From contig CANLUH010000006.1 of assembly GCA_947494205.1 (NCBI GenBank), positions 186,001 to 250,000 on the forward strand: 64,000 bases of DNA. Reading direction: 5' to 3'. Made by a program: the position numbers and the translations under genes. Source of the DNA: an uncultured Flavobacteriaceae bacterium (GTDB taxonomy: Bacteria > Bacteroidota > Bacteroidia > Flavobacteriales > Flavobacteriaceae). This document shows positions 1 to 64,000 of the stretch, one piece after another. Every line of letters begins with the position of its first letter. The stretch's first letter is position 1. Under the pieces are notes generated by a model. It saw nothing but the letters and a program-made list of their open reading frames with translations, ran no database searches and was not told the origin of the DNA.

Positions 1-174
1 CAACGTTTGTCTATAACAGAAGGTAATGTAGAGGATGCTTGTGAGTATGACAGCGGTAGAATAGACGAACTACTAGCAGAGCAAATAATTGCTAAAAACT
101 TTTTTGCTCAAGCTAGATTAAAAGGAAAAAAACTTAAAATGAGTAGTACAATACATATTAGCGTTGAAGACTAA
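1..174 (+). CDS. C-terminal end of an unidentified protein (partial)
   Basis: An open frame enters from the left edge and ends at TAA 172-174, giving the last 57 residues. The tail is charged (GKKLKMSSTIHISVED) with an acidic helix-like stretch before it. I do not recognise a family. It converges on the next gene and the two share the hairpin at 244-276. The start and most of the protein lie outside the window, so no function is given. Confidence 0.6.
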   Translation, partial: QRLSITEGNVEDACEYDSGRIDELLAEQIIAKNFFAQARLKGKKLKMSSTIHISVED

Positions 175-243
175 GTATTTATAATTTTGGTTGATTGGGC
201 TTAGTCGCTATATTTTCCTGAGAAGCGTTTTTAAGCGAGCGCT

Positions 244-276
244 AAAAAGCGGTTCTTCTTCAGAACCGCTTTTTTT
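244..276. terminator. Bidirectional intrinsic terminator
   Basis: A 13-bp stem (AAAAAGCGGTTCT / AGAACCGCTTTTT) encloses a 5-nt loop. It has T runs on the plus strand and A runs before the stem, so it can act in both directions. It lies between the convergent genes ending at 174 and 287. Confidence 0.85.
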
Positions 277-286
277 AAATTAAAAA

Positions 287-604
287 TTAAGCTTTTATTA
301 AACGGTCTATAATAATGTCTGTTTGCTCTGGATCAATCAATATTACTGGCTCAGAATACAGAAGTGGCATATTATCTTTAAATTTTTCGCGCAGTTTTTT
401 ATTTATAGTGTGAAATAAGAGTGATTTAGAAATACCCTTCAATATATAGCGTTTAGAATTTACAATGTTTCCTAAATTGTCTCTTGTTTTATAAACCACA
501 CCTTCACTAATCATAGCATTAGCTAATAATTTCTCAGATAGGAGAAAATCTGCTATTTCGTGTATTAAGGTTTGGTCTGAAGAAATTACCTGTAGAGTCA
601 TCAT
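287..604 (-). CDS. CutA-like divalent-cation tolerance family protein (tentative)
   Basis: This is a 105-residue soluble protein, the length of CutA1 proteins, which form trimers with a ferredoxin-like fold. Seen here: an early strand (LQVISS), a helix containing IADFLLSEKLLANA, a V-Y strand, an S-x-x-Y-x-L hairpin, and a late MPLLYSEP segment like the CutA pattern in which a conserved region precedes a final strand and helix. The overall order fits CutA, but identity is low and the usual cysteine and tryptophan positions are not evident. The adjacent MM start leaves the exact first codon open by one residue. It could be a distant paralogue with another role. Confidence 0.45.
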   Translation of the reverse strand: MMTLQVISSDQTLIHEIADFLLSEKLLANAMISEGVVYKTRDNLGNIVNSKRYILKGISKSLLFHTINKKLREKFKDNMPLLYSEPVILIDPEQTDIIIDRLIKA

Positions 605-700
605 AAGCCAGTCATTTTATATACTTATAAATGTAAAAAAATAAAACTCATACTTTCATAAAAAATAGTTAAACTATTTTTTTTAATAGTATTACTATCA

Positions 701-708
701 TATCTTTG
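701..708 (+). promoter_or_regulatory. Candidate -7 element TATCTTTG
   Basis: TATCTTTG fits the Bacteroidetes -7 consensus TAnnTTTG and lies about 60 nt before the start at 768. No clear TTG is present at -33. A near-perfect inverted repeat around AAAATAGTT/AACTATTTT (662-680) sits just upstream and could be an operator or the end of the leftward transcript unit. Confidence 0.45.
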
Positions 709-767
709 TTTAAGAATTTTACTAAAAGATTAAAAATACAAACATTTAATTAAGTTTTATACTTAAA

Positions 768-1097
768 ATGAATTTAAAAACTTTCCATACTAAACTGTTT
801 TTTAAACAATTGTTTGTTATTTCACTACTATTAATTGTAGTGACTCAGTCCATCTCAAAAGTTGCTACTCTAATTACAGATTCAAATTACGAATTAGTAC
901 TATTAGACTGGGACGAGAATTCTGAAGAAGAGCAACAACTAGAGGATGATACAAAAAATGAAAAAACTCAAATACTTTTTAGGTATAACACTCACCTGTT
1001 TTGTAACATAAATGAGACAAAACTTGTTAGTATCTCTGAAAACACTGCAGAAAGTATTTTAAGAGAAGTACATAGCCCTCCGCCCGATTGCACTTAA
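768..1097 (+). CDS. Small exported or membrane-anchored protein of unknown function
   Basis: The protein has 109 residues. A basic N-terminus is followed by one hydrophobic segment (about residues 14-30, FVISLLLIVVTQS), which is a signal peptide or anchor. Next comes an acidic stretch (DWDENSEEEQQLEDD) and a short tail ending HSPPPDCT. There is no recognised domain. Small proteins with a histidine/proline tail often precede efflux or secretion genes in Flavobacteriaceae, and this one sits 176 nt upstream of the ABC/HlyD/TolC operon on the same strand. A link to that exporter is inference from position only. Confidence 0.65.
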   Translation: MNLKTFHTKLFFKQLFVISLLLIVVTQSISKVATLITDSNYELVLLDWDENSEEEQQLEDDTKNEKTQILFRYNTHLFCNINETKLVSISENTAESILREVHSPPPDCT

Positions 1098-1273
1098 TCC
1101 ATAAAGAAAAAACCCTATAATTATGATACAAATAAATCACTTACAAACTAGGGTTAAAAGCACACTTTTACACATAATTAATTACATTTAAATTAAATGA
1201 AATACGCATGTAATGCTTCTTTAATATTTGAAATGTTTATGCGAATTTCATCTGACACCAAAATATTATATAG

Positions 1274-2947
1274 ATGAAGGAAATAATGTCCCCATGGAAA
1301 CGCTTTATAAGCCTTTTACAATTAGACAGAAGAGATATTCGTCAAATTTTTTACTATGCCATTTTTGCTGGTTTAGTAGCACTTACACTACCTCTAGGAA
1401 TACAAGCTATTATTAATTTAATACAAGGTGCACAAGTATCTACCTCATGGATTGTGCTTGTGGTATTGGTAACTATAGGTGTTGCTTTTCAAGGCGTTTT
1501 ACAATTGATGCAAATTCGTATTTTAGAGAATATGCAACAAAAGATTTTTACTAGAGCTTCTTTTGAATTTGCTTACCGTTTTCCTAAAATTAAAATGGAA
1601 GAATTACGTAATTACTATCCGCCAGAGTTAGCTAATCGCTTTTTCGATGTGCTAACAATTCAGAAAGGACTATCTAAAATTTTAATAGATTTCCCAGCCT
1701 CTGCATTACAGATTATATTTGGCTTAATATTATTATCATTCTACCATCCATTCTTTATTATTTATGGTTTTCTTTTAGTACTACTAATCTATGTTGTATT
1801 TAAATTCACGGCAAAAAAAGGATTAGAAACGAGTTTAAAAGAGTCTAAAGGAAAGTACAAAGTAGCACACTGGATACAAGAAGTTGCACGCTCTTTAATC
1901 AGTTTTAAATTGTCTGGCTCATCAAATTTAGCCATGCAACGCAATGATCTTTTAACCACAAGTTATTTGGAAGCTAGAGAAAGCCACTTTAAAGTATTAG
2001 TCTCTCAATTTATACAACTTATCACGTTTAAAATGCTTGTAACTTCTGGTCTATTAATTATTGGTGGATTACTAGTTTTAAATCAGCAAATGAATATTGG
2101 ACAGTTTGTAGCTGCAGAGATTATTATTTTACTTGTTATTGGTTCTGTAGAAAAACTAATTAATGGCTTAGAATCTTTTTATGATGTTTTAACCTCTTTA
2201 GAAAAAATAGGACAAGTTGTCGATAAAAAGTTGGAACCGCAATCTGGAGAAGACCCATTTATTAATTGCGAAAAAATAAGCATCGAATTAGACAGTTTAA
2301 GTTACATTACGCCAGAAAACAAAGCTATTTTTAGTAGTCTTAATTTTAGTATAGAACAAAGTGACAGGATTTTATTGTCTGGACCTTCTGGATCAGGAAA
2401 AACGACTTTACTTAAAATTCTATCTGGTCTTATTTTACCATCTAGTGGTGTATTATATATAAACGACGCACCGATAAAAGGTATTAAACCAAATCAATAC
2501 AGAGCACACATAGGCCAGGTATTACCAGAGCAATTTCCTTTTGAAGGGACTATTACAGATAACATAACCTTTAGTCGTGACGATATTTCACAAGACGAAT
2601 TGAGACAAGTATTAAAAGTTGTTGGTTTATTACCTTTTGTAAAGAGCTCTCCAAATGGTGTTAATACTATTTTGCACCCAGAAGGTCAGCAAATACCTTT
2701 TACAGTATCTAAGCGTATTGTATTAGCAAGAGCTATAATACACAAGCCCAAACTACTATTATTAAAAGATCCGTTAGAGCATTTTGATAATGATGAGGCT
2801 ACAGAAATCATTAAATATCTTACAGCTCCTGAACGCCCATGGGCATTAGTAGTATCCAGTAGAAATCAACTATGGAAAAATCATTGTAATCAAAAAATTA
2901 CTATTGTAAACGGAACTATAAACTCTAAACAAAAAAACAATGCTTAA
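1274..2947 (+). CDS. Type I secretion-like ABC transporter subunit with eroded ATPase motifs
   Basis: The 557 residues comprise an N-terminal membrane domain (about 1-310, five to six hydrophobic helices) and a C-terminal nucleotide-binding domain (about 325-550), with no N-terminal peptidase domain. The P-loop GPSGSGKTT is intact. The signature region reads IPFTV in place of LSGGQ. The Walker B end reads LLLLKDP instead of LLLLDE. The switch-histidine position is in VVSSRN, without His. Either this is a catalytically weak family or it pairs with another subunit. It overlaps the HlyD gene by 8 nt, marking one operon. An in-frame ATG at 1286 follows AAGGAA and is an alternative start. The substrate is unknown. 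Confidence 0.85.
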   Translation: MKEIMSPWKRFISLLQLDRRDIRQIFYYAIFAGLVALTLPLGIQAIINLIQGAQVSTSWIVLVVLVTIGVAFQGVLQLMQIRILENMQQKIFTRASFEFAYRFPKIKMEELRNYYPPELANRFFDVLTIQKGLSKILIDFPASALQIIFGLILLSFYHPFFIIYGFLLVLLIYVVFKFTAKKGLETSLKESKGKYKVAHWIQEVARSLISFKLSGSSNLAMQRNDLLTTSYLEARESHFKVLVSQFIQLITFKMLVTSGLLIIGGLLVLNQQMNIGQFVAAEIIILLVIGSVEKLINGLESFYDVLTSLEKIGQVVDKKLEPQSGEDPFINCEKISIELDSLSYITPENKAIFSSLNFSIEQSDRILLSGPSGSGKTTLLKILSGLILPSSGVLYINDAPIKGIKPNQYRAHIGQVLPEQFPFEGTITDNITFSRDDISQDELRQVLKVVGLLPFVKSSPNGVNTILHPEGQQIPFTVSKRIVLARAIIHKPKLLLLKDPLEHFDNDEATEIIKYLTAPERPWALVVSSRNQLWKNHCNQKITIVNGTINSKQKNNA

Positions 2948-4301
2948 TATCTCTCACAATAAATTAAATAAAAAAGTGTCGCTTGAGGGATACACTGCTT
3001 TTTCTAAGGCGTTTACCTCTAAGCACAATAAACTTTTTAATCGTTTTTTAGGTGCATTTGCCATTATAGTATTAATCATGCTGTTTTTACCATGGACACA
3101 AAATGTTAGTGGTAATGGATTTATAACCACATTAACACCAGACCAACGCCCGCAAACCATACAATCACCAATTCCTGGACGTATAGAAAAGTGGTATGTT
3201 AGGGAAGGGGATTTTGTAAAAAAAGGAGATACTATTTTATTTATCTCTGAGATAAAAACCGAATATCAAGATCCAAATCTTGTAGAACGAACAAATCAAC
3301 AACGTGATGCTAAAAGCCGATCTGTTGTATCGTATAAAGAGAAAATAAAAACGTTAAAAAATCAAGTTAGTGCGTTAACAAACGAGCGCGAATTAAAATT
3401 AACACAGGCTAGAAATAAGTTAAAGCAAGCGCGATTTAAAGTACAAAGCGATAGTATCGATTTTCAAGCAGCAAAAACCAACATAGGCATTGCTCAAAAG
3501 CAATACGACCGAACTAAAACCTTACAAGAAGAAGGTATTAAATCTGTTGCCGATGTAGAAAATAAACGTTTAAAATTACAAGAAACACAAGCCAAACTTA
3601 TTTCTCAAGAGAATAAACTTTTAGCGAGCCAAAATCAGATATTAAATGCTAATATTGAAATTAGCAGGATCTCAGCAGAATATGCCGATAAAATTGCCAA
3701 ATCTCGTAGTGACCGTTTCACTGCAGAGTCTAGTCAATTTGAAGCTGAAGCACAAGTAACCAAACTAGACAACCAATCTACAAATTATAAAATACGTAAT
3801 GCAATGTATTACATTACCGCACCGCAAAACGGTTACATCAATAAAGCATTACGAGGCGGTTTAGGCGAAACTTTTAAGGAAGGCGAAAAACTGGTAGGAA
3901 TTATGCCTACTAATTATGACCTAGCTGTAGAAACTTTTGTAGAGCCAATAGATTTGCCATTAATGCACCTTGGAGAAAATGTACGAATTCAATTTGATGG
4001 TTGGCCTGCTATTTTCTTTAGCGGATGGCCTAATGCATCCTTTGGTACTTATGCTGGTAAAGTTGTAGCTATAGAAACATTTATTAGCGATAATGGCAAA
4101 TTCAGAATTTTAATTGCACCAGATCCAGATGCAGAAGAGTGGCCAAAAAATGTTAGAGTAGGATCAGGAGCTTATACTATTGCTTTACTGGAAGACGTCC
4201 CTATTTGGTATGAAATCTGGAGGCAACTAAATGGCTTCCCTCCTAATTATTACAAGCCTGTAGATGGAAAAAGTAATGATTCTAAAAAAACTAAAAAGTA
4301 A
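2940..4301 (+). CDS. HlyD-family membrane fusion (adaptor) protein
   Basis: The 453-residue periplasmic adaptor should link the inner-membrane ABC protein to the TolC channel. Seen: a cytoplasmic N-tail, one membrane helix at about residues 36-55 (FAIIVLIMLFLPW), a lipoyl-like half motif (IPGRIEKWYVREGDFVKKGD), a long charged coiled coil (about 110-270), then the second lipoyl half (YYITAPQNGYINKAL) and a beta-barrel region. It overlaps the upstream ABC gene by 8 nt and shares one base with the downstream tolC-like gene, so the three are co-translated. Confidence 0.9.
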   Translation: MLNISHNKLNKKVSLEGYTAFSKAFTSKHNKLFNRFLGAFAIIVLIMLFLPWTQNVSGNGFITTLTPDQRPQTIQSPIPGRIEKWYVREGDFVKKGDTILFISEIKTEYQDPNLVERTNQQRDAKSRSVVSYKEKIKTLKNQVSALTNERELKLTQARNKLKQARFKVQSDSIDFQAAKTNIGIAQKQYDRTKTLQEEGIKSVADVENKRLKLQETQAKLISQENKLLASQNQILNANIEISRISAEYADKIAKSRSDRFTAESSQFEAEAQVTKLDNQSTNYKIRNAMYYITAPQNGYINKALRGGLGETFKEGEKLVGIMPTNYDLAVETFVEPIDLPLMHLGENVRIQFDGWPAIFFSGWPNASFGTYAGKVVAIETFISDNGKFRILIAPDPDAEEWPKNVRVGSGAYTIALLEDVPIWYEIWRQLNGFPPNYYKPVDGKSNDSKKTKK

Positions 4302-5728
4302 TGAATATCTTTTTAAAATATAGTTTATTTTATCTTCTATTAGCGTTCTCAAATTTAGGATTAGCCCAAAATTCAAACGAAACTCTTGAAAACATCTTAT
4401 CTTTTGAAGAGTATCTAGGCTATGTAAAAAAACACCATCCGCTTATGAAGCAAGCTAACTTAGTATTAAGTGTTGGTGAAGCTAATGTATTAAAAGCTCG
4501 TGGCGGATTCGACCCAAAAATTGAAGTTGATTACGATAGAAAATCATTTAAAGGCACCGAATATTTTGATCAATTAAATGCAACTTTTAAAATACCAACA
4601 TGGTATGGCATAGAGTTTAAAGCTAATTTTGAAGACAACACAGGATCTTTTTTAGATCCTAGTTTAACCGTTCCAGAAGATGGTTTATATAGTGCAGGCG
4701 TTTCGTTTTCGCTTGCCCAAGGCTTTTTAATAAATGAACGTATGGCTGCTTTAAGGAAAGCTCGTTTTTTTAGAGAGCAAACTAAAGCCAATAGAGATTT
4801 ATTAGTCAATAATTTATTATTTGAAGCTAGTAAAACTTACTTCGATTGGCTAGAAGCTACAAATGCACAACGTATTTACGCTTCTTTTTTAGATAATGCA
4901 AAAATACGTTTAGATGCTGTAGAACGAAGCGTTGAACTTGGAGACAAAGCTGCTATAGATATTACAGAAGCTAGAATTGCTTTACAAAACAGACAATTAA
5001 ATCTTGAAGCTGCAACTTTAAAGCGTAGAAAGGCGGCTTTAGCAATTAGCAATTACTTATGGCTTAATGATGTCCCTTTAGAAGTTAAAGACAATGTAAT
5101 TCCGGTAAATCCAGAATTAGAAACTCTTGAGACAGTGCTACTATTAGAAGGTATTACTAATACCAATGCTTTAGTAAGTGCGCACCCAAAATTATTAAGT
5201 TTAGATGCAAAAATTAATGAGTTAACTGTAGATCGTTCTTTAAAACGGAATAAATTACTTCCTAAATTAGATCTTCAATATAATTTTTTAACTACTGAAC
5301 TTAACCAGGTAAATAACTTTAATACAGCAAATTACAAGGCATTTGTAAACTTTAGTGTTCCGCTTTTTTTACGTAAAGCAAGAGGAGATGCCAAGCTAGC
5401 TAATCTAAAATTACAGGATGCTAATTTTGAACGCGTATCTACCTCTTTAAACCTTCAAAATAAAATTGACGCTGTACAGGCAGAAATAGAATCGCTAGAT
5501 ACACAAAACAATTTAATTGATGCTATTGTTACCGATTACGCTACTTTACTTAGTGCCGAGGAACGTAAATTTTTCTTAGGTGAAAGCTCACTATTCCTTG
5601 TTAATTCGCGAGAGCAGAAATTAATAGATTCACAATTAAAAAATAATAAATTATTAATTAAGCAATTAACTGCAACTGCTAGTTTGTATAATGCTTTGGG
5701 GATTTCGGAGCCATCAACTGCTAATTAA
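4301..5728 (+). CDS. TolC-family outer-membrane channel protein
   Basis: The 475-residue outer-membrane factor has a signal peptide ending near GLAQ (residue about 23) and two long repeat halves rich in helices with alternating heptads, as in TolC/OEP proteins. It would form the exit duct for the ABC/HlyD pair encoded just upstream, with the start codon overlapping the HlyD stop by one base. The operon ends here at the palindrome 5735-5766. A second TolC-type gene at 27899 belongs to a separate RND system. Confidence 0.9.
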   Translation: MNIFLKYSLFYLLLAFSNLGLAQNSNETLENILSFEEYLGYVKKHHPLMKQANLVLSVGEANVLKARGGFDPKIEVDYDRKSFKGTEYFDQLNATFKIPTWYGIEFKANFEDNTGSFLDPSLTVPEDGLYSAGVSFSLAQGFLINERMAALRKARFFREQTKANRDLLVNNLLFEASKTYFDWLEATNAQRIYASFLDNAKIRLDAVERSVELGDKAAIDITEARIALQNRQLNLEAATLKRRKAALAISNYLWLNDVPLEVKDNVIPVNPELETLETVLLLEGITNTNALVSAHPKLLSLDAKINELTVDRSLKRNKLLPKLDLQYNFLTTELNQVNNFNTANYKAFVNFSVPLFLRKARGDAKLANLKLQDANFERVSTSLNLQNKIDAVQAEIESLDTQNNLIDAIVTDYATLLSAEERKFFLGESSLFLVNSREQKLIDSQLKNNKLLIKQLTATASLYNALGISEPSTAN

Positions 5729-5734
5729 ACTAAG

Positions 5735-5766
5735 TTGGTCGTTTATAATTAATTATAAACGACCAA
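5735..5766. terminator. Perfect 16-bp palindrome between convergent genes
   Basis: TTGGTCGTTTATAATT is followed directly by its exact reverse complement. There is no separate loop and only a short T stretch downstream. It lies 6 nt after the tolC-like stop and 26 nt from the stop of the convergent type IX cargo gene, so a shared terminator is likely. A protein-binding palindrome is possible. Confidence 0.6.
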
Positions 5767-5792
5767 TCAGTTATATGATTTTTAAACTAAAT

Positions 5793-6683
5793 CTAGTTTT
5801 TAATAATTTTATCTTGATGAATCAATATGTTATTTTGATCTGTATAATTAATAATGTATAATCCTTTTTTTAAGTTTTCTACATTAATACTTTTTTTGTT
5901 AGTATCTATTACTTCTCTAATAACTACATTACCATTAGCATCATAAATTATAGCGTTTACACTACCAGCTATTTCATTATTTTTTAAATCTATAGTGATT
6001 AAACGTGTTGTAGGATTTGGAGACACTTTAATTCCAAAATCATTAATCGTTTTATCTTCTTCTATAGTTATAACTTGCTGTACAGGCTTAACATCTGCAA
6101 CTTGTTTAGAACTAGTTCCACAAGATGCCACACCAAACCCTACTTCGTAAGTAGCACACCCTGGTCTTGAAACAGCTACAGTATAATCTCCAGCTGGTAA
6201 GCTTACATTTATTGACGCCCCACTAGATAAACTAAATCCAAAACCTAATATTTCTGCATTTACAGTTAAAAAGCTATTGCTTGTATTTGTAAATCTTACT
6301 TTACGCCTTCCATTTGCTAAACACTCTAGTGTTTTCACTTTAAAATTGTTAGCATATATTGAAAATTTCTTAATAGATTCACATCCATTAGCATCCACAA
6401 TTTTTATTTCGAAAGTACCAGGATAAATCCCTAAATTTAATGTTCTATTATTTGTAGTTAAAGTTCCTGTTCCATCCCCATAGACTTCGTTTATTGTGAC
6501 ATTAAAAGGAGCTACACCCCCTATAATTTTTGTTCTAAATTGACCACTAGTTCCACAATCACTAATTGGATTAACTAATGATAATTTTTGATCAAAATCT
6601 TCACAATTATTAGCTTGAGCGTTTACTGTTTGTAAAGATAATACAGTTACTAATAGTAACATTACAATGTTTTTGAGTTTCAT
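5793..6683 (-). CDS. Secreted protein with type IX C-terminal sorting domain
   Basis: The protein has 296 residues. The signal peptide ends near VNAQ. Residues about 35-110 resemble a SprB-type repeat (a pattern of I-G-G-V-A-P-F followed by a strand block and VDANGCES). A second strand-rich domain with paired cysteines follows (about 115-195). The last about 75 residues form a type A sorting domain, with VSPNPTT, then IYDANGNVV and a final LKKGLYIINY. The type IX secretion system encoded at 37-42 kb would export and anchor it. Specific function is unknown; adhesion is plausible. It is a single-gene unit with its own promoter (6717-6749). Confidence 0.85.
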   Translation of the reverse strand: MKLKNIVMLLLVTVLSLQTVNAQANNCEDFDQKLSLVNPISDCGTSGQFRTKIIGGVAPFNVTINEVYGDGTGTLTTNNRTLNLGIYPGTFEIKIVDANGCESIKKFSIYANNFKVKTLECLANGRRKVRFTNTSNSFLTVNAEILGFGFSLSSGASINVSLPAGDYTVAVSRPGCATYEVGFGVASCGTSSKQVADVKPVQQVITIEEDKTINDFGIKVSPNPTTRLITIDLKNNEIAGSVNAIIYDANGNVVIREVIDTNKKSINVENLKKGLYIINYTDQNNILIHQDKIIKN

Positions 6684-6716
6684 TTTGTTTTTTATGTTTT
6701 AAATTAATTAATGGCG

Positions 6717-6749
6717 CAAATTTAGACTAACACACCTAAAAAACAGCAA
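6717..6749 (-). promoter_or_regulatory. Bacteroidetes-type promoter for the type IX cargo gene
   Basis: On the minus strand TTG (6747-6749) and TAAATTTG (6717-6724) are separated by 22 nt. The predicted start of transcription lies about 27 nt before the ATG at 6683. Confidence 0.6.
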
Positions 6750-7071
6750 GTTAACTCCTTGACAAAAACTAGACTAAACACCATACATTCTATATAAATC
6801 CTATATTTTTAGTAGATTTTTAAAGAAACCTATAATCACCCGCCTTCTTTAATTTCATTTTAATAATTATTAAACATTATTTTTAACATATTCTAAATTA
6901 CATTAACATTTACTATAAAATCATCTAAACTGAAAGATTAATAGATTACAATTAAAAGAGAAGAAATAATCTTTTGTAAGTATTTAATTAGAGTGCAGCA
7001 GAGAGCTCAAGTTTTTTCACTGCACTCAAAAAAAATAATATTACAAACACAACTTTGTTATAATTTTGAAT
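6750..7071. other. AT-rich intergenic stretch with one inverted repeat
   Basis: No gene was found. GAGTGCAG (6991-6998) and CTGCACTC (7020-7027) form an inverted repeat with a 21-nt loop, downstream of the minus-strand pnkp stop. On that strand the T run precedes the stem, so it is at best a weak terminator. The rest is low-complexity AT. Confidence 0.5.
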
Positions 7072-9639
7072 CTATAATCTAGGGTCTACTGGTTCGCTCT
7101 CCATGGCTAAAATACCAAAGACACATTCATGAATTCTTCTTAATGGTTCTTTTTTCACAAAACGATCTAAAGCTTCTAAACCTAAACTAAATTCCTTAAT
7201 AGCCATGGCTCTCTTTTTAGAAACTCCTCTTTGTCTAAGACTTTTTAAATTCTCTTCGGTATTATAATCGGCTCCATAAATAATGCGTAAATATTCTTTT
7301 CCTCTACATTTTATTGCTGGTTGTAACAATCCTTTTTTTCCTTTAGCAATAAAATCTAACGGTTTTACAACCATACCCTCTCCTCCTTTTACTGTTAATT
7401 TCTCCCACCATTCTACTACATCCCCAATAGCTTTCTCGTCTTTTAAATCTAGTATTTTATATGCTGTCGCTGTTAACAATGAATCTTCTTTAGCGATATT
7501 AGTAATCGTTGTCATGTGCCACTCATGATTTCTATTTGTATGTGTTTGATCTTCTGTTGCCAAAATATGAAATGGCGCTATTTTATAGTCTTCAATTGAA
7601 TTAACTTCCCAACAATATTGGTTGTATGCAACTCTAAACTTATCATTTAATACTATTTGTTGTTTTGTCTTGGCTAGCACTTTTTGCAATTCCGGATGTT
7701 TAACAGCAGCTTTTTCAATATGTTTAGACACAGATTTTAAAGCTAAATCTCCAGCTGCTCCAACTGCTGCATATTGTGTTTCTATTAGCTGCATGGCTTT
7801 TGCAGACCAAGGCATTAATTCGCAATCGAAAATAGCCCAATCCGTATTAAAAGTTTTCCAAAACCCACTCTTTGTAAGTGCTCTTTTAAAACGACTTAAA
7901 ATGGTTTGTTCTAATTCTAAATCTGTAAAAAAACTTCTTCCTGTTCTAGTATATATTTTACCTATACCTTCTCCAATAATCCCAAATGATGCTTGTATTG
8001 CTTTTTCATTTTTACCGACAATTACAATAGCTCTAGATCCCATGTGTTTTTCTTCACATATAATCTTTTTAATACCTTTAGATTTATAGTAATTAATCGC
8101 TTCTTTAGGATACTCTAAATAATCTCCAATAGTACTAGTTTCAGAAGGTGACATTGTTGGAGGCAAATAGGTTAGCCATTTTGGATTTACAGCAAAACGA
8201 CTCATAACTTCTAAAGCAGCAATGCTTTGCTCTTCTCTAATGGTAATGACTTCTCTATATTTTGTTTTAATGTGTTTTTTCCCTAAAACATCTTCAATAT
8301 CTAGACTGTCATCATGTTCATGTTGCGCAGAGTAATTTGTTTCTTCTACTAATGGCTTTTTAGATTCTGCATAAACTTGTTTTGCACTTACAGCTACTAA
8401 TTCTTGTTCTGGATATTTTAATGCTGTTAATTTCCCTCCAAAAACACAACCAGTATCAATATCCATAGTATTGTTTAACCATTCTGCCTCTAGAACAGGT
8501 GTATGTCCATAAACCACCATTGCTTTTCCTTTATAATCTTTAGCCCAATTTAAACGTACTGGTAATCCATAAGTATCTATTTCCCCAGTAGTTTCACCAT
8601 ACATACAAAACGACCGTACAGCTCCAGAGCCTCTACCTTGCATATTTTCTTTTAAGCCTGCATGTGCAATTACCAATTTTCCATTATCGAAAACATAATG
8701 ACTTATTAGGCTTTTTAAAAATATTTTAAGGTCATTAATAAATGCTTCTGGTTCTTCTTTTAACTGTTCTAAAGTTTCTGCCAAACCATGTTTTACTTGT
8801 ACATTTCTTCCGTTTAGTTTTTTTAATAATTTACTATCATGATTTCCGCAGACTACATAGGCTTGTTCTTTTTTCACCATAGACATTACTATGCGTAATA
8901 CTTCGTTAGAAGCTGGCCCTCGATCTACTAAATCCCCAACAAAAACAGCTGTTCTTCCTTTCGGATTTGTTACTGTGTAACCGTAGTTTTTATTTCGATC
9001 TTTATGTTTTACTATTTTATAATTAAGTTTTTTTAGTAATGCTCTTAATTCTGTAAAACACCCGTGTACATCTCCAATAATATCGAATGGTCCTGAAATC
9101 TCTTTTTTATTATTCCAAAGCTTGTCTTTTACGATTTCGATAGCGTTAATTTCTTCTGGGGAGTTAATGACATGTATATATCTAAATCCTTCTCGCTTTA
9201 ATTGACGAATTGATTTTTTTAATTGATGATGTTGATTTCTAATAACATGTTTTCCAAAATTTCTATCTGGTCGTTCCAAGTTTCTTTCTTGACATATTTT
9301 TTTATCTATATTTAAAACTATAGCTACAGGTAATGTATGATACTCTTTTGCTATTTGTAATAATGGTTGTCTTGCTGTTGCTTGTACATTTGTAGCATCT
9401 ACGACTGTAAAATTTCCTCGCTTTAAACGTTTTTTAATCATATAATGTGCTAAATCAAACGCATCACTTGTAGCTTCCATACTATTCTCATCGTCTGAAA
9501 CTACTCCTCTGCAATAGTCTGAAGATACTGTTTCTGTTGGCAAGAAGTTTTGTTTGGCAAATGTAGTTTTTCCCGAACCGGAAGTTCCTACTAATACTAC
9601 TAAAGCTTGTTCTGGAATATGTATTGTATGTTTTTTCAT
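7072..9639 (-). CDS. pnkp: Bacterial polynucleotide kinase-phosphatase-ligase (RNA repair)
   Basis: This 855-residue three-domain enzyme heals and seals broken RNA. Domain 1 (about 1-170) is a 5' kinase with P-loop GTSGSGKTTF. Domain 2 (about 180-420) is a binuclear metallophosphoesterase with GDVHGC, GDLVDRGP and GNHD. Domain 3 (about 470-855) is an RNA ligase/adenylyltransferase with the nucleotidyl lysine in EEKHMGSR near residue 531. Length and order match the bacterial Pnkp proteins such as that of Clostridium thermocellum. Known family biology: Pnkp seals only weakly alone and needs Hen1, which is encoded 2 nt upstream here. Likely targets are tRNAs cut by ribotoxins. All key motifs look intact. 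Confidence 0.95.
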   Translation of the reverse strand: MKKHTIHIPEQALVVLVGTSGSGKTTFAKQNFLPTETVSSDYCRGVVSDDENSMEATSDAFDLAHYMIKKRLKRGNFTVVDATNVQATARQPLLQIAKEYHTLPVAIVLNIDKKICQERNLERPDRNFGKHVIRNQHHQLKKSIRQLKREGFRYIHVINSPEEINAIEIVKDKLWNNKKEISGPFDIIGDVHGCFTELRALLKKLNYKIVKHKDRNKNYGYTVTNPKGRTAVFVGDLVDRGPASNEVLRIVMSMVKKEQAYVVCGNHDSKLLKKLNGRNVQVKHGLAETLEQLKEEPEAFINDLKIFLKSLISHYVFDNGKLVIAHAGLKENMQGRGSGAVRSFCMYGETTGEIDTYGLPVRLNWAKDYKGKAMVVYGHTPVLEAEWLNNTMDIDTGCVFGGKLTALKYPEQELVAVSAKQVYAESKKPLVEETNYSAQHEHDDSLDIEDVLGKKHIKTKYREVITIREEQSIAALEVMSRFAVNPKWLTYLPPTMSPSETSTIGDYLEYPKEAINYYKSKGIKKIICEEKHMGSRAIVIVGKNEKAIQASFGIIGEGIGKIYTRTGRSFFTDLELEQTILSRFKRALTKSGFWKTFNTDWAIFDCELMPWSAKAMQLIETQYAAVGAAGDLALKSVSKHIEKAAVKHPELQKVLAKTKQQIVLNDKFRVAYNQYCWEVNSIEDYKIAPFHILATEDQTHTNRNHEWHMTTITNIAKEDSLLTATAYKILDLKDEKAIGDVVEWWEKLTVKGGEGMVVKPLDFIAKGKKGLLQPAIKCRGKEYLRIIYGADYNTEENLKSLRQRGVSKKRAMAIKEFSLGLEALDRFVKKEPLRRIHECVFGILAMESEPVDPRL

Positions 9640-9641
9640 AA

Positions 9642-11039
9642 CTATGCTTCGTTTTTAGTTTTAAAAATTGCCATTTGGCTAGGCCCACCGTACTGCTCAT
9701 TAATCTCCCCAAGCGGTTTGTATGTTACTTCATAATTAAATGTTTCAGCAATTCTACTTCCCCACATTTCAAACTCTTTTCTAGTCCACTCAAATCTATG
9801 ATCTTGATGTCGCATTTGTCCTTCCTTTAATCCTTCAAACAAGACATTGTATTCTCTATTTGGGGTTGTTACAATAATATATTGAGGTTTTGCATATTTA
9901 AAAACAACTTGCTCTAGAGATTCTAGCCTAGGTTTATCTAAATGTTCTATAACTTCTACTAAAGCTGCGCCTTCAAATCCAGAAATACGTTGGTCTTTAT
10001 AGTTTAATGATCCATGTATTAATTTTATTTTTTGTTTTTGATATTCCGATAATGTATCCCAATACAATCTCTTCTTTGCAATTTCTAAGCTTCTATAAGA
10101 AATATCCATTCCTAGAATGTTTTGAAATTGTGCTTCTTTTAGCAGTAGTTTTAATAGTTTCCCTTCACCACAACCTAAATCTACTATTGTTTTAACATGT
10201 AATGCTTTAAATGTTTCTACTACAGTTTCTAATCGTATTTGATGTAATGAAGTTTTCTTAATATCTGTTTGTTGAGATATGTTATTCGTTTCTGTTATTA
10301 TTTCTTCAGAAAGTTGCTCTAACGCTAATTGGGTATAACTTTTTTTAAACTTTAAATATTTTTTTGTGATTAGTTCTTTTGCTGGATGATTCTTCAACCA
10401 TGTTTCCCCTTTGTTTAACAATTTCTCTACTTCATCTTCACTTACATAATAATGCTTATTATTATCTAAAACAGGAAGTAACACATAGAGATGTGATAGT
10501 AAATCACTAATTGTTATAGAATTATGCTCTAATTTCAGATTAAAATAGGAACTAACTCCCCAATTAAGATTAGAGCTGTCTAACTGTTTTTCTTCCACCG
10601 AAACCTTATATCCTAGCGGTTCGAAAAAATTAGCGATTTGTAATTTTCCTTTTATAGATTTCACTACTGAAACTTCTATTTCTAAAGAAAACTGCTCTTC
10701 TACTAAGTTTGGATGTTTATTACATTTTCCATTAAGAGCACTACCTAAAAACTTTGAAATTACTGTTGTTAAAAAGGAGGAAGCAACATAAGGTCTATCG
10801 TTTACATAATGCCCTAATTTAAATGTTGCACTATAATTATCTTTAGTTGTTCGAGCGAGCGCTATGCTATTTATCTCAACGAACATAACGAAGCTACATA
10901 GTTCTTTTGAAATTTCTGGGTAAAACATGTGTACCGTACCGTAAGGCAGCGTTTCCGTTTGATAACGACTTGGGTGCTTGTGCAATAAGAACCCTAAATT
11001 ATTAGCATTTTCTCCAGTAGTTTTAATATTTAATACCAT
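9642..11039 (-). CDS. hen1: 3'-terminal RNA ribose 2'-O-methyltransferase Hen1
   Basis: The 465 residues match the usual bacterial Hen1 size. The N-terminal half (about 1-240) is the domain that in this family binds and activates the Pnkp ligase module. The C-terminal methyltransferase has the SAM motif DLGCGEG (about residue 287) and the metal-binding set in EVIEHL and RHQDHRFEWTR, which are the E-x-x-E-H and H residues typical of Hen1. It methylates the 2'-OH at the break before sealing, which marks repaired RNA and blocks recutting at that site. It is first gene of the two-gene hen1-pnkp operon, with 2 nt between stop and start. Confidence 0.95.
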   Translation of the reverse strand: MVLNIKTTGENANNLGFLLHKHPSRYQTETLPYGTVHMFYPEISKELCSFVMFVEINSIALARTTKDNYSATFKLGHYVNDRPYVASSFLTTVISKFLGSALNGKCNKHPNLVEEQFSLEIEVSVVKSIKGKLQIANFFEPLGYKVSVEEKQLDSSNLNWGVSSYFNLKLEHNSITISDLLSHLYVLLPVLDNNKHYYVSEDEVEKLLNKGETWLKNHPAKELITKKYLKFKKSYTQLALEQLSEEIITETNNISQQTDIKKTSLHQIRLETVVETFKALHVKTIVDLGCGEGKLLKLLLKEAQFQNILGMDISYRSLEIAKKRLYWDTLSEYQKQKIKLIHGSLNYKDQRISGFEGAALVEVIEHLDKPRLESLEQVVFKYAKPQYIIVTTPNREYNVLFEGLKEGQMRHQDHRFEWTRKEFEMWGSRIAETFNYEVTYKPLGEINEQYGGPSQMAIFKTKNEA

Positions 11040-11072
11040 ATCCTATTCTTGATTAGGATACAAATATTATTT

Positions 11073-11101
11073 AACATTACGCAATGTTTTTGCGTAGTGT
11101 T
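11073..11101 (-). terminator. Hairpin after the dehydrogenase-like gene
   Basis: AACATTACGCA (11073-11083) pairs with TGCGTAGTGTT (11091-11101), with one wobble pair and a 7-nt loop. It lies between the stop of the upstream minus-strand gene (11127) and the hen1 start (11039), separating the two operons. The T-run on the minus strand is weak. Confidence 0.45.
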
Positions 11102-11126
11102 ATTTTAATAAAAAAACATCTATTTT

Positions 11127-11942
11127 TTATTGTACTAATACCAAAGGATCAGAATACAAATAAGAATAACCCAACAATTTTTTACTCTTAGCATTAGACA
11201 CTATTTTATAACTCATAGTATCTTCTTGTATAAATTCGGGAGGTGTTAATCCTAGCTTTTTAGCAGCTAATGTGTAAAATTCTTGTCGTGTAGGGTGTTT
11301 ATCCGCACAGCCGTTTATAATCTCTCCCCAAGCGTTTTGTTTTATTACTTTTTGAATTAGACCAATACAATCGTCTCTATGAATAATATTAACTGATCCT
11401 TCTGCGTTTTTAAGCTCTTTTTTATTAGCTAAAAATCGTCCAGGTTGTCGATTGTAACCTACTAAACCAGACATTCTAATAATAGTAACACGGTCTTTTA
11501 AAACAGATTGAAGTTTTTGTTCTACTTTTAAAATAGCTTGTCCAGATGGCTTTTCGGGTACTACTTTTAAATCTTCAAATACTTCACTATTTGTGTTTTG
11601 ATACACTGAAGTAGAACTAATAAAAATAACGTTTTGAGTCTCGTTTATAAATGGTAGAATACGTTCTATTTGCTCCAAATAAACAGTTTCTATATTTGGC
11701 ACTCGTTTTGGAGGAATATTAATAATAATAACCTCACTCCCTAAGGTAAACTGAGAATATGTTGTTGCGTTTACACTAGCTAAAGTTAATAGATGGGGTT
11801 GAATATTTTCAGACTTTAAAACTACTAGTTTTTCTTCTGTAGTTGTAGAGCCTTTAACTGCTATTCCTTTTGAAATAAAATCAATAGCCAACGGTAAACC
11901 TAACCAACCACAACCTAGTATACTTACATTTTCTATTGTCAT
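11127..11942 (-). CDS. NAD(P)-binding epimerase/dehydratase-like protein (YeeZ-like)
   Basis: The 271 residues have a Rossmann fold. The nucleotide-binding motif near the N-terminus is SILGCGWLGLPLA (G-x-G-x-x-G). A short-chain-type segment follows (FISSTSVYQN), then VGYNRQPGRFLANKK and a late IIHRDDCIGLI segment seen in YeeZ/SDR-type sugar epimerase relatives. The classical Y-x-x-x-K pair is not clear, so catalysis is uncertain. It lies 10 nt downstream of the AAA ATPase gene in the same operon. The substrate is unknown. Confidence 0.75.
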   Translation of the reverse strand: MTIENVSILGCGWLGLPLAIDFISKGIAVKGSTTTEEKLVVLKSENIQPHLLTLASVNATTYSQFTLGSEVIIINIPPKRVPNIETVYLEQIERILPFINETQNVIFISSTSVYQNTNSEVFEDLKVVPEKPSGQAILKVEQKLQSVLKDRVTIIRMSGLVGYNRQPGRFLANKKELKNAEGSVNIIHRDDCIGLIQKVIKQNAWGEIINGCADKHPTRQEFYTLAAKKLGLTPPEFIQEDTMSYKIVSNAKSKKLLGYSYLYSDPLVLVQ

Positions 11943-11952
11943 CCTAATCGTT

Positions 11953-12699
11953 TTAATTTAGAGTTTCAACTTTATTAGTTTTTAAAAGTGCTATTTTTTC
12001 CTCTTCTGTTTTAATAATCTGTTCTTTTACCGCTCTATATATAACATCTTTAGCTTCAGCATAAGACACATTGTAAACTCTATTTAACGTTCTAAATTCT
12101 ATTGGATATTGTTCCAATTGTACATTATAAAAATGGTCTAATTCTTCCTTTTTAGGTAATTCGAACTTTAATTTTAATTGAAAACGTCTTAATAATGCCG
12201 TATCTATTACACTAGAATGATTAGTTGCTGCTATTAATAAACTTGTGTCTGGCAAATAATCTATTAATTGAATAATCGCATTTACCAACCGTTTCATCTC
12301 GCTAGAATCTTTTTCGTCGTAATCTCTTATTCTTCCAATGTAATCAAATTCATCTATAAATAGTACAGCACGTTCACGTTCTGCCTTTTTAAAAATGCTT
12401 GCTATATTTTTTGCAGTTTCTCCTAATTTGGAAGACACAAGTTCTCCTAAATTTAAAATTACTATCTTTTTTTGTAGTGCCTTAGCTATTGCTTTTGCAG
12501 TTGTTGTTTTCCCGCAGCCTGTATGTCCAAATAATAATAACTTATTATCGACTGGTAAATTATATGTTTTTAGTGCTTCAATATGCTTAAACTCTTTTAG
12601 TAATTGGTTTAAAGCTTTTTTATTGGCTTCGCTAAAATGAATATGTTCTAAAGGAATTACTGTTTCTCTATCGTTAATTACTAAATTATGATTATACAT
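11953..12699 (-). CDS. AAA-family ATPase, single domain
   Basis: The 248-residue protein is nearly all AAA core. Walker A is LFGHTGCGKTTTAKA (about residues 57-71), Walker B is VLFIDEFDYIGR, sensor 1 is LLIAATNHS and the arginine finger region is DTALLRRFQLKLKF. A short helical N-terminus (about 45 residues) and lid follow the pattern of stand-alone FtsH/spastin-like AAA proteins, but there is no protease or membrane part. It likely remodels a protein partner. It heads a two-gene operon next to the RNA-repair operon; a functional link to repair is only suggested by position. Confidence 0.85.
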   Translation of the reverse strand: MYNHNLVINDRETVIPLEHIHFSEANKKALNQLLKEFKHIEALKTYNLPVDNKLLLFGHTGCGKTTTAKAIAKALQKKIVILNLGELVSSKLGETAKNIASIFKKAERERAVLFIDEFDYIGRIRDYDEKDSSEMKRLVNAIIQLIDYLPDTSLLIAATNHSSVIDTALLRRFQLKLKFELPKKEELDHFYNVQLEQYPIEFRTLNRVYNVSYAEAKDVIYRAVKEQIIKTEEEKIALLKTNKVETLN

Positions 12700-12731
12700 T
12701 TTCTTCTATAGCTGTCTAAATTATATAGTTA

Positions 12732-12739
12732 CAAAGTTA
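12732..12739 (-). promoter_or_regulatory. Candidate -7 element TAACTTTG for the AAA operon
   Basis: TAACTTTG on the minus strand fits TAnnTTTG and lies about 33 nt before the ATG at 12699. No TTG is found at the expected -33 distance. On the plus strand a weaker TATCTTTA (12807-12814) precedes the divergent Crp-type gene. Confidence 0.45.
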
Positions 12740-12856
12740 CTACTCCTAATTAATATATAAATGAATATCCGCAAGTGATTTTATTTTCAACTTATACATT
12801 TAATAGTATCTTTAAGTAGAATTTTTAATTCTAAATTTTAAATAAAACCATAATAA

Positions 12857-13504
12857 ATGAGTGTAATTTCTAAAGCTTTAGACACTTACTTTCCTAACCT
12901 CACAAAAATGCCTGCGCTTAAAGAAGAACTTATAGCTATAAGCGATATTATTACCATAAAAGCAGGAACAGTAATACTTAAACAGGGTGCTTACGTAAAA
13001 GTTATTCCACTTATGGTTTCGGGTTTGGCTAAAGTATTTAAAGAAGAACCAGAGCATGGTAATGAGGTCCTACTTTATTATATTAAACCTGGGGAAAGCT
13101 GTGTTATGTCTGTAACGTCTATGTTAAATAACGACATTAGCCAAGTTAAGGCTGTTATAGAGGAAGATGCTCAAGTTGTCGTTGTGCCTTCAGATAAAGC
13201 TATGCTTATTGCTGAAAAATATCCAAAATGGAATGAATTTATTTACACTTTATTCAATATTAAATTCACAGAATTACTTAATGTAATTGAAATTTTAACC
13301 TTCTCGAATAAAGATATTAGGCTTTTAGAATACTTAAAACAAGAAGCTAAAATTAAAGGACATTCTATAATAAAGAGCACGCACCAACATATTGCTGACG
13401 AATTAGGCTCTTCAAGAGAAGTTATTTCTCGTTTATTAAAAAAATTAGAGCATCAAGGGTTAGTAAAACTTAAATTGGGTGCTATTGAAGTTCTCGAATT
13501 ATAA
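12857..13504 (+). CDS. Crp/Fnr-family transcription regulator
   Basis: The 215 residues contain a cyclic-nucleotide-binding-like beta roll (about 25-140; KAGTVILKQGAYVKVIPLM) joined by a dimer helix to a winged HTH (about 150-210; IADELGSSREVISRLLKKLE). No cysteine cluster for an Fnr-type iron-sulfur centre is seen, and the effector is unknown. Two inverted repeats at 13514-13544, just downstream and before a small membrane-protein pair, are candidate binding sites for it. It is divergent from the AAA operon. Confidence 0.9.
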   Translation: MSVISKALDTYFPNLTKMPALKEELIAISDIITIKAGTVILKQGAYVKVIPLMVSGLAKVFKEEPEHGNEVLLYYIKPGESCVMSVTSMLNNDISQVKAVIEEDAQVVVVPSDKAMLIAEKYPKWNEFIYTLFNIKFTELLNVIEILTFSNKDIRLLEYLKQEAKIKGHSIIKSTHQHIADELGSSREVISRLLKKLEHQGLVKLKLGAIEVLEL

Positions 13505-13513
13505 TTTCACTTC

Positions 13514-13544
13514 TTGTAACACTTGTTACTGCTTTTGGCAGTAA
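13514..13544. promoter_or_regulatory. Two nested inverted repeats, candidate operator
   Basis: GTAAC-4 nt-GTTAC (13516-13529) overlaps the perfect TTACTGC-5 nt-GCAGTAA (13526-13544). They lie between the Crp-type gene and a TAGTTTTG -7-like box (13552-13559) that sits only 4 nt before the next ATG. An operator read by the adjacent Crp-type regulator is plausible; the second repeat could instead be a weak terminator hairpin, but no T run follows. Confidence 0.45.
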
Positions 13545-13563
13545 TAGATATTAGTTTTGGTGC

Positions 13564-13662
13564 ATGAAACTAAAGCTATTTAAAAAACTAATTGTAGCAT
13601 GTTTATTATGCTTTTTCATTGTTTCTGCTTTAGTTATTTGTATTCAATATTTAACTCAATAA
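13564..13662 (+). CDS. Small hydrophobic membrane peptide (32 residues)
   Basis: ATG at 13564 opens a frame reading MKLKLFKKLIVACLLC and ending SALVICIQYLTQ, with TAA at 13660-13662. A basic N-terminus is followed by a single membrane helix. It ends 3 nt before the DUF2892 gene, so translational coupling is likely. The TAGTTTTG box at 13552-13559 would place transcription start almost at this ATG. There is no known family; coding status rests on composition, position and spacing only. Confidence 0.5.
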   Translation: MKLKLFKKLIVACLLCFFIVSALVICIQYLTQ

Positions 13663-13665
13663 ATT

Positions 13666-13872
13666 ATGAAGAAAAACATGGGCGGCACAGACCGCATTAT
13701 TCGTATAGTAATAGCAGTAATTGTTAGTGTATTATTCTGGCAAAATATTATTAGTGGTACTCTTGCTTATATATTACTAGCATTATCTGGTATTTTTGTA
13801 TTAACTAGTTTTATTAGTTTTTGCCCTATATACAGCATTATTGGCATTAACACTTGCAAGGTTAAAAAGTAA
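13666..13872 (+). CDS. DUF2892 / YgaP-like small membrane protein
   Basis: The 68-residue protein has the DUF2892 pattern: N-terminal MGGTDRIIR, two membrane helices (about 12-30 and 34-52) and the CPIYSIIG-x-NTC segment with two conserved cysteines. Members often accompany rhodanese or redox genes and Crp/Fnr-type control. Here it follows the Crp-type gene and a 32-residue membrane peptide. Function of the family is not settled. Confidence 0.9.
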   Translation: MKKNMGGTDRIIRIVIAVIVSVLFWQNIISGTLAYILLALSGIFVLTSFISFCPIYSIIGINTCKVKK

Positions 13873-13894
13873 ACAGTATTACACTTATACATTT

Positions 13895-13930
13895 AGCGCA
13901 TTATTCTATTAAGCATAATGCGCTTTTTAA
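13895..13930 (+). terminator. Intrinsic terminator after the DUF2892 gene
   Basis: AGCGCATTAT (13895-13904) pairs with ATAATGCGCT (13915-13924), with a 10-nt loop and T run. Confidence 0.85.
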
Positions 13931-14282
13931 TGACACTAAATTACTATTCTCTCTTTATATTGGGTAATTATTTTATAAAGTTAACCTTATAAATATATCT
14001 GTTGACTTAAAAGGCTTCTAAGAGATAGACTTTTAATAATGAATACAAATCAAAATAGAAAAGAACATATTTAGAATATTATAATATCACTATTCAAAAT
14101 CAAAATTCATTAAATGTAATATGGATGGATTACCTAAGACTTCATAAACTATTAATAAAAATAGATATATAAAACTTTATTTACCCCCTTCTCATTACAT
14201 TAAATAAGTAATGTATTAAGATTTAAGTGACAACTAATTTCCGTAAATTTAAAGCCAATTAACTTTAATCTATTTTAGAATT
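13931..14282. other. Non-coding stretch before the AraC-type gene
   Basis: No gene longer than a few codons was found. CATTAC (14193-14198) and GTAATG (14208-14213) form an inverted repeat about 75 nt before the regulator start and could be an autoregulatory site. No TAnnTTTG box was found, so the promoter is probably regulator-dependent. Confidence 0.4.
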
Positions 14283-15341
14283 TTGCATGTAGAAAAATTC
14301 TCTCCAGAAATTAATAAAGTCTACCAGATAGAAAAATATACACTTATCCATATTTTATCTGGCACAGGAAGCATACAGGTTGATTTTAACAACTATTATG
14401 ACTGGCAAGAAAAAGGGATTTTTTTAGAAAAAGGGCAATACATAAAATTCTTATCTGATACTTTTCTAGTACGAAAAATAGAGTTTTCTGATGAGAATAA
14501 ATTTTATAACAAGGACGTACGCGTTTTATTTAAACACCTTATTTCTCTGGGTTACATTGACTTAGAAGAATGCGAAGATTGTAAAAGGTTTCTTTCTGAA
14601 TCTGTACTTGCAAACGATTCATCTGCAGACATTATAGACGTATCTTCAAAACAATGGTACTGGCAAAATCCTTTTAATGCCAATAAGGAAGAATACCAAA
14701 TTATTTTTGATGCCAAAGAAATTATAGATAGGGAATACTCCAATTCTCTTACTAATCGTGATTTAGTAGACATTATAAATCAAAGAGGTTACAACGCCCA
14801 AACATTAATAAAAAACAAAATTGGGTTATCGGTTAAAAACTTATTAAATGCTAAAAAACTTGTTGAGAGCAAAAAGGAGATAGTATTTACCGATAAAAGT
14901 ATTCAAGAAGTTTCATATCAATTAGGCTATAAAGATGATGCTTACTTTAACCGCGTCTTTAAAAATGCTACTGGGAAAACGCCTAAACAATTCCGGGACA
15001 ATTTCGATTTTAAAAACAGAGACCTATTTAGTCAAGATATTGTAACTCTTCTTAAAGAGTACCATACACAAGAAAGGTCTTTAGAGTTCTATGCAGATAA
15101 AATGAATTTATCTGTACAAACATTAGCTAGAAAGGTACAATCTAAAATGAATATTTCTCTTGGACAGCTTATTAGATTAGAATTAATAAATACTGCCAAA
15201 CTAATGCTACTTGATGGCCAAAGTGTTATACAAATTTCTCAGAGTTTAGGTTTTGAGGAAGCTAATCATTTTTCAAGATTCTTTAAACATTACTCTGGTA
15301 TTACTCCTACCGATTTCAAATTAAAAAAGTACAATTTATAG
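14283..15341 (+). CDS. AraC-type regulator with two tandem HTH domains
   Basis: The 352 residues read from a TTG start; upstream in frame there is only a stop at 14250 and no ATG, so TTG is the best start. The N-terminal about 80 residues form a cupin-like sensor (LIHILSGTGSIQVDF). Two AraC DNA-binding domains follow. The first is about 145-245 (SIQEVSYQLGYKDDAYFNRV, then TGKTPKQFR) and the second about 250-352 (SVIQISQSLGFEEANHFSRF, then SGITPTDFK). Doubled AraC domains in one chain are unusual. It probably controls the SnoaL/YHS genes just downstream and the gene at 17060, which share an identical promoter element. Confidence 0.85.
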   Translation: MHVEKFSPEINKVYQIEKYTLIHILSGTGSIQVDFNNYYDWQEKGIFLEKGQYIKFLSDTFLVRKIEFSDENKFYNKDVRVLFKHLISLGYIDLEECEDCKRFLSESVLANDSSADIIDVSSKQWYWQNPFNANKEEYQIIFDAKEIIDREYSNSLTNRDLVDIINQRGYNAQTLIKNKIGLSVKNLLNAKKLVESKKEIVFTDKSIQEVSYQLGYKDDAYFNRVFKNATGKTPKQFRDNFDFKNRDLFSQDIVTLLKEYHTQERSLEFYADKMNLSVQTLARKVQSKMNISLGQLIRLELINTAKLMLLDGQSVIQISQSLGFEEANHFSRFFKHYSGITPTDFKLKKYNL

Positions 15342-15349
15342 CGCTTTTT

Positions 15350-15385
15350 TTGTAGCATACTCTTCTCATTTATCCTTCATCTTTG
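15350..15385 (+). promoter_or_regulatory. TTG/GTAGCATA-N18-CATCTTTG promoter element, copy 1
   Basis: GTAGCATA (15352-15359) lies exactly 18 nt before CATCTTTG (15378-15385), 31 nt ahead of the SnoaL-like gene. The same pair with the same spacing occurs at 16998-17033. The -7 box deviates from TAnnTTTG (C at the first base), which fits an activator-dependent promoter. Confidence 0.6.
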
Positions 15386-15415
15386 CAGTGTAATTAATAA
15401 CTAAAAAAGATAATA

Positions 15416-15769
15416 ATGGATATTAGAACACAAGTAACAAAAATGGATACAATAGTAAGTCAAGGGGCTATTGTAGATGCTGTAAAAACTTTTTTTGCAG
15501 ACAACGCTAACACTTCAGATTATGGAAATGGCGGAACAACAGGAAAACCAGAAATGATTGCTAAAATGGAAGGTTTTGCAGGAGCTATTGCTAAAGTAAA
15601 TGGTATAACACATCATCATTCTATTGTAGATGGTAACGTTTCAGCTTCAGAATTTACATTCGATTTTAACATGAAAGATGGTAGTAAAATTTACTGGCAC
15701 GAAATCATTCGTAGAATATGGAACGATGAAGGAAAAGTAATTCAAGAGGAATACTTCAACGCTGAATAA
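15416..15769 (+). CDS. SnoaL/NTF2-like small protein
   Basis: The 117-residue protein fits the cone-shaped NTF2/SnoaL fold. A long N-terminal helix (about 15-28, VDAVKTFFAD) leads to a conserved ITHHHSIVDGN strand, then FTFDFNMKDGSKIYWHEII and a final RRIWNDEGKVIQEEYF strand. Such proteins bind small hydrophobic ligands or act as isomerases; the substrate here is unknown. It is followed after 29 nt by the YHS gene and preceded by the AraC-type regulator and a shared promoter motif, so it is likely induced by that regulator. Confidence 0.8.
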   Translation: MDIRTQVTKMDTIVSQGAIVDAVKTFFADNANTSDYGNGGTTGKPEMIAKMEGFAGAIAKVNGITHHHSIVDGNVSASEFTFDFNMKDGSKIYWHEIIRRIWNDEGKVIQEEYFNAE

Positions 15770-15798
15770 TTAGAATAAAACAATTAAAAAAAAACAAA

Positions 15799-16272
15799 AT
15801 GAAAAATTTAATTAAAACATCAATTTTAGGACTTGCATTAGTAATGAGTTCTGTAGTATTTGCACAAGATAAAATGTCGAACAACATAGATAATAGTAAC
15901 ATTGCTTTATCTGGCTATAGCCCTGTATCGTATTTAGATTTAGGTTTGGCTCAAAGAGGAAACAAAGCCTACAAATCTGAATATAATAAAGTAGCTTATT
16001 ATTTTACATCTGCTGAACAGAAAACTACTTTTGACAAGAATCCTGCAAAGTATTTACCACAATATGGAGGTTTCTGTGCTTTTGGGGCATATGCTGGAGC
16101 TAAATTTAGAGTAGACCCTACTAAATTTGTTGTTAAAGATGGTATGTACTACCTGTATTTAAATAATGTGGAGTTAGATGCAAAACAATTGTGGCTGGCA
16201 GAAAATAATCACAGTAAATTAAGAAGTGTAGCCGATAAAAATTGGAAAAAATTAAGTAAAACACACAATTAG
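15799..16272 (+). CDS. Exported YHS-domain protein
   Basis: The 157 residues begin with a signal peptide ending near VVFAQ. A YHS-type domain (about 35-100) shows ALSGYSPVSYL, YYFTSAEQKTTFDKNPAKYL and YGGFCAFG. YHS domains are small metal- or cofactor-associated folds seen with copper and other metal enzymes; the single Cys in YGGFCAFG is typical. The C-terminal part has DAKQLWLAENNHSKLR. It is the second gene of the SnoaL operon. A stress or metal role in the periplasm is likely but unproven. Confidence 0.8.
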   Translation: MKNLIKTSILGLALVMSSVVFAQDKMSNNIDNSNIALSGYSPVSYLDLGLAQRGNKAYKSEYNKVAYYFTSAEQKTTFDKNPAKYLPQYGGFCAFGAYAGAKFRVDPTKFVVKDGMYYLYLNNVELDAKQLWLAENNHSKLRSVADKNWKKLSKTHN

Positions 16273-16300
16273 AATTACATACCCCTTATTAAGTAATTTA

Positions 16301-16329
16301 AAGTGCAAACCCACAGGGTTTGCACTTTT
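16301..16329 (+). terminator. Strong intrinsic terminator
   Basis: A 12-bp perfect stem AAGTGCAAACCC / GGGTTTGCACTT encloses a 3-nt loop and runs into TT, downstream of the YHS gene. Confidence 0.9.
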
Positions 16330-16476
16330 GTTATTCAACATTTGTTTTGGCTTATAAAATAGATATTTAATTCATTACCAATCATTAAATACAATTCACA
16401 ATACCTTTATGTAGTAATACTTTTAATTATTCTTAAACCAGAATACCAATAATTTAAAAATACTAATACTTAAATA

Positions 16477-16947
16477 ATGTGCACATCTAAACTTTATTAT
16501 ATACACAAAGCAATATCTATTGCTCACAGCTGCCTTGGTGATAACAAAAGACACCCTTTTGGTTCTATAATTGTTAAAGACAATAAAATAATTGGTATTG
16601 GTAAAGAGTCTACACGTATTAATAATGCCCCTACAGCACACTCAGAGATTGAAGCCATAAGAAATGCTTGTAAAAATCTAAAAAGTTCAAGTTTAAAAGA
16701 TTGTATTATTTATAAAAGTAGCGAACCCTGTTCTATGTGTTTATCTGCTTTATTTTGGTCTCAGGTAAATACGATTTATTATGCTTGTTCCAGAGAAGAT
16801 GTATTCAATTTTGGGTTTTCAGACCGCTTTAGTTTAGTAGAAAAAAGAGAACATTTTGATGACACCTATTTTCAGAAAATGAACTTGTATCAAATGGAAA
16901 GCGAAAAAGGGCTTCAAATATTTAATGATTGGAAATTAAAACATTAA
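16477..16947 (+). CDS. Nucleoside/guanine deaminase, CMP/dCMP-deaminase fold
   Basis: This is a 156-residue zinc deaminase. The catalytic motif is TAHSEIEAIRNA (H-x-E, with Ser in place of the usual Ala) and the zinc cysteines are EPCSMCLSA. The N-terminal HPFGSIIVKD segment and the C-terminal region (FGFSDRF, then FNDWKLKH) resemble guanine deaminase GuaD more than tRNA adenosine deaminase TadA, so purine-base salvage or breakdown is the best guess. It appears as a single gene between two terminated units. Confidence 0.8.
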   Translation: MCTSKLYYIHKAISIAHSCLGDNKRHPFGSIIVKDNKIIGIGKESTRINNAPTAHSEIEAIRNACKNLKSSSLKDCIIYKSSEPCSMCLSALFWSQVNTIYYACSREDVFNFGFSDRFSLVEKREHFDDTYFQKMNLYQMESEKGLQIFNDWKLKH

Positions 16948-16997
16948 CCTTTTGCATAACATGCTATTTACAAAAAGTACAATGAAAAGTGATTTTT

Positions 16998-17033
16998 TGG
17001 TAGCATAAAATCCATGCTTATCAAGCATCTTTG
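16998..17033 (+). promoter_or_regulatory. TTG/GTAGCATA-N18-CATCTTTG promoter element, copy 2
   Basis: GTAGCATA (17000-17007), 18 nt, then CATCTTTG (17026-17033), 27 nt before the ATG at 17060. The motif and spacing equal copy 1 at 15350-15385, while the 18-nt spacers differ in sequence. Confidence 0.6.
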
Positions 17034-17059
17034 AAGAACAAATAAAACAAATAAAAATT

Positions 17060-17410
17060 ATGAAATTTATTACAAAAAGAATACACGCGTTTTTAGATTA
17101 CCCCGTAGCTATTGCATTAATAGTACTACCTTTTTTATTAGGGTTAGGAACATCCAACCCTATAGCATTACAGCTTTCTGTAGCTACTGGAATATCTGCA
17201 TTTATATTAACACTCTTAACAGACCACCATTTAGGTGCTTTTAGAGTAGTCTCTTATAAAACACACTTGATTGTTGATTTCTTGGTTGCAGTCGTATTTA
17301 TTGTTGCTCCGTTTATTTTCTCATTTAAAGGAATTGACGCCTATTATTATTGGATTAATGGCGCTGCCGTACTTTCTGTTGTTAGTATGCATAAACCAGA
17401 AATTACTTAA
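17060..17410 (+). CDS. Small four-helix membrane protein (SPW-like)
   Basis: The 116-residue protein has about four membrane helices (about 14-30, 38-53, 70-88, 95-110). Two related halves begin with HAFLDYPVAI and HLIVDFLVAV, each followed by a proline-containing helix (IVLPFLLG and IVAPFIFS), which is the SPW-repeat type of arrangement. Function is unknown. It shares its promoter element with the SnoaL/YHS operon, so it is probably part of the same AraC-controlled response. Confidence 0.7.
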   Translation: MKFITKRIHAFLDYPVAIALIVLPFLLGLGTSNPIALQLSVATGISAFILTLLTDHHLGAFRVVSYKTHLIVDFLVAVVFIVAPFIFSFKGIDAYYYWINGAAVLSVVSMHKPEIT

Positions 17411-17459
17411 TAATAAGATAAAAAACCTTGATTTGTAAATTAGATTTAATAGTTATTAG

Positions 17460-17490
17460 AGCATATTAATTGAAAAATTGGTATGCTTTC
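17460..17490 (+). terminator. Likely terminator after the SPW-like gene
   Basis: AGCATA (17460-17465) and TATGCT (17482-17487) pair, extended inside by AATT/AATT around a GAAA loop and followed by a short T-rich tail. Confidence 0.55.
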
Positions 17491-17569
17491 TTGTTTTTGA
17501 GTAAGTGTAAATCTAGAGAAGCAATTAACTAAACAGAAATGACACCAATGTTTTAGCTATTCCATAAAA

Positions 17570-17728
17570 AAGAGGCTGTCTAAAAAGTGATTTTTAAATT
17601 AAATGTCACATTGAGCGCAGTCGAAATACTTTGTTTTACAAGACATTAAAACTTCGACTTTAGCCTGTCTCGAGCGCAGACGAAAGGCTCAGTTTGACAA
17701 GAATTATTTACTTTTTAGACAGCCTCTT
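17570..17728. repeat. 159-bp MITE-like inverted-repeat element
   Basis: The ends are perfect 19-bp inverted copies (AAGAGGCTGTCTAAAAAGT, 17570-17588, and its complement 17710-17728). The interior holds GCGCAGTCGAA and CGAGCGCAGACGAA motifs of the type that recur between genes in flavobacteria. No open frame was found. It could be a non-autonomous mobile element or a repeated extragenic terminator. It directly abuts the tRNA fragment at 17734. Confidence 0.65.
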
Positions 17729-17733
17729 ACATT

Positions 17734-17776
17734 GTAGCGGTAACTGGACTCGAACCAGTGACCTTCGGGTTATGAG
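17734..17776 (-). pseudogene. 3' part of initiator tRNA (duplicate fragment, possible att site)
   Basis: Forty-two of 43 bases match 26513-26555, the 3' part of the intact initiator tRNA gene, in the same orientation. The match covers the anticodon loop (ending at TTATGAG), variable loop, T arm and acceptor 3' strand, with one T/G change at 17741 in the acceptor strand. The 5' half is absent. This is what a tRNA-targeting integrative element leaves at its far end. The enclosed segment is 8.7 kb. Confidence 0.8.
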
Positions 17777-17795
17777 AATAAAGTGTTAACTATTC

Positions 17796-20700
17796 TTATT
17801 TTTTTATCATCTTTTTAGTGATTTTACCTTCCTCTCCTAAGATAACAATAAGATAATTTCCTGAACTTAATTTTGATACATCTAATACTGCTTTCCTTTC
17901 TATATTTTTAAGGCTGAATGTTTGCACCAAACGTCCAGCTACATCATAAATATCAAGTTTTTGAAGTGATAGATTTTTATCATTAAGCAAAACTAACTTA
18001 TCTTTTACTGGATTTGGGTATACGACTATACTGCTATGTAAGTTAACAGCATCCACACTAAGTGTTGAACTAATAGTAACTGCTACACGGTTTGAAACAC
18101 CGGGGCCTATTATACGTTTTACACCAACTAAATCTGTCAATAAAATTTCACCATTGGGCTGTACGATTACACTTGAAGGGATAAAAAAGTTAGAGCCTAA
18201 AATTTCTATATTTGAACCATCTAAATCCATGCGTTTTATAACATTATCACCAGAATCTGATACTAAAATTTTTCCATCGTGTATAGTTATATCAGTAAAT
18301 CCTCCCGATATTATGGTTTCTATATTTAAACCATCGGCATCCATACGCTTTATAACACCAAGATTTTCTAATACTAAAATTTTTCCATCAGACTGCACAG
18401 CTAAGCTAGAGGGTTCATTAAACCCTGTTCCTAAGGTTACAATATTTGAACCATCGGCATCCATACGTTTTATAGTATTGGTATTTATATCTGCTACTAA
18501 AATTTTTCCATCGGACTGGACAGCTATACTATTAGAAATCAATAAACCTGACCCTACTAATGTTTCTATATTTGAACCATCTGCATCTATACGTTTTATA
18601 TTATAATCTGATACTAAAATTTTTCCATCGGATTGTACGACTATATCATTAAGTCCTGAAAAACCTGTAGCTAAAATTTCTATATTTGAACCATCGACAT
18701 CCATACGTTTTATAGTATTAGTGGCAGATTCTACTACTAAAATTTTACCATCAGACTGTATTGCTAAACCAGAAGGGGTATTAAACCCAGTTCCTAAGGT
18801 TTCTACACTTTCTGGAGTTTGCTCTTCCACATAATAAGTCCCGGGATTTAAAGCATCTGTAGTTGCTAAAGCTGTACCACCAGAACTTGTTGTAAACCAT
18901 TGCGCAGTCGCTCCTGTACTTGGTGTACTCACTAAATCTACTACAGTATCACCTGCTGTATAAGTTTGTGTATTATCAGAAATACGATTAACTATTACCG
19001 CTAAACGCGTTGTACTCTCTACACCACCAACAGTTTGGCTAGCATAATACGTAGTACCATCTGTTAATAATGCGGTATTGGATAAAGCTGAACCCCCAGT
19101 AGCTGCTGCGTACCATTGAATAGTACTCCCTGTAACTTGTAGAGCAGTTAAATCTTTATTATCTCCTGTATAAATTTGAGTAGCGTAAGAAGTTGTTGGT
19201 GCTGCTGTTACTTGTTGTTCAACTATAACTGGCACACGGTTAGAGGTGGCGGCTTCGGTGATACGTTTCATTGCATTATTACCAGTATCTGCAACCAGAA
19301 TTTTGCCGTCTAATTGAACTGCTATACCACGTGGATTATTAAACACAGAACTCAAAGTTGTAATATTAGCTCCATCAGCATCCATACGTTTTATAACGTT
19401 ATTAGAAGTATCTGCAACAAGGATTTTGCCATCTGGTTGTACCGCTACACTGATAGGTTGATTAAACCCTATTCCCAAGGTTACTATATTTGAGCCATCG
19501 GCATCCATACGTTTTATAGCATTATTACCTGAATCAGCAACTAGGATTTTTCCATCTGACTGCACCGCTATTCCAATAGGAATATTAAAACCTGATGCTA
19601 AGATTTCTAGATTAGACCCATCGTCATCCATACGCCTTATAAGTCCATTTAGTATGTCTGCAACCAATATCTTACCATCTGCCTGTACTGCTATACCAGA
19701 AGAAGTATTAATACTTAAAGTTAAGATTTCTATATTAGTCCCATCGGTATCCATACGTTTTATAGCACCATTATTTGTGTCAGTAACCAATATCTTACCA
19801 TCGACTTGTACCGCTACACTAGTAGGTTGATTAAACCCTGTTCCCAAAGTTTCTATATTAGTCCCATCAGCGTCTATACGTTTTATAGCATTATTAAAGG
19901 TATCTACAACTAATACCTTACCATCAGCTTGTACTGCTATGCTATAAGGGAAATTAAAACTAGAGTTCAATGTTTCTACAGTTGTGGCTGTCACTTCTTC
20001 TACATAATACGTACCTGCAGCTAAAGCGTCTGTAGTAGCTAAGGCTGTACCGCCACTAGCTGTACTAAACCATTGTATCGTAGCATCTGTACTTGGTGTA
20101 CTTGCTAAATCTGCAACAGTTGCTCCTGTGTTGTAGGTTTGTGTATTATCTGATATGCGATTTACTGTTATGGCTAAACGTGCTGTACTCTCTAAACCTC
20201 CAATGGTTTGGCTAGCATAATAGGTAGTACCATCTACTAAAAGTGTTGTGGTTGCTAAGGCTGAACCTCCTGTAGAAGCTGCATACCATTGTATACTTGT
20301 ACCTGTCACTTGTAAAGCTGTTAAATCTTTATTATCGCCTGTGTAGATTTGTGTGGTATAGATTGTAGTTGGTACTGGTGTAGGGGTTTGCTCTATTACT
20401 ACAGCTACACGGTTAGAGACATAGGCTTCTGTTATACGTTTTATAGCGTTATTGTTAGTATCTGCTACTAAAATTTTTCCATCGGACTGTACAGTTACAT
20501 CTGTAGGAAAATTAAATCCTGTTCCTAAGCTTACTATATTTGAGCCATTGGCATTCATGCGTTTTATAGCACTATTATTAGTATCTGCCACTAAAATTTT
20601 ACCATCTAACTGTACGGCTACACTAGAAGGTCGAAGAAATCCTGTTCCTAGAGTTTCTATATTAGAACCATCGGCATCCATACGTTTTATAACATTATTA

Positions 20701-23441
20701 TTTCTATCTGCTACTAAAATTTTTCCATCAGACTGTACTGCTACAGCAAAAGGTTGATTAAACCCTATTGCTAGAGTTACTATATTTGAGAAATCGGCAT
20801 CCATACGTTTTACAGTATTACTACCTCTATCTGCTACTAAAATTTTTCCATCGGACTGTACTGCTACACCACGAGGATTAAAAAACCCTGTTCCTAAGGT
20901 TTCTATATTTGAGCCATCGGCATCCATACGTATTATAGTATTATCTATAATTAAAATTTTACCATCGGACTGTACAGTTAAATCAGTAGGGGAATTTAAT
21001 CCTGTCGCTAAGACTTCTACATTTAATCCATCAGGTCCCATACGTTTTATAGCATTATTAACACTATCTCCCACTAAAATTTTTCCATCGGACTGTACAG
21101 CTACACCTCCAGGTGAGAAAAACCCTGTTCCTAAAGTCTCTGTACTTTCTAGAGTTTGTTCTTCTATATAATAAGTCCCTGAACTTAAAGCATCTGTAGT
21201 TGCTAAAGCTGTGCCACCAGAACTTGTTGTAAACCATTGTGCAGTAGCTCCTGTGCTTGGTGTACTTACTAAATTGGCTACGGTTGCACCTGTGTTGTAG
21301 GTTTGTGTATTATCTGATATGCGATTTACAGTAATGGCTAAACGCGTTGTACTCTCTAAACCACCAATGGTTTGACTAGCATAATACGTAGTACCATCTA
21401 CTAAAAGTGTTGTTGCTGGTAAGGCAGAACCACCTGTAGAAGCTGCATACCATTGTATGCTTGTACCTGTCACTTGTAAAGCTGTTAAATCTTTATTACC
21501 TCCTGTATAAATTTGAGTGGGATAAATTGTGGTAGGGACAACTGTTACTTGTTGTTCAACTGTAACTGCTACACGATTTGAAGTATAAGCTTCAGTAATA
21601 CGTTTTATGGCATTATTATCACTATCAGCAACAAGGATTTTACCATTTGATTGCTCAGCTACACCAATAGGAAAGGAAAATCCTGAACCTAAGATCTCTA
21701 AACCTGTACCATCTGCATTCATACGTTTTATGAGACTGTTACCATTATCAGCAACCAAAATCTTTCCGTTGGTCTGTACTGAAACACCACGAGGAAAAGA
21801 AAATCCTGACCCCAAGGTTTCTATACCCGTACCATCTGCATTCATACGTTTTATGCTACTATTAGCAGTATCAGTAACAAGGATTTTACCATCCGTTTGT
21901 ACAGCTACAGTAAAAGGTTGGTTAAACCCGGAGCCTAAAATTTCAATATTAGTACCATCAGCATTCATCCGTTTTATAGCATTATTATTAGTATCAGCAA
22001 CAAGGATTTTTCCATCCGATTGTACCGCTACACCGGAAGGTAGACTAAACCCTGAACCCAAGATTTCTATACTTGTTCCATCGGCATCCATACGTTTTAT
22101 GGTACCGCTACCAGTATCAGCAACCAAAATCTTTCCATCGGTCTGTATTGATGCACCACGAGGAAAAGAAAATCCCGACCCCAAGATTCCTATACTTGTT
22201 CCATCAGTATTCATACGTTTTATAGCACTGTTATTAGAATCTGTAACAAGAATTTTACCATCTGATTGCTCCGCTACACCAAAAGGATTGTTAAATCCTG
22301 AACCAAGCGTTTCTATGGTTGTTGCTGTTTGCTCTTCTACATAATACGTACCTGCAGCTAAAGCGTCTGTAGTAGCTAAGGCTGTTCCTCCACTAGCCGT
22401 ACTAAACCATTGTGCAGTAGCTCCTGTACTTGGTGTACTTACTAAATTGGCTACGGTTGCTCCTGTGTTGTAGGTTTGCGTATTATCTGATATGCGATTT
22501 ACCGTTATGGCTAAACGCGTTGTACTCTCTAAACCACCAATGGTTTGACTAGCATAATACGTAGTACCATCTACTAAAAGTGTTGTTGCTGGTAAGGCAG
22601 AACCACCTGTAGAAGCGGCATACCATTGTATCGCACTACCAGTTACTTCTAAAGCTGTTAAATCTTTATCGTCTCCTGTGTAAATTTGTGTCGTGTAAGT
22701 GGTAGTTGGTACATTTACAGAAGTAACAATCCAATTAGATGTATTGCCTGTTAGTGAAAAATTACTCAATGTGCCATTTAGAGCATTTGTAGTAGTGTCT
22801 AGTAAGGTCGTTTCACTAGTATTAGTAGCATTTGCAGTACCTTGATTGAATTTATAATAGGCTACTAAGCCTGTTTGCGGCAATGATAAATCTGACTGCA
22901 TATTAGCATTGATTTCTGCAGCTGTTCTTGTAACATTCCATATTCTAATATCATCTATAGTAGCATTGATATTTCTACCTCCAAGAGGCCAATCTCCAAT
23001 AGTTAAATCTGATGCGCTACTTGTTATAGCTGCTGTAGTAGCTGTATTTGCTGCTTCTACCCCATCTATATATAATTTTAGGTTTGCGCCATCATAGGTT
23101 GCAGCAATATGATATTCTATACCTGAGGAAATAGCATTTGTTGCTGTTGATACGCCGTACCAATTGCCAGAGCTACCTATAAAAAAACTTAGTTTTCCAT
23201 CTGCATCGCGTCTTAAAATAAAACCTGCAGCATTGGATTGTTCTTTACTTATAATTGTACCGTCACTAGCAAGTGTTATAATGGTTTCTAGTGTAAGATT
23301 GGTTCCTGTAATGTCTAATGCTGAGGGGTTTCCGCAATTAACAACATCATCGACACCATCAAAATTTAAAGCTGTGGCTTGTTGGCTGTAAAGGGTTTGA
23401 TTGGCTATTAAAAAAAATAGTAAGTAGTAAATATGTTTCAT
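17796..23441 (-). CDS. Giant secreted LamG / Ig-like / NHL-propeller protein with type IX sorting domain
   Basis: The 1881 residues begin with a signal peptide (to about TLYSQ). A LamG-type lectin-like domain (about 22-215) contains LNFDGVDDVV, YHIAATYDG and IDDIRIWN. Four tandem modules of about 390 residues follow (starting near 250, 645, 1030 and 1425). Each has two Ig_7-like domains (IQWYAASTGG, AQWF-x-T-x-SGGTAL, then GTYYVEE) and six blades of about 40 residues with the core VQSDGKILVAD-x-x-NNAIKRM. A type A sorting domain (about 1800-1881, VYPNPVKDK to GNYLIVILGEEG) closes it. The type IX system should export it; a cell-surface adhesin or binding role is likely. It lies in the tRNA-bounded segment next to a two-component system. 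Confidence 0.9.
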   Translation of the reverse strand: MKHIYYLLFFLIANQTLYSQQATALNFDGVDDVVNCGNPSALDITGTNLTLETIITLASDGTIISKEQSNAAGFILRRDADGKLSFFIGSSGNWYGVSTATNAISSGIEYHIAATYDGANLKLYIDGVEAANTATTAAITSSASDLTIGDWPLGGRNINATIDDIRIWNVTRTAAEINANMQSDLSLPQTGLVAYYKFNQGTANATNTSETTLLDTTTNALNGTLSNFSLTGNTSNWIVTSVNVPTTTYTTQIYTGDDKDLTALEVTGSAIQWYAASTGGSALPATTLLVDGTTYYASQTIGGLESTTRLAITVNRISDNTQTYNTGATVANLVSTPSTGATAQWFSTASGGTALATTDALAAGTYYVEEQTATTIETLGSGFNNPFGVAEQSDGKILVTDSNNSAIKRMNTDGTSIGILGSGFSFPRGASIQTDGKILVADTGSGTIKRMDADGTSIEILGSGFSLPSGVAVQSDGKILVADTNNNAIKRMNADGTNIEILGSGFNQPFTVAVQTDGKILVTDTANSSIKRMNADGTGIETLGSGFSFPRGVSVQTNGKILVADNGNSLIKRMNADGTGLEILGSGFSFPIGVAEQSNGKILVADSDNNAIKRITEAYTSNRVAVTVEQQVTVVPTTIYPTQIYTGGNKDLTALQVTGTSIQWYAASTGGSALPATTLLVDGTTYYASQTIGGLESTTRLAITVNRISDNTQTYNTGATVANLVSTPSTGATAQWFTTSSGGTALATTDALSSGTYYIEEQTLESTETLGTGFFSPGGVAVQSDGKILVGDSVNNAIKRMGPDGLNVEVLATGLNSPTDLTVQSDGKILIIDNTIIRMDADGSNIETLGTGFFNPRGVAVQSDGKILVADRGSNTVKRMDADFSNIVTLAIGFNQPFAVAVQSDGKILVADRNNNVIKRMDADGSNIETLGTGFLRPSSVAVQLDGKILVADTNNSAIKRMNANGSNIVSLGTGFNFPTDVTVQSDGKILVADTNNNAIKRITEAYVSNRVAVVIEQTPTPVPTTIYTTQIYTGDNKDLTALQVTGTSIQWYAASTGGSALATTTLLVDGTTYYASQTIGGLESTARLAITVNRISDNTQTYNTGATVADLASTPSTDATIQWFSTASGGTALATTDALAAGTYYVEEVTATTVETLNSSFNFPYSIAVQADGKVLVVDTFNNAIKRIDADGTNIETLGTGFNQPTSVAVQVDGKILVTDTNNGAIKRMDTDGTNIEILTLSINTSSGIAVQADGKILVADILNGLIRRMDDDGSNLEILASGFNIPIGIAVQSDGKILVADSGNNAIKRMDADGSNIVTLGIGFNQPISVAVQPDGKILVADTSNNVIKRMDADGANITTLSSVFNNPRGIAVQLDGKILVADTGNNAMKRITEAATSNRVPVIVEQQVTAAPTTSYATQIYTGDNKDLTALQVTGSTIQWYAAATGGSALSNTALLTDGTTYYASQTVGGVESTTRLAVIVNRISDNTQTYTAGDTVVDLVSTPSTGATAQWFTTSSGGTALATTDALNPGTYYVEEQTPESVETLGTGFNTPSGLAIQSDGKILVVESATNTIKRMDVDGSNIEILATGFSGLNDIVVQSDGKILVSDYNIKRIDADGSNIETLVGSGLLISNSIAVQSDGKILVADINTNTIKRMDADGSNIVTLGTGFNEPSSLAVQSDGKILVLENLGVIKRMDADGLNIETIISGGFTDITIHDGKILVSDSGDNVIKRMDLDGSNIEILGSNFFIPSSVIVQPNGEILLTDLVGVKRIIGPGVSNRVAVTISSTLSVDAVNLHSSIVVYPNPVKDKLVLLNDKNLSLQKLDIYDVAGRLVQTFSLKNIERKAVLDVSKLSSGNYLIVILGEEGKITKKMIKK
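18075..22720 (-). repeat. Four tandem coding modules of about 1.17 kb
   Basis: Landmarks encoding IYTG-x-x-KDLTAL recur near 22680, 21500, 20345 and 19165, a period of 1.16-1.18 kb. Nucleotide similarity between linkers is very high, and each module also contains six 120-bp blade repeats. This is a substrate for recombination, so copy number may vary between strains and may be miscounted in short-read assemblies. Confidence 0.85.
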
Positions 23442-23482
23442 AGGGATTTAATTTATTTAGTGAAGTGTAGTTTCACTACTTA

Positions 23483-23512
23483 CAAATCTATATTTGCTAT
23501 TAACCATTGCAA
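23483..23512 (-). promoter_or_regulatory. Canonical Bacteroidetes promoter of the giant gene
   Basis: On the minus strand TTG (23510-23512), 19 nt, then TAGATTTG (23483-23490). A small hairpin AGTGAA/TTCACT (23459-23477) lies in the short 5' untranslated region. Confidence 0.7.
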
Positions 23513-23584
23513 AAAAAATGTGAAAATCAAGCCTATTTTTGGGAAGTGTAAACTAAATAACAAGACAAAATCATAGAAACGGCT

Positions 23585-24316
23585 TTAAATAATTCTTAAT
23601 GCCGTTTCTATATTTTTTTTATATTTAGTAGATAAGGGAATATCTTGTTGATTTACCTGAATATAATCTTTACCTATCGCATCTATTTTAGAAATATTGA
23701 TGAGGTAACGTTGATGGCTTTGAAAGAATAGATGATCTGGTAAATACTGTTTAAAATCTGATAGTTTACTTCTAACAATGTGAGTTTTATTGGCTAATCG
23801 TATTTCTAGATAATTACCATCGGACTTTACAAATTCTATATTTTTAATATTAAGTTTTATTTTCATTAATCTATCTTTAATAAAAATAGAATCATCAGTA
23901 ATAATTGCACTATCTGTATTAACTGTATTTGTTTCATTTTCTAAAAAATTAGTTAATGCAATGGTAATAGTAGTTAATAAAGTTGGTTCTTGATAGGGCT
24001 TCATTAAATAGCCATTAGGTTTAGTTTCTAATACTTCTTTTAATGTTTTTTGGTCTCCATAAGCTGTTAAATAAACAATAGGCATGTTAAGATATTTGCG
24101 CACCTTTTGAGCTAACCAAACCCCATTTTTTTCTCCTGCCAAATTAATATCCAACAGCAACAAATCGGCTTTAGAATGTTGTAACTCTTCCCACGCCGTT
24201 TCTGCTTTTGCTGTCGAACCAGACACTTCATAGGCATTAGAAAGTAACATAGTTTCTAAAGAGGCTCTAGAAATGGCTATATCTTCAACTATATATATGC
24301 TTACGGTATTAGACAT
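23585..24316 (-). CDS. LytTR-type response regulator
   Basis: The 243 residues hold a receiver domain (about 5-120) with the acidic pair VEDI, phospho-acceptor Asp in LLLLDINL, Thr in YLTAYG and Lys in LMKPYQ. A LytTR DNA-binding domain (about 140-240) has FVKSDGNYLEI and the FFQSHQRYLINISKID pattern. It overlaps the upstream sensor kinase gene by 8 nt, so the two form one signalling pair. Likely targets include the giant surface-protein gene next to it, but no LytTR site was identified. Confidence 0.9.
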   Translation of the reverse strand: MSNTVSIYIVEDIAISRASLETMLLSNAYEVSGSTAKAETAWEELQHSKADLLLLDINLAGEKNGVWLAQKVRKYLNMPIVYLTAYGDQKTLKEVLETKPNGYLMKPYQEPTLLTTITIALTNFLENETNTVNTDSAIITDDSIFIKDRLMKIKLNIKNIEFVKSDGNYLEIRLANKTHIVRSKLSDFKQYLPDHLFFQSHQRYLINISKIDAIGKDYIQVNQQDIPLSTKYKKNIETALRII

Positions 24317-26315
24317 CTTCTTTTTTTATTTTAAATTTAAATTCATAAGTTAGCCCATTATCCATTTTTGTTTCAAGTTGAGCATCAATTTCTTCAGCTA
24401 ACATATTTATAAGCCTAAGTCCTAATGTTTTTGATTGCTCTAGCATAGATATCGATGTCATACCAACACCATTGTCTTTATAAACAAATTTTAATTCCTT
24501 TAGATTGGTTTCAATCATGAAAATAGTAATAAGTCCATAATCTGTTTTAAAAGCATATTTAAATGAGTTTGTAATTAACTCATTAAGCATTAACCCTATA
24601 GTTGTTGCATAGTTTAATGGTAATGACACTTGCTTAACTTCTATATTAAATTTAATATTTTCTTTATAGGAAACTTGAGATAGACTATCTGTAAGTTCTT
24701 TAATATAATTCTGCATATTTATAAGCGCAACATCTTCTTCTTGATATAACATTTCATGAATTAAAGCTATAGAATTAATATGCTTTTGAGATTCTTTAAC
24801 AAGAGTATCAATGGCATTATTTTTATATTTATTAGATTGTAAATGCAATAATCCAGATATAAGTTGCAAATTATTTTTTACGCGGTGGTGTACCTCTCTT
24901 AATAAAATCTCTTTTTCATTAAGTGACTTAGCTACTATTTGTTTTTGTGCATTAATAATTTTTGTTTTTTTTCTATCTCGTTTAGAGATAAAAAATAACC
25001 CTAGTAGCAACACTAATAGAAAACCAATACTCAATTTTTGATAAAGATTTGTTTGTCGTTTCTCAGACAGCTCTACTTTACTCTTTATAAGCTGGTTAAC
25101 TTTATCCTCTGTATTAAGCTTTACAGCTGTTTGCATATACTTTGTATTTACTCTTGCTAATTCTATAGAATCTTTAAAATACTCTTGTTTTTTAAAATAG
25201 ATATTAGCTTCATCTATATTACCATTAAAGAGATATACTTTTGCTTTTAGATTTAAAGCCTTAGCTCTATTACTGGTACTTTTAAAGGTCTTAAGAATAC
25301 TAAAAACGCTATCTAAGTATTTTAAAGCTATTTCTGGTTGCGCTTTATGATAATAAATAGATGCAATATCATAGTAAGCTTTGACTTCTAAATGTGTTTC
25401 ATTAGTAATTTTACTCGTTTTTAAAACCCGTAATTGATATGGTAGAGCTATATCAAATTTATTACGTTCTACATAAATATTAGCAATATTCGCTTGTATT
25501 GAGTTTTTAAAGTGCTTCAAATAAGTATGGCTAACACCCGAATTCTTTCCAATCACCTTGGTATCTAACAATTTTAATGCTTTATTATAAAATACTAATG
25601 CTGAGTCTAATTCTTGATTATTAAAAAACGACAATCCTATATTATTATAGCAACTACTCGCTCCATAGAAACGTTTTTTATCCAATAAATATTTTAAATG
25701 CATTTTAAAATACCGTTGAGCTTGTTTAAAATTTTTTAAATTATAATAAACATGTGCATAATTATGATTAAATCCGTTATCTGCTTTATCTACTGCATTA
25801 CTATTATCTTTAGAAAACGCACTACCGTGAATTCTTGTCTGCCTTTGATATAATTGTAATAATTCTAGTAATTCGTCATAACGTTCTGCATTATTATATG
25901 CTAATTTTAAAACATATAGTACAAAGACAGATTCTCGCATATCCAAAAATGTATCGTAAGTTATCAGTTCTTCAGCACGCTTAATAGTTTCTGCAATTTG
26001 CAATTGGTTATTATAATAATGAAATAAATAATATTTAGCTCTTATAATTTGCTCATCAAGCTCATTAATTTCGCACCATTTTAAGTAATCTTCTGCAAGT
26101 TTTAAATAAGACGAAGAGAATTGATACTCTGATCTTTTAAAAGTTATATAGTGTTCAAAGTAATCTGTAGTTTTTATAAATTCTCCCCCTGTCTCGACTG
26201 ATGTAAATGTTGGCACAATAGAATCTTGCTGTTTTTGACTAAAAACAACAAACTGAAAGAAAAGACAAATAATAAAAACTATTTTTTTTATGAAGCAATT
26301 AAAGTTCACATGCAC
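24309..26315 (-). CDS. TPR-containing sensor histidine kinase (HisKA_2 type)
   Basis: The 668 residues begin with a signal or anchor segment (about 8-26, IVFIICLFFQFVVFS). A periplasmic TPR region (about 70-420) shows AHVYYNLKNFKQAQRYF and CYNNIGLSFFNNQELDSALV. One membrane helix (about 425-443, LSIGFLLVLLLGLFFIS) precedes a HisKA_2 dimer domain with phospho-His in REVHHRVKNNLQLIS and an ATPase domain with N box MLNELITNSFKYAF and G box YKDNGVGM. The cognate regulator is encoded immediately downstream with an 8-nt overlap. The signal sensed is unknown. Confidence 0.9.
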   Translation of the reverse strand: MHVNFNCFIKKIVFIICLFFQFVVFSQKQQDSIVPTFTSVETGGEFIKTTDYFEHYITFKRSEYQFSSSYLKLAEDYLKWCEINELDEQIIRAKYYLFHYYNNQLQIAETIKRAEELITYDTFLDMRESVFVLYVLKLAYNNAERYDELLELLQLYQRQTRIHGSAFSKDNSNAVDKADNGFNHNYAHVYYNLKNFKQAQRYFKMHLKYLLDKKRFYGASSCYNNIGLSFFNNQELDSALVFYNKALKLLDTKVIGKNSGVSHTYLKHFKNSIQANIANIYVERNKFDIALPYQLRVLKTSKITNETHLEVKAYYDIASIYYHKAQPEIALKYLDSVFSILKTFKSTSNRAKALNLKAKVYLFNGNIDEANIYFKKQEYFKDSIELARVNTKYMQTAVKLNTEDKVNQLIKSKVELSEKRQTNLYQKLSIGFLLVLLLGLFFISKRDRKKTKIINAQKQIVAKSLNEKEILLREVHHRVKNNLQLISGLLHLQSNKYKNNAIDTLVKESQKHINSIALIHEMLYQEEDVALINMQNYIKELTDSLSQVSYKENIKFNIEVKQVSLPLNYATTIGLMLNELITNSFKYAFKTDYGLITIFMIETNLKELKFVYKDNGVGMTSISMLEQSKTLGLRLINMLAEEIDAQLETKMDNGLTYEFKFKIKKEDV

Positions 26316-26471
26316 TGTTTTGATATTATCTGTAAATTTTAATAATTTATTTAATATACTATAAAAAATGTGAAACTTTGTTGCTTTTTTGGGAAATTAA
26401 GATTACCGGTTAAACTCCTAAGCATGATCCATAATCCTCTCTTGGTTCTTATTATGTTTTACATCAGGCAT

Positions 26472-26500
26472 AAAAAAAGGCTTCACATTTCTGTGAAGCC
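26472..26500 (-). terminator. Terminator downstream of the initiator tRNA
   Basis: A 9-bp stem GGCTTCACA/TGTGAAGCC with a 4-nt loop is followed on the minus strand by seven T. It lies 13 nt after the tRNA 3' end. Confidence 0.85.
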
Positions 26501-26513
26501 TTGTATTTTCTAG

Positions 26514-26586
<73 letters not shown>

Positions 26587-26659
26587 ATTTTAATTTCTTA
26601 ACACATCAACTAGCTTTTAACTTTCAGCTCATAATACTGACGACGTTGTTTCGAGAGTG

Positions 26660-26689
26660 CAAATATACAACCCTTTTTAGATATAACAA
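26660..26689 (-). promoter_or_regulatory. Promoter of the initiator tRNA gene
   Basis: On the minus strand TTG (26687-26689), 19 nt, then TATATTTG (26660-26667), which is the canonical Bacteroidetes layout. It leaves a leader of about 70 nt before the tRNA. Confidence 0.75.
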
Positions 26690-26707
26690 GTATTATTTTA
26701 AAAAAAA

Positions 26708-26890
26708 TTACTGTTCTATATTAATTGCATCAAAACCAATAAGTTCTGTAGCCTCAAATTCTGGTGTTATCTGTATTGGGTTACAACAAACCTCACAATC
26801 TTCGACATAAGTTTGTTTAAAAACACTACTATCTAACAACATAGAGATGTCTTCCCAACAGTACGGGCACTGAAAAAAATGTTCTATCAT
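26708..26890 (-). CDS. CPXCG-motif cysteine-rich protein
   Basis: The 60-residue protein has two cysteine pairs, CPYC near the N-terminus and CEVCCNPI in the middle, spaced to form a zinc ribbon. An acidic tail follows. Length and pattern match the CPXCG-type (Cys-rich_CPXG) family, whose function is unknown. The first motif has W-E after CPYC rather than G, a minor variation. The gene stands alone between the tRNA promoter and the terminator of the leucine-rich-repeat gene. Confidence 0.85.
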   Translation of the reverse strand: MIEHFFQCPYCWEDISMLLDSSVFKQTYVEDCEVCCNPIQITPEFEATELIGFDAINIEQ

Positions 26891-26896
26891 ATATAT

Positions 26897-26929
26897 AAAA
26901 AAAACAGCTAATTGTAAAGTTAGCTGTTT
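26897..26929 (-). terminator. Terminator of the leucine-rich-repeat gene
   Basis: AAACAGCTAA (26902-26911) pairs with TTAGCTGTTT (26920-26929); a T run follows on the minus strand. Confidence 0.8.
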
Positions 26930-26956
26930 CTATATATATAATAAAATTTATACGTT

Positions 26957-27772
26957 TTAATCTCTTTCTACAACATACTCTTTTGTTGTTAACAAACTTT
27001 TAGAAATACCATTTTTATCGTTTACGACACTTATATAATCTTCAGATAACTTATTATCACTAACCATTAATGTATTTAAATTTTTAAGGCGTCCTAATTG
27101 TAAAGGTAAATGTCCTTCTAAATTATTTTCTGCTAGAATAAGTTCTTCTAGCAATTGTAATTCGCTTAATTCAATAGGAATATAACCTTCTAGTTTATTA
27201 TCTATTAGACTTAATACTCTTAATTGGCTTAATGCCTTTATTTCTGTTGGTATAGTTCCTGTTAAAAAGTTACTTCCTAATTGTAGAACTTGTAATTTTG
27301 TTAGTGTAGTAATTTCTGTTGGAATGTTTCCTTCTAATTTATTACTATATAATGCTAATACTTTTAAATGTTCTAGAGTTGCTAATTCTGATGGAATTTC
27401 ACCTTCAAATCTATTTAAAAATAATTCTAAAGATTCTAACGATTTTAAATTAGCAATACTTTCAGGAATTGTTCCTTCTAATTTATTAAATCCAAGATTT
27501 ATAGCTTTAAGGTGTATTAAATTACCGATATCTATTGGTAATGTTCCATTAAGGTTGTTAAATGATAAATCGATAGCTACAACTTTTCCATTTTCTACTG
27601 TAACTCCGTGCCAATTATCTGCAGTTTTAGTTATATCCCAAGTTGTATTCCATTGTTCTCCCTGAGTTGCTGTATATAAAGATAATAATGCTTCTCTTTC
27701 TTCTGTAGATATATTAGCAAAGGCTAAAATAGAAGTAAATAAGCAAATTAAAGTTAGTTTTATCGTTTTCAT
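26957..27772 (-). CDS. Exported leucine-rich-repeat protein
   Basis: The 271 residues begin with a signal peptide (ending near LAFA) and a capping region (EREALLSLYTATQGEQWNTT, NWHGVTVENG). About seven plant-type repeats of 23-24 residues follow (for example LKVLALYSNKLEGNIPTEI). There is no type IX sorting domain or lipobox, so it may stay in the periplasm or leave by another route. It likely binds a protein partner. It has its own promoter at 27801-27831. Confidence 0.85.
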   Translation of the reverse strand: MKTIKLTLICLFTSILAFANISTEEREALLSLYTATQGEQWNTTWDITKTADNWHGVTVENGKVVAIDLSFNNLNGTLPIDIGNLIHLKAINLGFNKLEGTIPESIANLKSLESLELFLNRFEGEIPSELATLEHLKVLALYSNKLEGNIPTEITTLTKLQVLQLGSNFLTGTIPTEIKALSQLRVLSLIDNKLEGYIPIELSELQLLEELILAENNLEGHLPLQLGRLKNLNTLMVSDNKLSEDYISVVNDKNGISKSLLTTKEYVVERD

Positions 27773-27800
27773 TTAAGGTTGAATTGAAATGACTTGCACT

Positions 27801-27831
27801 CAAATTTAATCCAAAACCCGCTTAAAAACAA
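27801..27831 (-). promoter_or_regulatory. Bacteroidetes promoter of the leucine-rich-repeat gene
   Basis: On the minus strand TTG (27829-27831), 20 nt, then TAAATTTG (27801-27808). Transcription should start about 22 nt before the ATG at 27772. Confidence 0.65.
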
Positions 27832-27898
27832 ATTTTATCGACAAAAAACACATAAAACCACATTCAACTCCATGAAAAGCACAGTATAGTCGCTAAAA

Positions 27899-29224
27899 CT
27901 ACAATTTAACTTCTAGCAACTCGCCACCAAGTTGTAACAGTAATATCTCTGCTAATTTGGCTTCATATTTAGCACGATTTTTATTCACTTCTACATTAAG
28001 TAAATTAAGTTGTGCTTGTCTAAATTCTATAGAATTAACTCGGCCTAACTTAAATTTTTCTTTAGAGTTCTCAAAGTTATTTTGCGCAGTAATAATATTA
28101 ATTTCCTGTGCTCTAAAAATGGCTAACTTATTTTGATAATCGTCCCATGCATTATTAAAATCACGTATTACAGATAATTCTACTTGCTCTTTTTGTAATT
28201 GGCTATTTTCTAGATTTATTTTAGCATTTTGAAGTCGTGTTTTTGTTGTACCTCCATCAAATATATTCCAGCTTAAATTTAATCCACCACTTAATCCTGT
28301 ATTTGTGGATACTGCAACAAACGATGCTTGATTATTATTATTTCTATTCCAACCGTAAGTCCCTGTTAAACCTAATGTAGGCAAGTATGCTGCTTTATTT
28401 GTTTTTATATCTAAATGGCCAATATCTATTGTTTTATTTGCTTGTAATATTAAAACGTTTCTTGCTTTTGCTTTTTCTAGTAATGCTTCTTTTTGTAATA
28501 ATGTTATAAATGTAACATTGGTATCGACATTAAAATCGCCATCAATGGCGTTTCCTAGTACAAAATTTAAATCTCGTTTTGCACTTTGTAGTTGTTGTCT
28601 AGCTGTTAAAAGGTTTATACTATCGTTATTTATATCTACTTCTGCATTTAAAACACTTAGCTTAGTTACTTGTCCATATTCGTATTCGTATTTTGATCGC
28701 TTTAATCGGTCTTTAGAAATCGCTAGTGTTTCTTCTAAAGCATTCACATTTTCTATACTTTGAGATACGCTGTAATAAATTGAAAACAGTTGAGTTATTG
28801 TATTTTCTATTGTTTCTCTAGCTTGTAGTTCTGTTAACTGGTATTGTTCTTTTAAACGCTGGTAATTATATTTTCTTCCTAATCCATCAAATAATACATA
28901 GTTTAAATTTAATGATGCATTATAACGTGAACTCTCCGCATTATTTAAAGTTGTACTTTCTCCGTTAGTAAATTCAGCTTCAATATTATCTAAATTATAG
29001 GTTGCGCCAGCATTACCAGTTAGAGTTGGTAAGTACCCCGAATTATATATACTGGTATTGTTTTCTGCGACTTCTAGATTTTTATCGGCTATTTTAATCC
29101 CATGATTATTCTCTAATGCTAATGCAATAGCTTTAGATGATGTTACTAATTCTTGTGCTTTTAAAGCACTTGTTATTATTATAAAGCTTAAAAAAAATAT
29201 TGTTTTAAGATTGTTGTTCTTCAT
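27899..29224 (-). CDS. TolC-family outer-membrane efflux channel
   Basis: This is the outer-membrane partner of the RND pump encoded upstream. I prefer the ATG at 29224 (441 residues), which gives a normal signal peptide (MKNNNLKTIFFLSFIIITSA, cleaved near KAQ); an ATG at 29242 would add six residues. The body has two helical OEP repeats (for example RLKRSKYEYEYGQVTKLSVL and NSKEKFKLGRVNSIEFRQAQ). The start overlaps the RND stop by 20 nt, so it is the last gene of a three-gene operon. Confidence 0.9.
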   Translation of the reverse strand: MKNNNLKTIFFLSFIIITSALKAQELVTSSKAIALALENNHGIKIADKNLEVAENNTSIYNSGYLPTLTGNAGATYNLDNIEAEFTNGESTTLNNAESSRYNASLNLNYVLFDGLGRKYNYQRLKEQYQLTELQARETIENTITQLFSIYYSVSQSIENVNALEETLAISKDRLKRSKYEYEYGQVTKLSVLNAEVDINNDSINLLTARQQLQSAKRDLNFVLGNAIDGDFNVDTNVTFITLLQKEALLEKAKARNVLILQANKTIDIGHLDIKTNKAAYLPTLGLTGTYGWNRNNNNQASFVAVSTNTGLSGGLNLSWNIFDGGTTKTRLQNAKINLENSQLQKEQVELSVIRDFNNAWDDYQNKLAIFRAQEINIITAQNNFENSKEKFKLGRVNSIEFRQAQLNLLNVEVNKNRAKYEAKLAEILLLQLGGELLEVKL

Positions 29225-32200
29225 GCTGTTCTTTAATTGCACGTTCTACTTCTTCTTTAGTTACTTTTCGTCCTGTTACTAACCATTTAACACTTGTTTT
29301 AATATCGTTACTAAATGCTAAAAATAAAGGTAATACTAATAACGTTAATATGGTAGCATAAGCAATACCAAAAGAAATTGAAATTGCCATTGGTTTTAAA
29401 AACTGTGCTTGTCTGCTTTTCTCTAATAATAAAGGCGCTAAGCCAGCTACAGTAGTTAGTGATGTTAAAAATATAGCTCTAAAACGAGATTTACCAGCTT
29501 CTAATAATGCTTGATCGAATTTTAAACCTTCTTTTAAGTTAGAATTAAACTTTCCAATAAATACTAATCCATCGTTAACCATAATTCCTATTAACGCTAT
29601 AATTCCTAAAAGGGACAATATATTTACAGGAAAACCAAATAACCAATGTCCCCAAGCTACCGCTGTTAAACTAAATGGTACGAGTAATAGTAATAAAATA
29701 GGTTGGCTGTAACTTCTAAATGTGAATGCTATGGTTATATAAATTAGTAATAATATAATAGTTCCTGCACTCGTAATAGAACTAGATAATTTTGCAGCTT
29801 CTCTATTTTGACCTTCAAAAGAAGCTGATATTGTTGGATATTTAGATTGTAAATCTACCATTGTTATATTTCTAATATCATCTAAAATATCTGTTGCACT
29901 TGTACTAGGATCTTTTAAGTCTGCCGAAACTTGTATTTCTCGTTGTCCTTCTAAATGATTTATAGAGACATCTCCTCTTGTTATAGAATAATTTGCAATA
30001 TCTTTTAATGTAACACGTTCTCCATTTGGTGTAATAATTCGCATATTATCTAAATCGTTAAGCGATGCTCTATTATCTCTATCGTAACGTACCCATACGC
30101 GGATTTCGTCTTGCCCTCTTTGGAATCGCTGCGCTTGTACTCCGAAGAAACCTGCACGCACTTGACTCATTATAATTCTTAAGTCTAGCCCTAATAAATA
30201 GGCACTTTCTTTTAACTCTAAGCGTATTTCTTTTATACCTGCGGGGTCATTATCTGTTATATCTTTTAATAACGGGTTTGCTTTTAAAACAGTTTTTAAC
30301 TCTTCTTTTGCAGCTTTTAATTCTTTAATATTATTACCAAGAAGGGAGACCGATACTGGGCTTCCACCAAAGTTTCCTCCAGACCCAAAGGTTAATCGTT
30401 CTGCTCCTATTACTGGCCCTACTAACTCTCTTAATCTATTAGCTACGATAGAAGATTTTATAGCATCTGGTCGTTCTTCCCCTGGTAACATATTAATTTG
30501 TAATCTGGCACTAGAACTACTATTTAAGGTTAAGATTGTGTTTTCAAACAAATCTCTTCCGTCTCCTTTTAAATATTGTTCTGTAAGTTCTTTATTTACT
30601 ATAAATGATTTTTTTTCAATCATAGAAATAATAGAATCGGTAACTTTTACATTAGTTCCATTTGGCATATTTAATTCTATTGAAACCGTATCACTGGCTA
30701 TGGAAGGAAATAATGTTACGCCTATAATTCCACCTCCTATAGCCCCAAATGTTAACACTAAAAGAGCTACAAAAATTCCTAAAGACAGCATTTTAAATTT
30801 TAAAACAAACTGTATTACTGGACTGTAGACTTTATCTCTTAAATAGGCCATAAAGTTATCTCCCATTTTGTTAATCACTCGCATTTTTGAGAAGAACTGC
30901 TTTAATTTCGAAGGGTTTTCATCTTCTTTGTTTTGTCTTAATGCTTTTGAGTGTGCTAAATGCGCTGGTAATATTATTAGAGCTTCTACTAAAGAAACGA
31001 CTAAGGTTAAAATAACAATTACAGACACTTCGCTAAAGAACTCCCCTATTCTACTATCTAAAAATAAAAATAATGAAAAGGCTAATAGAGTAGTTATAAT
31101 CGCTGATACTACTGGCGGAATAACCTCCATTGTTCCATCTATGGCTGCTTGAATTGGTGTTTTTCCTTTTTCGTAATGTTGGTATATATTTTCTGCAATG
31201 ACTATACCATCGTCTACTAGAATTCCTATAACGATAATCATCCCAAAAAGGGATAGCACGTTTATAGTAACACCAAATTGCCCTGCGAAAATAAACATCC
31301 CTAAAAAGGAAATGGGTAAACCAAAGGCCACCCAAAACGCTAAACGCATGTTTAAAAACAAGGATAAAAATAAGAGCACTAATAACATACCAACAATTGC
31401 ATTTTCGGTAAGTAAATTGGTTCGTTGTTTTAATGTAATAGACAAATCTCGTACAACATCTAAGCTTATATTGTTAAACTTCTGATTATACTCTTCTATG
31501 TATTCTTTTACCTTGTCTGCTGAAGAGATTAAGTCTTCATTATTGGTACTTGTTACAGTTATATTAACAGATAGTTTTTCGTTAAAATAGGTTGCATTTG
31601 GTGTTTCTGAAAAACGATCTCTAATAATTGCGACATCTTTTAACCTGACGGTTTTCCCATCATTAGATGCTCTAATTATAATGTTAGAGAGTTCATCTCC
31701 GTAATAAGAACGATTATTCGCTCGAATAAGAAACTCTTCAGCATCTGTTTTAATAGTTCCTCCTGTTACTAATATGTTAGAGGCACTTACTGCATTAGAC
31801 ACTTCGTTAAACGATAAATTATAGGCTAATAAATCAGTCTCATTAACTGCTATTTCTATTTCTTCTGCTGGATAGCCTGTTACATTTACTTGCGAAATAC
31901 CATCAATACCTCGTAAGTCGTTTTCTACTTGCCTACCTATTTGTTTTAGTGTTGCTAACGGAATATCGTTTCCGCTTAAAGCAAATGAAATGGTTTGTCT
32001 TACTGCTTCTTGTTTAGAAACTACCAATGGCTCCATTCCTACAGGGAACGATGGTACACGATCCACTGCATTTTTAACTTCTAACAGCATGAAGTCTATA
32101 CTTTCTCCTTGCTCTATTTCTACTGTTATGACGCCGCTATTTTCGTTAGAAACCGAGGTAACACGATCTATTCCTTTTAACCCTTTTAAATTGTCTTCTA

Positions 32201-32402
32201 TTTGCAATACAATTCCTTCTTCTACTTCTTGTGGTGATGCGCCTGGGTATGTTATATTTATGTTTATGTTTTTTGAATCTACTAAAGGAAAGAACGACGA
32301 TTTTAAAGAAAAGATTCCTATAGTACCAAATGCAAAAAATGCTAAAATGAAAACATTAACAGCAACGTGATGCTTAATAAAATAAGCTATTATTTTTCTC
32401 AT
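29205..32402 (-). CDS. RND-family efflux permease (AcrB-type)
   Basis: The 1065-residue inner-membrane proton-driven pump has an N-terminal membrane helix, a porter domain (about 40-330), helices 2-6 with GILVDDGIVIAENIYQHYEK, a second porter domain (about 570-860) and helices 8-12 with GIMVNDGLVFIGKFNSNLKE. The acidic pair VDDG in the first set is the expected proton relay. Porter strands such as NITYPGASPQEVEEGIVLQI mark the drug/hydrophobe class rather than the heavy-metal class. It shares one base with the upstream adaptor gene. Confidence 0.92.
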   Translation of the reverse strand: MRKIIAYFIKHHVAVNVFILAFFAFGTIGIFSLKSSFFPLVDSKNININITYPGASPQEVEEGIVLQIEDNLKGLKGIDRVTSVSNENSGVITVEIEQGESIDFMLLEVKNAVDRVPSFPVGMEPLVVSKQEAVRQTISFALSGNDIPLATLKQIGRQVENDLRGIDGISQVNVTGYPAEEIEIAVNETDLLAYNLSFNEVSNAVSASNILVTGGTIKTDAEEFLIRANNRSYYGDELSNIIIRASNDGKTVRLKDVAIIRDRFSETPNATYFNEKLSVNITVTSTNNEDLISSADKVKEYIEEYNQKFNNISLDVVRDLSITLKQRTNLLTENAIVGMLLVLLFLSLFLNMRLAFWVAFGLPISFLGMFIFAGQFGVTINVLSLFGMIIVIGILVDDGIVIAENIYQHYEKGKTPIQAAIDGTMEVIPPVVSAIITTLLAFSLFLFLDSRIGEFFSEVSVIVILTLVVSLVEALIILPAHLAHSKALRQNKEDENPSKLKQFFSKMRVINKMGDNFMAYLRDKVYSPVIQFVLKFKMLSLGIFVALLVLTFGAIGGGIIGVTLFPSIASDTVSIELNMPNGTNVKVTDSIISMIEKKSFIVNKELTEQYLKGDGRDLFENTILTLNSSSSARLQINMLPGEERPDAIKSSIVANRLRELVGPVIGAERLTFGSGGNFGGSPVSVSLLGNNIKELKAAKEELKTVLKANPLLKDITDNDPAGIKEIRLELKESAYLLGLDLRIIMSQVRAGFFGVQAQRFQRGQDEIRVWVRYDRDNRASLNDLDNMRIITPNGERVTLKDIANYSITRGDVSINHLEGQREIQVSADLKDPSTSATDILDDIRNITMVDLQSKYPTISASFEGQNREAAKLSSSITSAGTIILLLIYITIAFTFRSYSQPILLLLLVPFSLTAVAWGHWLFGFPVNILSLLGIIALIGIMVNDGLVFIGKFNSNLKEGLKFDQALLEAGKSRFRAIFLTSLTTVAGLAPLLLEKSRQAQFLKPMAISISFGIAYATILTLLVLPLFLAFSNDIKTSVKWLVTGRKVTKEEVERAIKEQHEEQQS

Positions 32403-33517
32403 TACTTTTTGGCTTCAAATGGTTTTACTAACATTCCTGCGTATGCTCCAGGCACAGATTTTTTCAAAATTACTGTTCCATTAGGGACTTCTTTTAAAAC
32501 AACTTTAGTTTCAGAAAAATAAACTGGTTTTACATCTATTACAGAAAGTAAACTGTCTTTAACTACATATATTTGTTCGCCTTCAAGTAATAAATTTCTA
32601 TCAATTTCTATAGCATTTGTTTCTTGTTTCCCATTTAAATTGGCTTCTAAATACATGCCTTCTTTTAGCGTTTCTCCTTTAACATCTATATAGGCTGTTA
32701 TGGTTTGAGTTGTTGGATCTATACTACCGTTTACTCTTGAGATTGTTCCAGAATATGTTTTTGTTTTATCTAGATTATTAAGCACTACTGTTTCTCCTAC
32801 TTTTAAAAGATTTGCATAGGTTTTACTTAATGCTACTTCCATTTCGTAACTAGAAGGATCTATGTATTCTCCTAGTTTTTGTCCGCTACGTATTAAAGTA
32901 CCCTCTGTAACTAAAGTTTCTATTAAAATACCCGAAAACGGTGCAGAAATTGTATACTTAGCTAAACGCTGTTCTAGATTTTTTACATTGTAATAATTGG
33001 TGGTAATACCTCTTCCAGTAATAAAATAATTTACTTTTTCGCTATTTACTTCAGGTAGCTTGGGTGTTGTTTTATTAATATCGAAAGTATTAATATAATT
33101 TTGCCATGTAGAAAACGCTTCAGGAAAATCTAAACGTAGATCAGGCATTATTGCTACAATAGCATTATATAAATTACTCTTTGCAGATTGTACACTAGCG
33201 TAATACTCGGCAGCATCAATTCTTATTAGTGTTTGACCTGCTTTGTAGTTTTGCCCTGCTTTAAATAGTTTGTTGCCATTTTTAAAGATACCTTGAACTT
33301 CGGCATACAGTTCTACTCTTCGTTTTGCAACTAAACTTCCGTTAGAAGGTATAACAATTTGAATATCTTTGTTTTTAACGGTATCTGTAAATACTGTTTT
33401 AACAATTTTACTTTGTACAGGTTTAGGCTTATTTTTACTAGCTATGAGTTGTTTTGCTGCAAAAAAAGATGCTACTATAAGCAGAATTCCTATTCCTGAA
33501 AGAATAATTTTACGCAT
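32402..33517 (-). CDS. RND membrane fusion (adaptor) protein
   Basis: The 371-residue periplasmic adaptor has an N-terminal anchor helix (about 5-22, LSGIGILLIVASFFAA), a split lipoyl domain (KAGQTLIRIDAAEYYA and YTISAPFSGILIETLVTEGT), a helical hairpin (about 105-175) that is less regular than usual, and beta-barrel and proximal domains (GSIDPTTQTITAYIDVKGET). It leads the operon adaptor-pump-channel. Confidence 0.9.
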   Translation of the reverse strand: MRKIILSGIGILLIVASFFAAKQLIASKNKPKPVQSKIVKTVFTDTVKNKDIQIVIPSNGSLVAKRRVELYAEVQGIFKNGNKLFKAGQNYKAGQTLIRIDAAEYYASVQSAKSNLYNAIVAIMPDLRLDFPEAFSTWQNYINTFDINKTTPKLPEVNSEKVNYFITGRGITTNYYNVKNLEQRLAKYTISAPFSGILIETLVTEGTLIRSGQKLGEYIDPSSYEMEVALSKTYANLLKVGETVVLNNLDKTKTYSGTISRVNGSIDPTTQTITAYIDVKGETLKEGMYLEANLNGKQETNAIEIDRNLLLEGEQIYVVKDSLLSVIDVKPVYFSETKVVLKEVPNGTVILKKSVPGAYAGMLVKPFEAKK

Positions 33518-33546
33518 TAAAAATAATTTTACAAATGGTTAGATTG

Positions 33547-33554
33547 CAAAATTA
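33547..33554 (-). promoter_or_regulatory. Candidate -7 element of the RND operon
   Basis: TAATTTTG on the minus strand fits TAnnTTTG and sits about 30 nt before the ATG at 33517. No TTG was seen at -33. Confidence 0.45.
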
Positions 33555-33598
33555 TCGGTTCCTTTCATGGGAGGCTGTTAAAAAAAGCTTAAATAAAC

Positions 33599-35506
33599 TT
33601 ATGAAAAATCTTCGATTTGTATGGTTATCTCTTCCCAATCTTCCATTAATTGAGCAAGCTTATCTTTTTTGGATTGGTAATTATCGAAAAACTTAGGGTC
33701 TGAAACAACTTCATCGTAGTTAGTAGCCAATTCTACATCTACTTCTTTTATTTCTTTTTCTAGCTGATTAATCTTAGATTCTACATTACTTAACTTATTA
33801 TTAAGCGATTTTAATTTTTTCTGTTCTTCGTAAGATTGTTTATTATTTTCTTTTGGAGTTGTTTTTACGATTGTACGTTTTTCTACTTCTCTTAGGTTTT
33901 CTACCTTACGTTGTTCTAAATAATAATCAATGTCACCTAAATACTCTTTTACTTTTTGATCTTTAAATTCGTAAATAGTATTAGTTAATCCTTGTAGAAA
34001 ATCTCTATCGTGAGAGACTAAAATAAGTGTCCCTTCAAAACGCTCTAATGCTTCCTTTAAAACATTTTTAGATTTAATATCTAAGTGATTAGTAGGCTCA
34101 TCCATAATTAAGACGTTGAATGGTTGTAACATTAGTTTTGCTAATGCTAAACGGTTACGTTCTCCTCCAGATAATACTCTTACATATTTATCTACTTCTT
34201 CGCCGCGAAATAAAAAAGAGCCTAATATGTCCCTAACCTTGCTTCTATTGGTTTCGTTTGCAGCATCTATCATAGTATCTAAAACAGTTTTAGTACCGTC
34301 TAGATATTCTGCTTGGTTTTGCGCGAAGTATCCAATTTGTACATTATGCCCTAGTTTTAATTCGCCATCGTGTTCTATATCTCCAACTAAAATTTTAGCT
34401 AAGGTTGATTTTCCTTGACCATTTTGCCCAACAAATGCTGTTTTAATATCACGCTCTATCATAATATCTATGTTAGACAATACTTGATTGTCTCCATAGT
34501 TTTTAGAAATCGCATTGGTTTCTACTACAACTTTACCTGGAACTATAGAAACAGGAAAGTTTAAAGTCATAACGCTATTATCGTCTTCGTCTACTTCAAT
34601 ACGCTCAATTTTGTCTAACTTTTTAATGAGCGATTGTGCCATTGTTGCTTTAGATGCTTTTGCTCTAAACTTTTCTATAAGCTTCTCTGTTTGTTCTATT
34701 TGCTTTTGCTGATTTTTTTGCGACGCTAATTGTTGTGTGCGTATTTCTTCACGTAATACTAAGTACTTGGTGTATGGTTTTGGATAATCGTAAATGCGGC
34801 CTAATGAAATTTCAATAGTTCTATTAGTTACATTATCTAAAAACATTTTATCGTGAGATACTATTGCTACCGCTCCAAAATAGTTTTTTAAAAATCCTTC
34901 TAACCAAATAATAGATTCTATATCTAAGTGGTTAGTAGGCTCATCTAATAATAGTATATCGTTACTTTGTAATAATAACTTTGCTAACTCTATTCGCATT
35001 CTCCATCCTCCAGAAAAGGTATCGGTAAGCTTATTAAAATCTTCACGTTTAAACCCTAATCCTTGTAATATTTTTTCAGTTTCGCCTTGGTAGTTATAAC
35101 CTCCTAATATTTCGTATTGGTGTTGTGCTTCGTTAAGGTCTATCATTAATTGGTTGTAAGCTTCGCTTTCGTAGTCTGTTCGCTCAGCTAACTGGTTATT
35201 AATATCTTCCATCTGGACCTCTATTGCTTTTATTTCTGTAAAAGCTTGGTAAGACTCTTCTAATACCGTTCGGCCTAGAATAAAATCTATGTCTTGTTTT
35301 AAAAATCCAATTTTTAGTGTTTTATCGGCTGCAATTTGTCCAGAATCTGGCTCTAATTCTTTTGCTAAAATTTTTAGCATTGTAGATTTTCCTGCACCGT
35401 TTTTTCCTATTAGTCCAACTCTATCGCCATTACCTAATTTAAAGGTTATGTCTTCGAATAGGTATTCTCCTTGAAAGGCTATTGATAAATTATGAATATT
35501 AAGCAT
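33599..35506 (-). CDS. ABC-F family ATPase (ribosome-associated type)
   Basis: The 635-residue soluble protein has two ATPase domains and no membrane part. P-loops are GLIGKNGAGKST (about 32) and AFVGQNGQGKST (about 350). Signatures are FSGGWRMRI and LSGGERNRL. Walker B ends are both LLDEPTNHLD or IMDEPTNHLD. An arm/linker lies between the domains and a C-terminal coiled coil of about 80 residues follows (KKLKSLNNKLSNVESKINQ). ABC-F proteins act on the ribosome in translation control or antibiotic protection; the general flavobacterial copy is probably housekeeping. Confidence 0.92.
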   Translation of the reverse strand: MLNIHNLSIAFQGEYLFEDITFKLGNGDRVGLIGKNGAGKSTMLKILAKELEPDSGQIAADKTLKIGFLKQDIDFILGRTVLEESYQAFTEIKAIEVQMEDINNQLAERTDYESEAYNQLMIDLNEAQHQYEILGGYNYQGETEKILQGLGFKREDFNKLTDTFSGGWRMRIELAKLLLQSNDILLLDEPTNHLDIESIIWLEGFLKNYFGAVAIVSHDKMFLDNVTNRTIEISLGRIYDYPKPYTKYLVLREEIRTQQLASQKNQQKQIEQTEKLIEKFRAKASKATMAQSLIKKLDKIERIEVDEDDNSVMTLNFPVSIVPGKVVVETNAISKNYGDNQVLSNIDIMIERDIKTAFVGQNGQGKSTLAKILVGDIEHDGELKLGHNVQIGYFAQNQAEYLDGTKTVLDTMIDAANETNRSKVRDILGSFLFRGEEVDKYVRVLSGGERNRLALAKLMLQPFNVLIMDEPTNHLDIKSKNVLKEALERFEGTLILVSHDRDFLQGLTNTIYEFKDQKVKEYLGDIDYYLEQRKVENLREVEKRTIVKTTPKENNKQSYEEQKKLKSLNNKLSNVESKINQLEKEIKEVDVELATNYDEVVSDPKFFDNYQSKKDKLAQLMEDWEEITIQIEDFS

Positions 35507-35546
35507 AGAATTGTGACTCTTGTTACTAAGTTTTAAACCGACAACT

Positions 35547-35628
35547 CTTAACTTTGTATCTATAATTCTGAATACATAGAGTTAGGATTTAAATCTATTA
35601 TTATTTCTCTTTCGAGATTGCAAAAGTA
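35547..35628. promoter_or_regulatory. Two divergent -7 elements
   Basis: TAACTTTG (35547-35554, plus) would serve the DUF983 gene, and TACTTTTG (complement of 35621-35628, minus) would serve the ABC-F gene. Their transcripts would overlap by roughly 60-70 nt in opposite directions. Neither has a clear TTG at -33, so both are tentative. Confidence 0.35.
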
Positions 35629-35639
35629 CATTATTTTAT

Positions 35640-36020
35640 ATGTTTAAAAAAGGGACAAAAATATATGGCATATTAAAAGGGGTTTGTCCTAAATGCCATA
35701 ACGAATCGATGTATAAAAACTCTAATCCTTACGCTTTGCGGGAAGCACTAGATATGCATGAACGTTGCAGCCACTGCAATACGAAATATAAAATTGAACC
35801 TTCTTTTTTTTATGGGTCTATGTATGTAAGTTACGGTGTTGGTATTGCTTTTGCTGTCGCTGTTTTTGTTATAAGCTATCTAATTCTAGAAACTAATTTA
35901 AAAGTAGCTTTTGGTGCCATCGTTATTACTTTAATTGTTTTTATGCCAATTATTATGCGTATCTCAAGAAATATTTGGATAAATCTTTTTATGAGTTATG
36001 ATAAATCGAAAGTAAAATAA
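35640..36020 (+). CDS. DUF983 zinc-ribbon membrane protein
   Basis: The 126 residues have two Cys pairs at the N-terminus, CPKC (about residue 19) and CSHC (about 45), followed by IEPSFFYGSMYVSY and two membrane helices (about 62-80 and 85-103). This is the full DUF983 pattern. Function is unknown; some relatives sit near cytochrome oxidase genes but none are near here. It is convergent with the flavoprotein gene, with 1 nt between the two stops. Confidence 0.9.
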   Translation: MFKKGTKIYGILKGVCPKCHNESMYKNSNPYALREALDMHERCSHCNTKYKIEPSFFYGSMYVSYGVGIAFAVAVFVISYLILETNLKVAFGAIVITLIVFMPIIMRISRNIWINLFMSYDKSKVK

Positions 36021-36021
36021 A

Positions 36022-37083
36022 CTATCTAAAGTCTTTGAAGCGTTTAATATCTATTTCTTCATTTAAAGCTTCATTGTTTTCTATAAAATTATATAATTGG
36101 TTTGCTACATAGGGTCCAATCATAACACCTCGAGTTCCTAAACCATTAAGTACATAAACATTTTCACACTCTTTATGTCGTCCAACAAGCGGTCTTCTAT
36201 CTTTTGTTGTTGGTCTAATAGCTGCTACTTGATTTACAACTTCATAATCGCATGTAATTAGCGTTTTAAGCTTTTCTAAAAGCTCTTCTCTGGCTTTAGG
36301 TGTTATTGTGTTTGTTTTATCTACTCTATCGTATGTAGAGCCAATTCTATATAAATCGTTACCTATTGGTATAATAAATACACTAGACTTTAAAACAAAA
36401 TCTATTTTAAGTTCTGGTGCGTGTATAGTTACTAACTCTCCTTTTACTCCAGTTAAGGGCAGTTCTTTAAAGAAAGGGTTTTGTTTTAAGCCAAAACCTT
36501 CTGCAAAAATAATGTGCTTTGCTATTATTCCTTTATAAGATAAAGAAGTTTCTTTTAGTTCTAAATCATCATAATTAAATACTTCTTTTTTTAATTTCTT
36601 ATTTGTTTCAAGAAAGGCTTTATAAGATTCTACCAACAACTTAGTATCGATTCGTCCTGTATCCAGAACTTCTCCCATACCAAAAGCTGCTTCTAAATTC
36701 TCATTCTTATTATCATGAATTTTAGTCGATAATAAGGGGCTTAAATTTGGTTTATCGGAAGCTGCAAACCAATCATTTTGTTCTTCTATAGAAGAAAACT
36801 TCCTATAAACTGGTACTTTAAAATCTAATGTAGTGTTGAGTCGTTTTTCAATTTGTTCGTATACAGGCAAAGCCAATTCTAATTGTTCTTTGCTTTTCCA
36901 AACACTTGTAAAACGCTTTAGAATGACTGGATTATATAAACCTCCAGCTACTGATGAAGATTGTTGCGATTCATTATCGAACACTATAAATGTTTTATTG
37001 TTTGCTATTAATTTTTCGCAGAAACTAATACCTGCTAAACCACAGCCTATAATAATATAATCGAATTCTTCCAGTTTTGTCAT
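36022..37083 (-). CDS. FAD-dependent amino-acid-oxidase-like oxidoreductase
   Basis: The 353-residue DAO-family protein has an N-terminal FAD-binding motif YIIIGCGLAGISFCEKL (G-x-G-x-x-G) and AGGLYNPVILKRF after the first strands. Near the C-terminus is RPTTKDRRPLVGRHKE, followed by LNGLGTRGVMIGPYVA, which is the late FAD-contact pattern of glycine/D-amino-acid oxidases and of the MnmC oxidase half. It is standalone, with no methyltransferase fusion. The substrate cannot be read from sequence. Confidence 0.85.
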   Translation of the reverse strand: MTKLEEFDYIIIGCGLAGISFCEKLIANNKTFIVFDNESQQSSSVAGGLYNPVILKRFTSVWKSKEQLELALPVYEQIEKRLNTTLDFKVPVYRKFSSIEEQNDWFAASDKPNLSPLLSTKIHDNKNENLEAAFGMGEVLDTGRIDTKLLVESYKAFLETNKKLKKEVFNYDDLELKETSLSYKGIIAKHIIFAEGFGLKQNPFFKELPLTGVKGELVTIHAPELKIDFVLKSSVFIIPIGNDLYRIGSTYDRVDKTNTITPKAREELLEKLKTLITCDYEVVNQVAAIRPTTKDRRPLVGRHKECENVYVLNGLGTRGVMIGPYVANQLYNFIENNEALNEEIDIKRFKDFR

Positions 37084-37140
37084 GATACGAAGATACTAAG
37101 TATTCGTTATGTAATGAACTAAAAAATATACTAACAAAAA

Positions 37141-37164
37141 ACGCTCACTTAATTAAGTGAGCGT
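37141..37164. terminator. Terminator downstream of gldN
   Basis: A 24-bp perfect palindrome (ACGCTCACTTAA and its complement) has A and T runs on both sides, so it works in both orientations. It closes the gldKLMN operon. Confidence 0.85.
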
Positions 37165-37189
37165 TTTATAAATTATATACTTTATGTGA

Positions 37190-38089
37190 TTAGTAAGACC
37201 ACATGTCTAATTCAAAGTTTCTAATTTTATCTTTAATTCTATCAGATTCTAGTAACTGCATTAATGCATTTTCGGCAATGTATTCATTTACTTCTCTATC
37301 TCCGTATACATTTTCTTCTTTATAAATCACACTATTAAAACGTCTAGCGTTTAAAATGTGATCGAAAGAGAAAGGTACGGCACTGTTTTTAGCATTAAAT
37401 GATTTTGCTTGATGTAATACATCTCTTGCGTCTGGGAAGAATACCCAAAATAATTCATTAGGCTCTTTGTCATCTTCATTATCTGAATCTAAGAAGTTAA
37501 CATCTGGTGCAGCTGGTGCTATACCTAATAATCTATATTTTAATTCTCCTTGACGTTTGTCGAAATACCATAATCCTTTTATAAAATATGCACTAACATG
37601 AAAAGACGCTATTTCAGTTTTTGTAATGTACTCAGGATCAACACGACCATCTGAGTTAAACTGATCGTAACCAATATCTAAGGTATCAATTTTTGTAGTG
37701 ATATCTTTCATCTCTTGTGGTGTACGTTGTCCAGTAAAATAAGAATCGCTGTAAACGTTCTTTATTTTACCTTCAGCAATAGCTTTTGTTAATACATCGT
37801 AAAGAGAACGTCTGTTACTTCCAATGTTATTAGTATCTATAGGGTAATATAATGGAAAATTTACACGCTCATCTAGAACAATTTTCTCCCAAGTCATTTT
37901 AGCGAACATAATATCTCTATCACCAACATAACCATATTCTAACGGGTTATCGTTATCTATAGCGTTTTGCGCTTCAGTCTTCACTCCTATTTCATCAGGA
38001 CTTTTAGCATTTAATATGTTAGCTTGAGCAAAAGCACTTGTAGCTACACATAAGCCAAAAACAACTGATAATAATGATTTATAATTCAT
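37190..38089 (-). CDS. gldN: Type IX secretion/gliding protein GldN
   Basis: The 299-residue periplasmic protein has a signal peptide ending near TSAFAQ. The body has WEKIVLDERVNFPLYYPID, EIASFHVSAYFIKGLWYFDK and YREVNEYI-type segments typical of GldN/PorN. In the known system GldN forms the periplasmic ring with the lipoprotein GldK. It is last of gldK-gldL-gldM-gldN, 40 nt after gldM. Normal length. Confidence 0.95.
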   Translation of the reverse strand: MNYKSLLSVVFGLCVATSAFAQANILNAKSPDEIGVKTEAQNAIDNDNPLEYGYVGDRDIMFAKMTWEKIVLDERVNFPLYYPIDTNNIGSNRRSLYDVLTKAIAEGKIKNVYSDSYFTGQRTPQEMKDITTKIDTLDIGYDQFNSDGRVDPEYITKTEIASFHVSAYFIKGLWYFDKRQGELKYRLLGIAPAAPDVNFLDSDNEDDKEPNELFWVFFPDARDVLHQAKSFNAKNSAVPFSFDHILNARRFNSVIYKEENVYGDREVNEYIAENALMQLLESDRIKDKIRNFELDMWSY

Positions 38090-38129
38090 TCTAAAATAAT
38101 TTAATTTTTAATAATTAAAGATCTTATAA

Positions 38130-39698
38130 TTAATCTGCTAATTGTATAATAATTGGAGCAGCTGGTTTAATTTTAGGCCCTGAAGATTTTGATTTAATAT
38201 CAAAAATCTGAACAGTAGCTCCTCTTCTTGCTTTACTTAATGCGCCTTTAGCCGCACCGTTAAGTTTATTTCCTGCTACAGTAATACTTGGCTGACCAGG
38301 CACTTTAAATTTGAATCCTGTTACTCTTAATGGTAATTCAAAATCGAAATCATTTAATACAGCTTTTACAGTAGCTACAGAAACATTTTTTCTAGGTAAT
38401 TTTTTAGTAGAACCTTGTTGTCCTAAAATCTCACCGAAAGGTGCTGGAATATCTTTAATTCTAAATGTTTTCTTATCTGGAGCTTTCGATCCATCATCTA
38501 ATGTTGCTGTTACATTAATAGTAACTTCTCTACCTGAACCTGGTGTCATAATATATTGTCCAACTTTACTTCCTTTTCTCAACCCTGTCGCACTTGCAGA
38601 TACTTTATTATCTGGTACTCCAGCGAAAGAAATAGTCATTGGGTTTGGTACACCACGGTATACCACATTCATTTTGTCTGCAGATATTGTAGCAGAATTA
38701 GGTCTTGGTACTACAACATAGTTTCCTACAATAGGAATATCTAAAGGCTTACCATCTTCTAAAAATGTAAAGTTACCTTTAACATCATGTTCTCCAACAT
38801 TACCTACATTAAAATCTAATGTAGCTGCTCCTGTTGAGTCGATAGCATTAGCTAAATCAATTTCTTGACCTTGTACCATTAATTTAGTAGGAGTAACATT
38901 AGCATATTTACCTAATACCACTCTACCTTGGAATTTTTCTCCAGCAAAGAATGCAGATTTATCTGCTAAGATAATTGCCTTGTAATTCTTTAATGATACT
39001 GCTTCTGTTACTAAGTTTCCTAGAAAACCATTATACATGTTAGTCTCAGTAGCTTTAACATCATTTTGCATTGCTGTTAACTTTGTGTAAGATGCAATAG
39101 CTGGGAATCCTTGGAAATGGTAATCTAACCATTTTTTATTAACTCCGTCATTATCTTTAACATCACTTAAATCAAAACGATCATCAAAACTTTCTATTAC
39201 TTTAGTCCATTTAACATCGTCTCCAACAATTTCTTTTATGTCTGTCTTGTACTTCTCAATTCTTGCTACGATTTCATCACCTCGTTTTGTTAAACGATCT
39301 CCAGTAAACCATAACTCATTAAGTTTGTCTCCTTTATCCATAGACTCGTAAGGTAACACACCTTTCTCATCTCTTTCGTATCCTCCTTTAGTAATAATAT
39401 CTTCTTGCTTTACGCCTTCAATAAATTTATAAAAATCGTCTGATACTTTACTTATTTGCTGTGCTTTACTAGCAACAACTGCAAATTCTTGTGGCTTTTC
39501 TTCAGCTTTTCCTTTTAGTTGCTCAAGAATACCATTATTTGTAGCGGCAGCTAATTCATTAGCTGTACCGAACTTTGCGTTCATTAACCCAAATGCAGAT
39601 AATACTTCTTTTGACATTGTCATTGCAATCATAGCAATGAATACCAAGTACATTAGGTTAATCATTTTCTGCCTTGCGGACTGTTTTCCTCCTGCCAT
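38130..39698 (-). CDS. gldM: Type IX secretion/gliding motor protein GldM
   Basis: The 522 residues have one N-terminal membrane helix (about 12-32, INLMYLVFIAMIAM) after the signature SARQKMINLMYLV, followed by a long periplasmic domain set (D1-D4). It pairs with GldL as the proton-driven rotary motor of type IX secretion and gliding. Regions such as AGVPDNKVSASATGLRKG belong to the distal domains that contact GldK/GldN. Intact. Confidence 0.96.
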   Translation of the reverse strand: MAGGKQSARQKMINLMYLVFIAMIAMTMSKEVLSAFGLMNAKFGTANELAAATNNGILEQLKGKAEEKPQEFAVVASKAQQISKVSDDFYKFIEGVKQEDIITKGGYERDEKGVLPYESMDKGDKLNELWFTGDRLTKRGDEIVARIEKYKTDIKEIVGDDVKWTKVIESFDDRFDLSDVKDNDGVNKKWLDYHFQGFPAIASYTKLTAMQNDVKATETNMYNGFLGNLVTEAVSLKNYKAIILADKSAFFAGEKFQGRVVLGKYANVTPTKLMVQGQEIDLANAIDSTGAATLDFNVGNVGEHDVKGNFTFLEDGKPLDIPIVGNYVVVPRPNSATISADKMNVVYRGVPNPMTISFAGVPDNKVSASATGLRKGSKVGQYIMTPGSGREVTINVTATLDDGSKAPDKKTFRIKDIPAPFGEILGQQGSTKKLPRKNVSVATVKAVLNDFDFELPLRVTGFKFKVPGQPSITVAGNKLNGAAKGALSKARRGATVQIFDIKSKSSGPKIKPAAPIIIQLAD

Positions 39699-39745
39699 TT
39701 CTAATTAGTTTTTTTAAGTTATTATTAATTTATACTAACTTCTAA

Positions 39746-40378
39746 TTAGTTTTTGTTCATTGCAGATAACATTCCTCCGTAAACACCATTTAAAGATGAT
39801 AAGTTAGATGCTAAAGATTGCATTTGCTCTTTTAACTTAGTTGCATTTTCTACAGCTTCTTCATTAATTGTAGCTTGACGGTTAGCACTTTCCATTTGTA
39901 CTTTGTATAAGCTATTTAAAGATTCCATTTGTGCAGCAGCTAAAGACATTTCTTCACCATACTTTTTAGTAGCAGCAATAGAATCTACAGTTGGAGAAAT
40001 TCCTTTTGCAGCGCCTTCGAAGTTTTTAATACTAGTTCCCAAGCTAGCCATTAATTCTCCATCTATTTTTGCTTCTTTTAATAAGTTATCTAATTTTTTA
40101 GATAATAATCCCTCAGCGTCTTTTGGCTCTTCTTTTTTCCCTTTTTTAGTTGCAACTCCTCCTGCTAATTCTGGGTAAACTAAAGACCAATCTAAATCTC
40201 CTGCTTGTCTTTCGAAAGCTGATATTGTAAATACAACAGCTTCAACAATCATTCCTATCGTTAAGATAAGTGATCCATAAGGCCAGTGTTGAATTTTGAA
40301 AAGCGCTCCGATAATAACGATTGCCGCTCCTAGTCCATAGACCATATTCATTGACGAGATTTTCCCTTTTTGTGCCAT
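39746..40378 (-). CDS. gldL: Type IX secretion/gliding motor protein GldL
   Basis: The 210 residues have two membrane helices near the N-terminus (about 8-28 and 33-54, in a GAAIVIIGALFKIQHWPYGS context) that contain the glutamate expected for proton use (IVEAVVF). A cytoplasmic helical tail follows (about 85-210). It surrounds GldM helices in the motor complex. Gap of 47 nt to gldM. Intact. Confidence 0.96.
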   Translation of the reverse strand: MAQKGKISSMNMVYGLGAAIVIIGALFKIQHWPYGSLILTIGMIVEAVVFTISAFERQAGDLDWSLVYPELAGGVATKKGKKEEPKDAEGLLSKKLDNLLKEAKIDGELMASLGTSIKNFEGAAKGISPTVDSIAATKKYGEEMSLAAAQMESLNSLYKVQMESANRQATINEEAVENATKLKEQMQSLASNLSSLNGVYGGMLSAMNKN

Positions 40379-40446
40379 AATTTCTAATTTTTAAGTAGTT
40401 AATTTTTAATTTTTGTTATTTAAGTAGGTAATATATTTACAGTATT

Positions 40447-41817
40447 TTATTGTCTTGCATTAGCAGTTACATCTGTACCCATGTAATCTTGGATAGTTCT
40501 AAAACCAATGTAACTTCTTGCTGAATCTGCGTATTCGTAATCTCTTGAACTTACTTGTAAAAAGTATGCTACGTCTTTCCAAGACCCTCCTCTAACAACC
40601 TTACGGTGGTTATTTTTATCGTTTACACTTGGATTAATTGTTGATGCAAATTCGTATGATGATGGGTCGTATGAAGAATCTACCCATTCTGCAACATTTC
40701 CTGCCATGTTATATAAGTTGAAGTCATTTGCTTCGTATGCATCTGCTTCCACTGTATATAACGCTTGATCTGCTGCGTAATCACCACGTAAAGGTTTAAA
40801 GTTTGCCATGAAACATCCTCTATCGTTTTTAGCATAAGGTCCTCCCCATGGGAATGTTCCTGCTTGCAGACCTCCTCTAGCAGCATATTCCCATTGTGCT
40901 TCTGAAGGTAATCTGTAACGACTTACGTTGTGTATTTTTTTCTTTTTCCTGTATTCATTGTGGTGCATTGTTCTCCACTCACAGAATGCTTTTGCTTGTT
41001 TCCATGTTACTCCAACTACTGGATAATCACTATAAGCATCATGCCAGAAGTAATCGTTGTGCATAGGCTCGTTATAAGAGTATGCAAAATCTCTAATCCA
41101 TGCAGTAGTATCTGGATAAATCTCTACTTCTTCTTTAACAATAACATCTTTACGTCTTAAGCTTCTATCTTTAGCAGCTTTTTGAATATCCATATAAGTG
41201 TATTGGAATTTAAATTTTGTAACATCCCAAGTACGTTGTCCATTATATGATTCTTCTAATGGAATATACATAGTATCCATTACTTCTACATAGTATTCAT
41301 CTGGGTATTCAGCAGTATCGAATATTAAATCTACATCGTGATTTAATTTTCTTCCTTCGTAACCAGTTTCACCTAATCCGCTGTAGTTATCAATCATATA
41401 CTTTTCGTAAGCAGACATATCTGTTGTATCTGCATCTTTAAAAGCAAATTGACCTATACCATCTGATTCTGGATCTGTTTCACCAACTTCATCTGCTAAG
41501 ATTGCTAATTTTGTTCTAATGGTAGAGTCTCTAACCCATTCCACGAACTGACGGTACTCACTATTAGTGATTTCTGTTTCATCCATATAAAAGGATGCTA
41601 CGGTAACTGTCTTTGCAGGTGCGTCTTGAATACCAGCTAAATCATCATCAGCTTTACCCATAATAAAAGCGCCTCCAGGCACTAAAGTCATCCCATAGGG
41701 TTTTTCTGGATGCCATTTCTTTCCTTTAACACCTACTAACTGGCCCTTATCTTTAGAGCCGCAACTTGCTAAAAGTGCCAAAACTGCCGTTAATAATACA
41801 AACTTCTTCATATTCAT
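40447..41817 (-). CDS. gldK: Type IX secretion/gliding lipoprotein GldK
   Basis: The 456-residue outer-membrane lipoprotein has a signal with lipobox LLASC (Cys about residue 19). The rest is a formylglycine-generating-enzyme-like fold (FGE-sulfatase domain): YGMTLVPGGAFIMGK, SFYMDETEITNSEYRQFV, VVGVTWKQAKAFCEWR, YRLPSEAQWEYAARGG and VVRGGSWKD. It builds the periplasmic ring with GldN. First gene of the operon, 68 nt from gldL. Confidence 0.96.
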   Translation of the reverse strand: MNMKKFVLLTAVLALLASCGSKDKGQLVGVKGKKWHPEKPYGMTLVPGGAFIMGKADDDLAGIQDAPAKTVTVASFYMDETEITNSEYRQFVEWVRDSTIRTKLAILADEVGETDPESDGIGQFAFKDADTTDMSAYEKYMIDNYSGLGETGYEGRKLNHDVDLIFDTAEYPDEYYVEVMDTMYIPLEESYNGQRTWDVTKFKFQYTYMDIQKAAKDRSLRRKDVIVKEEVEIYPDTTAWIRDFAYSYNEPMHNDYFWHDAYSDYPVVGVTWKQAKAFCEWRTMHHNEYRKKKKIHNVSRYRLPSEAQWEYAARGGLQAGTFPWGGPYAKNDRGCFMANFKPLRGDYAADQALYTVEADAYEANDFNLYNMAGNVAEWVDSSYDPSSYEFASTINPSVNDKNNHRKVVRGGSWKDVAYFLQVSSRDYEYADSARSYIGFRTIQDYMGTDVTANARQ

Positions 41818-41861
41818 AGAAAACTCGAGGTTAATTAATTACTCTTAATTTTTTAAGAGCG

Positions 41862-41892
41862 TAAACATATTTATATATTTTTTAAAAAACAA
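41862..41892 (-). promoter_or_regulatory. Candidate promoter of gldKLMN
   Basis: On the minus strand TTG (41890-41892), 20 nt, then TATGTTTA (41862-41869), one base off TAnnTTTG. It lies about 45 nt before gldK. The gap from the arginase-like stop (41982) shows no terminator, so read-through from topA is also possible. Confidence 0.4.
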
Positions 41893-41981
41893 CTTTTTCG
41901 ATAAAAAAAATTACATTTAATCGTTAAAAACAAACTCTTTAACGATATTCATTGTATTTTTCTTAACATTTAACTTTTGCC

Positions 41982-43148
41982 TTAAACGCTGTTTTTTTGA
42001 TACGCTTTATACCATCTATCAGGTATCTTGCCATTACACGCATCTAAATAATCTTGATGTGTACATGGTAATAACGTATGCTTTTTTAATTTATTATTAA
42101 CATTTGATAAAAAAGGTATTTCTATCCACCATCTTCCTGTTTTTGTGCTTTTGTAAAACACTAACTCTTGTGAATCTGCTAATGTAATGAATTTTTGATG
42201 ATTATTTCCTGTTACAAAATCATCATCTTTTATTCTATAATTAACACCTTCTATAAAATACCAGAGCATTTGAGCTATTAACATTGCTGTTACTTCATCA
42301 TCATAAGAAGGCTTATACTCAAATATACCAAATGCGGTTACTTTATTACTTATTCCTGCATAACGTGCTACTGCACATATTTCTTTACCATTTAATCCAT
42401 TAGGAGACAATCGTTGTTTTAAGCTTACTTCTGATGCTTTTACAGAGCCTAAGTCTACACTAACTAGATTGGCATCCCTCATTACAGGTTCTACTATAGT
42501 AATATCATTAGAAACCTCTCCCAATCTATACGATTCAAAATACAATGCTTCCATTAGGTCTATTTCTTCTTGCGAATTAAAATAGGTTTGATATCCTAAA
42601 GTAGCATAGTTAAACAAATTATAGGGTTGATCTAAAATAATCTTCCCAACAAAACTTGTATTTTTTATTGGTTTTGCAGAATCTCCTAAATCGAATTTAG
42701 AATCTACATTAACAATGTTAACCATTGGCACCAAGTTATCGTATGCTCTATATACGGCGTAAGTTAAATCTTGACTCCCACCTAATATAACAGGGATAAT
42801 TTTTTTCTGAATTAAAATACTTACTGTTGTCTTTAAGGCAAAATAAGTATCTTCAACAGATTCTCCTGCGTTTATATTTCCTAAATCGGCTACGGTTGTA
42901 TTCCAGCTTCCTGGAAATAAAGCATAAAACGATTTCCTCACTTCATTTAACTCAAAAGACTCTCCTATATAATTAACGTCATTCCTATTTTCTAACACTC
43001 CTATTATAGCTATAGAAACGCCATCTAAATCTGGAATCCCGTTTTGTAACGAGTGAATTTTTAATTTTCTGCCGATGGCTTGCATAGATAACAACTCGTT
43101 GTGAGCTAAAACTATATCGGATACTGGCGATAAAAAATTAAAATTCAT
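41982..43148 (-). CDS. Arginase-fold protein lacking metal ligands (annotated elsewhere as formimidoylglutamase)
   Basis: The 388-residue ureohydrolase-fold protein is recognisable from IIPVILGGSQDLTYAVYRAY and NIVNVDSKFDLGD, and from DANLVSVDLGSVKASEV plus AFGIFEYKPSYDDEVTAML. The manganese-binding motifs of active enzymes are GGDH, DAH-x-D and D-x-D-x-x-DP. Here they read GGSQ, VDSKFD and VDLGSVKA, so nearly all metal ligands are lost. It follows topA by 3 nt and precedes gldKLMN. It is probably a non-enzymatic scaffold or regulator, possibly tied to the type IX machinery. Confidence 0.85.
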   Translation of the reverse strand: MNFNFLSPVSDIVLAHNELLSMQAIGRKLKIHSLQNGIPDLDGVSIAIIGVLENRNDVNYIGESFELNEVRKSFYALFPGSWNTTVADLGNINAGESVEDTYFALKTTVSILIQKKIIPVILGGSQDLTYAVYRAYDNLVPMVNIVNVDSKFDLGDSAKPIKNTSFVGKIILDQPYNLFNYATLGYQTYFNSQEEIDLMEALYFESYRLGEVSNDITIVEPVMRDANLVSVDLGSVKASEVSLKQRLSPNGLNGKEICAVARYAGISNKVTAFGIFEYKPSYDDEVTAMLIAQMLWYFIEGVNYRIKDDDFVTGNNHQKFITLADSQELVFYKSTKTGRWWIEIPFLSNVNNKLKKHTLLPCTHQDYLDACNGKIPDRWYKAYQKNSV

Positions 43149-43151
43149 GTA

Positions 43152-45659
43152 TTACTTCTTCTTTGTTGTCTTCTTTTTTGCTGTTGTTTTCTTTTTAGCA
43201 GCTGTTTTTTTCTTTGGTGCGTTTTTTTCTATAATTGCTTTTACTTCGTCTAAAGTTAATTTTGCAGCCTCAACTGTTTTTGGCAACTCAATTTTAACTT
43301 TTCCTTGAATAACATTATGTCTTCCCCATCTTGCCTTTTCTACCCTAATGCCTTCGTCTTCCCAATTATGTACAACCTTATCAATTTCCTTTTGAATCTT
43401 CGTCTCTATTAGCTCAATAATATCGTCTTCTGAAAGGTTATCCCAATCGTACTTTTTATTAACATTAATAAACATATTGTTCCATTTTATAAATGGCCCA
43501 AAACGTCCTTTTCCTTTTTGAACTGGAAGCTCTTTATATACATATATAGGAGCGTCTGCTTTTTGCTTTTCCTTTATTAGTACAATAGCATCATCTAATT
43601 CTACTGTTAAAGGATCTTTTCCTTTTGGTAAAGAAACAAATGCTTTACCGTGTTTTACGTAAGGCCCAAAACGTCCGTTGTTAACTACAACATCTTCATC
43701 TTCGAAAGTTCCTAAGTTTTTTGGAAGCTGAAATAAATCCATTGCTTCTTCAAAAGTGATACTTCCTAATTGTTGATCTGGACTTAAACTAGCAAATGTT
43801 GGTTTATCTTCATCATCTACTGTTCCCATTTGCACCATTGGCCCGAACTTACCTAAACGCACACTTACTCGTTTACCAGTTTTAGGATCCTCCCCTAATA
43901 TACGTTCTCCTGATTCTCTTTCTGCATTCTCTTGAACGTCTACTACTTTTGGATGAAAGTCTTTGTAAAAAGTTTTCATAACCTTTTTCCAATCGGCTTT
44001 ACCATCTGCAATATCATCAAATTGATTTTCTACATTAGCCGTAAAACTATAATCTAAAATAGTTTCAAAATGATTTACTAAAAAATCGGTTACAATCATT
44101 CCGATATCAGTAGGAACAAGTTTACCCTTGTCTGACCCTACTTTTTCTGTCAATAAATTTTCATTTACTGCATTATTTTTTAGCACTAATTGTGTGTAAT
44201 CCCGCTCTGTGCCCTCAACCATACCTTTTTCAACATATTTTCTGTTTTGTATGGTAGATATTGTTGGTGCATATGTAGACGGTCGTCCAATTCCTAGTTC
44301 TTCTAACTTTTTTACAAGTGATGCTTCTGTAAAACGGTAAGGGGGTCTTGTAAATCGTTGGGTAGCTGTTATGCGTTTGTTAAGTAATGTTTCATTTACT
44401 TTTAATGCAGGAAGCATACCGTCTTGTTCTGTATCATCATCATCTGTTCCTTCTAAGTATACTTTTAAAAACCCATCAAATTTAATAACTTCTCCATTTG
44501 CAGTAAATGTATCATTATGTGAAGCTGCACTAATTTTAACATTAGTTCTTTCTAATTGTGCTTCGCTCATTTGTGATGCTATGGCTCGCTTCCAAATTAA
44601 TTCATACAAACGCGTTTGATCGTAATCTAAACCAGCAGAATGTGCCGCAAAATTTGTTGGGCGTATCGCTTCGTGAGCTTCTTGTGCACCTTTAGCTTTA
44701 CCTTTATAATTTCTTTCCTTACTGTATTCTTTTCCGTAAGCTTTAACTATTTCTTCTTGAGCGCCTTTTCTTGCTTCATCAGATAAATTAACACTATCTG
44801 TTCTCATATAGGTAATTAAACCGGCTTCGTATAAACGCTGAGCCATTGTCATTGTTTTACTAACTGAGAAATACAATTTCCTTGAGGCTTCTTGTTGTAA
44901 TGTCGATGTTGTAAACGGAGCTGCTGGAGATTTTTTAGCTGGTTTTTTCTCTAAACCTTCTACTTTAAACGTTGTATTTGCATTTGCTTCTAAAAATGCT
45001 ACAGCTTCTTCTTTTGTTTTAATAGCTTTGGGAAGCTTTGCTTTAAAAGACTGTCCTGCTTCGTTAGAAAACTCTGCATCTATTCTATAAGATGCTTCTG
45101 TTTTAAACTCTTGAATTTCTCGCTCTCTTTCTACTATTAATCTTACAGATACAGACTGTACTCGCCCTGCAGATAATCCTCCTTTTACCTTTCTCCAAAG
45201 CACAGGAGACAACTCGTAACCTACTATTCTATCTAACACACGACGGGCTTGTTGCGCATCTACTAAATCGTAATCAATACTTCTTGGATTCTCAACTGCT
45301 TTTTGTATTGCAGACTTTGTAATCTCATGAAATACAATTCGTTTTATTTTCTCTTTATCTAGTTTTAAAGACTCTGCTAAATGCCAAGCAATGGCTTCAC
45401 CTTCACGATCCTCATCACTAGCTAACCAAACAATTTCAGCTTTTTTCGCTAAATCTTTAAGTTTTTTTACTACTGCTTTTTTATCTGTTGAAACTTCATA
45501 TTTCGGATTAAAATCCCCTTCTACATCTACTCCTAATTCTTTTGAGGGTAAGTCTGAAATGTGACCGTAACTAGATTCTACTTTAAAGTCTTTTCCTAAA
45601 AACTTCTCTATAGTTTTTGCTTTTGCGGGTGACTCAACTATAACTAAATTCTTCGCCAT
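43152..45659 (-). CDS. topA: DNA topoisomerase I (type IA)
   Basis: The 835 residues start with a TOPRIM domain (IVESPAKAKTIEKFLG, ASDEDREGEAIAWHL). The catalytic tyrosine lies in AGLITYMRTDSVNLS (about residue 285). The C-terminal region carries repeated glycine-rich modules (RFGPYVKHGKAFVSLPKG and RFGPFIKW) rather than Cys4 zinc fingers, and a lysine/alanine tail. This is the normal Bacteroidetes form. It relaxes negative supercoils. It forms an operon with the arginase-fold gene. Confidence 0.95.
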   Translation of the reverse strand: MAKNLVIVESPAKAKTIEKFLGKDFKVESSYGHISDLPSKELGVDVEGDFNPKYEVSTDKKAVVKKLKDLAKKAEIVWLASDEDREGEAIAWHLAESLKLDKEKIKRIVFHEITKSAIQKAVENPRSIDYDLVDAQQARRVLDRIVGYELSPVLWRKVKGGLSAGRVQSVSVRLIVEREREIQEFKTEASYRIDAEFSNEAGQSFKAKLPKAIKTKEEAVAFLEANANTTFKVEGLEKKPAKKSPAAPFTTSTLQQEASRKLYFSVSKTMTMAQRLYEAGLITYMRTDSVNLSDEARKGAQEEIVKAYGKEYSKERNYKGKAKGAQEAHEAIRPTNFAAHSAGLDYDQTRLYELIWKRAIASQMSEAQLERTNVKISAASHNDTFTANGEVIKFDGFLKVYLEGTDDDDTEQDGMLPALKVNETLLNKRITATQRFTRPPYRFTEASLVKKLEELGIGRPSTYAPTISTIQNRKYVEKGMVEGTERDYTQLVLKNNAVNENLLTEKVGSDKGKLVPTDIGMIVTDFLVNHFETILDYSFTANVENQFDDIADGKADWKKVMKTFYKDFHPKVVDVQENAERESGERILGEDPKTGKRVSVRLGKFGPMVQMGTVDDEDKPTFASLSPDQQLGSITFEEAMDLFQLPKNLGTFEDEDVVVNNGRFGPYVKHGKAFVSLPKGKDPLTVELDDAIVLIKEKQKADAPIYVYKELPVQKGKGRFGPFIKWNNMFINVNKKYDWDNLSEDDIIELIETKIQKEIDKVVHNWEDEGIRVEKARWGRHNVIQGKVKIELPKTVEAAKLTLDEVKAIIEKNAPKKKTAAKKKTTAKKKTTKKK

Positions 45660-45680
45660 TCTTCATTTTTTTGAATTTTA

Positions 45681-45688
45681 CAAAGGTA
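45681..45688 (-). promoter_or_regulatory. Candidate -7 element of topA
   Basis: TACCTTTG on the minus strand fits TAnnTTTG, about 25 nt before the ATG at 45659. No TTG is at -33. Confidence 0.45.
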
Positions 45689-45776
45689 TATCAAAAAAAA
45701 TATACGAACCTAATTAAAATCTCTTTATGCTTTATTTTTAATAGATTTTAAACTTTTATTAACGTTCTTGTTTTTA

Positions 45777-46694
45777 CTAGAAACTCTTTGCATAACTTAA
45801 TGTACCGTATGCGTGCGTTGTTGATTTTGGCGTTTCTTTTGTATTAAAATTATAGCCTAATTTAAAAGTGCTATTCTTAATTTTTAAAACTGTCCCCATT
45901 CTAAATTTAAATATGTGTCGTTCTATATCTGAAGTAAAAAGAACATCTTCATAATCTAAACTTCCTTGAATTAAAGTATTATGCCCAACATACTTATAAG
46001 CGACACCTGCATAACCATAAAACTCATTTTGCATAGTACTATCTACTAAACCTAATCGTGAGGCGTTTTGTAATGGATTAAATTTTCCGAAGTAATATTC
46101 TAACCCATATTGCATGTATATATCTTTTGTTCCTAGACTTACATTACCAATATATTGTAAACTTTGCTTTTTACTAATTGAAGTTTCTAAAACATACTTA
46201 ATTTTTGTATTAAACAGGTACTTAAATTCTATTTCTTGATACCATGTTGGATTATCATTTATACCTAAAAAGTTATGATACCATGTTTGTAATTTACCTG
46301 CTAATGATTCTTCCCCAGTAATCCCTATTTCTATAGCTACAAATAATGCTTTATTTTTTTTAACCTTGGCTAATTCAGTTTTTAGAAATAGCCATCCAGC
46401 AAAAGGACGATCGAATAAACGTGTATCGAAATCGCTTAAATTTTTCGGCGTATAGGTTTCATTACCTAGCGTTATATTTAACTGTAGTATATTGCTCGAA
46501 TCTCTTTTAAATAAAAAATCGTTTTCTAAACTTCTTTTATAGCTTATAAATAAGCCACTGGTGTAATAGCGATCTAACAACACCATTTTATCATTTTCTA
46601 CAGTAAATTCTATCGTTTCATTTACTTCTTGAGCATACAAAACGGTGATACTTATTACTACAAAAAATGATACAATGAGTTTTTTCAAAAGCAA
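45777..46694 (-). CDS. LpxR-like outer-membrane lipid A deacylase family protein (DUF2219)
   Basis: The 305-residue beta-barrel protein has a signal peptide ending near LYAQ. Family landmarks: FTVENDKMVLLDRYYTSG (Asn-Asp and Thr of the active region), TPKNLSDFDTRLFDRPFAGW, and ITGEESLAGKLQTWYHNFLG containing the expected catalytic His. LpxR removes the 3' acyl chains of lipid A. Residues that matter for LpxR are largely kept, so an active enzyme is plausible. It sits 1 nt from the stop side of the membrane-protein gene upstream, forming an operon. Confidence 0.8.
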   Translation of the reverse strand: MLLKKLIVSFFVVISITVLYAQEVNETIEFTVENDKMVLLDRYYTSGLFISYKRSLENDFLFKRDSSNILQLNITLGNETYTPKNLSDFDTRLFDRPFAGWLFLKTELAKVKKNKALFVAIEIGITGEESLAGKLQTWYHNFLGINDNPTWYQEIEFKYLFNTKIKYVLETSISKKQSLQYIGNVSLGTKDIYMQYGLEYYFGKFNPLQNASRLGLVDSTMQNEFYGYAGVAYKYVGHNTLIQGSLDYEDVLFTSDIERHIFKFRMGTVLKIKNSTFKLGYNFNTKETPKSTTHAYGTLSYAKSF

Positions 46695-46695
46695 A

Positions 46696-47475
46696 TTATT
46701 CTTCTCCTATTTTCATTATGTCGTCTTTTTCATCAAAACCAATTACTTCTTTGTAAATAAAGTATTGAGGTAGAAACACAAAAGATGTGGTAACATATAC
46801 TCCAACAAAACACATAAGTGCTCCAACTATTTGCGCCAATAAAGCCGCGACTATTATTAACCCAAAAGTTATAAACCATTTTTTATTTCCTAAATCGAAC
46901 CCTAACTTTACAATATTAGAAACAGACAAGTCTGGATTAAAAGCATAAATAACATTAATTAAAGCAACTGGAATCATAACATAGAATATTGGAAATACAC
47001 AAAGTAAAAGTGCTAATAAGTATATGCCAAAAGTAGCAGCTCCTACTTTAATAGTTTTGGATAAATATGGTTTTTTGAAAAAGAAAAAATAATCATCCCC
47101 TGTAGCTTCATTAAAATCCTTTATTTTACATATCCGGTAAAAACCTGCATGCATACCAAGTGCAATAATCATTGCAAAAAACATTATAATGAAAATTAAC
47201 AGATAAAATACTGCTATAAAAAACACTCCTCCAGCTTCCAAACCATCTTCTAGAGACTGAGAATCCATTGCTTCTGAACCTAAAATCCCCATCATAAAGA
47301 TTAATGGTATATACAATATCAATATAAAGGGAACTATTAAAACTCCTCTTAACAAAACTGTAACCAATCCTTGCACCCACGTTTTCTTAAATAATTCTAT
47401 CGATTGACTAAAAATAGTGCCAAAGTCTAAATCTTTAGCATTCTGTATTTTTAGTTGTAATTCTGCAAACATCAT
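46696..47475 (-). CDS. Polytopic membrane protein of unknown function, paralogue 1
   Basis: The 259 residues have about six membrane helices. The N-terminal cytoplasmic segment KIQNAKDLDFGTIFSQSIEL is shared almost word for word with the next gene upstream, as are QYFIYKEVIGFDEKDDIMKI at the C-terminus. It looks like the glycerophosphodiester-phosphodiesterase membrane-domain type of fold. Translation may depend on the repeat tract at 47478-47509, which fills the whole gap before its start. Confidence 0.7.
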   Translation of the reverse strand: MMFAELQLKIQNAKDLDFGTIFSQSIELFKKTWVQGLVTVLLRGVLIVPFILILYIPLIFMMGILGSEAMDSQSLEDGLEAGGVFFIAVFYLLIFIIMFFAMIIALGMHAGFYRICKIKDFNEATGDDYFFFFKKPYLSKTIKVGAATFGIYLLALLLCVFPIFYVMIPVALINVIYAFNPDLSVSNIVKLGFDLGNKKWFITFGLIIVAALLAQIVGALMCFVGVYVTTSFVFLPQYFIYKEVIGFDEKDDIMKIGEE

Positions 47476-47477
47476 AA

Positions 47478-47510
<33 letters not shown>

Positions 47511-47511
47511 A

Positions 47512-48276
47512 TTACTCTTCTCCTATTCTCATGATTTCGTCATCTTCTTCAAACCCTATTACTTCTCTATAAATAACATAAGCAGGAAAATACACTAATG
47601 AAATTGTAAAAAAAACGCCAATAAAACAAGCTAAGAGTCCTAGACATGCAACAATAACTGTAACAAATAAAAGACCAAAGGATAGTAACCATTTTTTGTT
47701 TCCTATTTCGAAACCTAATTTTATAATTTCCTCTACCGTTTTTTCAGAATTAAAAGCAAATATTACAGAAAAAAACATTAATGGGACACATACGTAAATA
47801 TATGGCACAAAACAAAGCATTTGCGCAATCGTGGCTATTCCTGTATGTGCTAAAGACAACATTACTATTTTATTTAAATATTCACCTTTAAAAAAATAAA
47901 AATAATCATCAGACTTAGATTCTCCCTTGTCTTTATGCAAGCATATTCTATAAAATGCAGCTGTTAACGCCATCGTAATTATTCCAGATATTATAGTTAC
48001 AGGAATATTATACAATGTACTTACACCATAAAAGTTAATTAAACCTTCCATTTCGAAATCTCCAGCCTCAGCAGGATTTACAACTGCCAAGCCTAACGAC
48101 TCCAATAACAGACCGTAAAGAAAAAATATTGGCGCTGAAATTAAAATACCTATAAGTATAGTTAAAAAACCTTGCAACCAAAGTTCTTTGTATAGTTTAA
48201 TAGAACTATCGAAAATAGTTCCAAAATCTAAAGGTTTTGCATTCTGTATTTTTGAGCGTATTTGTTCAAACGTCAT
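47512..48276 (-). CDS. Polytopic membrane protein of unknown function, paralogue 2
   Basis: The 254 residues have about five to six membrane helices. It shares the N-terminal KIQNAKPLDFGTIFDSSIKL and the C-terminal YVIYREVIGFEEDDEIMRIG with the downstream paralogue, so the pair arose by tandem duplication. Function is unknown. It is first in a three-gene minus-strand unit with the paralogue and the LpxR-like gene, and divergent from miaB. Confidence 0.7.
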   Translation of the reverse strand: MTFEQIRSKIQNAKPLDFGTIFDSSIKLYKELWLQGFLTILIGILISAPIFFLYGLLLESLGLAVVNPAEAGDFEMEGLINFYGVSTLYNIPVTIISGIITMALTAAFYRICLHKDKGESKSDDYFYFFKGEYLNKIVMLSLAHTGIATIAQMLCFVPYIYVCVPLMFFSVIFAFNSEKTVEEIIKLGFEIGNKKWLLSFGLLFVTVIVACLGLLACFIGVFFTISLVYFPAYVIYREVIGFEEDDEIMRIGEE

Positions 48277-48347
48277 TTTATATTTGTTAAATTGATTAGT
48301 ATTCCAAATGTAATTATTCTTTTTAACATATATACGACTCTGTCACT

Positions 48348-48379
48348 TTGTCATAATACTTAAAATAGTTATATCTTTG
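48348..48379 (+). promoter_or_regulatory. Bacteroidetes promoter of miaB
   Basis: TTG (48348-48350), 21 nt, then TATCTTTG (48372-48379); start codon 37 nt further on. Confidence 0.6.
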
Positions 48380-48415
48380 CATACTTATTGACTGATAGTA
48401 GCATCAGTACTTAGT

Positions 48416-49861
48416 ATGGAAAAAATTATAGACGAAAACAAACAAGGAGACCCTCTTGTTTTAAAACAAAAGGAAGGAAACACTAAAAAACTTTTTATAG
48501 AAAGTTATGGCTGTGCAATGAATTTTAGCGATAGCGAAATTGTTGCCTCCATATTACAAAACGAAGGTTTTAACACTACCAAAAACTTAGAAGATGCAGA
48601 TTTAGTATTGGTAAACACTTGCTCTATTAGAGATAAAGCAGAGCAGACCGTTAGAAAACGTTTAGAAAAATACAATGCTGTAAAACGTACAAACCCAAAA
48701 ATGAAAGTAGGTGTATTAGGTTGTATGGCAGAACGTTTAAAAAGTAAATTCTTAGAAGAAGAAAAAATAGTGGACCTAGTAGTCGGGCCAGATGCTTACA
48801 AAGATTTACCAAATTTACTAGCAGAAGTTGAAGATGGTAGAGACGCTATAAACGTTGTACTATCTAAAGATGAAACTTACGGTGATATTTCACCTGTTCG
48901 TATAAACACTAATGGAGTAACTGCTCTTGTTTCTATTACAAGAGGTTGCGATAATATGTGTACGTTTTGCGTTGTTCCATTTACTCGTGGTAGAGAACGT
49001 AGTAGAGATCCCCAAAGCATTATAGAAGAAGTAAACGATTTATGGAACAAAGGCTATAAAGAAATAACACTTTTAGGACAAAATGTAGATAGTTACCTCT
49101 GGTATGGTGGTGGTTTAAAAAAGGATTTTGTTAAAGCTACAGAAATGCAAAAAGCTACAGCAGTAGATTTTGCTAAACTATTGTCTATCTGTGCAGAAAC
49201 GCAACCAAAAATGCGTATTCGTTTTTCTACTTCTAACCCACAGGACATGTCGTTAGATGTTATAAAAACAATGGCTAAATATGATAACATTTGCAACCAC
49301 ATACATTTACCTGTGCAGAGTGGTAGTAATCGCATTTTAAAGGCTATGAATCGCTTGCACACAAGAGAAGAATATTTTCAACTTATAGATAATATTCGTG
49401 AAATTATACCAAATTGTGCTATAAGTCAAGATATAATTGCTGGTTTCCCAACTGAAACAGAAGAAGATCACAAAGACACATTATCACTTCTTGAGTATGT
49501 TAAATATAATTTTGGTTACATGTTTACTTATTCTGAAAGACCAGGAACACTTGCCGAACGTAAATTAGAAGACGATGTACCTGAAGCTACAAAAAGCAGA
49601 CGATTAAGCGAAATAATAGCACTACAATTAGAACATAGTGAGCTTAGAACTAAAGGATATCTTGGTACTACTGTAGAAATTCTAATAGAACGGGCTTCAA
49701 AAAAATCTAGTGAACATTGGTCTGGTAGAAGTGCACAAAATATAGTTGCTGTTTTCCCTAAAGAAAATTACAATATTGGAGATTTTGTTAATGTAAAAGT
49801 AACAGATTGTACAAAAGCAACACTAATTGGTGAAGCCATTGGCCTTTCAAAAAGTAATTAA
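48416..49861 (+). CDS. miaB: tRNA-2-methylthio-N6-dimethylallyladenosine synthase MiaB
   Basis: The 481-residue radical-SAM methylthiotransferase acts at tRNA A37. The N-terminal iron-sulfur cysteines are in ESYGCAMNFSDSE, NTCSIRDKAEQT and GVLGCMAERL. The radical-SAM cluster motif is RGCDNMCTFCVVPFTRGRER. A TRAM domain closes the protein (about 415-480). Extended by a short N-terminal tail as in other flavobacterial copies. It starts a conserved Flavobacteriaceae gene block running to groEL. Confidence 0.95.
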   Translation: MEKIIDENKQGDPLVLKQKEGNTKKLFIESYGCAMNFSDSEIVASILQNEGFNTTKNLEDADLVLVNTCSIRDKAEQTVRKRLEKYNAVKRTNPKMKVGVLGCMAERLKSKFLEEEKIVDLVVGPDAYKDLPNLLAEVEDGRDAINVVLSKDETYGDISPVRINTNGVTALVSITRGCDNMCTFCVVPFTRGRERSRDPQSIIEEVNDLWNKGYKEITLLGQNVDSYLWYGGGLKKDFVKATEMQKATAVDFAKLLSICAETQPKMRIRFSTSNPQDMSLDVIKTMAKYDNICNHIHLPVQSGSNRILKAMNRLHTREEYFQLIDNIREIIPNCAISQDIIAGFPTETEEDHKDTLSLLEYVKYNFGYMFTYSERPGTLAERKLEDDVPEATKSRRLSEIIALQLEHSELRTKGYLGTTVEILIERASKKSSEHWSGRSAQNIVAVFPKENYNIGDFVNVKVTDCTKATLIGEAIGLSKSN

Positions 49862-49955
49862 TTCATTTCAAACCATTCCTCAACATAAGAATGTTTATCG
49901 CAAACAAAGAGGAAATAGACAACTAAAAACAAATTAAAAACCAACATATTAATTA

Positions 49956-51221
49956 ATGGAATCCATTCAAGCTACAAAACAACGTTTCGGAATTATTGGA
50001 AATAGCGCAGGACTTAATCGTGCTATTGAAAAGGCGATTCAAGTGGCACCAACAGACATTTCGGTACTAGTTACTGGAGAAAGTGGTGTTGGTAAAGAAA
50101 GTATTCCAAAAATAATACATTCCTTATCGCACAGAAAACACGGTAAATACATAGCAGTAAACTGCGGTGCAATACCAGAAGGAACTATAGACAGTGAACT
50201 TTTCGGGCACGAAAAAGGAGCATTTACAGGTGCAACACAAACCAGAAATGGTTATTTTGAAGTTGCAGATGGAGGAACTATTTTTTTAGATGAAGTTGGA
50301 GAACTTCCATTAACAACACAAGTGCGTTTATTACGTGTTTTAGAAAATGGAGAGTTTATAAAAGTAGGATCCAGTAAAGTCCAAAAAACAAATGTTAGAA
50401 TAGTAGCAGCAACAAACGTACACATGTTCGATGCTATTAAAAAAGAAAAATTTAGAGAAGACTTATATTATAGGCTAAGCACTGTAGATATTAACCTTCC
50501 ACCTTTACGAGACCGTCAAGAAGACATTCACTTACTATTTAGAAAATTTGCTAGCGACTTTGCTTTAAAGTACAAGATGCCAACTATAAAACTAAGTGAA
50601 GACGCTGTAAATATTTTACTAAAGTTTCGCTGGAGCGGGAACATTAGACAGTTAAGAAATGTAGCAGAGCAAATTTCGGTATTAGAACAAAACAGAACTA
50701 TTTCGGCAGATGTGTTACGTAGCTATTTACCAAGCACTGGAGATAATTTACCAGCAGTAATTAAAACATCGAAATCTGAAGGTGATTTTAGTAGCGAACG
50801 CGAAATATTATACAAGGTTTTATTCGACATGAAAGCAGATTTAAATGATTTAAAGAAGCTTACTATGGAACTCATGAAGACGGGTAATTCTAAAGAAGTA
50901 CAGAAAGACAACGAGACTTTAATCCAAAAAATCTACGGAAGCGACGATGAAACGCCTAATTACGAAGACAGTTCCGAACGCTTACAAGTACTATCTATTC
51001 CGCAATCTGCAAACACTAACGAGAGTTATAGCACACCTAACGACAACTACGATTTTGCAGAAGAAATTGAAGAAGAAGAAACCCTATCTTTACACGATAA
51101 AGAATTAGAGCTTATAAAAAAATCGTTAGAACGACATAACGGAAAACGTAAATTAGCGGCAGAAGAATTAGGCATTAGCGAACGAACATTATACAGAAAA
51201 ATAAAGCAATTTGATTTGTAA
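49956..51221 (+). CDS. Sigma-54-dependent activator without receiver domain
   Basis: The 421 residues start directly with the AAA activator domain (about 10-240). Walker A is GESGVGKES, the sigma-54 contact loop is GAFTGA (ELFGHEKGAFTGATQ), Walker B is GTIFLDEVGELP and sensor residues follow in VRIVAATN. A linker of about 130 residues is acidic. A Fis-type HTH ends it (RKLAAEELGISERTLYRKI). With no sensory domain it may be constitutively active or controlled by partners. A sigma-54-like promoter lies 2.0 kb downstream before groES. Confidence 0.92.
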   Translation: MESIQATKQRFGIIGNSAGLNRAIEKAIQVAPTDISVLVTGESGVGKESIPKIIHSLSHRKHGKYIAVNCGAIPEGTIDSELFGHEKGAFTGATQTRNGYFEVADGGTIFLDEVGELPLTTQVRLLRVLENGEFIKVGSSKVQKTNVRIVAATNVHMFDAIKKEKFREDLYYRLSTVDINLPPLRDRQEDIHLLFRKFASDFALKYKMPTIKLSEDAVNILLKFRWSGNIRQLRNVAEQISVLEQNRTISADVLRSYLPSTGDNLPAVIKTSKSEGDFSSEREILYKVLFDMKADLNDLKKLTMELMKTGNSKEVQKDNETLIQKIYGSDDETPNYEDSSERLQVLSIPQSANTNESYSTPNDNYDFAEEIEEEETLSLHDKELELIKKSLERHNGKRKLAAEELGISERTLYRKIKQFDL

Positions 51222-51317
51222 TGTTAACAATAGCACAAAACAATAGAAGGTTTAGTTAAACCGTTCTTAAATAAGAATTTTAGAACTAAAAATAATTCTA
51301 TTTTCACCATAAAAAAA

Positions 51318-51821
51318 ATGAAAATAACAAAATACATCATTCTATCCATAGTAGCATCACTGTGCTTAAGCTGTGGATTTTACTCCCTTTCAGGAGCTAA
51401 TACTGGAGACGCAAAAACTTTTCAAGTTAATTACTTTCAAAATAATGCCATTTTAGTAGAACCAGGATTAGACAGAGATTTTACAATAGCATTACAAGAT
51501 TTAATATTAAACCAAACCAATTTAGAGCTAGTAACCTCTAATGGCGATTTAGTTTATGAAGGCGAAATTACCGAATACAGAATCTCGCCAACAACAGCTA
51601 CATCTAACAATACAGCAGCGCAAAATAAAGTAACATTAACTGTTAAAGTTAGCTTTATTAATAAAACTAAAGAAGAAAATAATTTCGATAAAAGCTTTTC
51701 TTTCTTTTACGATTTCGATGGAAGCGCGCAACTTTCAGGAAGCACAAAAGCTACCGCTTTCGAAGAACTTTTTGATCGCTTAACACAAGATATTTTTAAC
51801 GCCTCTTTGGCAGACTGGTAA
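51318..51821 (+). CDS. lptE: LPS-assembly lipoprotein LptE
   Basis: The 167-residue outer-membrane lipoprotein has lipobox LCLSC (Cys about residue 19) followed by GFYSLSGA, and the core ALQDLILNQTNLELVTSNGD plus EITEYRISPTTAT, typical of LptE in Bacteroidetes. It plugs the LptD channel for LPS insertion. Its stop shares one base with the start of the next gene, so they are coupled. Confidence 0.85.
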   Translation: MKITKYIILSIVASLCLSCGFYSLSGANTGDAKTFQVNYFQNNAILVEPGLDRDFTIALQDLILNQTNLELVTSNGDLVYEGEITEYRISPTTATSNNTAAQNKVTLTVKVSFINKTKEENNFDKSFSFFYDFDGSAQLSGSTKATAFEELFDRLTQDIFNASLADW

Positions 51822-52777
51822 TGAATCAAGCAGAGTTTACAGACATATTACAACAACCACAAGCGGTTACAAAAACGCAAACTGAAGATTTAAAAACTAT
51901 AATTAATAGTTTTCCATATTTTCAATCTGCACGCGCTATGTACCTAAAAGGGTTAAAAAACTCAGAAAGTTTTAAATACAACCAAGCTTTAAAAACAACA
52001 GCTGCATACACAACGGACAGAAGTATATTATTCGATTTTATTACTTCTAATGTCTTTAAACAAAACGAGATTTCTCGTTTTATAAAACAAAATACATCTC
52101 ACTTAAAAGATATTGAAGTTAACATAGAAGACATTTCTGTAAGCAATACAATAACGCTAGATGATGACTTAAAGCAACAATTTGAAGAGACTAAAGATAT
52201 TATTTTCGACCCAAGCCTCTTTCAACCTAAAACAACAGAAGCCGTAAATCTTGATACTGAAAAAAACACAAAAGAAAACCCTCAAGAATCCTCTTTAAAA
52301 ACACAAGAACCAGCACCTAAAGACATTTTAAATATAGGTAAACCTTTAGAGTTTAACCAAAACGAAACCCACTCATTTAACGAATGGTTAAGTTTAACAA
52401 CTTTAAAACCAATTAAGCGTGAAAAAACAGAAGACACTAACATTGTTGAGGACAAAATTGAAACAAATACCGCAGATAACAAAAAACTAACACGCCTTAA
52501 AAAGTTTGAACTTATAGAAGAGTTTATAAGTAAAAACCCAAAATTAGAAGCCCCTAAAAAAAGCGTGTCACATCACAATATAGCTAAGGCACAAATGATT
52601 CAACCCGAAGCATTAATGACCGAAACTTTAGCTAGAATTTATGTAGAACAAAAGAACTATAAAAAGGCAATTCAATCTTATAAAATTTTAAGTTTGAAAT
52701 ATCCAGAAAAAAGTGGTTTCTTTGCAGACCAAATTAAGGCAGTAAAACAATTACAAGAACAAAATAATACAAAATAA
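51821..52777 (+). CDS. Conserved helical protein with C-terminal TPR-like unit
   Basis: The 318-residue soluble protein has no signal peptide. The N-terminal region (LKTIINSFPYFQSARAMYLK) is shared by flavobacterial proteins at this locus. The middle is low complexity, rich in Lys, Glu and Asn (about 130-245). The C-terminus (about 265-312) has TETLARIYVEQKNYKKAIQS and YKILSLKYPEKSGFFADQIK, a TPR pair. It overlaps lptE and secG by one base on each side, so it is firmly in this operon. Function is unknown. Confidence 0.75.
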   Translation: MNQAEFTDILQQPQAVTKTQTEDLKTIINSFPYFQSARAMYLKGLKNSESFKYNQALKTTAAYTTDRSILFDFITSNVFKQNEISRFIKQNTSHLKDIEVNIEDISVSNTITLDDDLKQQFEETKDIIFDPSLFQPKTTEAVNLDTEKNTKENPQESSLKTQEPAPKDILNIGKPLEFNQNETHSFNEWLSLTTLKPIKREKTEDTNIVEDKIETNTADNKKLTRLKKFELIEEFISKNPKLEAPKKSVSHHNIAKAQMIQPEALMTETLARIYVEQKNYKKAIQSYKILSLKYPEKSGFFADQIKAVKQLQEQNNTK

Positions 52778-53133
52778 TGAGTACGTTTACAATATTTTTA
52801 GCACTAATGGTCGTAGTAGCATTTCTACTAGTTGTAGTAATAATGGTGCAAAACCCTAAAGGTGGAGGTTTATCTTCTTCTTTTGGAGGTGGTGGAACAC
52901 AGCAATTAGGCGGTGTAAAGAAAACTACTGATTTCTTAGATAAAAGTACTTGGATATTAGCGGCAATTCTAATTGCATTAATCTTAGCTTCTAATTTAGC
53001 AATAGATGGTGGTAATAGTGCTCAAGAATCTAAAGCCTTAGATTCAGATAATATTCAACAAGTAGACCCTACTCCTGCTGCAACACCTGCAGTAGAAGAT
53101 GCTGCAACTAAAGCTGTAGATACAACAAAGTAA
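52777..53133 (+). CDS. secG: Preprotein translocase subunit SecG
   Basis: The 118 residues have two membrane helices (about 2-24 and 52-72), separated by the glycine-rich QNPKGGGLSSSFGGGGTQQL that marks SecG. The C-terminal tail is acidic and extended. It stabilises SecYE. It is followed by a strong terminator at 53161-53187, which separates this operon from groESL. Confidence 0.93.
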   Translation: MSTFTIFLALMVVVAFLLVVVIMVQNPKGGGLSSSFGGGGTQQLGGVKKTTDFLDKSTWILAAILIALILASNLAIDGGNSAQESKALDSDNIQQVDPTPAATPAVEDAATKAVDTTK

Positions 53134-53160
53134 AAATATATTACTAGAAAACATATACTA

Positions 53161-53187
53161 AGCCAACTTTAAAAGTTGGCTTTTTTT
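53161..53187 (+). terminator. Intrinsic terminator after secG
   Basis: AGCCAACTTT (53161-53170) pairs with AAGTTGGCT (53173-53181), followed by T7. Confidence 0.9.
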
Positions 53188-53252
53188 ATACATTATATTT
53201 ATCCATTCAAAACTAAAAATCATACATCTGAAACTTTGTCAGTACACTTCTA

Positions 53253-53268
53253 TTGGCACATTTTTAGC
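53253..53268 (+). promoter_or_regulatory. Sigma-54-like promoter before groES
   Basis: TTGGCAC (53253-53259), then A, five T and AGC (53266-53268). The GG (53255-53256) and GC (53267-53268) are 12 nt apart, which is the exact spacing of TGGCAC-N5-TTGC elements at -24/-12; one T is replaced by A. It lies about 50 nt before the groES ATG. No TAnnTTTG box was found here. Confidence 0.5.
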
Positions 53269-53318
53269 TTAGACTATCATTATAAATAATAATCTAATTA
53301 ATTAAAACATACATTAAA

Positions 53319-53597
53319 ATGAGTAAAGTAAACATTAAACCACTAGCAGATCGTGTTCTTGTAGAGCCTTTACCAGCAGAAACAAAAACAGCATCTGGGT
53401 TATACATTCCAGATTCCGCACAAGAAAAACAACATAAAGGAACAGTTGTAGCTATAGGAACAGGAAAAAAAGACGAGCCTTTAACAGTAAAAGTTGGAGA
53501 TAAAGTGCTTTATGGAAAATATTCTGGTTCGGAATTAACGTTAGATGGCAATGATTATTTAATGATGAGAGAAGAAGATATTCTTGCAATTATCTAA
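53319..53597 (+). CDS. groES: Co-chaperonin GroES
   Basis: The 92 residues match GroES throughout: [19 protein letters not shown] at the start, mobile-loop [20 protein letters not shown], and [15 protein letters not shown]-type C-terminus. It caps the GroEL cage during folding. It is first gene of groESL, with a 111-nt gap to groEL that holds an inverted repeat. Confidence 0.97.
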
Positions 53598-53600
53598 AGT

Positions 53601-55343
<1,743 letters not shown>

Positions 55344-55371
55344 TATCATTATAAACACAATATATTAAAAG

Positions 55372-55404
55372 CCTGTTTCTAAACATTTAGAGACAGGTTT
55401 TTTT
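55372..55404 (+). terminator. Intrinsic terminator after groEL
   Basis: CCTGTTTCTAAA (55372-55383) pairs with TTTAGAGACAGG (55386-55397), with one G-T wobble; T7 follows. Confidence 0.88.
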
Positions 55405-55431
55405 ATGTCTTAAATTAAGTAATTGTACAAA

Positions 55432-55501
55432 AAGGGTTAATCAACCCTATAGTATTAGGCTATTTAGCTAACTCCCTAGCAAATACTGCTATCTATATTT
55501 G
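55432..55501 (+). promoter_or_regulatory. Promoter region of the unknown nine-gene cluster
   Basis: TATATTTG (55494-55501) fits TAnnTTTG and lies 28 nt before the first ATG. No TTG was seen at -33. An inverted repeat AGGGTT-4 nt-AACCCT (55432-55447) about 45 nt upstream of the box is a possible operator. Confidence 0.45.
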
Positions 55502-55529
55502 GAAACTAAGTTTTTAAACTCAAACAAAT

Positions 55530-56582
55530 ATGGAAAATACAGTTATTATCAATTCAATAGGTACAGCTAGTCCTAAAGTATCTAAAGTTCTTTCAGAAGC
55601 ATTTAAAATCCCACAAGATTTTATGCTAAAATTATTATACACAGCACCTTCTGTACTATTTCAAAAAGTAGACGAAGCATTAGCTACAAAAGCCGAAGAG
55701 ACACTTTCTCAACTAGGTTTAGAAGTTAGTGTTCTAAATAAAGAAGACTCTTTAAACATTAGTAAAGAGCTAGTAGATGTAAGTATTTATTTTGAAAACA
55801 TTTTAAATCTACCTACAGTAATAGAACAATTATCTGACTTTTTAGGTTGTAAACAAGCCGAAGCTTTAAATGTGCTATTAGATCAACCTAGCATTATATT
55901 AGGAGATGTTTCTGTTGCAACAGCAGAGGCTCTTCAAAAAAGAATAAATGCTTCAGTATGTTATTCTAATCCTAAAAAAGACTTATTCACCATTACCATT
56001 TCTAAAGACATTCCAACGAATACTTTAAAGTCTATAGAAAAAAGATTAGGCAAAACGGCTAGCATTAATGATGACTATTTTGTTATTAAAGATCTTACTT
56101 ATACAGAATGCAGCACAATCTGGCGAGATGCACAGTCTAAAAAACAGATTAATATTATTAACCAAACGCATCAACTGGTTAGTATGGAATTAACTTCTTT
56201 TAATCCTGAGGATGCAAATCAAATTCAGTTTTTAACTCAAGAAGTTGGTATGCCTTCAGAAATATTACCAGAACTTAATAACAACTTACCCATATTACTT
56301 TTTGAAAACATAAGCGCTAAGCAAGCTAAACATTATAGTGATTTATCTAAAGAAGCTGGTGTTACAATTACTATTGAAACACAATTAAACACTAAAAAAC
56401 ATATTGCTATAAGTAATATTAAAAATCCTGAAAGTGTACTAAATATACTCTCTCAATTTATAGATACCAAAAACTTAAAAATAACTACAAACTGGAAAAG
56501 CGAAACTGCTTTCCCTGCTTTAATTGCTAGGTACTTACACAAACAGTTAGAGGAACTAGAGTGTAATTCGGAAATTATATAA
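55530..56582 (+). CDS. Cluster protein 1: tandem units resembling the bL12 C-terminal domain
   Basis: The 350-residue soluble protein shows at least three units with a common layout: helix, L-L-x-x-x-P, short strand, helix with Ala-rich face, then G-x-x-V strand. Examples begin IPQDFMLKLLYTAPSVLFQK (about 27), CKQAEALNVLLDQPSIILGD (about 107) and MPSEILPELNNNLPILLFEN (about 238). This resembles the fold pattern of the ribosomal bL12 C-terminal domain, which binds protein factors. There is no signal peptide. It leads the cluster, 3 nt before the next gene. The family is not recognised; the bL12 comparison is inference from pattern. Confidence 0.7.
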   Translation: MENTVIINSIGTASPKVSKVLSEAFKIPQDFMLKLLYTAPSVLFQKVDEALATKAEETLSQLGLEVSVLNKEDSLNISKELVDVSIYFENILNLPTVIEQLSDFLGCKQAEALNVLLDQPSIILGDVSVATAEALQKRINASVCYSNPKKDLFTITISKDIPTNTLKSIEKRLGKTASINDDYFVIKDLTYTECSTIWRDAQSKKQINIINQTHQLVSMELTSFNPEDANQIQFLTQEVGMPSEILPELNNNLPILLFENISAKQAKHYSDLSKEAGVTITIETQLNTKKHIAISNIKNPESVLNILSQFIDTKNLKITTNWKSETAFPALIARYLHKQLEELECNSEII

Positions 56583-56585
56583 GTT

Positions 56586-57131
56586 ATGGACGATAAAAAA
56601 ATGTTACATGTACGTATTGCCGAGCGTGGTAAAATGCATGCTTTAGATAAAAATTATAAAGAAGCTTTACGCCATTATAAAGAAGCACTTAGAATAGTAC
56701 AATCTCAAAAAGATAGCGAGTTATTTTTTCAACATTACTCGCAATGCGTTATGGAGTCGCTTGAGCAATCTGGCGCCAATAATGAGGTGATTTCATTTTG
56801 CGAAAATTATAGAGCTTTTTTAAAAGAGAAAGAAACTAACGATTTAGTAGATAAACACAATGCTTTTGTTTGCGAACGCCAAGCTATACAACATCTACTG
56901 AAAGAAGAAACTGATATGGCTTTAGATTTACTTCTAGAAGCAAAAACCAGTTTAAAAAAGCACAAACAACCTATAACAGAACAACTATTAAACTGGTTAC
57001 AACGTGGTTATAGTATTAACAAAAAACAAATACTAGGGCTACAAAAAAAACACAATTATTTTATAGTAAGGCAAGAATTAATAAATCCAGACATAGCAAT
57101 GGATTTACCCGAAGCCTTCTCAGCATTTTAA
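56586..57131 (+). CDS. Cluster protein 2: TPR-like helical protein
   Basis: The 181-residue helical protein lacks a signal peptide. RIAERGKMHALDKNYKEALR and HYKEALRIVQSQKDSELFFQ fit a TPR motif (about 8-42), and later helices (EETDMALDLLLEAKTSLKKH) suggest a second unit. The tail ends in NPDIAMDLPEAFSAF. It probably acts as a binding helper for a cluster partner. Gaps of 3 nt and 20 nt to the neighbours show one transcript. Confidence 0.7.
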   Translation: MDDKKMLHVRIAERGKMHALDKNYKEALRHYKEALRIVQSQKDSELFFQHYSQCVMESLEQSGANNEVISFCENYRAFLKEKETNDLVDKHNAFVCERQAIQHLLKEETDMALDLLLEAKTSLKKHKQPITEQLLNWLQRGYSINKKQILGLQKKHNYFIVRQELINPDIAMDLPEAFSAF

Positions 57132-57151
57132 CAATTTAAAAACAAAACAAT

Positions 57152-58969
57152 ATGTCAACGAATGTTCAAAAATTTGACGAAGGGTCAAAAATATTAAAGA
57201 ATATAGACGTAAGTAGCATTGTATCTGGGTTAGCATTAGGTATCGCAGAAGCTCAAGAGCGTTTAGATAACAATTCTATCTCGCAGTTAATACGTTTAGC
57301 AGACACAAAAGTAGCTGGTAAATCGCTATTAGAATTTGGTTTTCAGCCTGCTTTTTATGCCTTTGATTACGCTGATGTTTCTGCTTCTATACAACTAAAA
57401 ATGGCAGTTCAGGAATCTGTTTCTGTAGATTTTAGTATAGAAGCTTCTTACAGCAGTAATACTACTTTTAATAAGGATTTCTTTAATCAGTTAAGAAAAA
57501 ACAAAAGTAAATCGACAAGTAAATACTCTAAAACACAAAAAACAATAGCACTAGAAGCCAAAACTTCAAAAAACGTTAGTGTTAATGAAGAGTCGTTTAA
57601 AATACATGAAGAAGAAGGTTCTATTTCTAAAATAGAATCTGCTGAAGAAAAAATGCGAGACGATAGCGAAGAATTAAGAGTAGAAAGTGTTATAGATAAC
57701 AAACAAGAACTTACTAACGAAACCAATAGTGATGTTTACATTAGAGAAGAAAATGGCTATATCGTTATCACCAATCCAATAGAGCATACAAATGTAACAG
57801 CCTTATTAAAATTAGATCCAGATTATACTACTGCGAAAGATATTCGTATTAAAGGGGGAAGTACTGTAAACGCTTCAAGTCTTTTCAGTAAAACTGGTGA
57901 TTTTAACACAACATTAACTAATGCTACAACAGCTAATAATGGTAATTCTCCAACAACACCAGGAGAAGTTGTAGGTATTAATAAAAATGGTATACGAAGA
58001 GGGACTACAGATACACCTTATGCTTTTTATTTTGGTTGGGATAAACATAAAGTAAATTACGATTATGCTTACAATCAATCAAACCCATCTTTAACAACAG
58101 ACGATATCGAGCTGCTTGCTTTTGTGTTAAAAGAATCTACTTTAAAAATAACTATTAAAGGCTATACAGATGGCAGTGGAAGCGACTCTCAAGCAAACTC
58201 AGATTATAACAAAGCACTAGGATTAAAAAGAGCAACCGCATTAAAGGAAGCTTTAGAAGGTTTTGCTGGTAAAAAACTAGACAGTCAAATAACTACCGAA
58301 ACTTACGGTGAAGACTTAGCCACTAACAGCGATAAGTTACCAGAAATAAGAAAAGTAACCATAGAATTTGACGCCACTACCCTATTCGACTTTATTTATT
58401 TTCAAGGTGGGCATATTACAACTGGCGCTACTACATCTGCACCAGAAGAGTACGTATATCTATTAGCAACAAACCCTACTGTAGATAAAGATGTTATTTT
58501 TCAATTTGGAAGTACAACCTATACTTTAGTAGATATTGCTAATACTATAAATAGATTTTCAGCTCTAACTAATAACAAAGGAAAAATAGACGAGTTTTTT
58601 GTAGAAAAACATAACGAGTCTTACTATTTATTGCATGAAGAAGCTAAAGTAAATTACTTTTTACACTCTAAAGAGAATAAAGAAATAAACGTAGAAATAG
58701 AGAATAAAGCTTCTGCAGAACTAGACAAAGACAAGACAGACATTTACGTTAGTGATACACAGAATGATACCTCTAAGCTAAAAGAATCTTCAAAAGATTT
58801 TGAAGGTGACAGAGCATTCGCTGTAAGTGGTTCTTTAGACGTCCGTTATGCTAGACAATTTGGAATGTCTATAGAAGGAAACGCCTCTGTTTCTGCACGT
58901 ATGGTATCTGTTCCGCCACCAACAGCTTTAGAAAACTATATACAATCACTTTCTAATTCTGGAAATTAA
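57152..58969 (+). CDS. Cluster protein 3: family member with inserted OmpA-like domain
   Basis: The 605 residues have no signal peptide. Residues about 20-95 carry the cluster-family N-half (SGLALGIAEAQERLDNNSIS, LLEFGFQPAFYAFDYADVSA). A polar linker and small strand domain follow. Residues about 286-406 form an OmpA-like domain (TLKITIKGYTDGSGSDSQAN, KALGLKRATALKEAL). The family C-half ends the protein (about 550-605; RQFGMSIEGNASVSARMVSV, then PPPTALE). So the OmpA-like domain sits inside a split family domain. OmpA-like domains usually bind peptidoglycan in the periplasm, which does not fit a protein without an export signal. Confidence 0.75.
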   Translation: MSTNVQKFDEGSKILKNIDVSSIVSGLALGIAEAQERLDNNSISQLIRLADTKVAGKSLLEFGFQPAFYAFDYADVSASIQLKMAVQESVSVDFSIEASYSSNTTFNKDFFNQLRKNKSKSTSKYSKTQKTIALEAKTSKNVSVNEESFKIHEEEGSISKIESAEEKMRDDSEELRVESVIDNKQELTNETNSDVYIREENGYIVITNPIEHTNVTALLKLDPDYTTAKDIRIKGGSTVNASSLFSKTGDFNTTLTNATTANNGNSPTTPGEVVGINKNGIRRGTTDTPYAFYFGWDKHKVNYDYAYNQSNPSLTTDDIELLAFVLKESTLKITIKGYTDGSGSDSQANSDYNKALGLKRATALKEALEGFAGKKLDSQITTETYGEDLATNSDKLPEIRKVTIEFDATTLFDFIYFQGGHITTGATTSAPEEYVYLLATNPTVDKDVIFQFGSTTYTLVDIANTINRFSALTNNKGKIDEFFVEKHNESYYLLHEEAKVNYFLHSKENKEINVEIENKASAELDKDKTDIYVSDTQNDTSKLKESSKDFEGDRAFAVSGSLDVRYARQFGMSIEGNASVSARMVSVPPPTALENYIQSLSNSGN

Positions 58970-58984
58970 AACCAATAAAGCACT

Positions 58985-59467
58985 ATGAAAACTCCAGAAA
59001 TCGTACAAACGTTAATGAATGCGCCTCTACCGCTAATGTTAGAAAAACTAGGCGCTTCTATAGCAAATGCACAAACGGCTTTAGATGCTAACTCTATAAA
59101 GTTAGCCAATGAAATGTCTAATGTAGAAGTTGCTATTGGAGATGACACCTATAATCTAATAAGCCTAGGTTTTGCACCCACATTTTATGTTTTCACAGAG
59201 GCTTCTTTTGAAGTAAAAATGGAGTTTTCTATTGCAGAATCCGAAGATGTAGGCGTAAGTGGCAGCTTAAATTACGGAAAGGGTAAAAGTGACGAAACAA
59301 GTACACAAATGTTTGGCGTATCGGTTTCTGCTCATTATGCTAGAAAATTTTCTATGTCGGCAGAAGGCTCCTCGTCTATAGCAGCTAAAATTGTATCGCT
59401 TCCCGCACCAGAAACGTTCTACGAAATATTAAAATCGACACTCAACAAAACCGAAGACGATAAGTAG
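58985..59467 (+). CDS. Cluster protein 4: minimal family member
   Basis: The 160 residues are close to the bare family core. N-half: NAPLPLMLEKLGASIANAQT, ALDANSIKLANEMSNVEVAI. Middle: LISLGFAPTFYVFTEASFEV. C-half: SVSAHYARKFSMSAEGSSSI, AAKIVSLPAPETFYEI. No signal peptide. The helix-then-strand-then-helix layout suggests a subunit that assembles with its paralogues. It lies 15 nt after protein 3. Confidence 0.8.
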   Translation: MKTPEIVQTLMNAPLPLMLEKLGASIANAQTALDANSIKLANEMSNVEVAIGDDTYNLISLGFAPTFYVFTEASFEVKMEFSIAESEDVGVSGSLNYGKGKSDETSTQMFGVSVSAHYARKFSMSAEGSSSIAAKIVSLPAPETFYEILKSTLNKTEDDK

Positions 59468-59518
59468 TCTACGATGACCACAACACAAGAAATAAATGTT
59501 TAATTAAAAATGTAAATT

Positions 59519-60424
59519 ATGTTACACAGAAACCCAAGAATTGGGCAAGAATTACTAGATGTACCTATGGGAGACATGATTAGAGATATGGCATTCGCTA
59601 TTGCCGAAGCTCAAATCAAGTTAGATCAAAACTCCATGGAAGTCGCCGAAATGATGGGCGGATTAAAAACAATAACGCACACTGATCCAGATGGCAATGA
59701 GATTGTTACTTACGAGGACAGTCGTGTATTCTTTGGAAAAGAAAAACTCTTAACAAAAGACGCTGTTTCTGCTCACAATGCTTCAGACGATTTAGCTTAC
59801 AAAACAGAAATAAGAAGAGAACTAGGCTCAGGTAATTACGAGTACACCAATTTAAAAAACGAAACCACATTAGCTAGCTTACCTGCAACTCAACAAGAAG
59901 ATGCTGGCTCTAACAAATTAAAATACTTGTTTGCGCCAGCTGGTGCAGCAAAAGGATGGTACGTATGGAATGATACAGATGGTGAGTACCAAAGATTAAA
60001 AGCGACACCTATAGATATTAAAATAGCCCTTGCAGATGGCGTTGGCCCAAATGGAGACATTTTTGTATCCCAGCGTCTGTCTATGTTAGAACTAGGGTTT
60101 TCGCCAACAATGTATCAATTTGTTGACACTATTATAGAAACTAAAGTAAGTATTAAATATTCTAGAGAAGCAACTGCTAGTGTCTCTGTACAGAGAACAC
60201 GAAAGGATGGTTTATCGTTAAACTGGGGCAAAAATTTATCTTATAATAGAAACGTAACAACGTCTCAAGTTAATGCAACTTACGCTTCTAAATATAATTA
60301 CTCTGCTGAAGGTTCCAGTCTATTACGAACCAAATTAGTACCTATTCCACCACCAGCAATTTTAGAAGAGCGAATAGCACAACAAATGGAATTAGTAAGA
60401 CAAAGAAGCGGAAGCGAATCATAA
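59519..60424 (+). CDS. Cluster protein 5: family member with long insertion
   Basis: The 301 residues have the family N-half (DVPMGDMIRDMAFAIAEAQI, KLDQNSMEVAEMMGG), then an insertion of about 115 residues with HTDPDGNEIVTYEDSRVFFG and YLFAPAGAAKGWYVWNDTDG, then the middle block (LSMLELGFSPTMYQFVDTII) and C-half (ATYASKYNYSAEGSSLLRTK, LVPIPPPAILEER). No signal peptide. The insertion is strand-rich and unassigned. The gap of 51 nt before it is the largest in the cluster. Confidence 0.8.
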   Translation: MLHRNPRIGQELLDVPMGDMIRDMAFAIAEAQIKLDQNSMEVAEMMGGLKTITHTDPDGNEIVTYEDSRVFFGKEKLLTKDAVSAHNASDDLAYKTEIRRELGSGNYEYTNLKNETTLASLPATQQEDAGSNKLKYLFAPAGAAKGWYVWNDTDGEYQRLKATPIDIKIALADGVGPNGDIFVSQRLSMLELGFSPTMYQFVDTIIETKVSIKYSREATASVSVQRTRKDGLSLNWGKNLSYNRNVTTSQVNATYASKYNYSAEGSSLLRTKLVPIPPPAILEERIAQQMELVRQRSGSES

Positions 60425-60440
60425 ATATTAAGTAAACACT

Positions 60441-60941
60441 ATGGCTAATATAACTAGAGAATTATTAAACGCACCTTTACCAGAATTAGTAAAAAGTCTT
60501 GGAATTGGTATTGCACAAGCGCAAAGAGCTTTAGACAGAGTGTCTATGGATTTAGCACGAGAACTTGTAGACACTAAAATAGAACTTGGTGGTACAGAAT
60601 ATAGTTTATTAGCCTTGGGGTTTACCCCAACATTTTATCAATACACAGATACTGTACTAGAAGCTAAAGTTGCTTTTTCTATGACGAAATCTAGAGAAAT
60701 TGGAGTTTCTGCAACTGTTAGCGGTGGAGTTAATGTTGGTTTTGCCGCAGTAAGTGCCTCTGTAACGGCAAGCTACTCGCAAAAGTACCAATACTCTGCA
60801 GAAGGCAGTTCTTTAATACGCACAAAACTAGTATCTGTACCTAACCCTCCTGCATTCGAGCAACGTTTAAGAGCATTAATAGAAACAGAATTAGAAGACA
60901 GAAGAGAAGCTATAAACCCACCAAATCAAACCACTTCATAA
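60441..60941 (+). CDS. Cluster protein 6: minimal family member
   Basis: The 166 residues are the clearest copy of the family. N-half: LNAPLPELVKSLGIGIAQAQ, RALDRVSMDLARELVDTKIE. Middle: LLALGFTPTFYQYTDTVLEA, KVAFSMTKSREIGVSATVSG. C-half: SVTASYSQKYQYSAEGSSLI, RTKLVSVPNPPAFEQRL. The alternating small and polar residues in the centre suggest an amphipathic beta sheet. No signal peptide. It lies 16 nt after protein 5 and 10 nt before protein 7. Confidence 0.8.
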   Translation: MANITRELLNAPLPELVKSLGIGIAQAQRALDRVSMDLARELVDTKIELGGTEYSLLALGFTPTFYQYTDTVLEAKVAFSMTKSREIGVSATVSGGVNVGFAAVSASVTASYSQKYQYSAEGSSLIRTKLVSVPNPPAFEQRLRALIETELEDRREAINPPNQTTS

Positions 60942-60951
60942 TACTAATACT

Positions 60952-62244
60952 ATGGCAAAGCACTGGAAAGATTTAGTCCCTTCTAAAAAAGAAGAACAAC
61001 AAAAAGACACTGTTGACTTTTCAAAACTTTTACAAACTGACCCAAAACAAGAACAGGTTTTAGAAGATATATCGGGTGCTAACCCGTCCTTAAAAGCATT
61101 ATTAGAAGAACAAAAAACACTAGAGCAAAACATGGATGCGCTAACTGGTAAAAAACCAGAGCAATCCAATAGTAACAGGTTTTATGACAACGAAATAAAA
61201 AGTCCGTTAGAAAAACGAAAAGAAGAACAAAAACGAGAAAAAGAAAGAGCATCACATTTAGATGCCTTTAAACAAAAAAAAGTAAAGGAAAATAAATGGT
61301 TAGAAAAACGAAGTCTTAAAACCAATAAAGACACACGCCCTAAGCAGCCGGCAGCTAAACAAGCTTCAATACTTAAAAAAGTAGATGAAGCAAAAGCGTT
61401 TTACGACAAGCTAGATGCTAAACAAAGCAAACTAAAAGAAGCATCACGTTATAAAAAAGCAAATAGTTTAAACACAGTAAATACAAAAAAAACAGCTCCA
61501 ACACCTAAAAAAGAAAAAACAGCACTTAAAAATATTGCAAAAAAAATAGATAAAACAACGTCTTTTTTAAAAACACTAGACAATAATAAAACAGCATTTA
61601 CTAATATAAAGAAAGCACCTAGTAAGACAACTAAGAAAATAAAACCGTCTAAAAGACAAACTGTAAAAAAAGACCCTTTATTTAGTAATACTACTACTAA
61701 ACCGATAACAATAAAAAAAGCTATTAATACAGTTAAAACGGTTTCTAAAACTACAGATAAAGCAATACAGTTTTACAACAAAATAGGGGACACCTCTAAC
61801 ATAAAAAACAAATTAGCCTCTGTAAACCAATTAAAAACAAACGATACCATAAAAAGTAGCAATACAGAATCTAACTTAAATCTGGACCAATTAGACAATA
61901 AAAAAAGTAAAGTAGATTCTATTTTTAATACAGCTAATAAAACGAATAAAAAGGTAAAAACGGCAACTCAGTTTTTAGAAAACACCTTAATAAAAAAAGA
62001 ATCTTTACTAAAAAAAGAGCCTATAAAAGACACATCATTATCTACAGACATATTAAAAACGCTTTTCACGAAGAAAGAAAACAAAACCAATGCAAAAGGG
62101 TTTAATATAAATGTTAACGATGTAAAAGCAACAGTATCTAAACTAAAAACAATAAAAAAAGGAGTAGATAATTGGTCTAAAAAACGAGACGAACTTAGAA
62201 AAACTAAGAAAAAAGATAGCGGTACCTCTAGACTATCCGTATAA
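60952..62244 (+). CDS. Cluster protein 7: lysine-rich repeat protein
   Basis: The 430 residues are very rich in Lys, Asn and Thr and are strongly basic; low in hydrophobics, so likely extended or disordered. About five imperfect units share a K-x-x-D/T-x-A-x-x-F-x-x-x-L core: KKVDEAKAFYDKLDAKQSKL (about 141), KKIDKTTSFLKTLDNNKTAF (about 196), KTTDKAIQFYNKIGDTSNIK (about 266), NKKVKTATQFLENTLIKKES (about 329) and KTIKKGVDNWSKKRDELRKT (about 396). The N-terminus has KHWKDLVPSKKEEQQ. It may bind acidic partners, nucleic acid or other cluster subunits. Confidence 0.75.
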   Translation: MAKHWKDLVPSKKEEQQKDTVDFSKLLQTDPKQEQVLEDISGANPSLKALLEEQKTLEQNMDALTGKKPEQSNSNRFYDNEIKSPLEKRKEEQKREKERASHLDAFKQKKVKENKWLEKRSLKTNKDTRPKQPAAKQASILKKVDEAKAFYDKLDAKQSKLKEASRYKKANSLNTVNTKKTAPTPKKEKTALKNIAKKIDKTTSFLKTLDNNKTAFTNIKKAPSKTTKKIKPSKRQTVKKDPLFSNTTTKPITIKKAINTVKTVSKTTDKAIQFYNKIGDTSNIKNKLASVNQLKTNDTIKSSNTESNLNLDQLDNKKSKVDSIFNTANKTNKKVKTATQFLENTLIKKESLLKKEPIKDTSLSTDILKTLFTKKENKTNAKGFNINVNDVKATVSKLKTIKKGVDNWSKKRDELRKTKKKDSGTSRLSV

Positions 62245-62256
62245 AGAGATAATAAT

Positions 62257-62973
62257 ATGAGCACACAAAATACAGCACTAACATTAAAAGAAATACTACT
62301 AGGCATTTCCGATAGTTTAAACGAAGCCCAGCATCAATTACGAAATGCAGCACCTTACGATGAATACGGAAGACCTAATACATTATATACATTACCGTAT
62401 TTAGATTTTAATTTACAGGTAGAAGCCGAATTTGAAAATATAACAGACACAGAGTATAATTATGGCACCAATAAAACCGTAGGTAAATTAGCAACTACAG
62501 AAACTTATCAAGCTGCACAAAGTTACTTACCAGCACTATCTTTTCGTCCAGTAAACAAAAAAACATTATCTAAAGAAACCAATAAAATAACGAGTACTAT
62601 TTCTGGTCGTTTTGTAGCCGTTATGCCAAATGAAGGCTTACCTCAACTTATTATAGATGCTAAACCAGAACGTACAACAACAAATGGATTATATACTATT
62701 AATGTAGAAGTGTTTAATTCTGCTGGAGAAAAAATACCGAGTGCTTTAGTAGAATTTAATTATGATGTAAATAAAGCTAATCTTTTAAATCCAGATACAA
62801 CATTAAACCATACAACCAACTTTTTAAAGAAAGGAGAAATATTAACCGATATAGAAGGTAAAGTAAAAAACCAAATACAAATTGACACTACAGATTACAA
62901 CTCTAAAAGTATTATTCCTATTCTAATAAATGTAGGCACAGTATCTACTCAAATATCAATTCAAAAATATTAA
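62257..62973 (+). CDS. Cluster protein 8: divergent family member with C-terminal Ig-like domain
   Basis: The 238 residues start with a related helix (LKEILLGISDSLNEAQHQLR), a strand block (LPYLDFNLQVEAEFENITDT) and a C-half reminiscent of the family (TSTISGRFVAVMPNEGLPQL). Residues about 140-238 look like an Ig-like or invasin-type domain (YTINVEVFNSAGEKIPSALV, EFNYDVNKANLLNPD). No signal peptide. It is the fifth probable relative in the cluster, more distant than proteins 3-6. Confidence 0.65.
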   Translation: MSTQNTALTLKEILLGISDSLNEAQHQLRNAAPYDEYGRPNTLYTLPYLDFNLQVEAEFENITDTEYNYGTNKTVGKLATTETYQAAQSYLPALSFRPVNKKTLSKETNKITSTISGRFVAVMPNEGLPQLIIDAKPERTTTNGLYTINVEVFNSAGEKIPSALVEFNYDVNKANLLNPDTTLNHTTNFLKKGEILTDIEGKVKNQIQIDTTDYNSKSIIPILINVGTVSTQISIQKY

Positions 62974-62975
62974 TT

Positions 62976-64000
62976 ATGGCTACCGAATACAATGCATTAG
63001 TTTTTAAATGTTTGCTATTAGATAGCAAAAAAGAATCCGTAACTAATTTTAATTATGGGATTCAAATATTCAACAATCAGTTAAACAGCTGGCAAAATTT
63101 AGATAAACCTATTCTATCGGAAGATGGTAAATTACACTACACTTACAAAATACCAAGTCGTATTTCTACTTCCGATATTCAAAGAAGAGCCATTAGAGAA
63201 GTACTTCAAGCTAGTTGTATTCCTCAATTTAGATTAATACATTGGGACAAGGAGCAAGTATTCAATATTACTAATACACCTTCAATAATAGCAAATACAA
63301 AAGGAACTGTAATAACTCTAGATTTTAATACCTGCTATTTATTAAACGCAGAGCAGTTTTACGACACTAACGATGGTGTTACAATAGCACAGTCTGAAAG
63401 AGGTTATCTACTACAGCAACAACTTATAGATGTAACTACTAAGTTAGAAAATATTAAAGATAATTTTAATATTAAAACTGCTCAAGCACAAGAAACCATT
63501 GCAGCATTAAACAATAATTTAAAAGCAATTGAAGCTGAAAAGGTGGCTCTAGAAACGCAATTAAACACCTTACAAGATGCATTAGCAAACAGTAAAAATT
63601 CTGATGAAGAGATTGCTATTTTAAAGAAAAAGATTGAAGAACTAACTGTTAATATAGAACAACTTAAAACCGAATACAATCAATTAAAAGATATACTAGT
63701 AAACGAACAAAATAAAACGAAAGCTTTAGAAGGAACTGTAAATAACTTAAATATCAAACTAAAGAACAGTATTGCTGAAACAGATGAAAAGCAAAAAAGT
63801 ATTACTGAACTTTCTCAAGTTTTAGAAACAAAGAATAAAGAGATAGACACACTTAACGCTAAAATTGAAGAACTGAACACCTACTCTACTGCAGATAATC
63901 CAAATAAATTGGAAGCACAAAAAGTATACAGCAGTATTGTAGACGATATAGTAACTGCCGATGCGAAAATGGATAATTCCAGATTTAAATTGGCTAATAT
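62976..64000 (+). CDS. Cluster protein 9: long coiled-coil protein (partial at right edge)
   Basis: ATG at 62976 (2 nt after protein 8) opens a frame that stays open to the edge, 341 codons. Residues about 1-150 are strand-rich (LVFKCLLLDSKKESVTNFNY, GIQIFNNQLNSWQNLDKPIL). About 150-305 form a coiled coil (ENIKDNFNIKTAQAQETIAA, KIEELTVNIEQLKTEYNQLK). The visible end reads VYSSIVDDIVTADAKMDNSR followed by FKLANI, which looks like the start of another domain. It has no signal peptide. The full length and the rest of the cluster lie beyond the window. Confidence 0.8.
   Translation, partial: MATEYNALVFKCLLLDSKKESVTNFNYGIQIFNNQLNSWQNLDKPILSEDGKLHYTYKIPSRISTSDIQRRAIREVLQASCIPQFRLIHWDKEQVFNITNTPSIIANTKGTVITLDFNTCYLLNAEQFYDTNDGVTIAQSERGYLLQQQLIDVTTKLENIKDNFNIKTAQAQETIAALNNNLKAIEAEKVALETQLNTLQDALANSKNSDEEIAILKKKIEELTVNIEQLKTEYNQLKDILVNEQNKTKALEGTVNNLNIKLKNSIAETDEKQKSITELSQVLETKNKEIDTLNAKIEELNTYSTADNPNKLEAQKVYSSIVDDIVTADAKMDNSRFKLAN

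Follow-up and report, generated by a model that had tools for sequence, protein, structure and literature searches.

A cluster of ten genes behind groEL in this Flavobacteriaceae genome probably encodes an undescribed multi-subunit system, and we found no description of such a structure. Seven of the ten proteins (P3, P4, P5, P6, P8, the end of P9, and P10) have one module in common, here called S, and most members lack a profile match to any one characterised system, in keeping with the first-pass annotation, which could name no system that the cluster matched. That annotation had not named the OmpA domain of P3 or the PASTA domains of P9 and P10, which appear to be the best clue to function. 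We consider it likely that the ten genes make one structural assembly, and somewhat more probable than otherwise that wall binding matters to it.

The window, meaning the whole stretch of DNA analysed, covers 64,000 nucleotides. In it, groEL lies at 53709-55343, and 186 nt downstream, from 55530, begin nine co-directional open reading frames on the forward strand, separated by gaps of 2-51 nt and running off the window, as previously described. Following the cluster past the window, as had been proposed, located its end: gene 9 spans the window edge and stops at window-equivalent position 64358, gene 10 lies just beyond at window-equivalent 64372-65043 (L003:1372-2043), and an oppositely oriented gene for a LacI-type regulator then closes the cluster. 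Gene 10 and the end of gene 9 lay beyond what the first-pass annotation could cover.

The recurrence of this gene order in relatives, which had been suggested as a check, is extensive. Of 81 loci, 60 contain all ten families and 56 keep the exact ten-gene order, in Bacteroidota, Pseudomonadota and Gemmatimonadota; further phyla hold cut or variant forms of the block. Median intergenic gaps across loci range from -4 to 27 nt. Because 60 of 81 loci keep the ten families and most dN/dS values from five pairs fall under 0.3 (there are exceptions), the arrangement is more than chance. Neither outcome that was to refute the earlier proposal, clear matches of most members to one characterised system or a gene order lost from every relative, was observed. 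For GC-rich loci, profiles were run over all open reading frames because long antisense frames confuse gene calling there, and the earliest possible start codon was taken, so some lengths are too long. The block is nevertheless rare: of 296 genomes of the order, two contain S, the same two that contain full-length P1, and among 119 relatives' genomes S occurs in the window's own only. The operon has probably been transferred laterally. A plasmid origin was considered and rejected: a search of plasmids with P6 found one Sphaerotilus plasmid, which carries a small version with two S genes and, by eye, P8-like and coiled-coil P9-like genes; P9 and P1 of locus L065 had no match in plasmids. A four-gene sensor cassette adjoining the operon in L015, L016 and L018 was considered as part of the system and rejected. 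Three of its genes resemble genes near DUF2589 in L096, and one is matched in 22 of the 119 relatives, the window's own included, many of them weakly; the window's own genome is the only one of the 119 with S, and there the cassette lies on another contig.

Proteins 3, 4, 5, 6 and probably 8 had been grouped as variants of one family, a grouping that profile comparison confirms and enlarges by P10 and the P9 C-terminus. P3, P4, P5, P6 and P10 are joined at E-values of 1e-12 to 1e-69 (1e-12 to 1e-20 for P3 against the S families), P8 is joined to the P10 family (95% probability, 2e-8) and the P9 C-terminus likewise to P10 (96%, 6e-9), with no direct match of P8 or P9 to P6 in the same comparison. 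In P4 (58985-59467) and P6 (60441-60941; A3, 39 sequences) the module is bare, and in P5 (59519-60424) an insert separates the first helix from the hairpin. The AlphaFold model of P6 predicts a helix (13-44), strands (46-49, 52-55, 70-87, 112-129) and a second helix (136-158), that is, a long beta-hairpin between two helices, at medium confidence (mean pLDDT 65.8) and with the hairpin tip not resolved. Many of the top co-varying pairs in 174 sequences (about 87 effective) join the two long strands as in a hairpin, which counts as weak support since mixing of paralogues could yield the same co-variation. No significant fold match was found for the model, and scans of four family libraries (Pfam, PHROGs, NCBIfam and PADLOC) left the S module unnamed.

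The earlier lead to DUF2589 (PF11655) was a reasonable one. In Pfam, none of the ten proteins matched DUF2589, or the R-body family RebB (PF11747), at E-values up to 1 (for P9, among the best 25 of 33 families), a family search found no DUF2589 in the window's own genome, and a sequence search of solved structures with DUF2589 (A8) found nothing. Profile comparison, on the other hand, suggests a remote, unproven relation: DUF2589 scored 34.2 against S4, 34.8 against S5, 28.9 against S6, 27.4 against S8 and 25.9 against S10, at probabilities of 4-37%, where 38 of 39 unrelated families scored at most 18.2 against the same profiles and one reached 30.7. DUF2589 also resembles S in length, in occurring as neighbouring unequal copies and, by eye, in the order of its landmarks (first a helix with 'PL...A..AQ', next beta strands, then a strand with 'ASY', and last a helix-bearing end with 'P.GL'). 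It differs in that the DUF2589 loci that we read lack the ten-gene set and that its relatives occur in 17 viral-contig loci, whereas none were found for S. We know of no function for DUF2589.

Three proteins accompany the seven S proteins, consistent with the earlier picture of duplicated small subunits mixed with helpers. P1 (55530-56582) consists of about five tandem modules resembling the bL12 C-terminal domain, in agreement with its description as a bL12-like repeat protein: in a PDB profile search with 48 P1 sequences, positions 8-78 match the domain in 1ctf at 2.5e-5, and a second stretch, 230-294, matches 3j9y at 7.7e-5. Taken alone, the window's P1 scores under the Pfam bL12 cut-off (19.1 against 25.9 bits), with no further bL12 domain listed in the Pfam scan. 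With module boundaries drawn by hand, modules 1, 2, 4 and 5 are alike (1-2 at 96%, 1-4 at 97%, 1-5 at 92%, 4-5 at 92% and 2-4 at 84%), but modules 2 and 5 reach only 30%, and the weak module 3 reaches 71% to module 4 and at most 33% to the others. The tandem repetition and the non-ribosomal operon set P1 apart from bL12 itself. Weak P1 matches in at least 195 other genomes appear to be ribosomal bL12, judged by length and by bL12 profile match. P1 is a possible assembly factor or adaptor. The helical protein P2 (56586-57131) had been called a TPR-like helper, and its TPR matches, weak as they are, agree: TPR_2 at 1.6e-4 and, for the relative in L087, 8.4e-6, both under the Pfam cut-off, with only chance-level matches in a sequence search of solved structures. 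P2 may be a TPR-like assembly helper. P7 (60952-62244), previously noted as lysine-rich, is indeed basic, with a net charge of +53, and has no Pfam family; across 72 relatives the net charge per 100 residues runs from -4.8 to +14.4 (median +5.6).

The remaining S proteins carry additional domains. P3 (57152-58969) is an S module interrupted by an insert of about 430 residues, in which residues 318-398 form an OmpA C-terminal-like domain (29.5 bits against a Pfam cut-off of 27.2; 9.5e-7). The domain is found in this insert, within the hairpin, in 34 of 35 relatives (Pfam, E up to 0.01). A strict motif scan for the Asp and Arg of the usual OmpA signature, which we take to be the wall-ligand residues, matched 45 of 71 P3 sequences, the window's copy included, and missed 26. 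P8 (62257-62973) combines a divergent S module with a probable bacterial Ig-like domain: the Big_1 domain is found in 7 of 37 relatives, and P8 of L065 matches it at 1.4e-6, yet under the Pfam cut-off, while the window's P8 has no useful Pfam match and a sequence search of solved structures returned chance-level matches only. P9 (62976-64000, continuing to 64358) bears out the coiled-coil protein already noted in the cluster and adds to it a short S-like module and a C-terminal PASTA domain, matched above the Pfam cut-off in the window (9.8e-9) and present in all 36 relatives (Pfam, E up to 0.01); P9 varies in size up to 1546 residues. P10 ends its S module with a PASTA-like C-terminus; PASTA is found in 26 of 37 relatives at the same threshold, and the window's P10 has no Pfam match.

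The OmpA-bearing insert of P3 is, by sequence comparison, exchanged between close relatives. Inserts of L016, L017, L018 and L026 form one class (65% identity between L016 and L026) that shares 21-30% identity with the inserts of the 12 remaining loci compared, and the insert classes cut across the operon tree. L015 and L016 illustrate this, with inserts 26% identical and P2, P4 and P6 88-96% identical; their P3 S halves, at 83%, are also more divergent than P2, P4 and P6, which may point to movement of the entire P3 gene rather than of the insert alone. The pattern would fit a displayed, target-facing part. As the OmpA motif is retained in both insert classes, what the exchange means for targeting is a guess.

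On hydropathy alone (mean over 19 residues, limit 1.6), none of the ten proteins has a signal peptide, as had been stated, or a membrane helix. In their relatives the limit is exceeded by 0 to 1% of N-termini, and by inner stretches in 24% of P1, 12% of P8, 9% of P3 and 6% of P4 sequences. Pfam, PHROGs, NCBIfam and PADLOC gave no credible enzyme family match in the ten, and the operon has no recognised gene for lysis or secretion and no recognised ATPase. When flanking genes were compared by clustering, no protein family recurred in more than six loci, barring response regulators (11) and long antisense frames (19). Exit from the cell is therefore left without explanation by the recognised genes.

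We suggest that the bare S subunits 4, 5 and 6 would form the body of the assembly through their helices and long beta-hairpins, and that the decorated subunits (P3 with OmpA, P8 with Ig-like, P9 with coiled coil and PASTA, and P10 with PASTA domains) would occupy particular sites and expose their additional domains. The bL12-repeat P1 and the TPR protein P2 would aid assembly, and the basic P7 would serve as scaffold or filler. The whole may take the form of a particle, filament or membrane-associated complex, as had been suggested. Since it is made in the cytoplasm, its wall-binding parts could meet peptidoglycan only once the cell lyses, once a membrane is breached or by some unrecognised way out. 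The explanation we prefer, at rather less than even confidence, is a cytoplasmically made assembly displaying wall-binding tips, which would be released or would breach the membrane and dock on cell walls, following the logic of R-bodies and tailocins with no sequence relation to them; that it acts outside the producing cell at all we hold with marginally greater reserve. Assembly, subunit positions, exit, target and effect are all inferred in this proposal. Wall material is not the only thing to which OmpA and PASTA domains can bind.

The strongest alternative, an unlikely one in our estimate, is a filament, scaffold or inclusion inside the cell that is unconnected with the wall, and in which the OmpA, PASTA and Ig-like domains would have been recruited to bind proteins or small ligands. 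The missing export signals and the absence of a recognised lysis or secretion partner fit it, as do the spacer-like size variation of coiled-coil P9 and the company of R-bodies, another intracellular polymer. R-bodies likewise consist of several small paralogous proteins lacking export signals, with patchy spread and no known enzyme. RebB occurs in 11 of 33 searched S genomes (L026 left out), the window's own included, and was not found in 22, against 4 of the 119 relatives, own included, an excess that proves nothing since the two sets differ in taxonomy. The window's genome holds both R-body genes and the S operon, with the RebB genes on another contig; an R-body partnership as mechanism was rejected, as no S operon gene was noticed by eye in four R-body regions. 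An internal structure hardly explains why wall-binding modules sit on three proteins and are kept across phyla, or why the Asp and Arg signature persists in so many P3 sequences, unless there is a wall ligand.

Less probable again is that the proteins get into the periplasm along some unrecognised path and there build a scaffold for the envelope of the cell itself, anchored to its own wall. Wall-tethered proteins typically carry domains such as OmpA and PASTA, and the three phyla that keep the exact order have two membranes; against this stand the hydropathy results for the ten proteins and for their relatives' N-termini, and a rarity and apparent lateral transfer unlike those of a housekeeping scaffold. 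We give little credence to a defence or damage-sensing complex that would respond to pieces of cell wall turning up in the cytoplasm, as might happen when a phage lyses the cell. Its attractions are a rare, patchy, probably transferred operon, cytoplasmic wall-binding domains and the exchanged P3 insert, but no effector enzyme or toxin was recognised, ten structural genes make a large set for a sensor, and the PADLOC matches (coiled-coil matches of P9 and one weak GajA match of P2 at 1.2e-4) were taken as chance.

The docking assembly that we prefer would resemble tailocins and extracellular contractile injection systems, which have many subunits, cytoplasmic assembly and exchangeable target-facing parts; it differs in that Pfam, PHROGs, NCBIfam and PADLOC recognised no tube, sheath, baseplate, ATPase or packaging gene among the ten. 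Least probable of all is that the cluster is itself a phage tail, tailocin, extracellular injection system or gene transfer agent in degenerate or distant form: the weak PHROGs tail matches (P9 to a tape measure protein at 5.9e-5, P4 to a minor tail protein at 0.01) fit coiled-coil or chance likeness. A phage origin was rejected, as P6 has no relative among 50,697 phage records and none of the 10 stretches of IMG/VR viral contigs that fit the S pattern was confirmed.

Ten genes in a fixed order across phyla, most of whose proteins are nameless, are unusual. If they make one assembly, it would be a bacterial structure not recognisably a phage tail, pilus, R-body or secretion system, and it poses the question of why wall-binding modules sit on three subunits with no recognised export signals. 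Through the exchanged P3 insert the target could be approached by experiment, and the S operon may supply context for the DUF2589 family. Tentatively, the operon could represent a new class of machine, a hetero-polymer of seven S proteins, put together in the cytoplasm with the help of bL12-like and TPR proteins and spread laterally among Bacteroidota, Proteobacteria and other phyla, whose OmpA and PASTA tips would attach it to peptidoglycan, with the P3 tip swapped to change target.

Ten closely spaced genes lie downstream of groEL in this 5.06-Mb genome. Nine follow in a row from 55530 of the window (186001-250000 on contig C6), spaced by 2 to 51 nt; gene 9 crosses the window edge and ends on the same contig at the window-equivalent position 64358, and gene 10 occupies 64372-65043, directly followed by what by eye is a LacI-type regulator on the opposite strand. 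The base composition of the operon is that of the genome: its GC fraction is 0.325, and that of the window's first 55 kb is 0.319.

Scans of the ten proteins (P1-P10) against Pfam, PHROGs, NCBIfam and PADLOC gave names to single domains only. P3 (OmpA) and P9 (PASTA) matched above the cut-off and P1 (bL12) and P2 (TPR) under it, while P4, P5, P6, P7, P8 and P10 had no meaningful match in these four databases. The tail matches of P9 and P4 in PHROGs, like the PADLOC matches of P9 and P2, were set aside as consistent with coiled-coil or chance likeness. The P1 profile matched the bL12 C-terminal domain twice, and when P1 was cut by hand into five modules, modules 1, 2, 4 and 5 were mostly alike and module 3 was weak. 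Pooled scans of relatives drew on 37 of 81 loci (excluding a short P3-like protein of locus L089 and a P9 fragment of L052). OmpA was matched in 34 and PASTA in 26 of 72 members (35 P3 and 37 P10, E up to 0.01), PASTA in 36 and Big_1 in 7 of 73 (37 P8 and 36 P9); following the split seen in single-protein scans, we ascribed OmpA to P3 and PASTA to P10 in the former, PASTA to P9 and Big_1 to P8 in the latter. P9 reaches up to 1546 aa. The Asp and Arg of the OmpA signature bind peptidoglycan, and under a strict motif both were present in 45 of the 71 P3 proteins of at least 450 aa. By hydropathy (limit 1.6), neither a signal peptide nor a membrane helix was detected in the ten proteins; in relatives, the limit was exceeded by 0 to 1% of N-termini, and by an inner stretch in 24% of P1, 12% of P8, 9% of P3 and 6% of P4.

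Seven of the proteins carry variants of one building block, the S module, modelled as a helix, a long beta-hairpin and a second helix. P6 shares 40% identity with both P4 and P5, and 25% with P3. Comparison by hhalign of alignments drawn from many genomes joined the S families of P4, P5 and P10 to that of P6 (S4-S6 3e-52, S5-S6 4e-69, S10-S6 3e-24) and P3 to S4 (8e-20) and S10 (1e-12). S8 and the P9 C-terminus matched S10 (2e-8, 95% and 6e-9, 96%) and gave no direct hhalign match to S6 (4% and 2%), so that their tie to the family depends on S10. An AlphaFold model of P6 from 39 sequences (mean pLDDT 65.8, pTM 0.41, tip 85-119 not resolved) has helices at 2-9, 13-44 and 136-158, short strands at 46-49 and 52-55, and long strands at 70-87 and 112-129. 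By alignment, the P3 insert sits at the hairpin tip and the P5 insert ahead of the hairpin. Foldseek with this model returned no match at E below 1.4, a second look giving helix matches only, which does not by itself establish a new fold.

A profile built from P6, P4 and P10 was searched against a collection of 84,980 species. Of 242 stretches fitting the pattern, relatives are encoded in 148, of which the best 80 gave 79 loci; with our own locus and a Sphaerotilus plasmid, 81 loci were examined, using family profiles built on 30 of them. All ten families are present in 60 of the 81, and 56 keep the exact 1-to-10 order (26 in Bacteroidota, 28 in Pseudomonadota, one in Gemmatimonadota, and our own). 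Many of the remaining 25 end at contig ends; 11 differ in order, some of them only because long ORFs overlap or a second, weak match occurs. Short S proteins take the P3 position in L078, L087 and L088, L089 has a short P3-like protein, and the operon is rearranged in L062 and L086. Variant or incomplete copies come from Actinomycetota, Verrucomicrobiota, Latescibacterota, Chloroflexota, Desulfobacteria, SAR324, Myxococcota and Acidobacteriota, all but that of Desulfonema on MAG contigs that may be misbinned. The Sphaerotilus plasmid carries a small version of four consecutive genes: two encode S proteins, the third (by eye) a short S-like part with a P8-type C-terminal domain, and the fourth (by eye) a coiled-coil protein that ends like P9. 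Near the source organism the operon is rare. P6 was not found in 118 of 119 close genomes, the exception being our own, and in a set of 296 genomes from the order two have S, the same two that encode full-length P1 (E 6.4e-92 or better; next best 4.7e-7). Weak P1 matches in 195 other genomes, spanning about 75 aa in ORFs mostly of 125-150 aa among the matches listed, are probably ribosomal bL12.

In a six-gene tree, three groupings all have support of 1.000: Halomonas joins a Gemmatimonadales MAG (L072), Roseomonas (L056) joins a Lysobacterales MAG (L053), and Marinobacterium joins an alphaproteobacterium (L074). Read without a species tree, this gene tree makes transfer of the operon between lineages likely. 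The operon of L043 (CP034120.1), labelled Glaciecola amylolytica, clusters with Fluviicola; a wrong name on the record or a recent transfer may account for this. In five locus pairs most dN/dS values are under 0.3; the exceptions are P8 (0.87, L036-L038), P1 and P5 (0.68 and 0.35, L076-L084), P3 (0.45, L015-L016) and P7 (0.37 and 0.40, two pairs). Between L015 and L016, identity is 86-96% for P1, P2, P4, P6 and P10 and 80-95% for the ends of P3, against only 15-32% for its middle; P5, which has an insert of its own, is 67% identical. Among 16 loci, the P3 inserts of L016, L017, L018 and L026 are 61-74% identical to one another and 21-30% identical to those of the other 12, whereas by P2, P4, P6 and P10 together L016 and L018 have L015 as their nearest locus, and L026 has L011. 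Because insert classes and kinship are at odds, we conclude that the insert, or the whole of P3, has been exchanged between loci. The OmpA motif is present in both insert classes.

As remote kin of S we considered DUF2589 (PF11655). Enlarged DUF2589 profiles (27 sequences) scored 34.2 with S4, 34.8 with S5, 28.9 with S6, 25.9 with S10 and 27.4 with S8; among 39 unrelated families one reached 30.7, taken as local likeness by chance, and the others 18.2 or less. From these profile comparisons we lean towards a common ancestor of S and DUF2589. Searches for DUF2589 recovered it from 4 of 60 relatives, from 9 of 198 genomes across the phylum, and also from four plasmids, one phage record and 17 viral contigs. 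The DUF2589-related genes AF0414-AF0417 of Archaeoglobus fulgidus are upregulated during lactate growth, in a passage that names no function for them (PMC3949148). By eye, a same-genus genome (L097, G001:C10) has two DUF2589 genes some kb downstream of proteins whose features are those usual for cargo of extracellular injection systems, and ahead of an endolysin-like and a holin-like gene. Also by eye, DUF2589 forms a recurring trio with a second protein with a similar starting helix and a third helical protein (L096:8341-10522, L095:9147-10977, L098:8053-9967), near a protease-like gene in L096 and a patatin-like gene in L098. The plasmid-borne DUF2589 genes of Vibrio tubiashii (L145) and a cockroach deltaproteobacterium (L146) have, no more than a few kb away, genes that carry the annotation peptidoglycan-binding protein.

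Our genome also holds an R-body gene cluster (G000:C18, L122:7563-11649) with five RebB matches and several unnamed neighbours. RebB occurs in 11 of 33 S-operon genomes against 4 of 119 relatives, sets that are not matched by taxonomy and both include our own genome. A sensor cassette, comprising an unnamed 220-aa protein, a membrane protein of about 215 aa, a histidine kinase and a LuxR-type regulator, adjoins the operon upstream in L015, L016 and L018; in our genome it lies apart from the operon (L130:10153-12893), and it is also present in two same-genus genomes without the operon.

A literature search based mostly on guessed domain terms, with subscription papers mostly outside it, returned no description of this operon in titles and abstract openings, and we call it undescribed in that sense. 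One building block in seven variants, putative helpers, the lack of a recognised enzyme, and wall-binding parts on proteins without recognised export signals together suggest a structural assembly. It would be built in the cytoplasm and would come into contact with cell walls once released or on breach, and the finding that the P3 insert has been exchanged favours its being a part that faces something variable.
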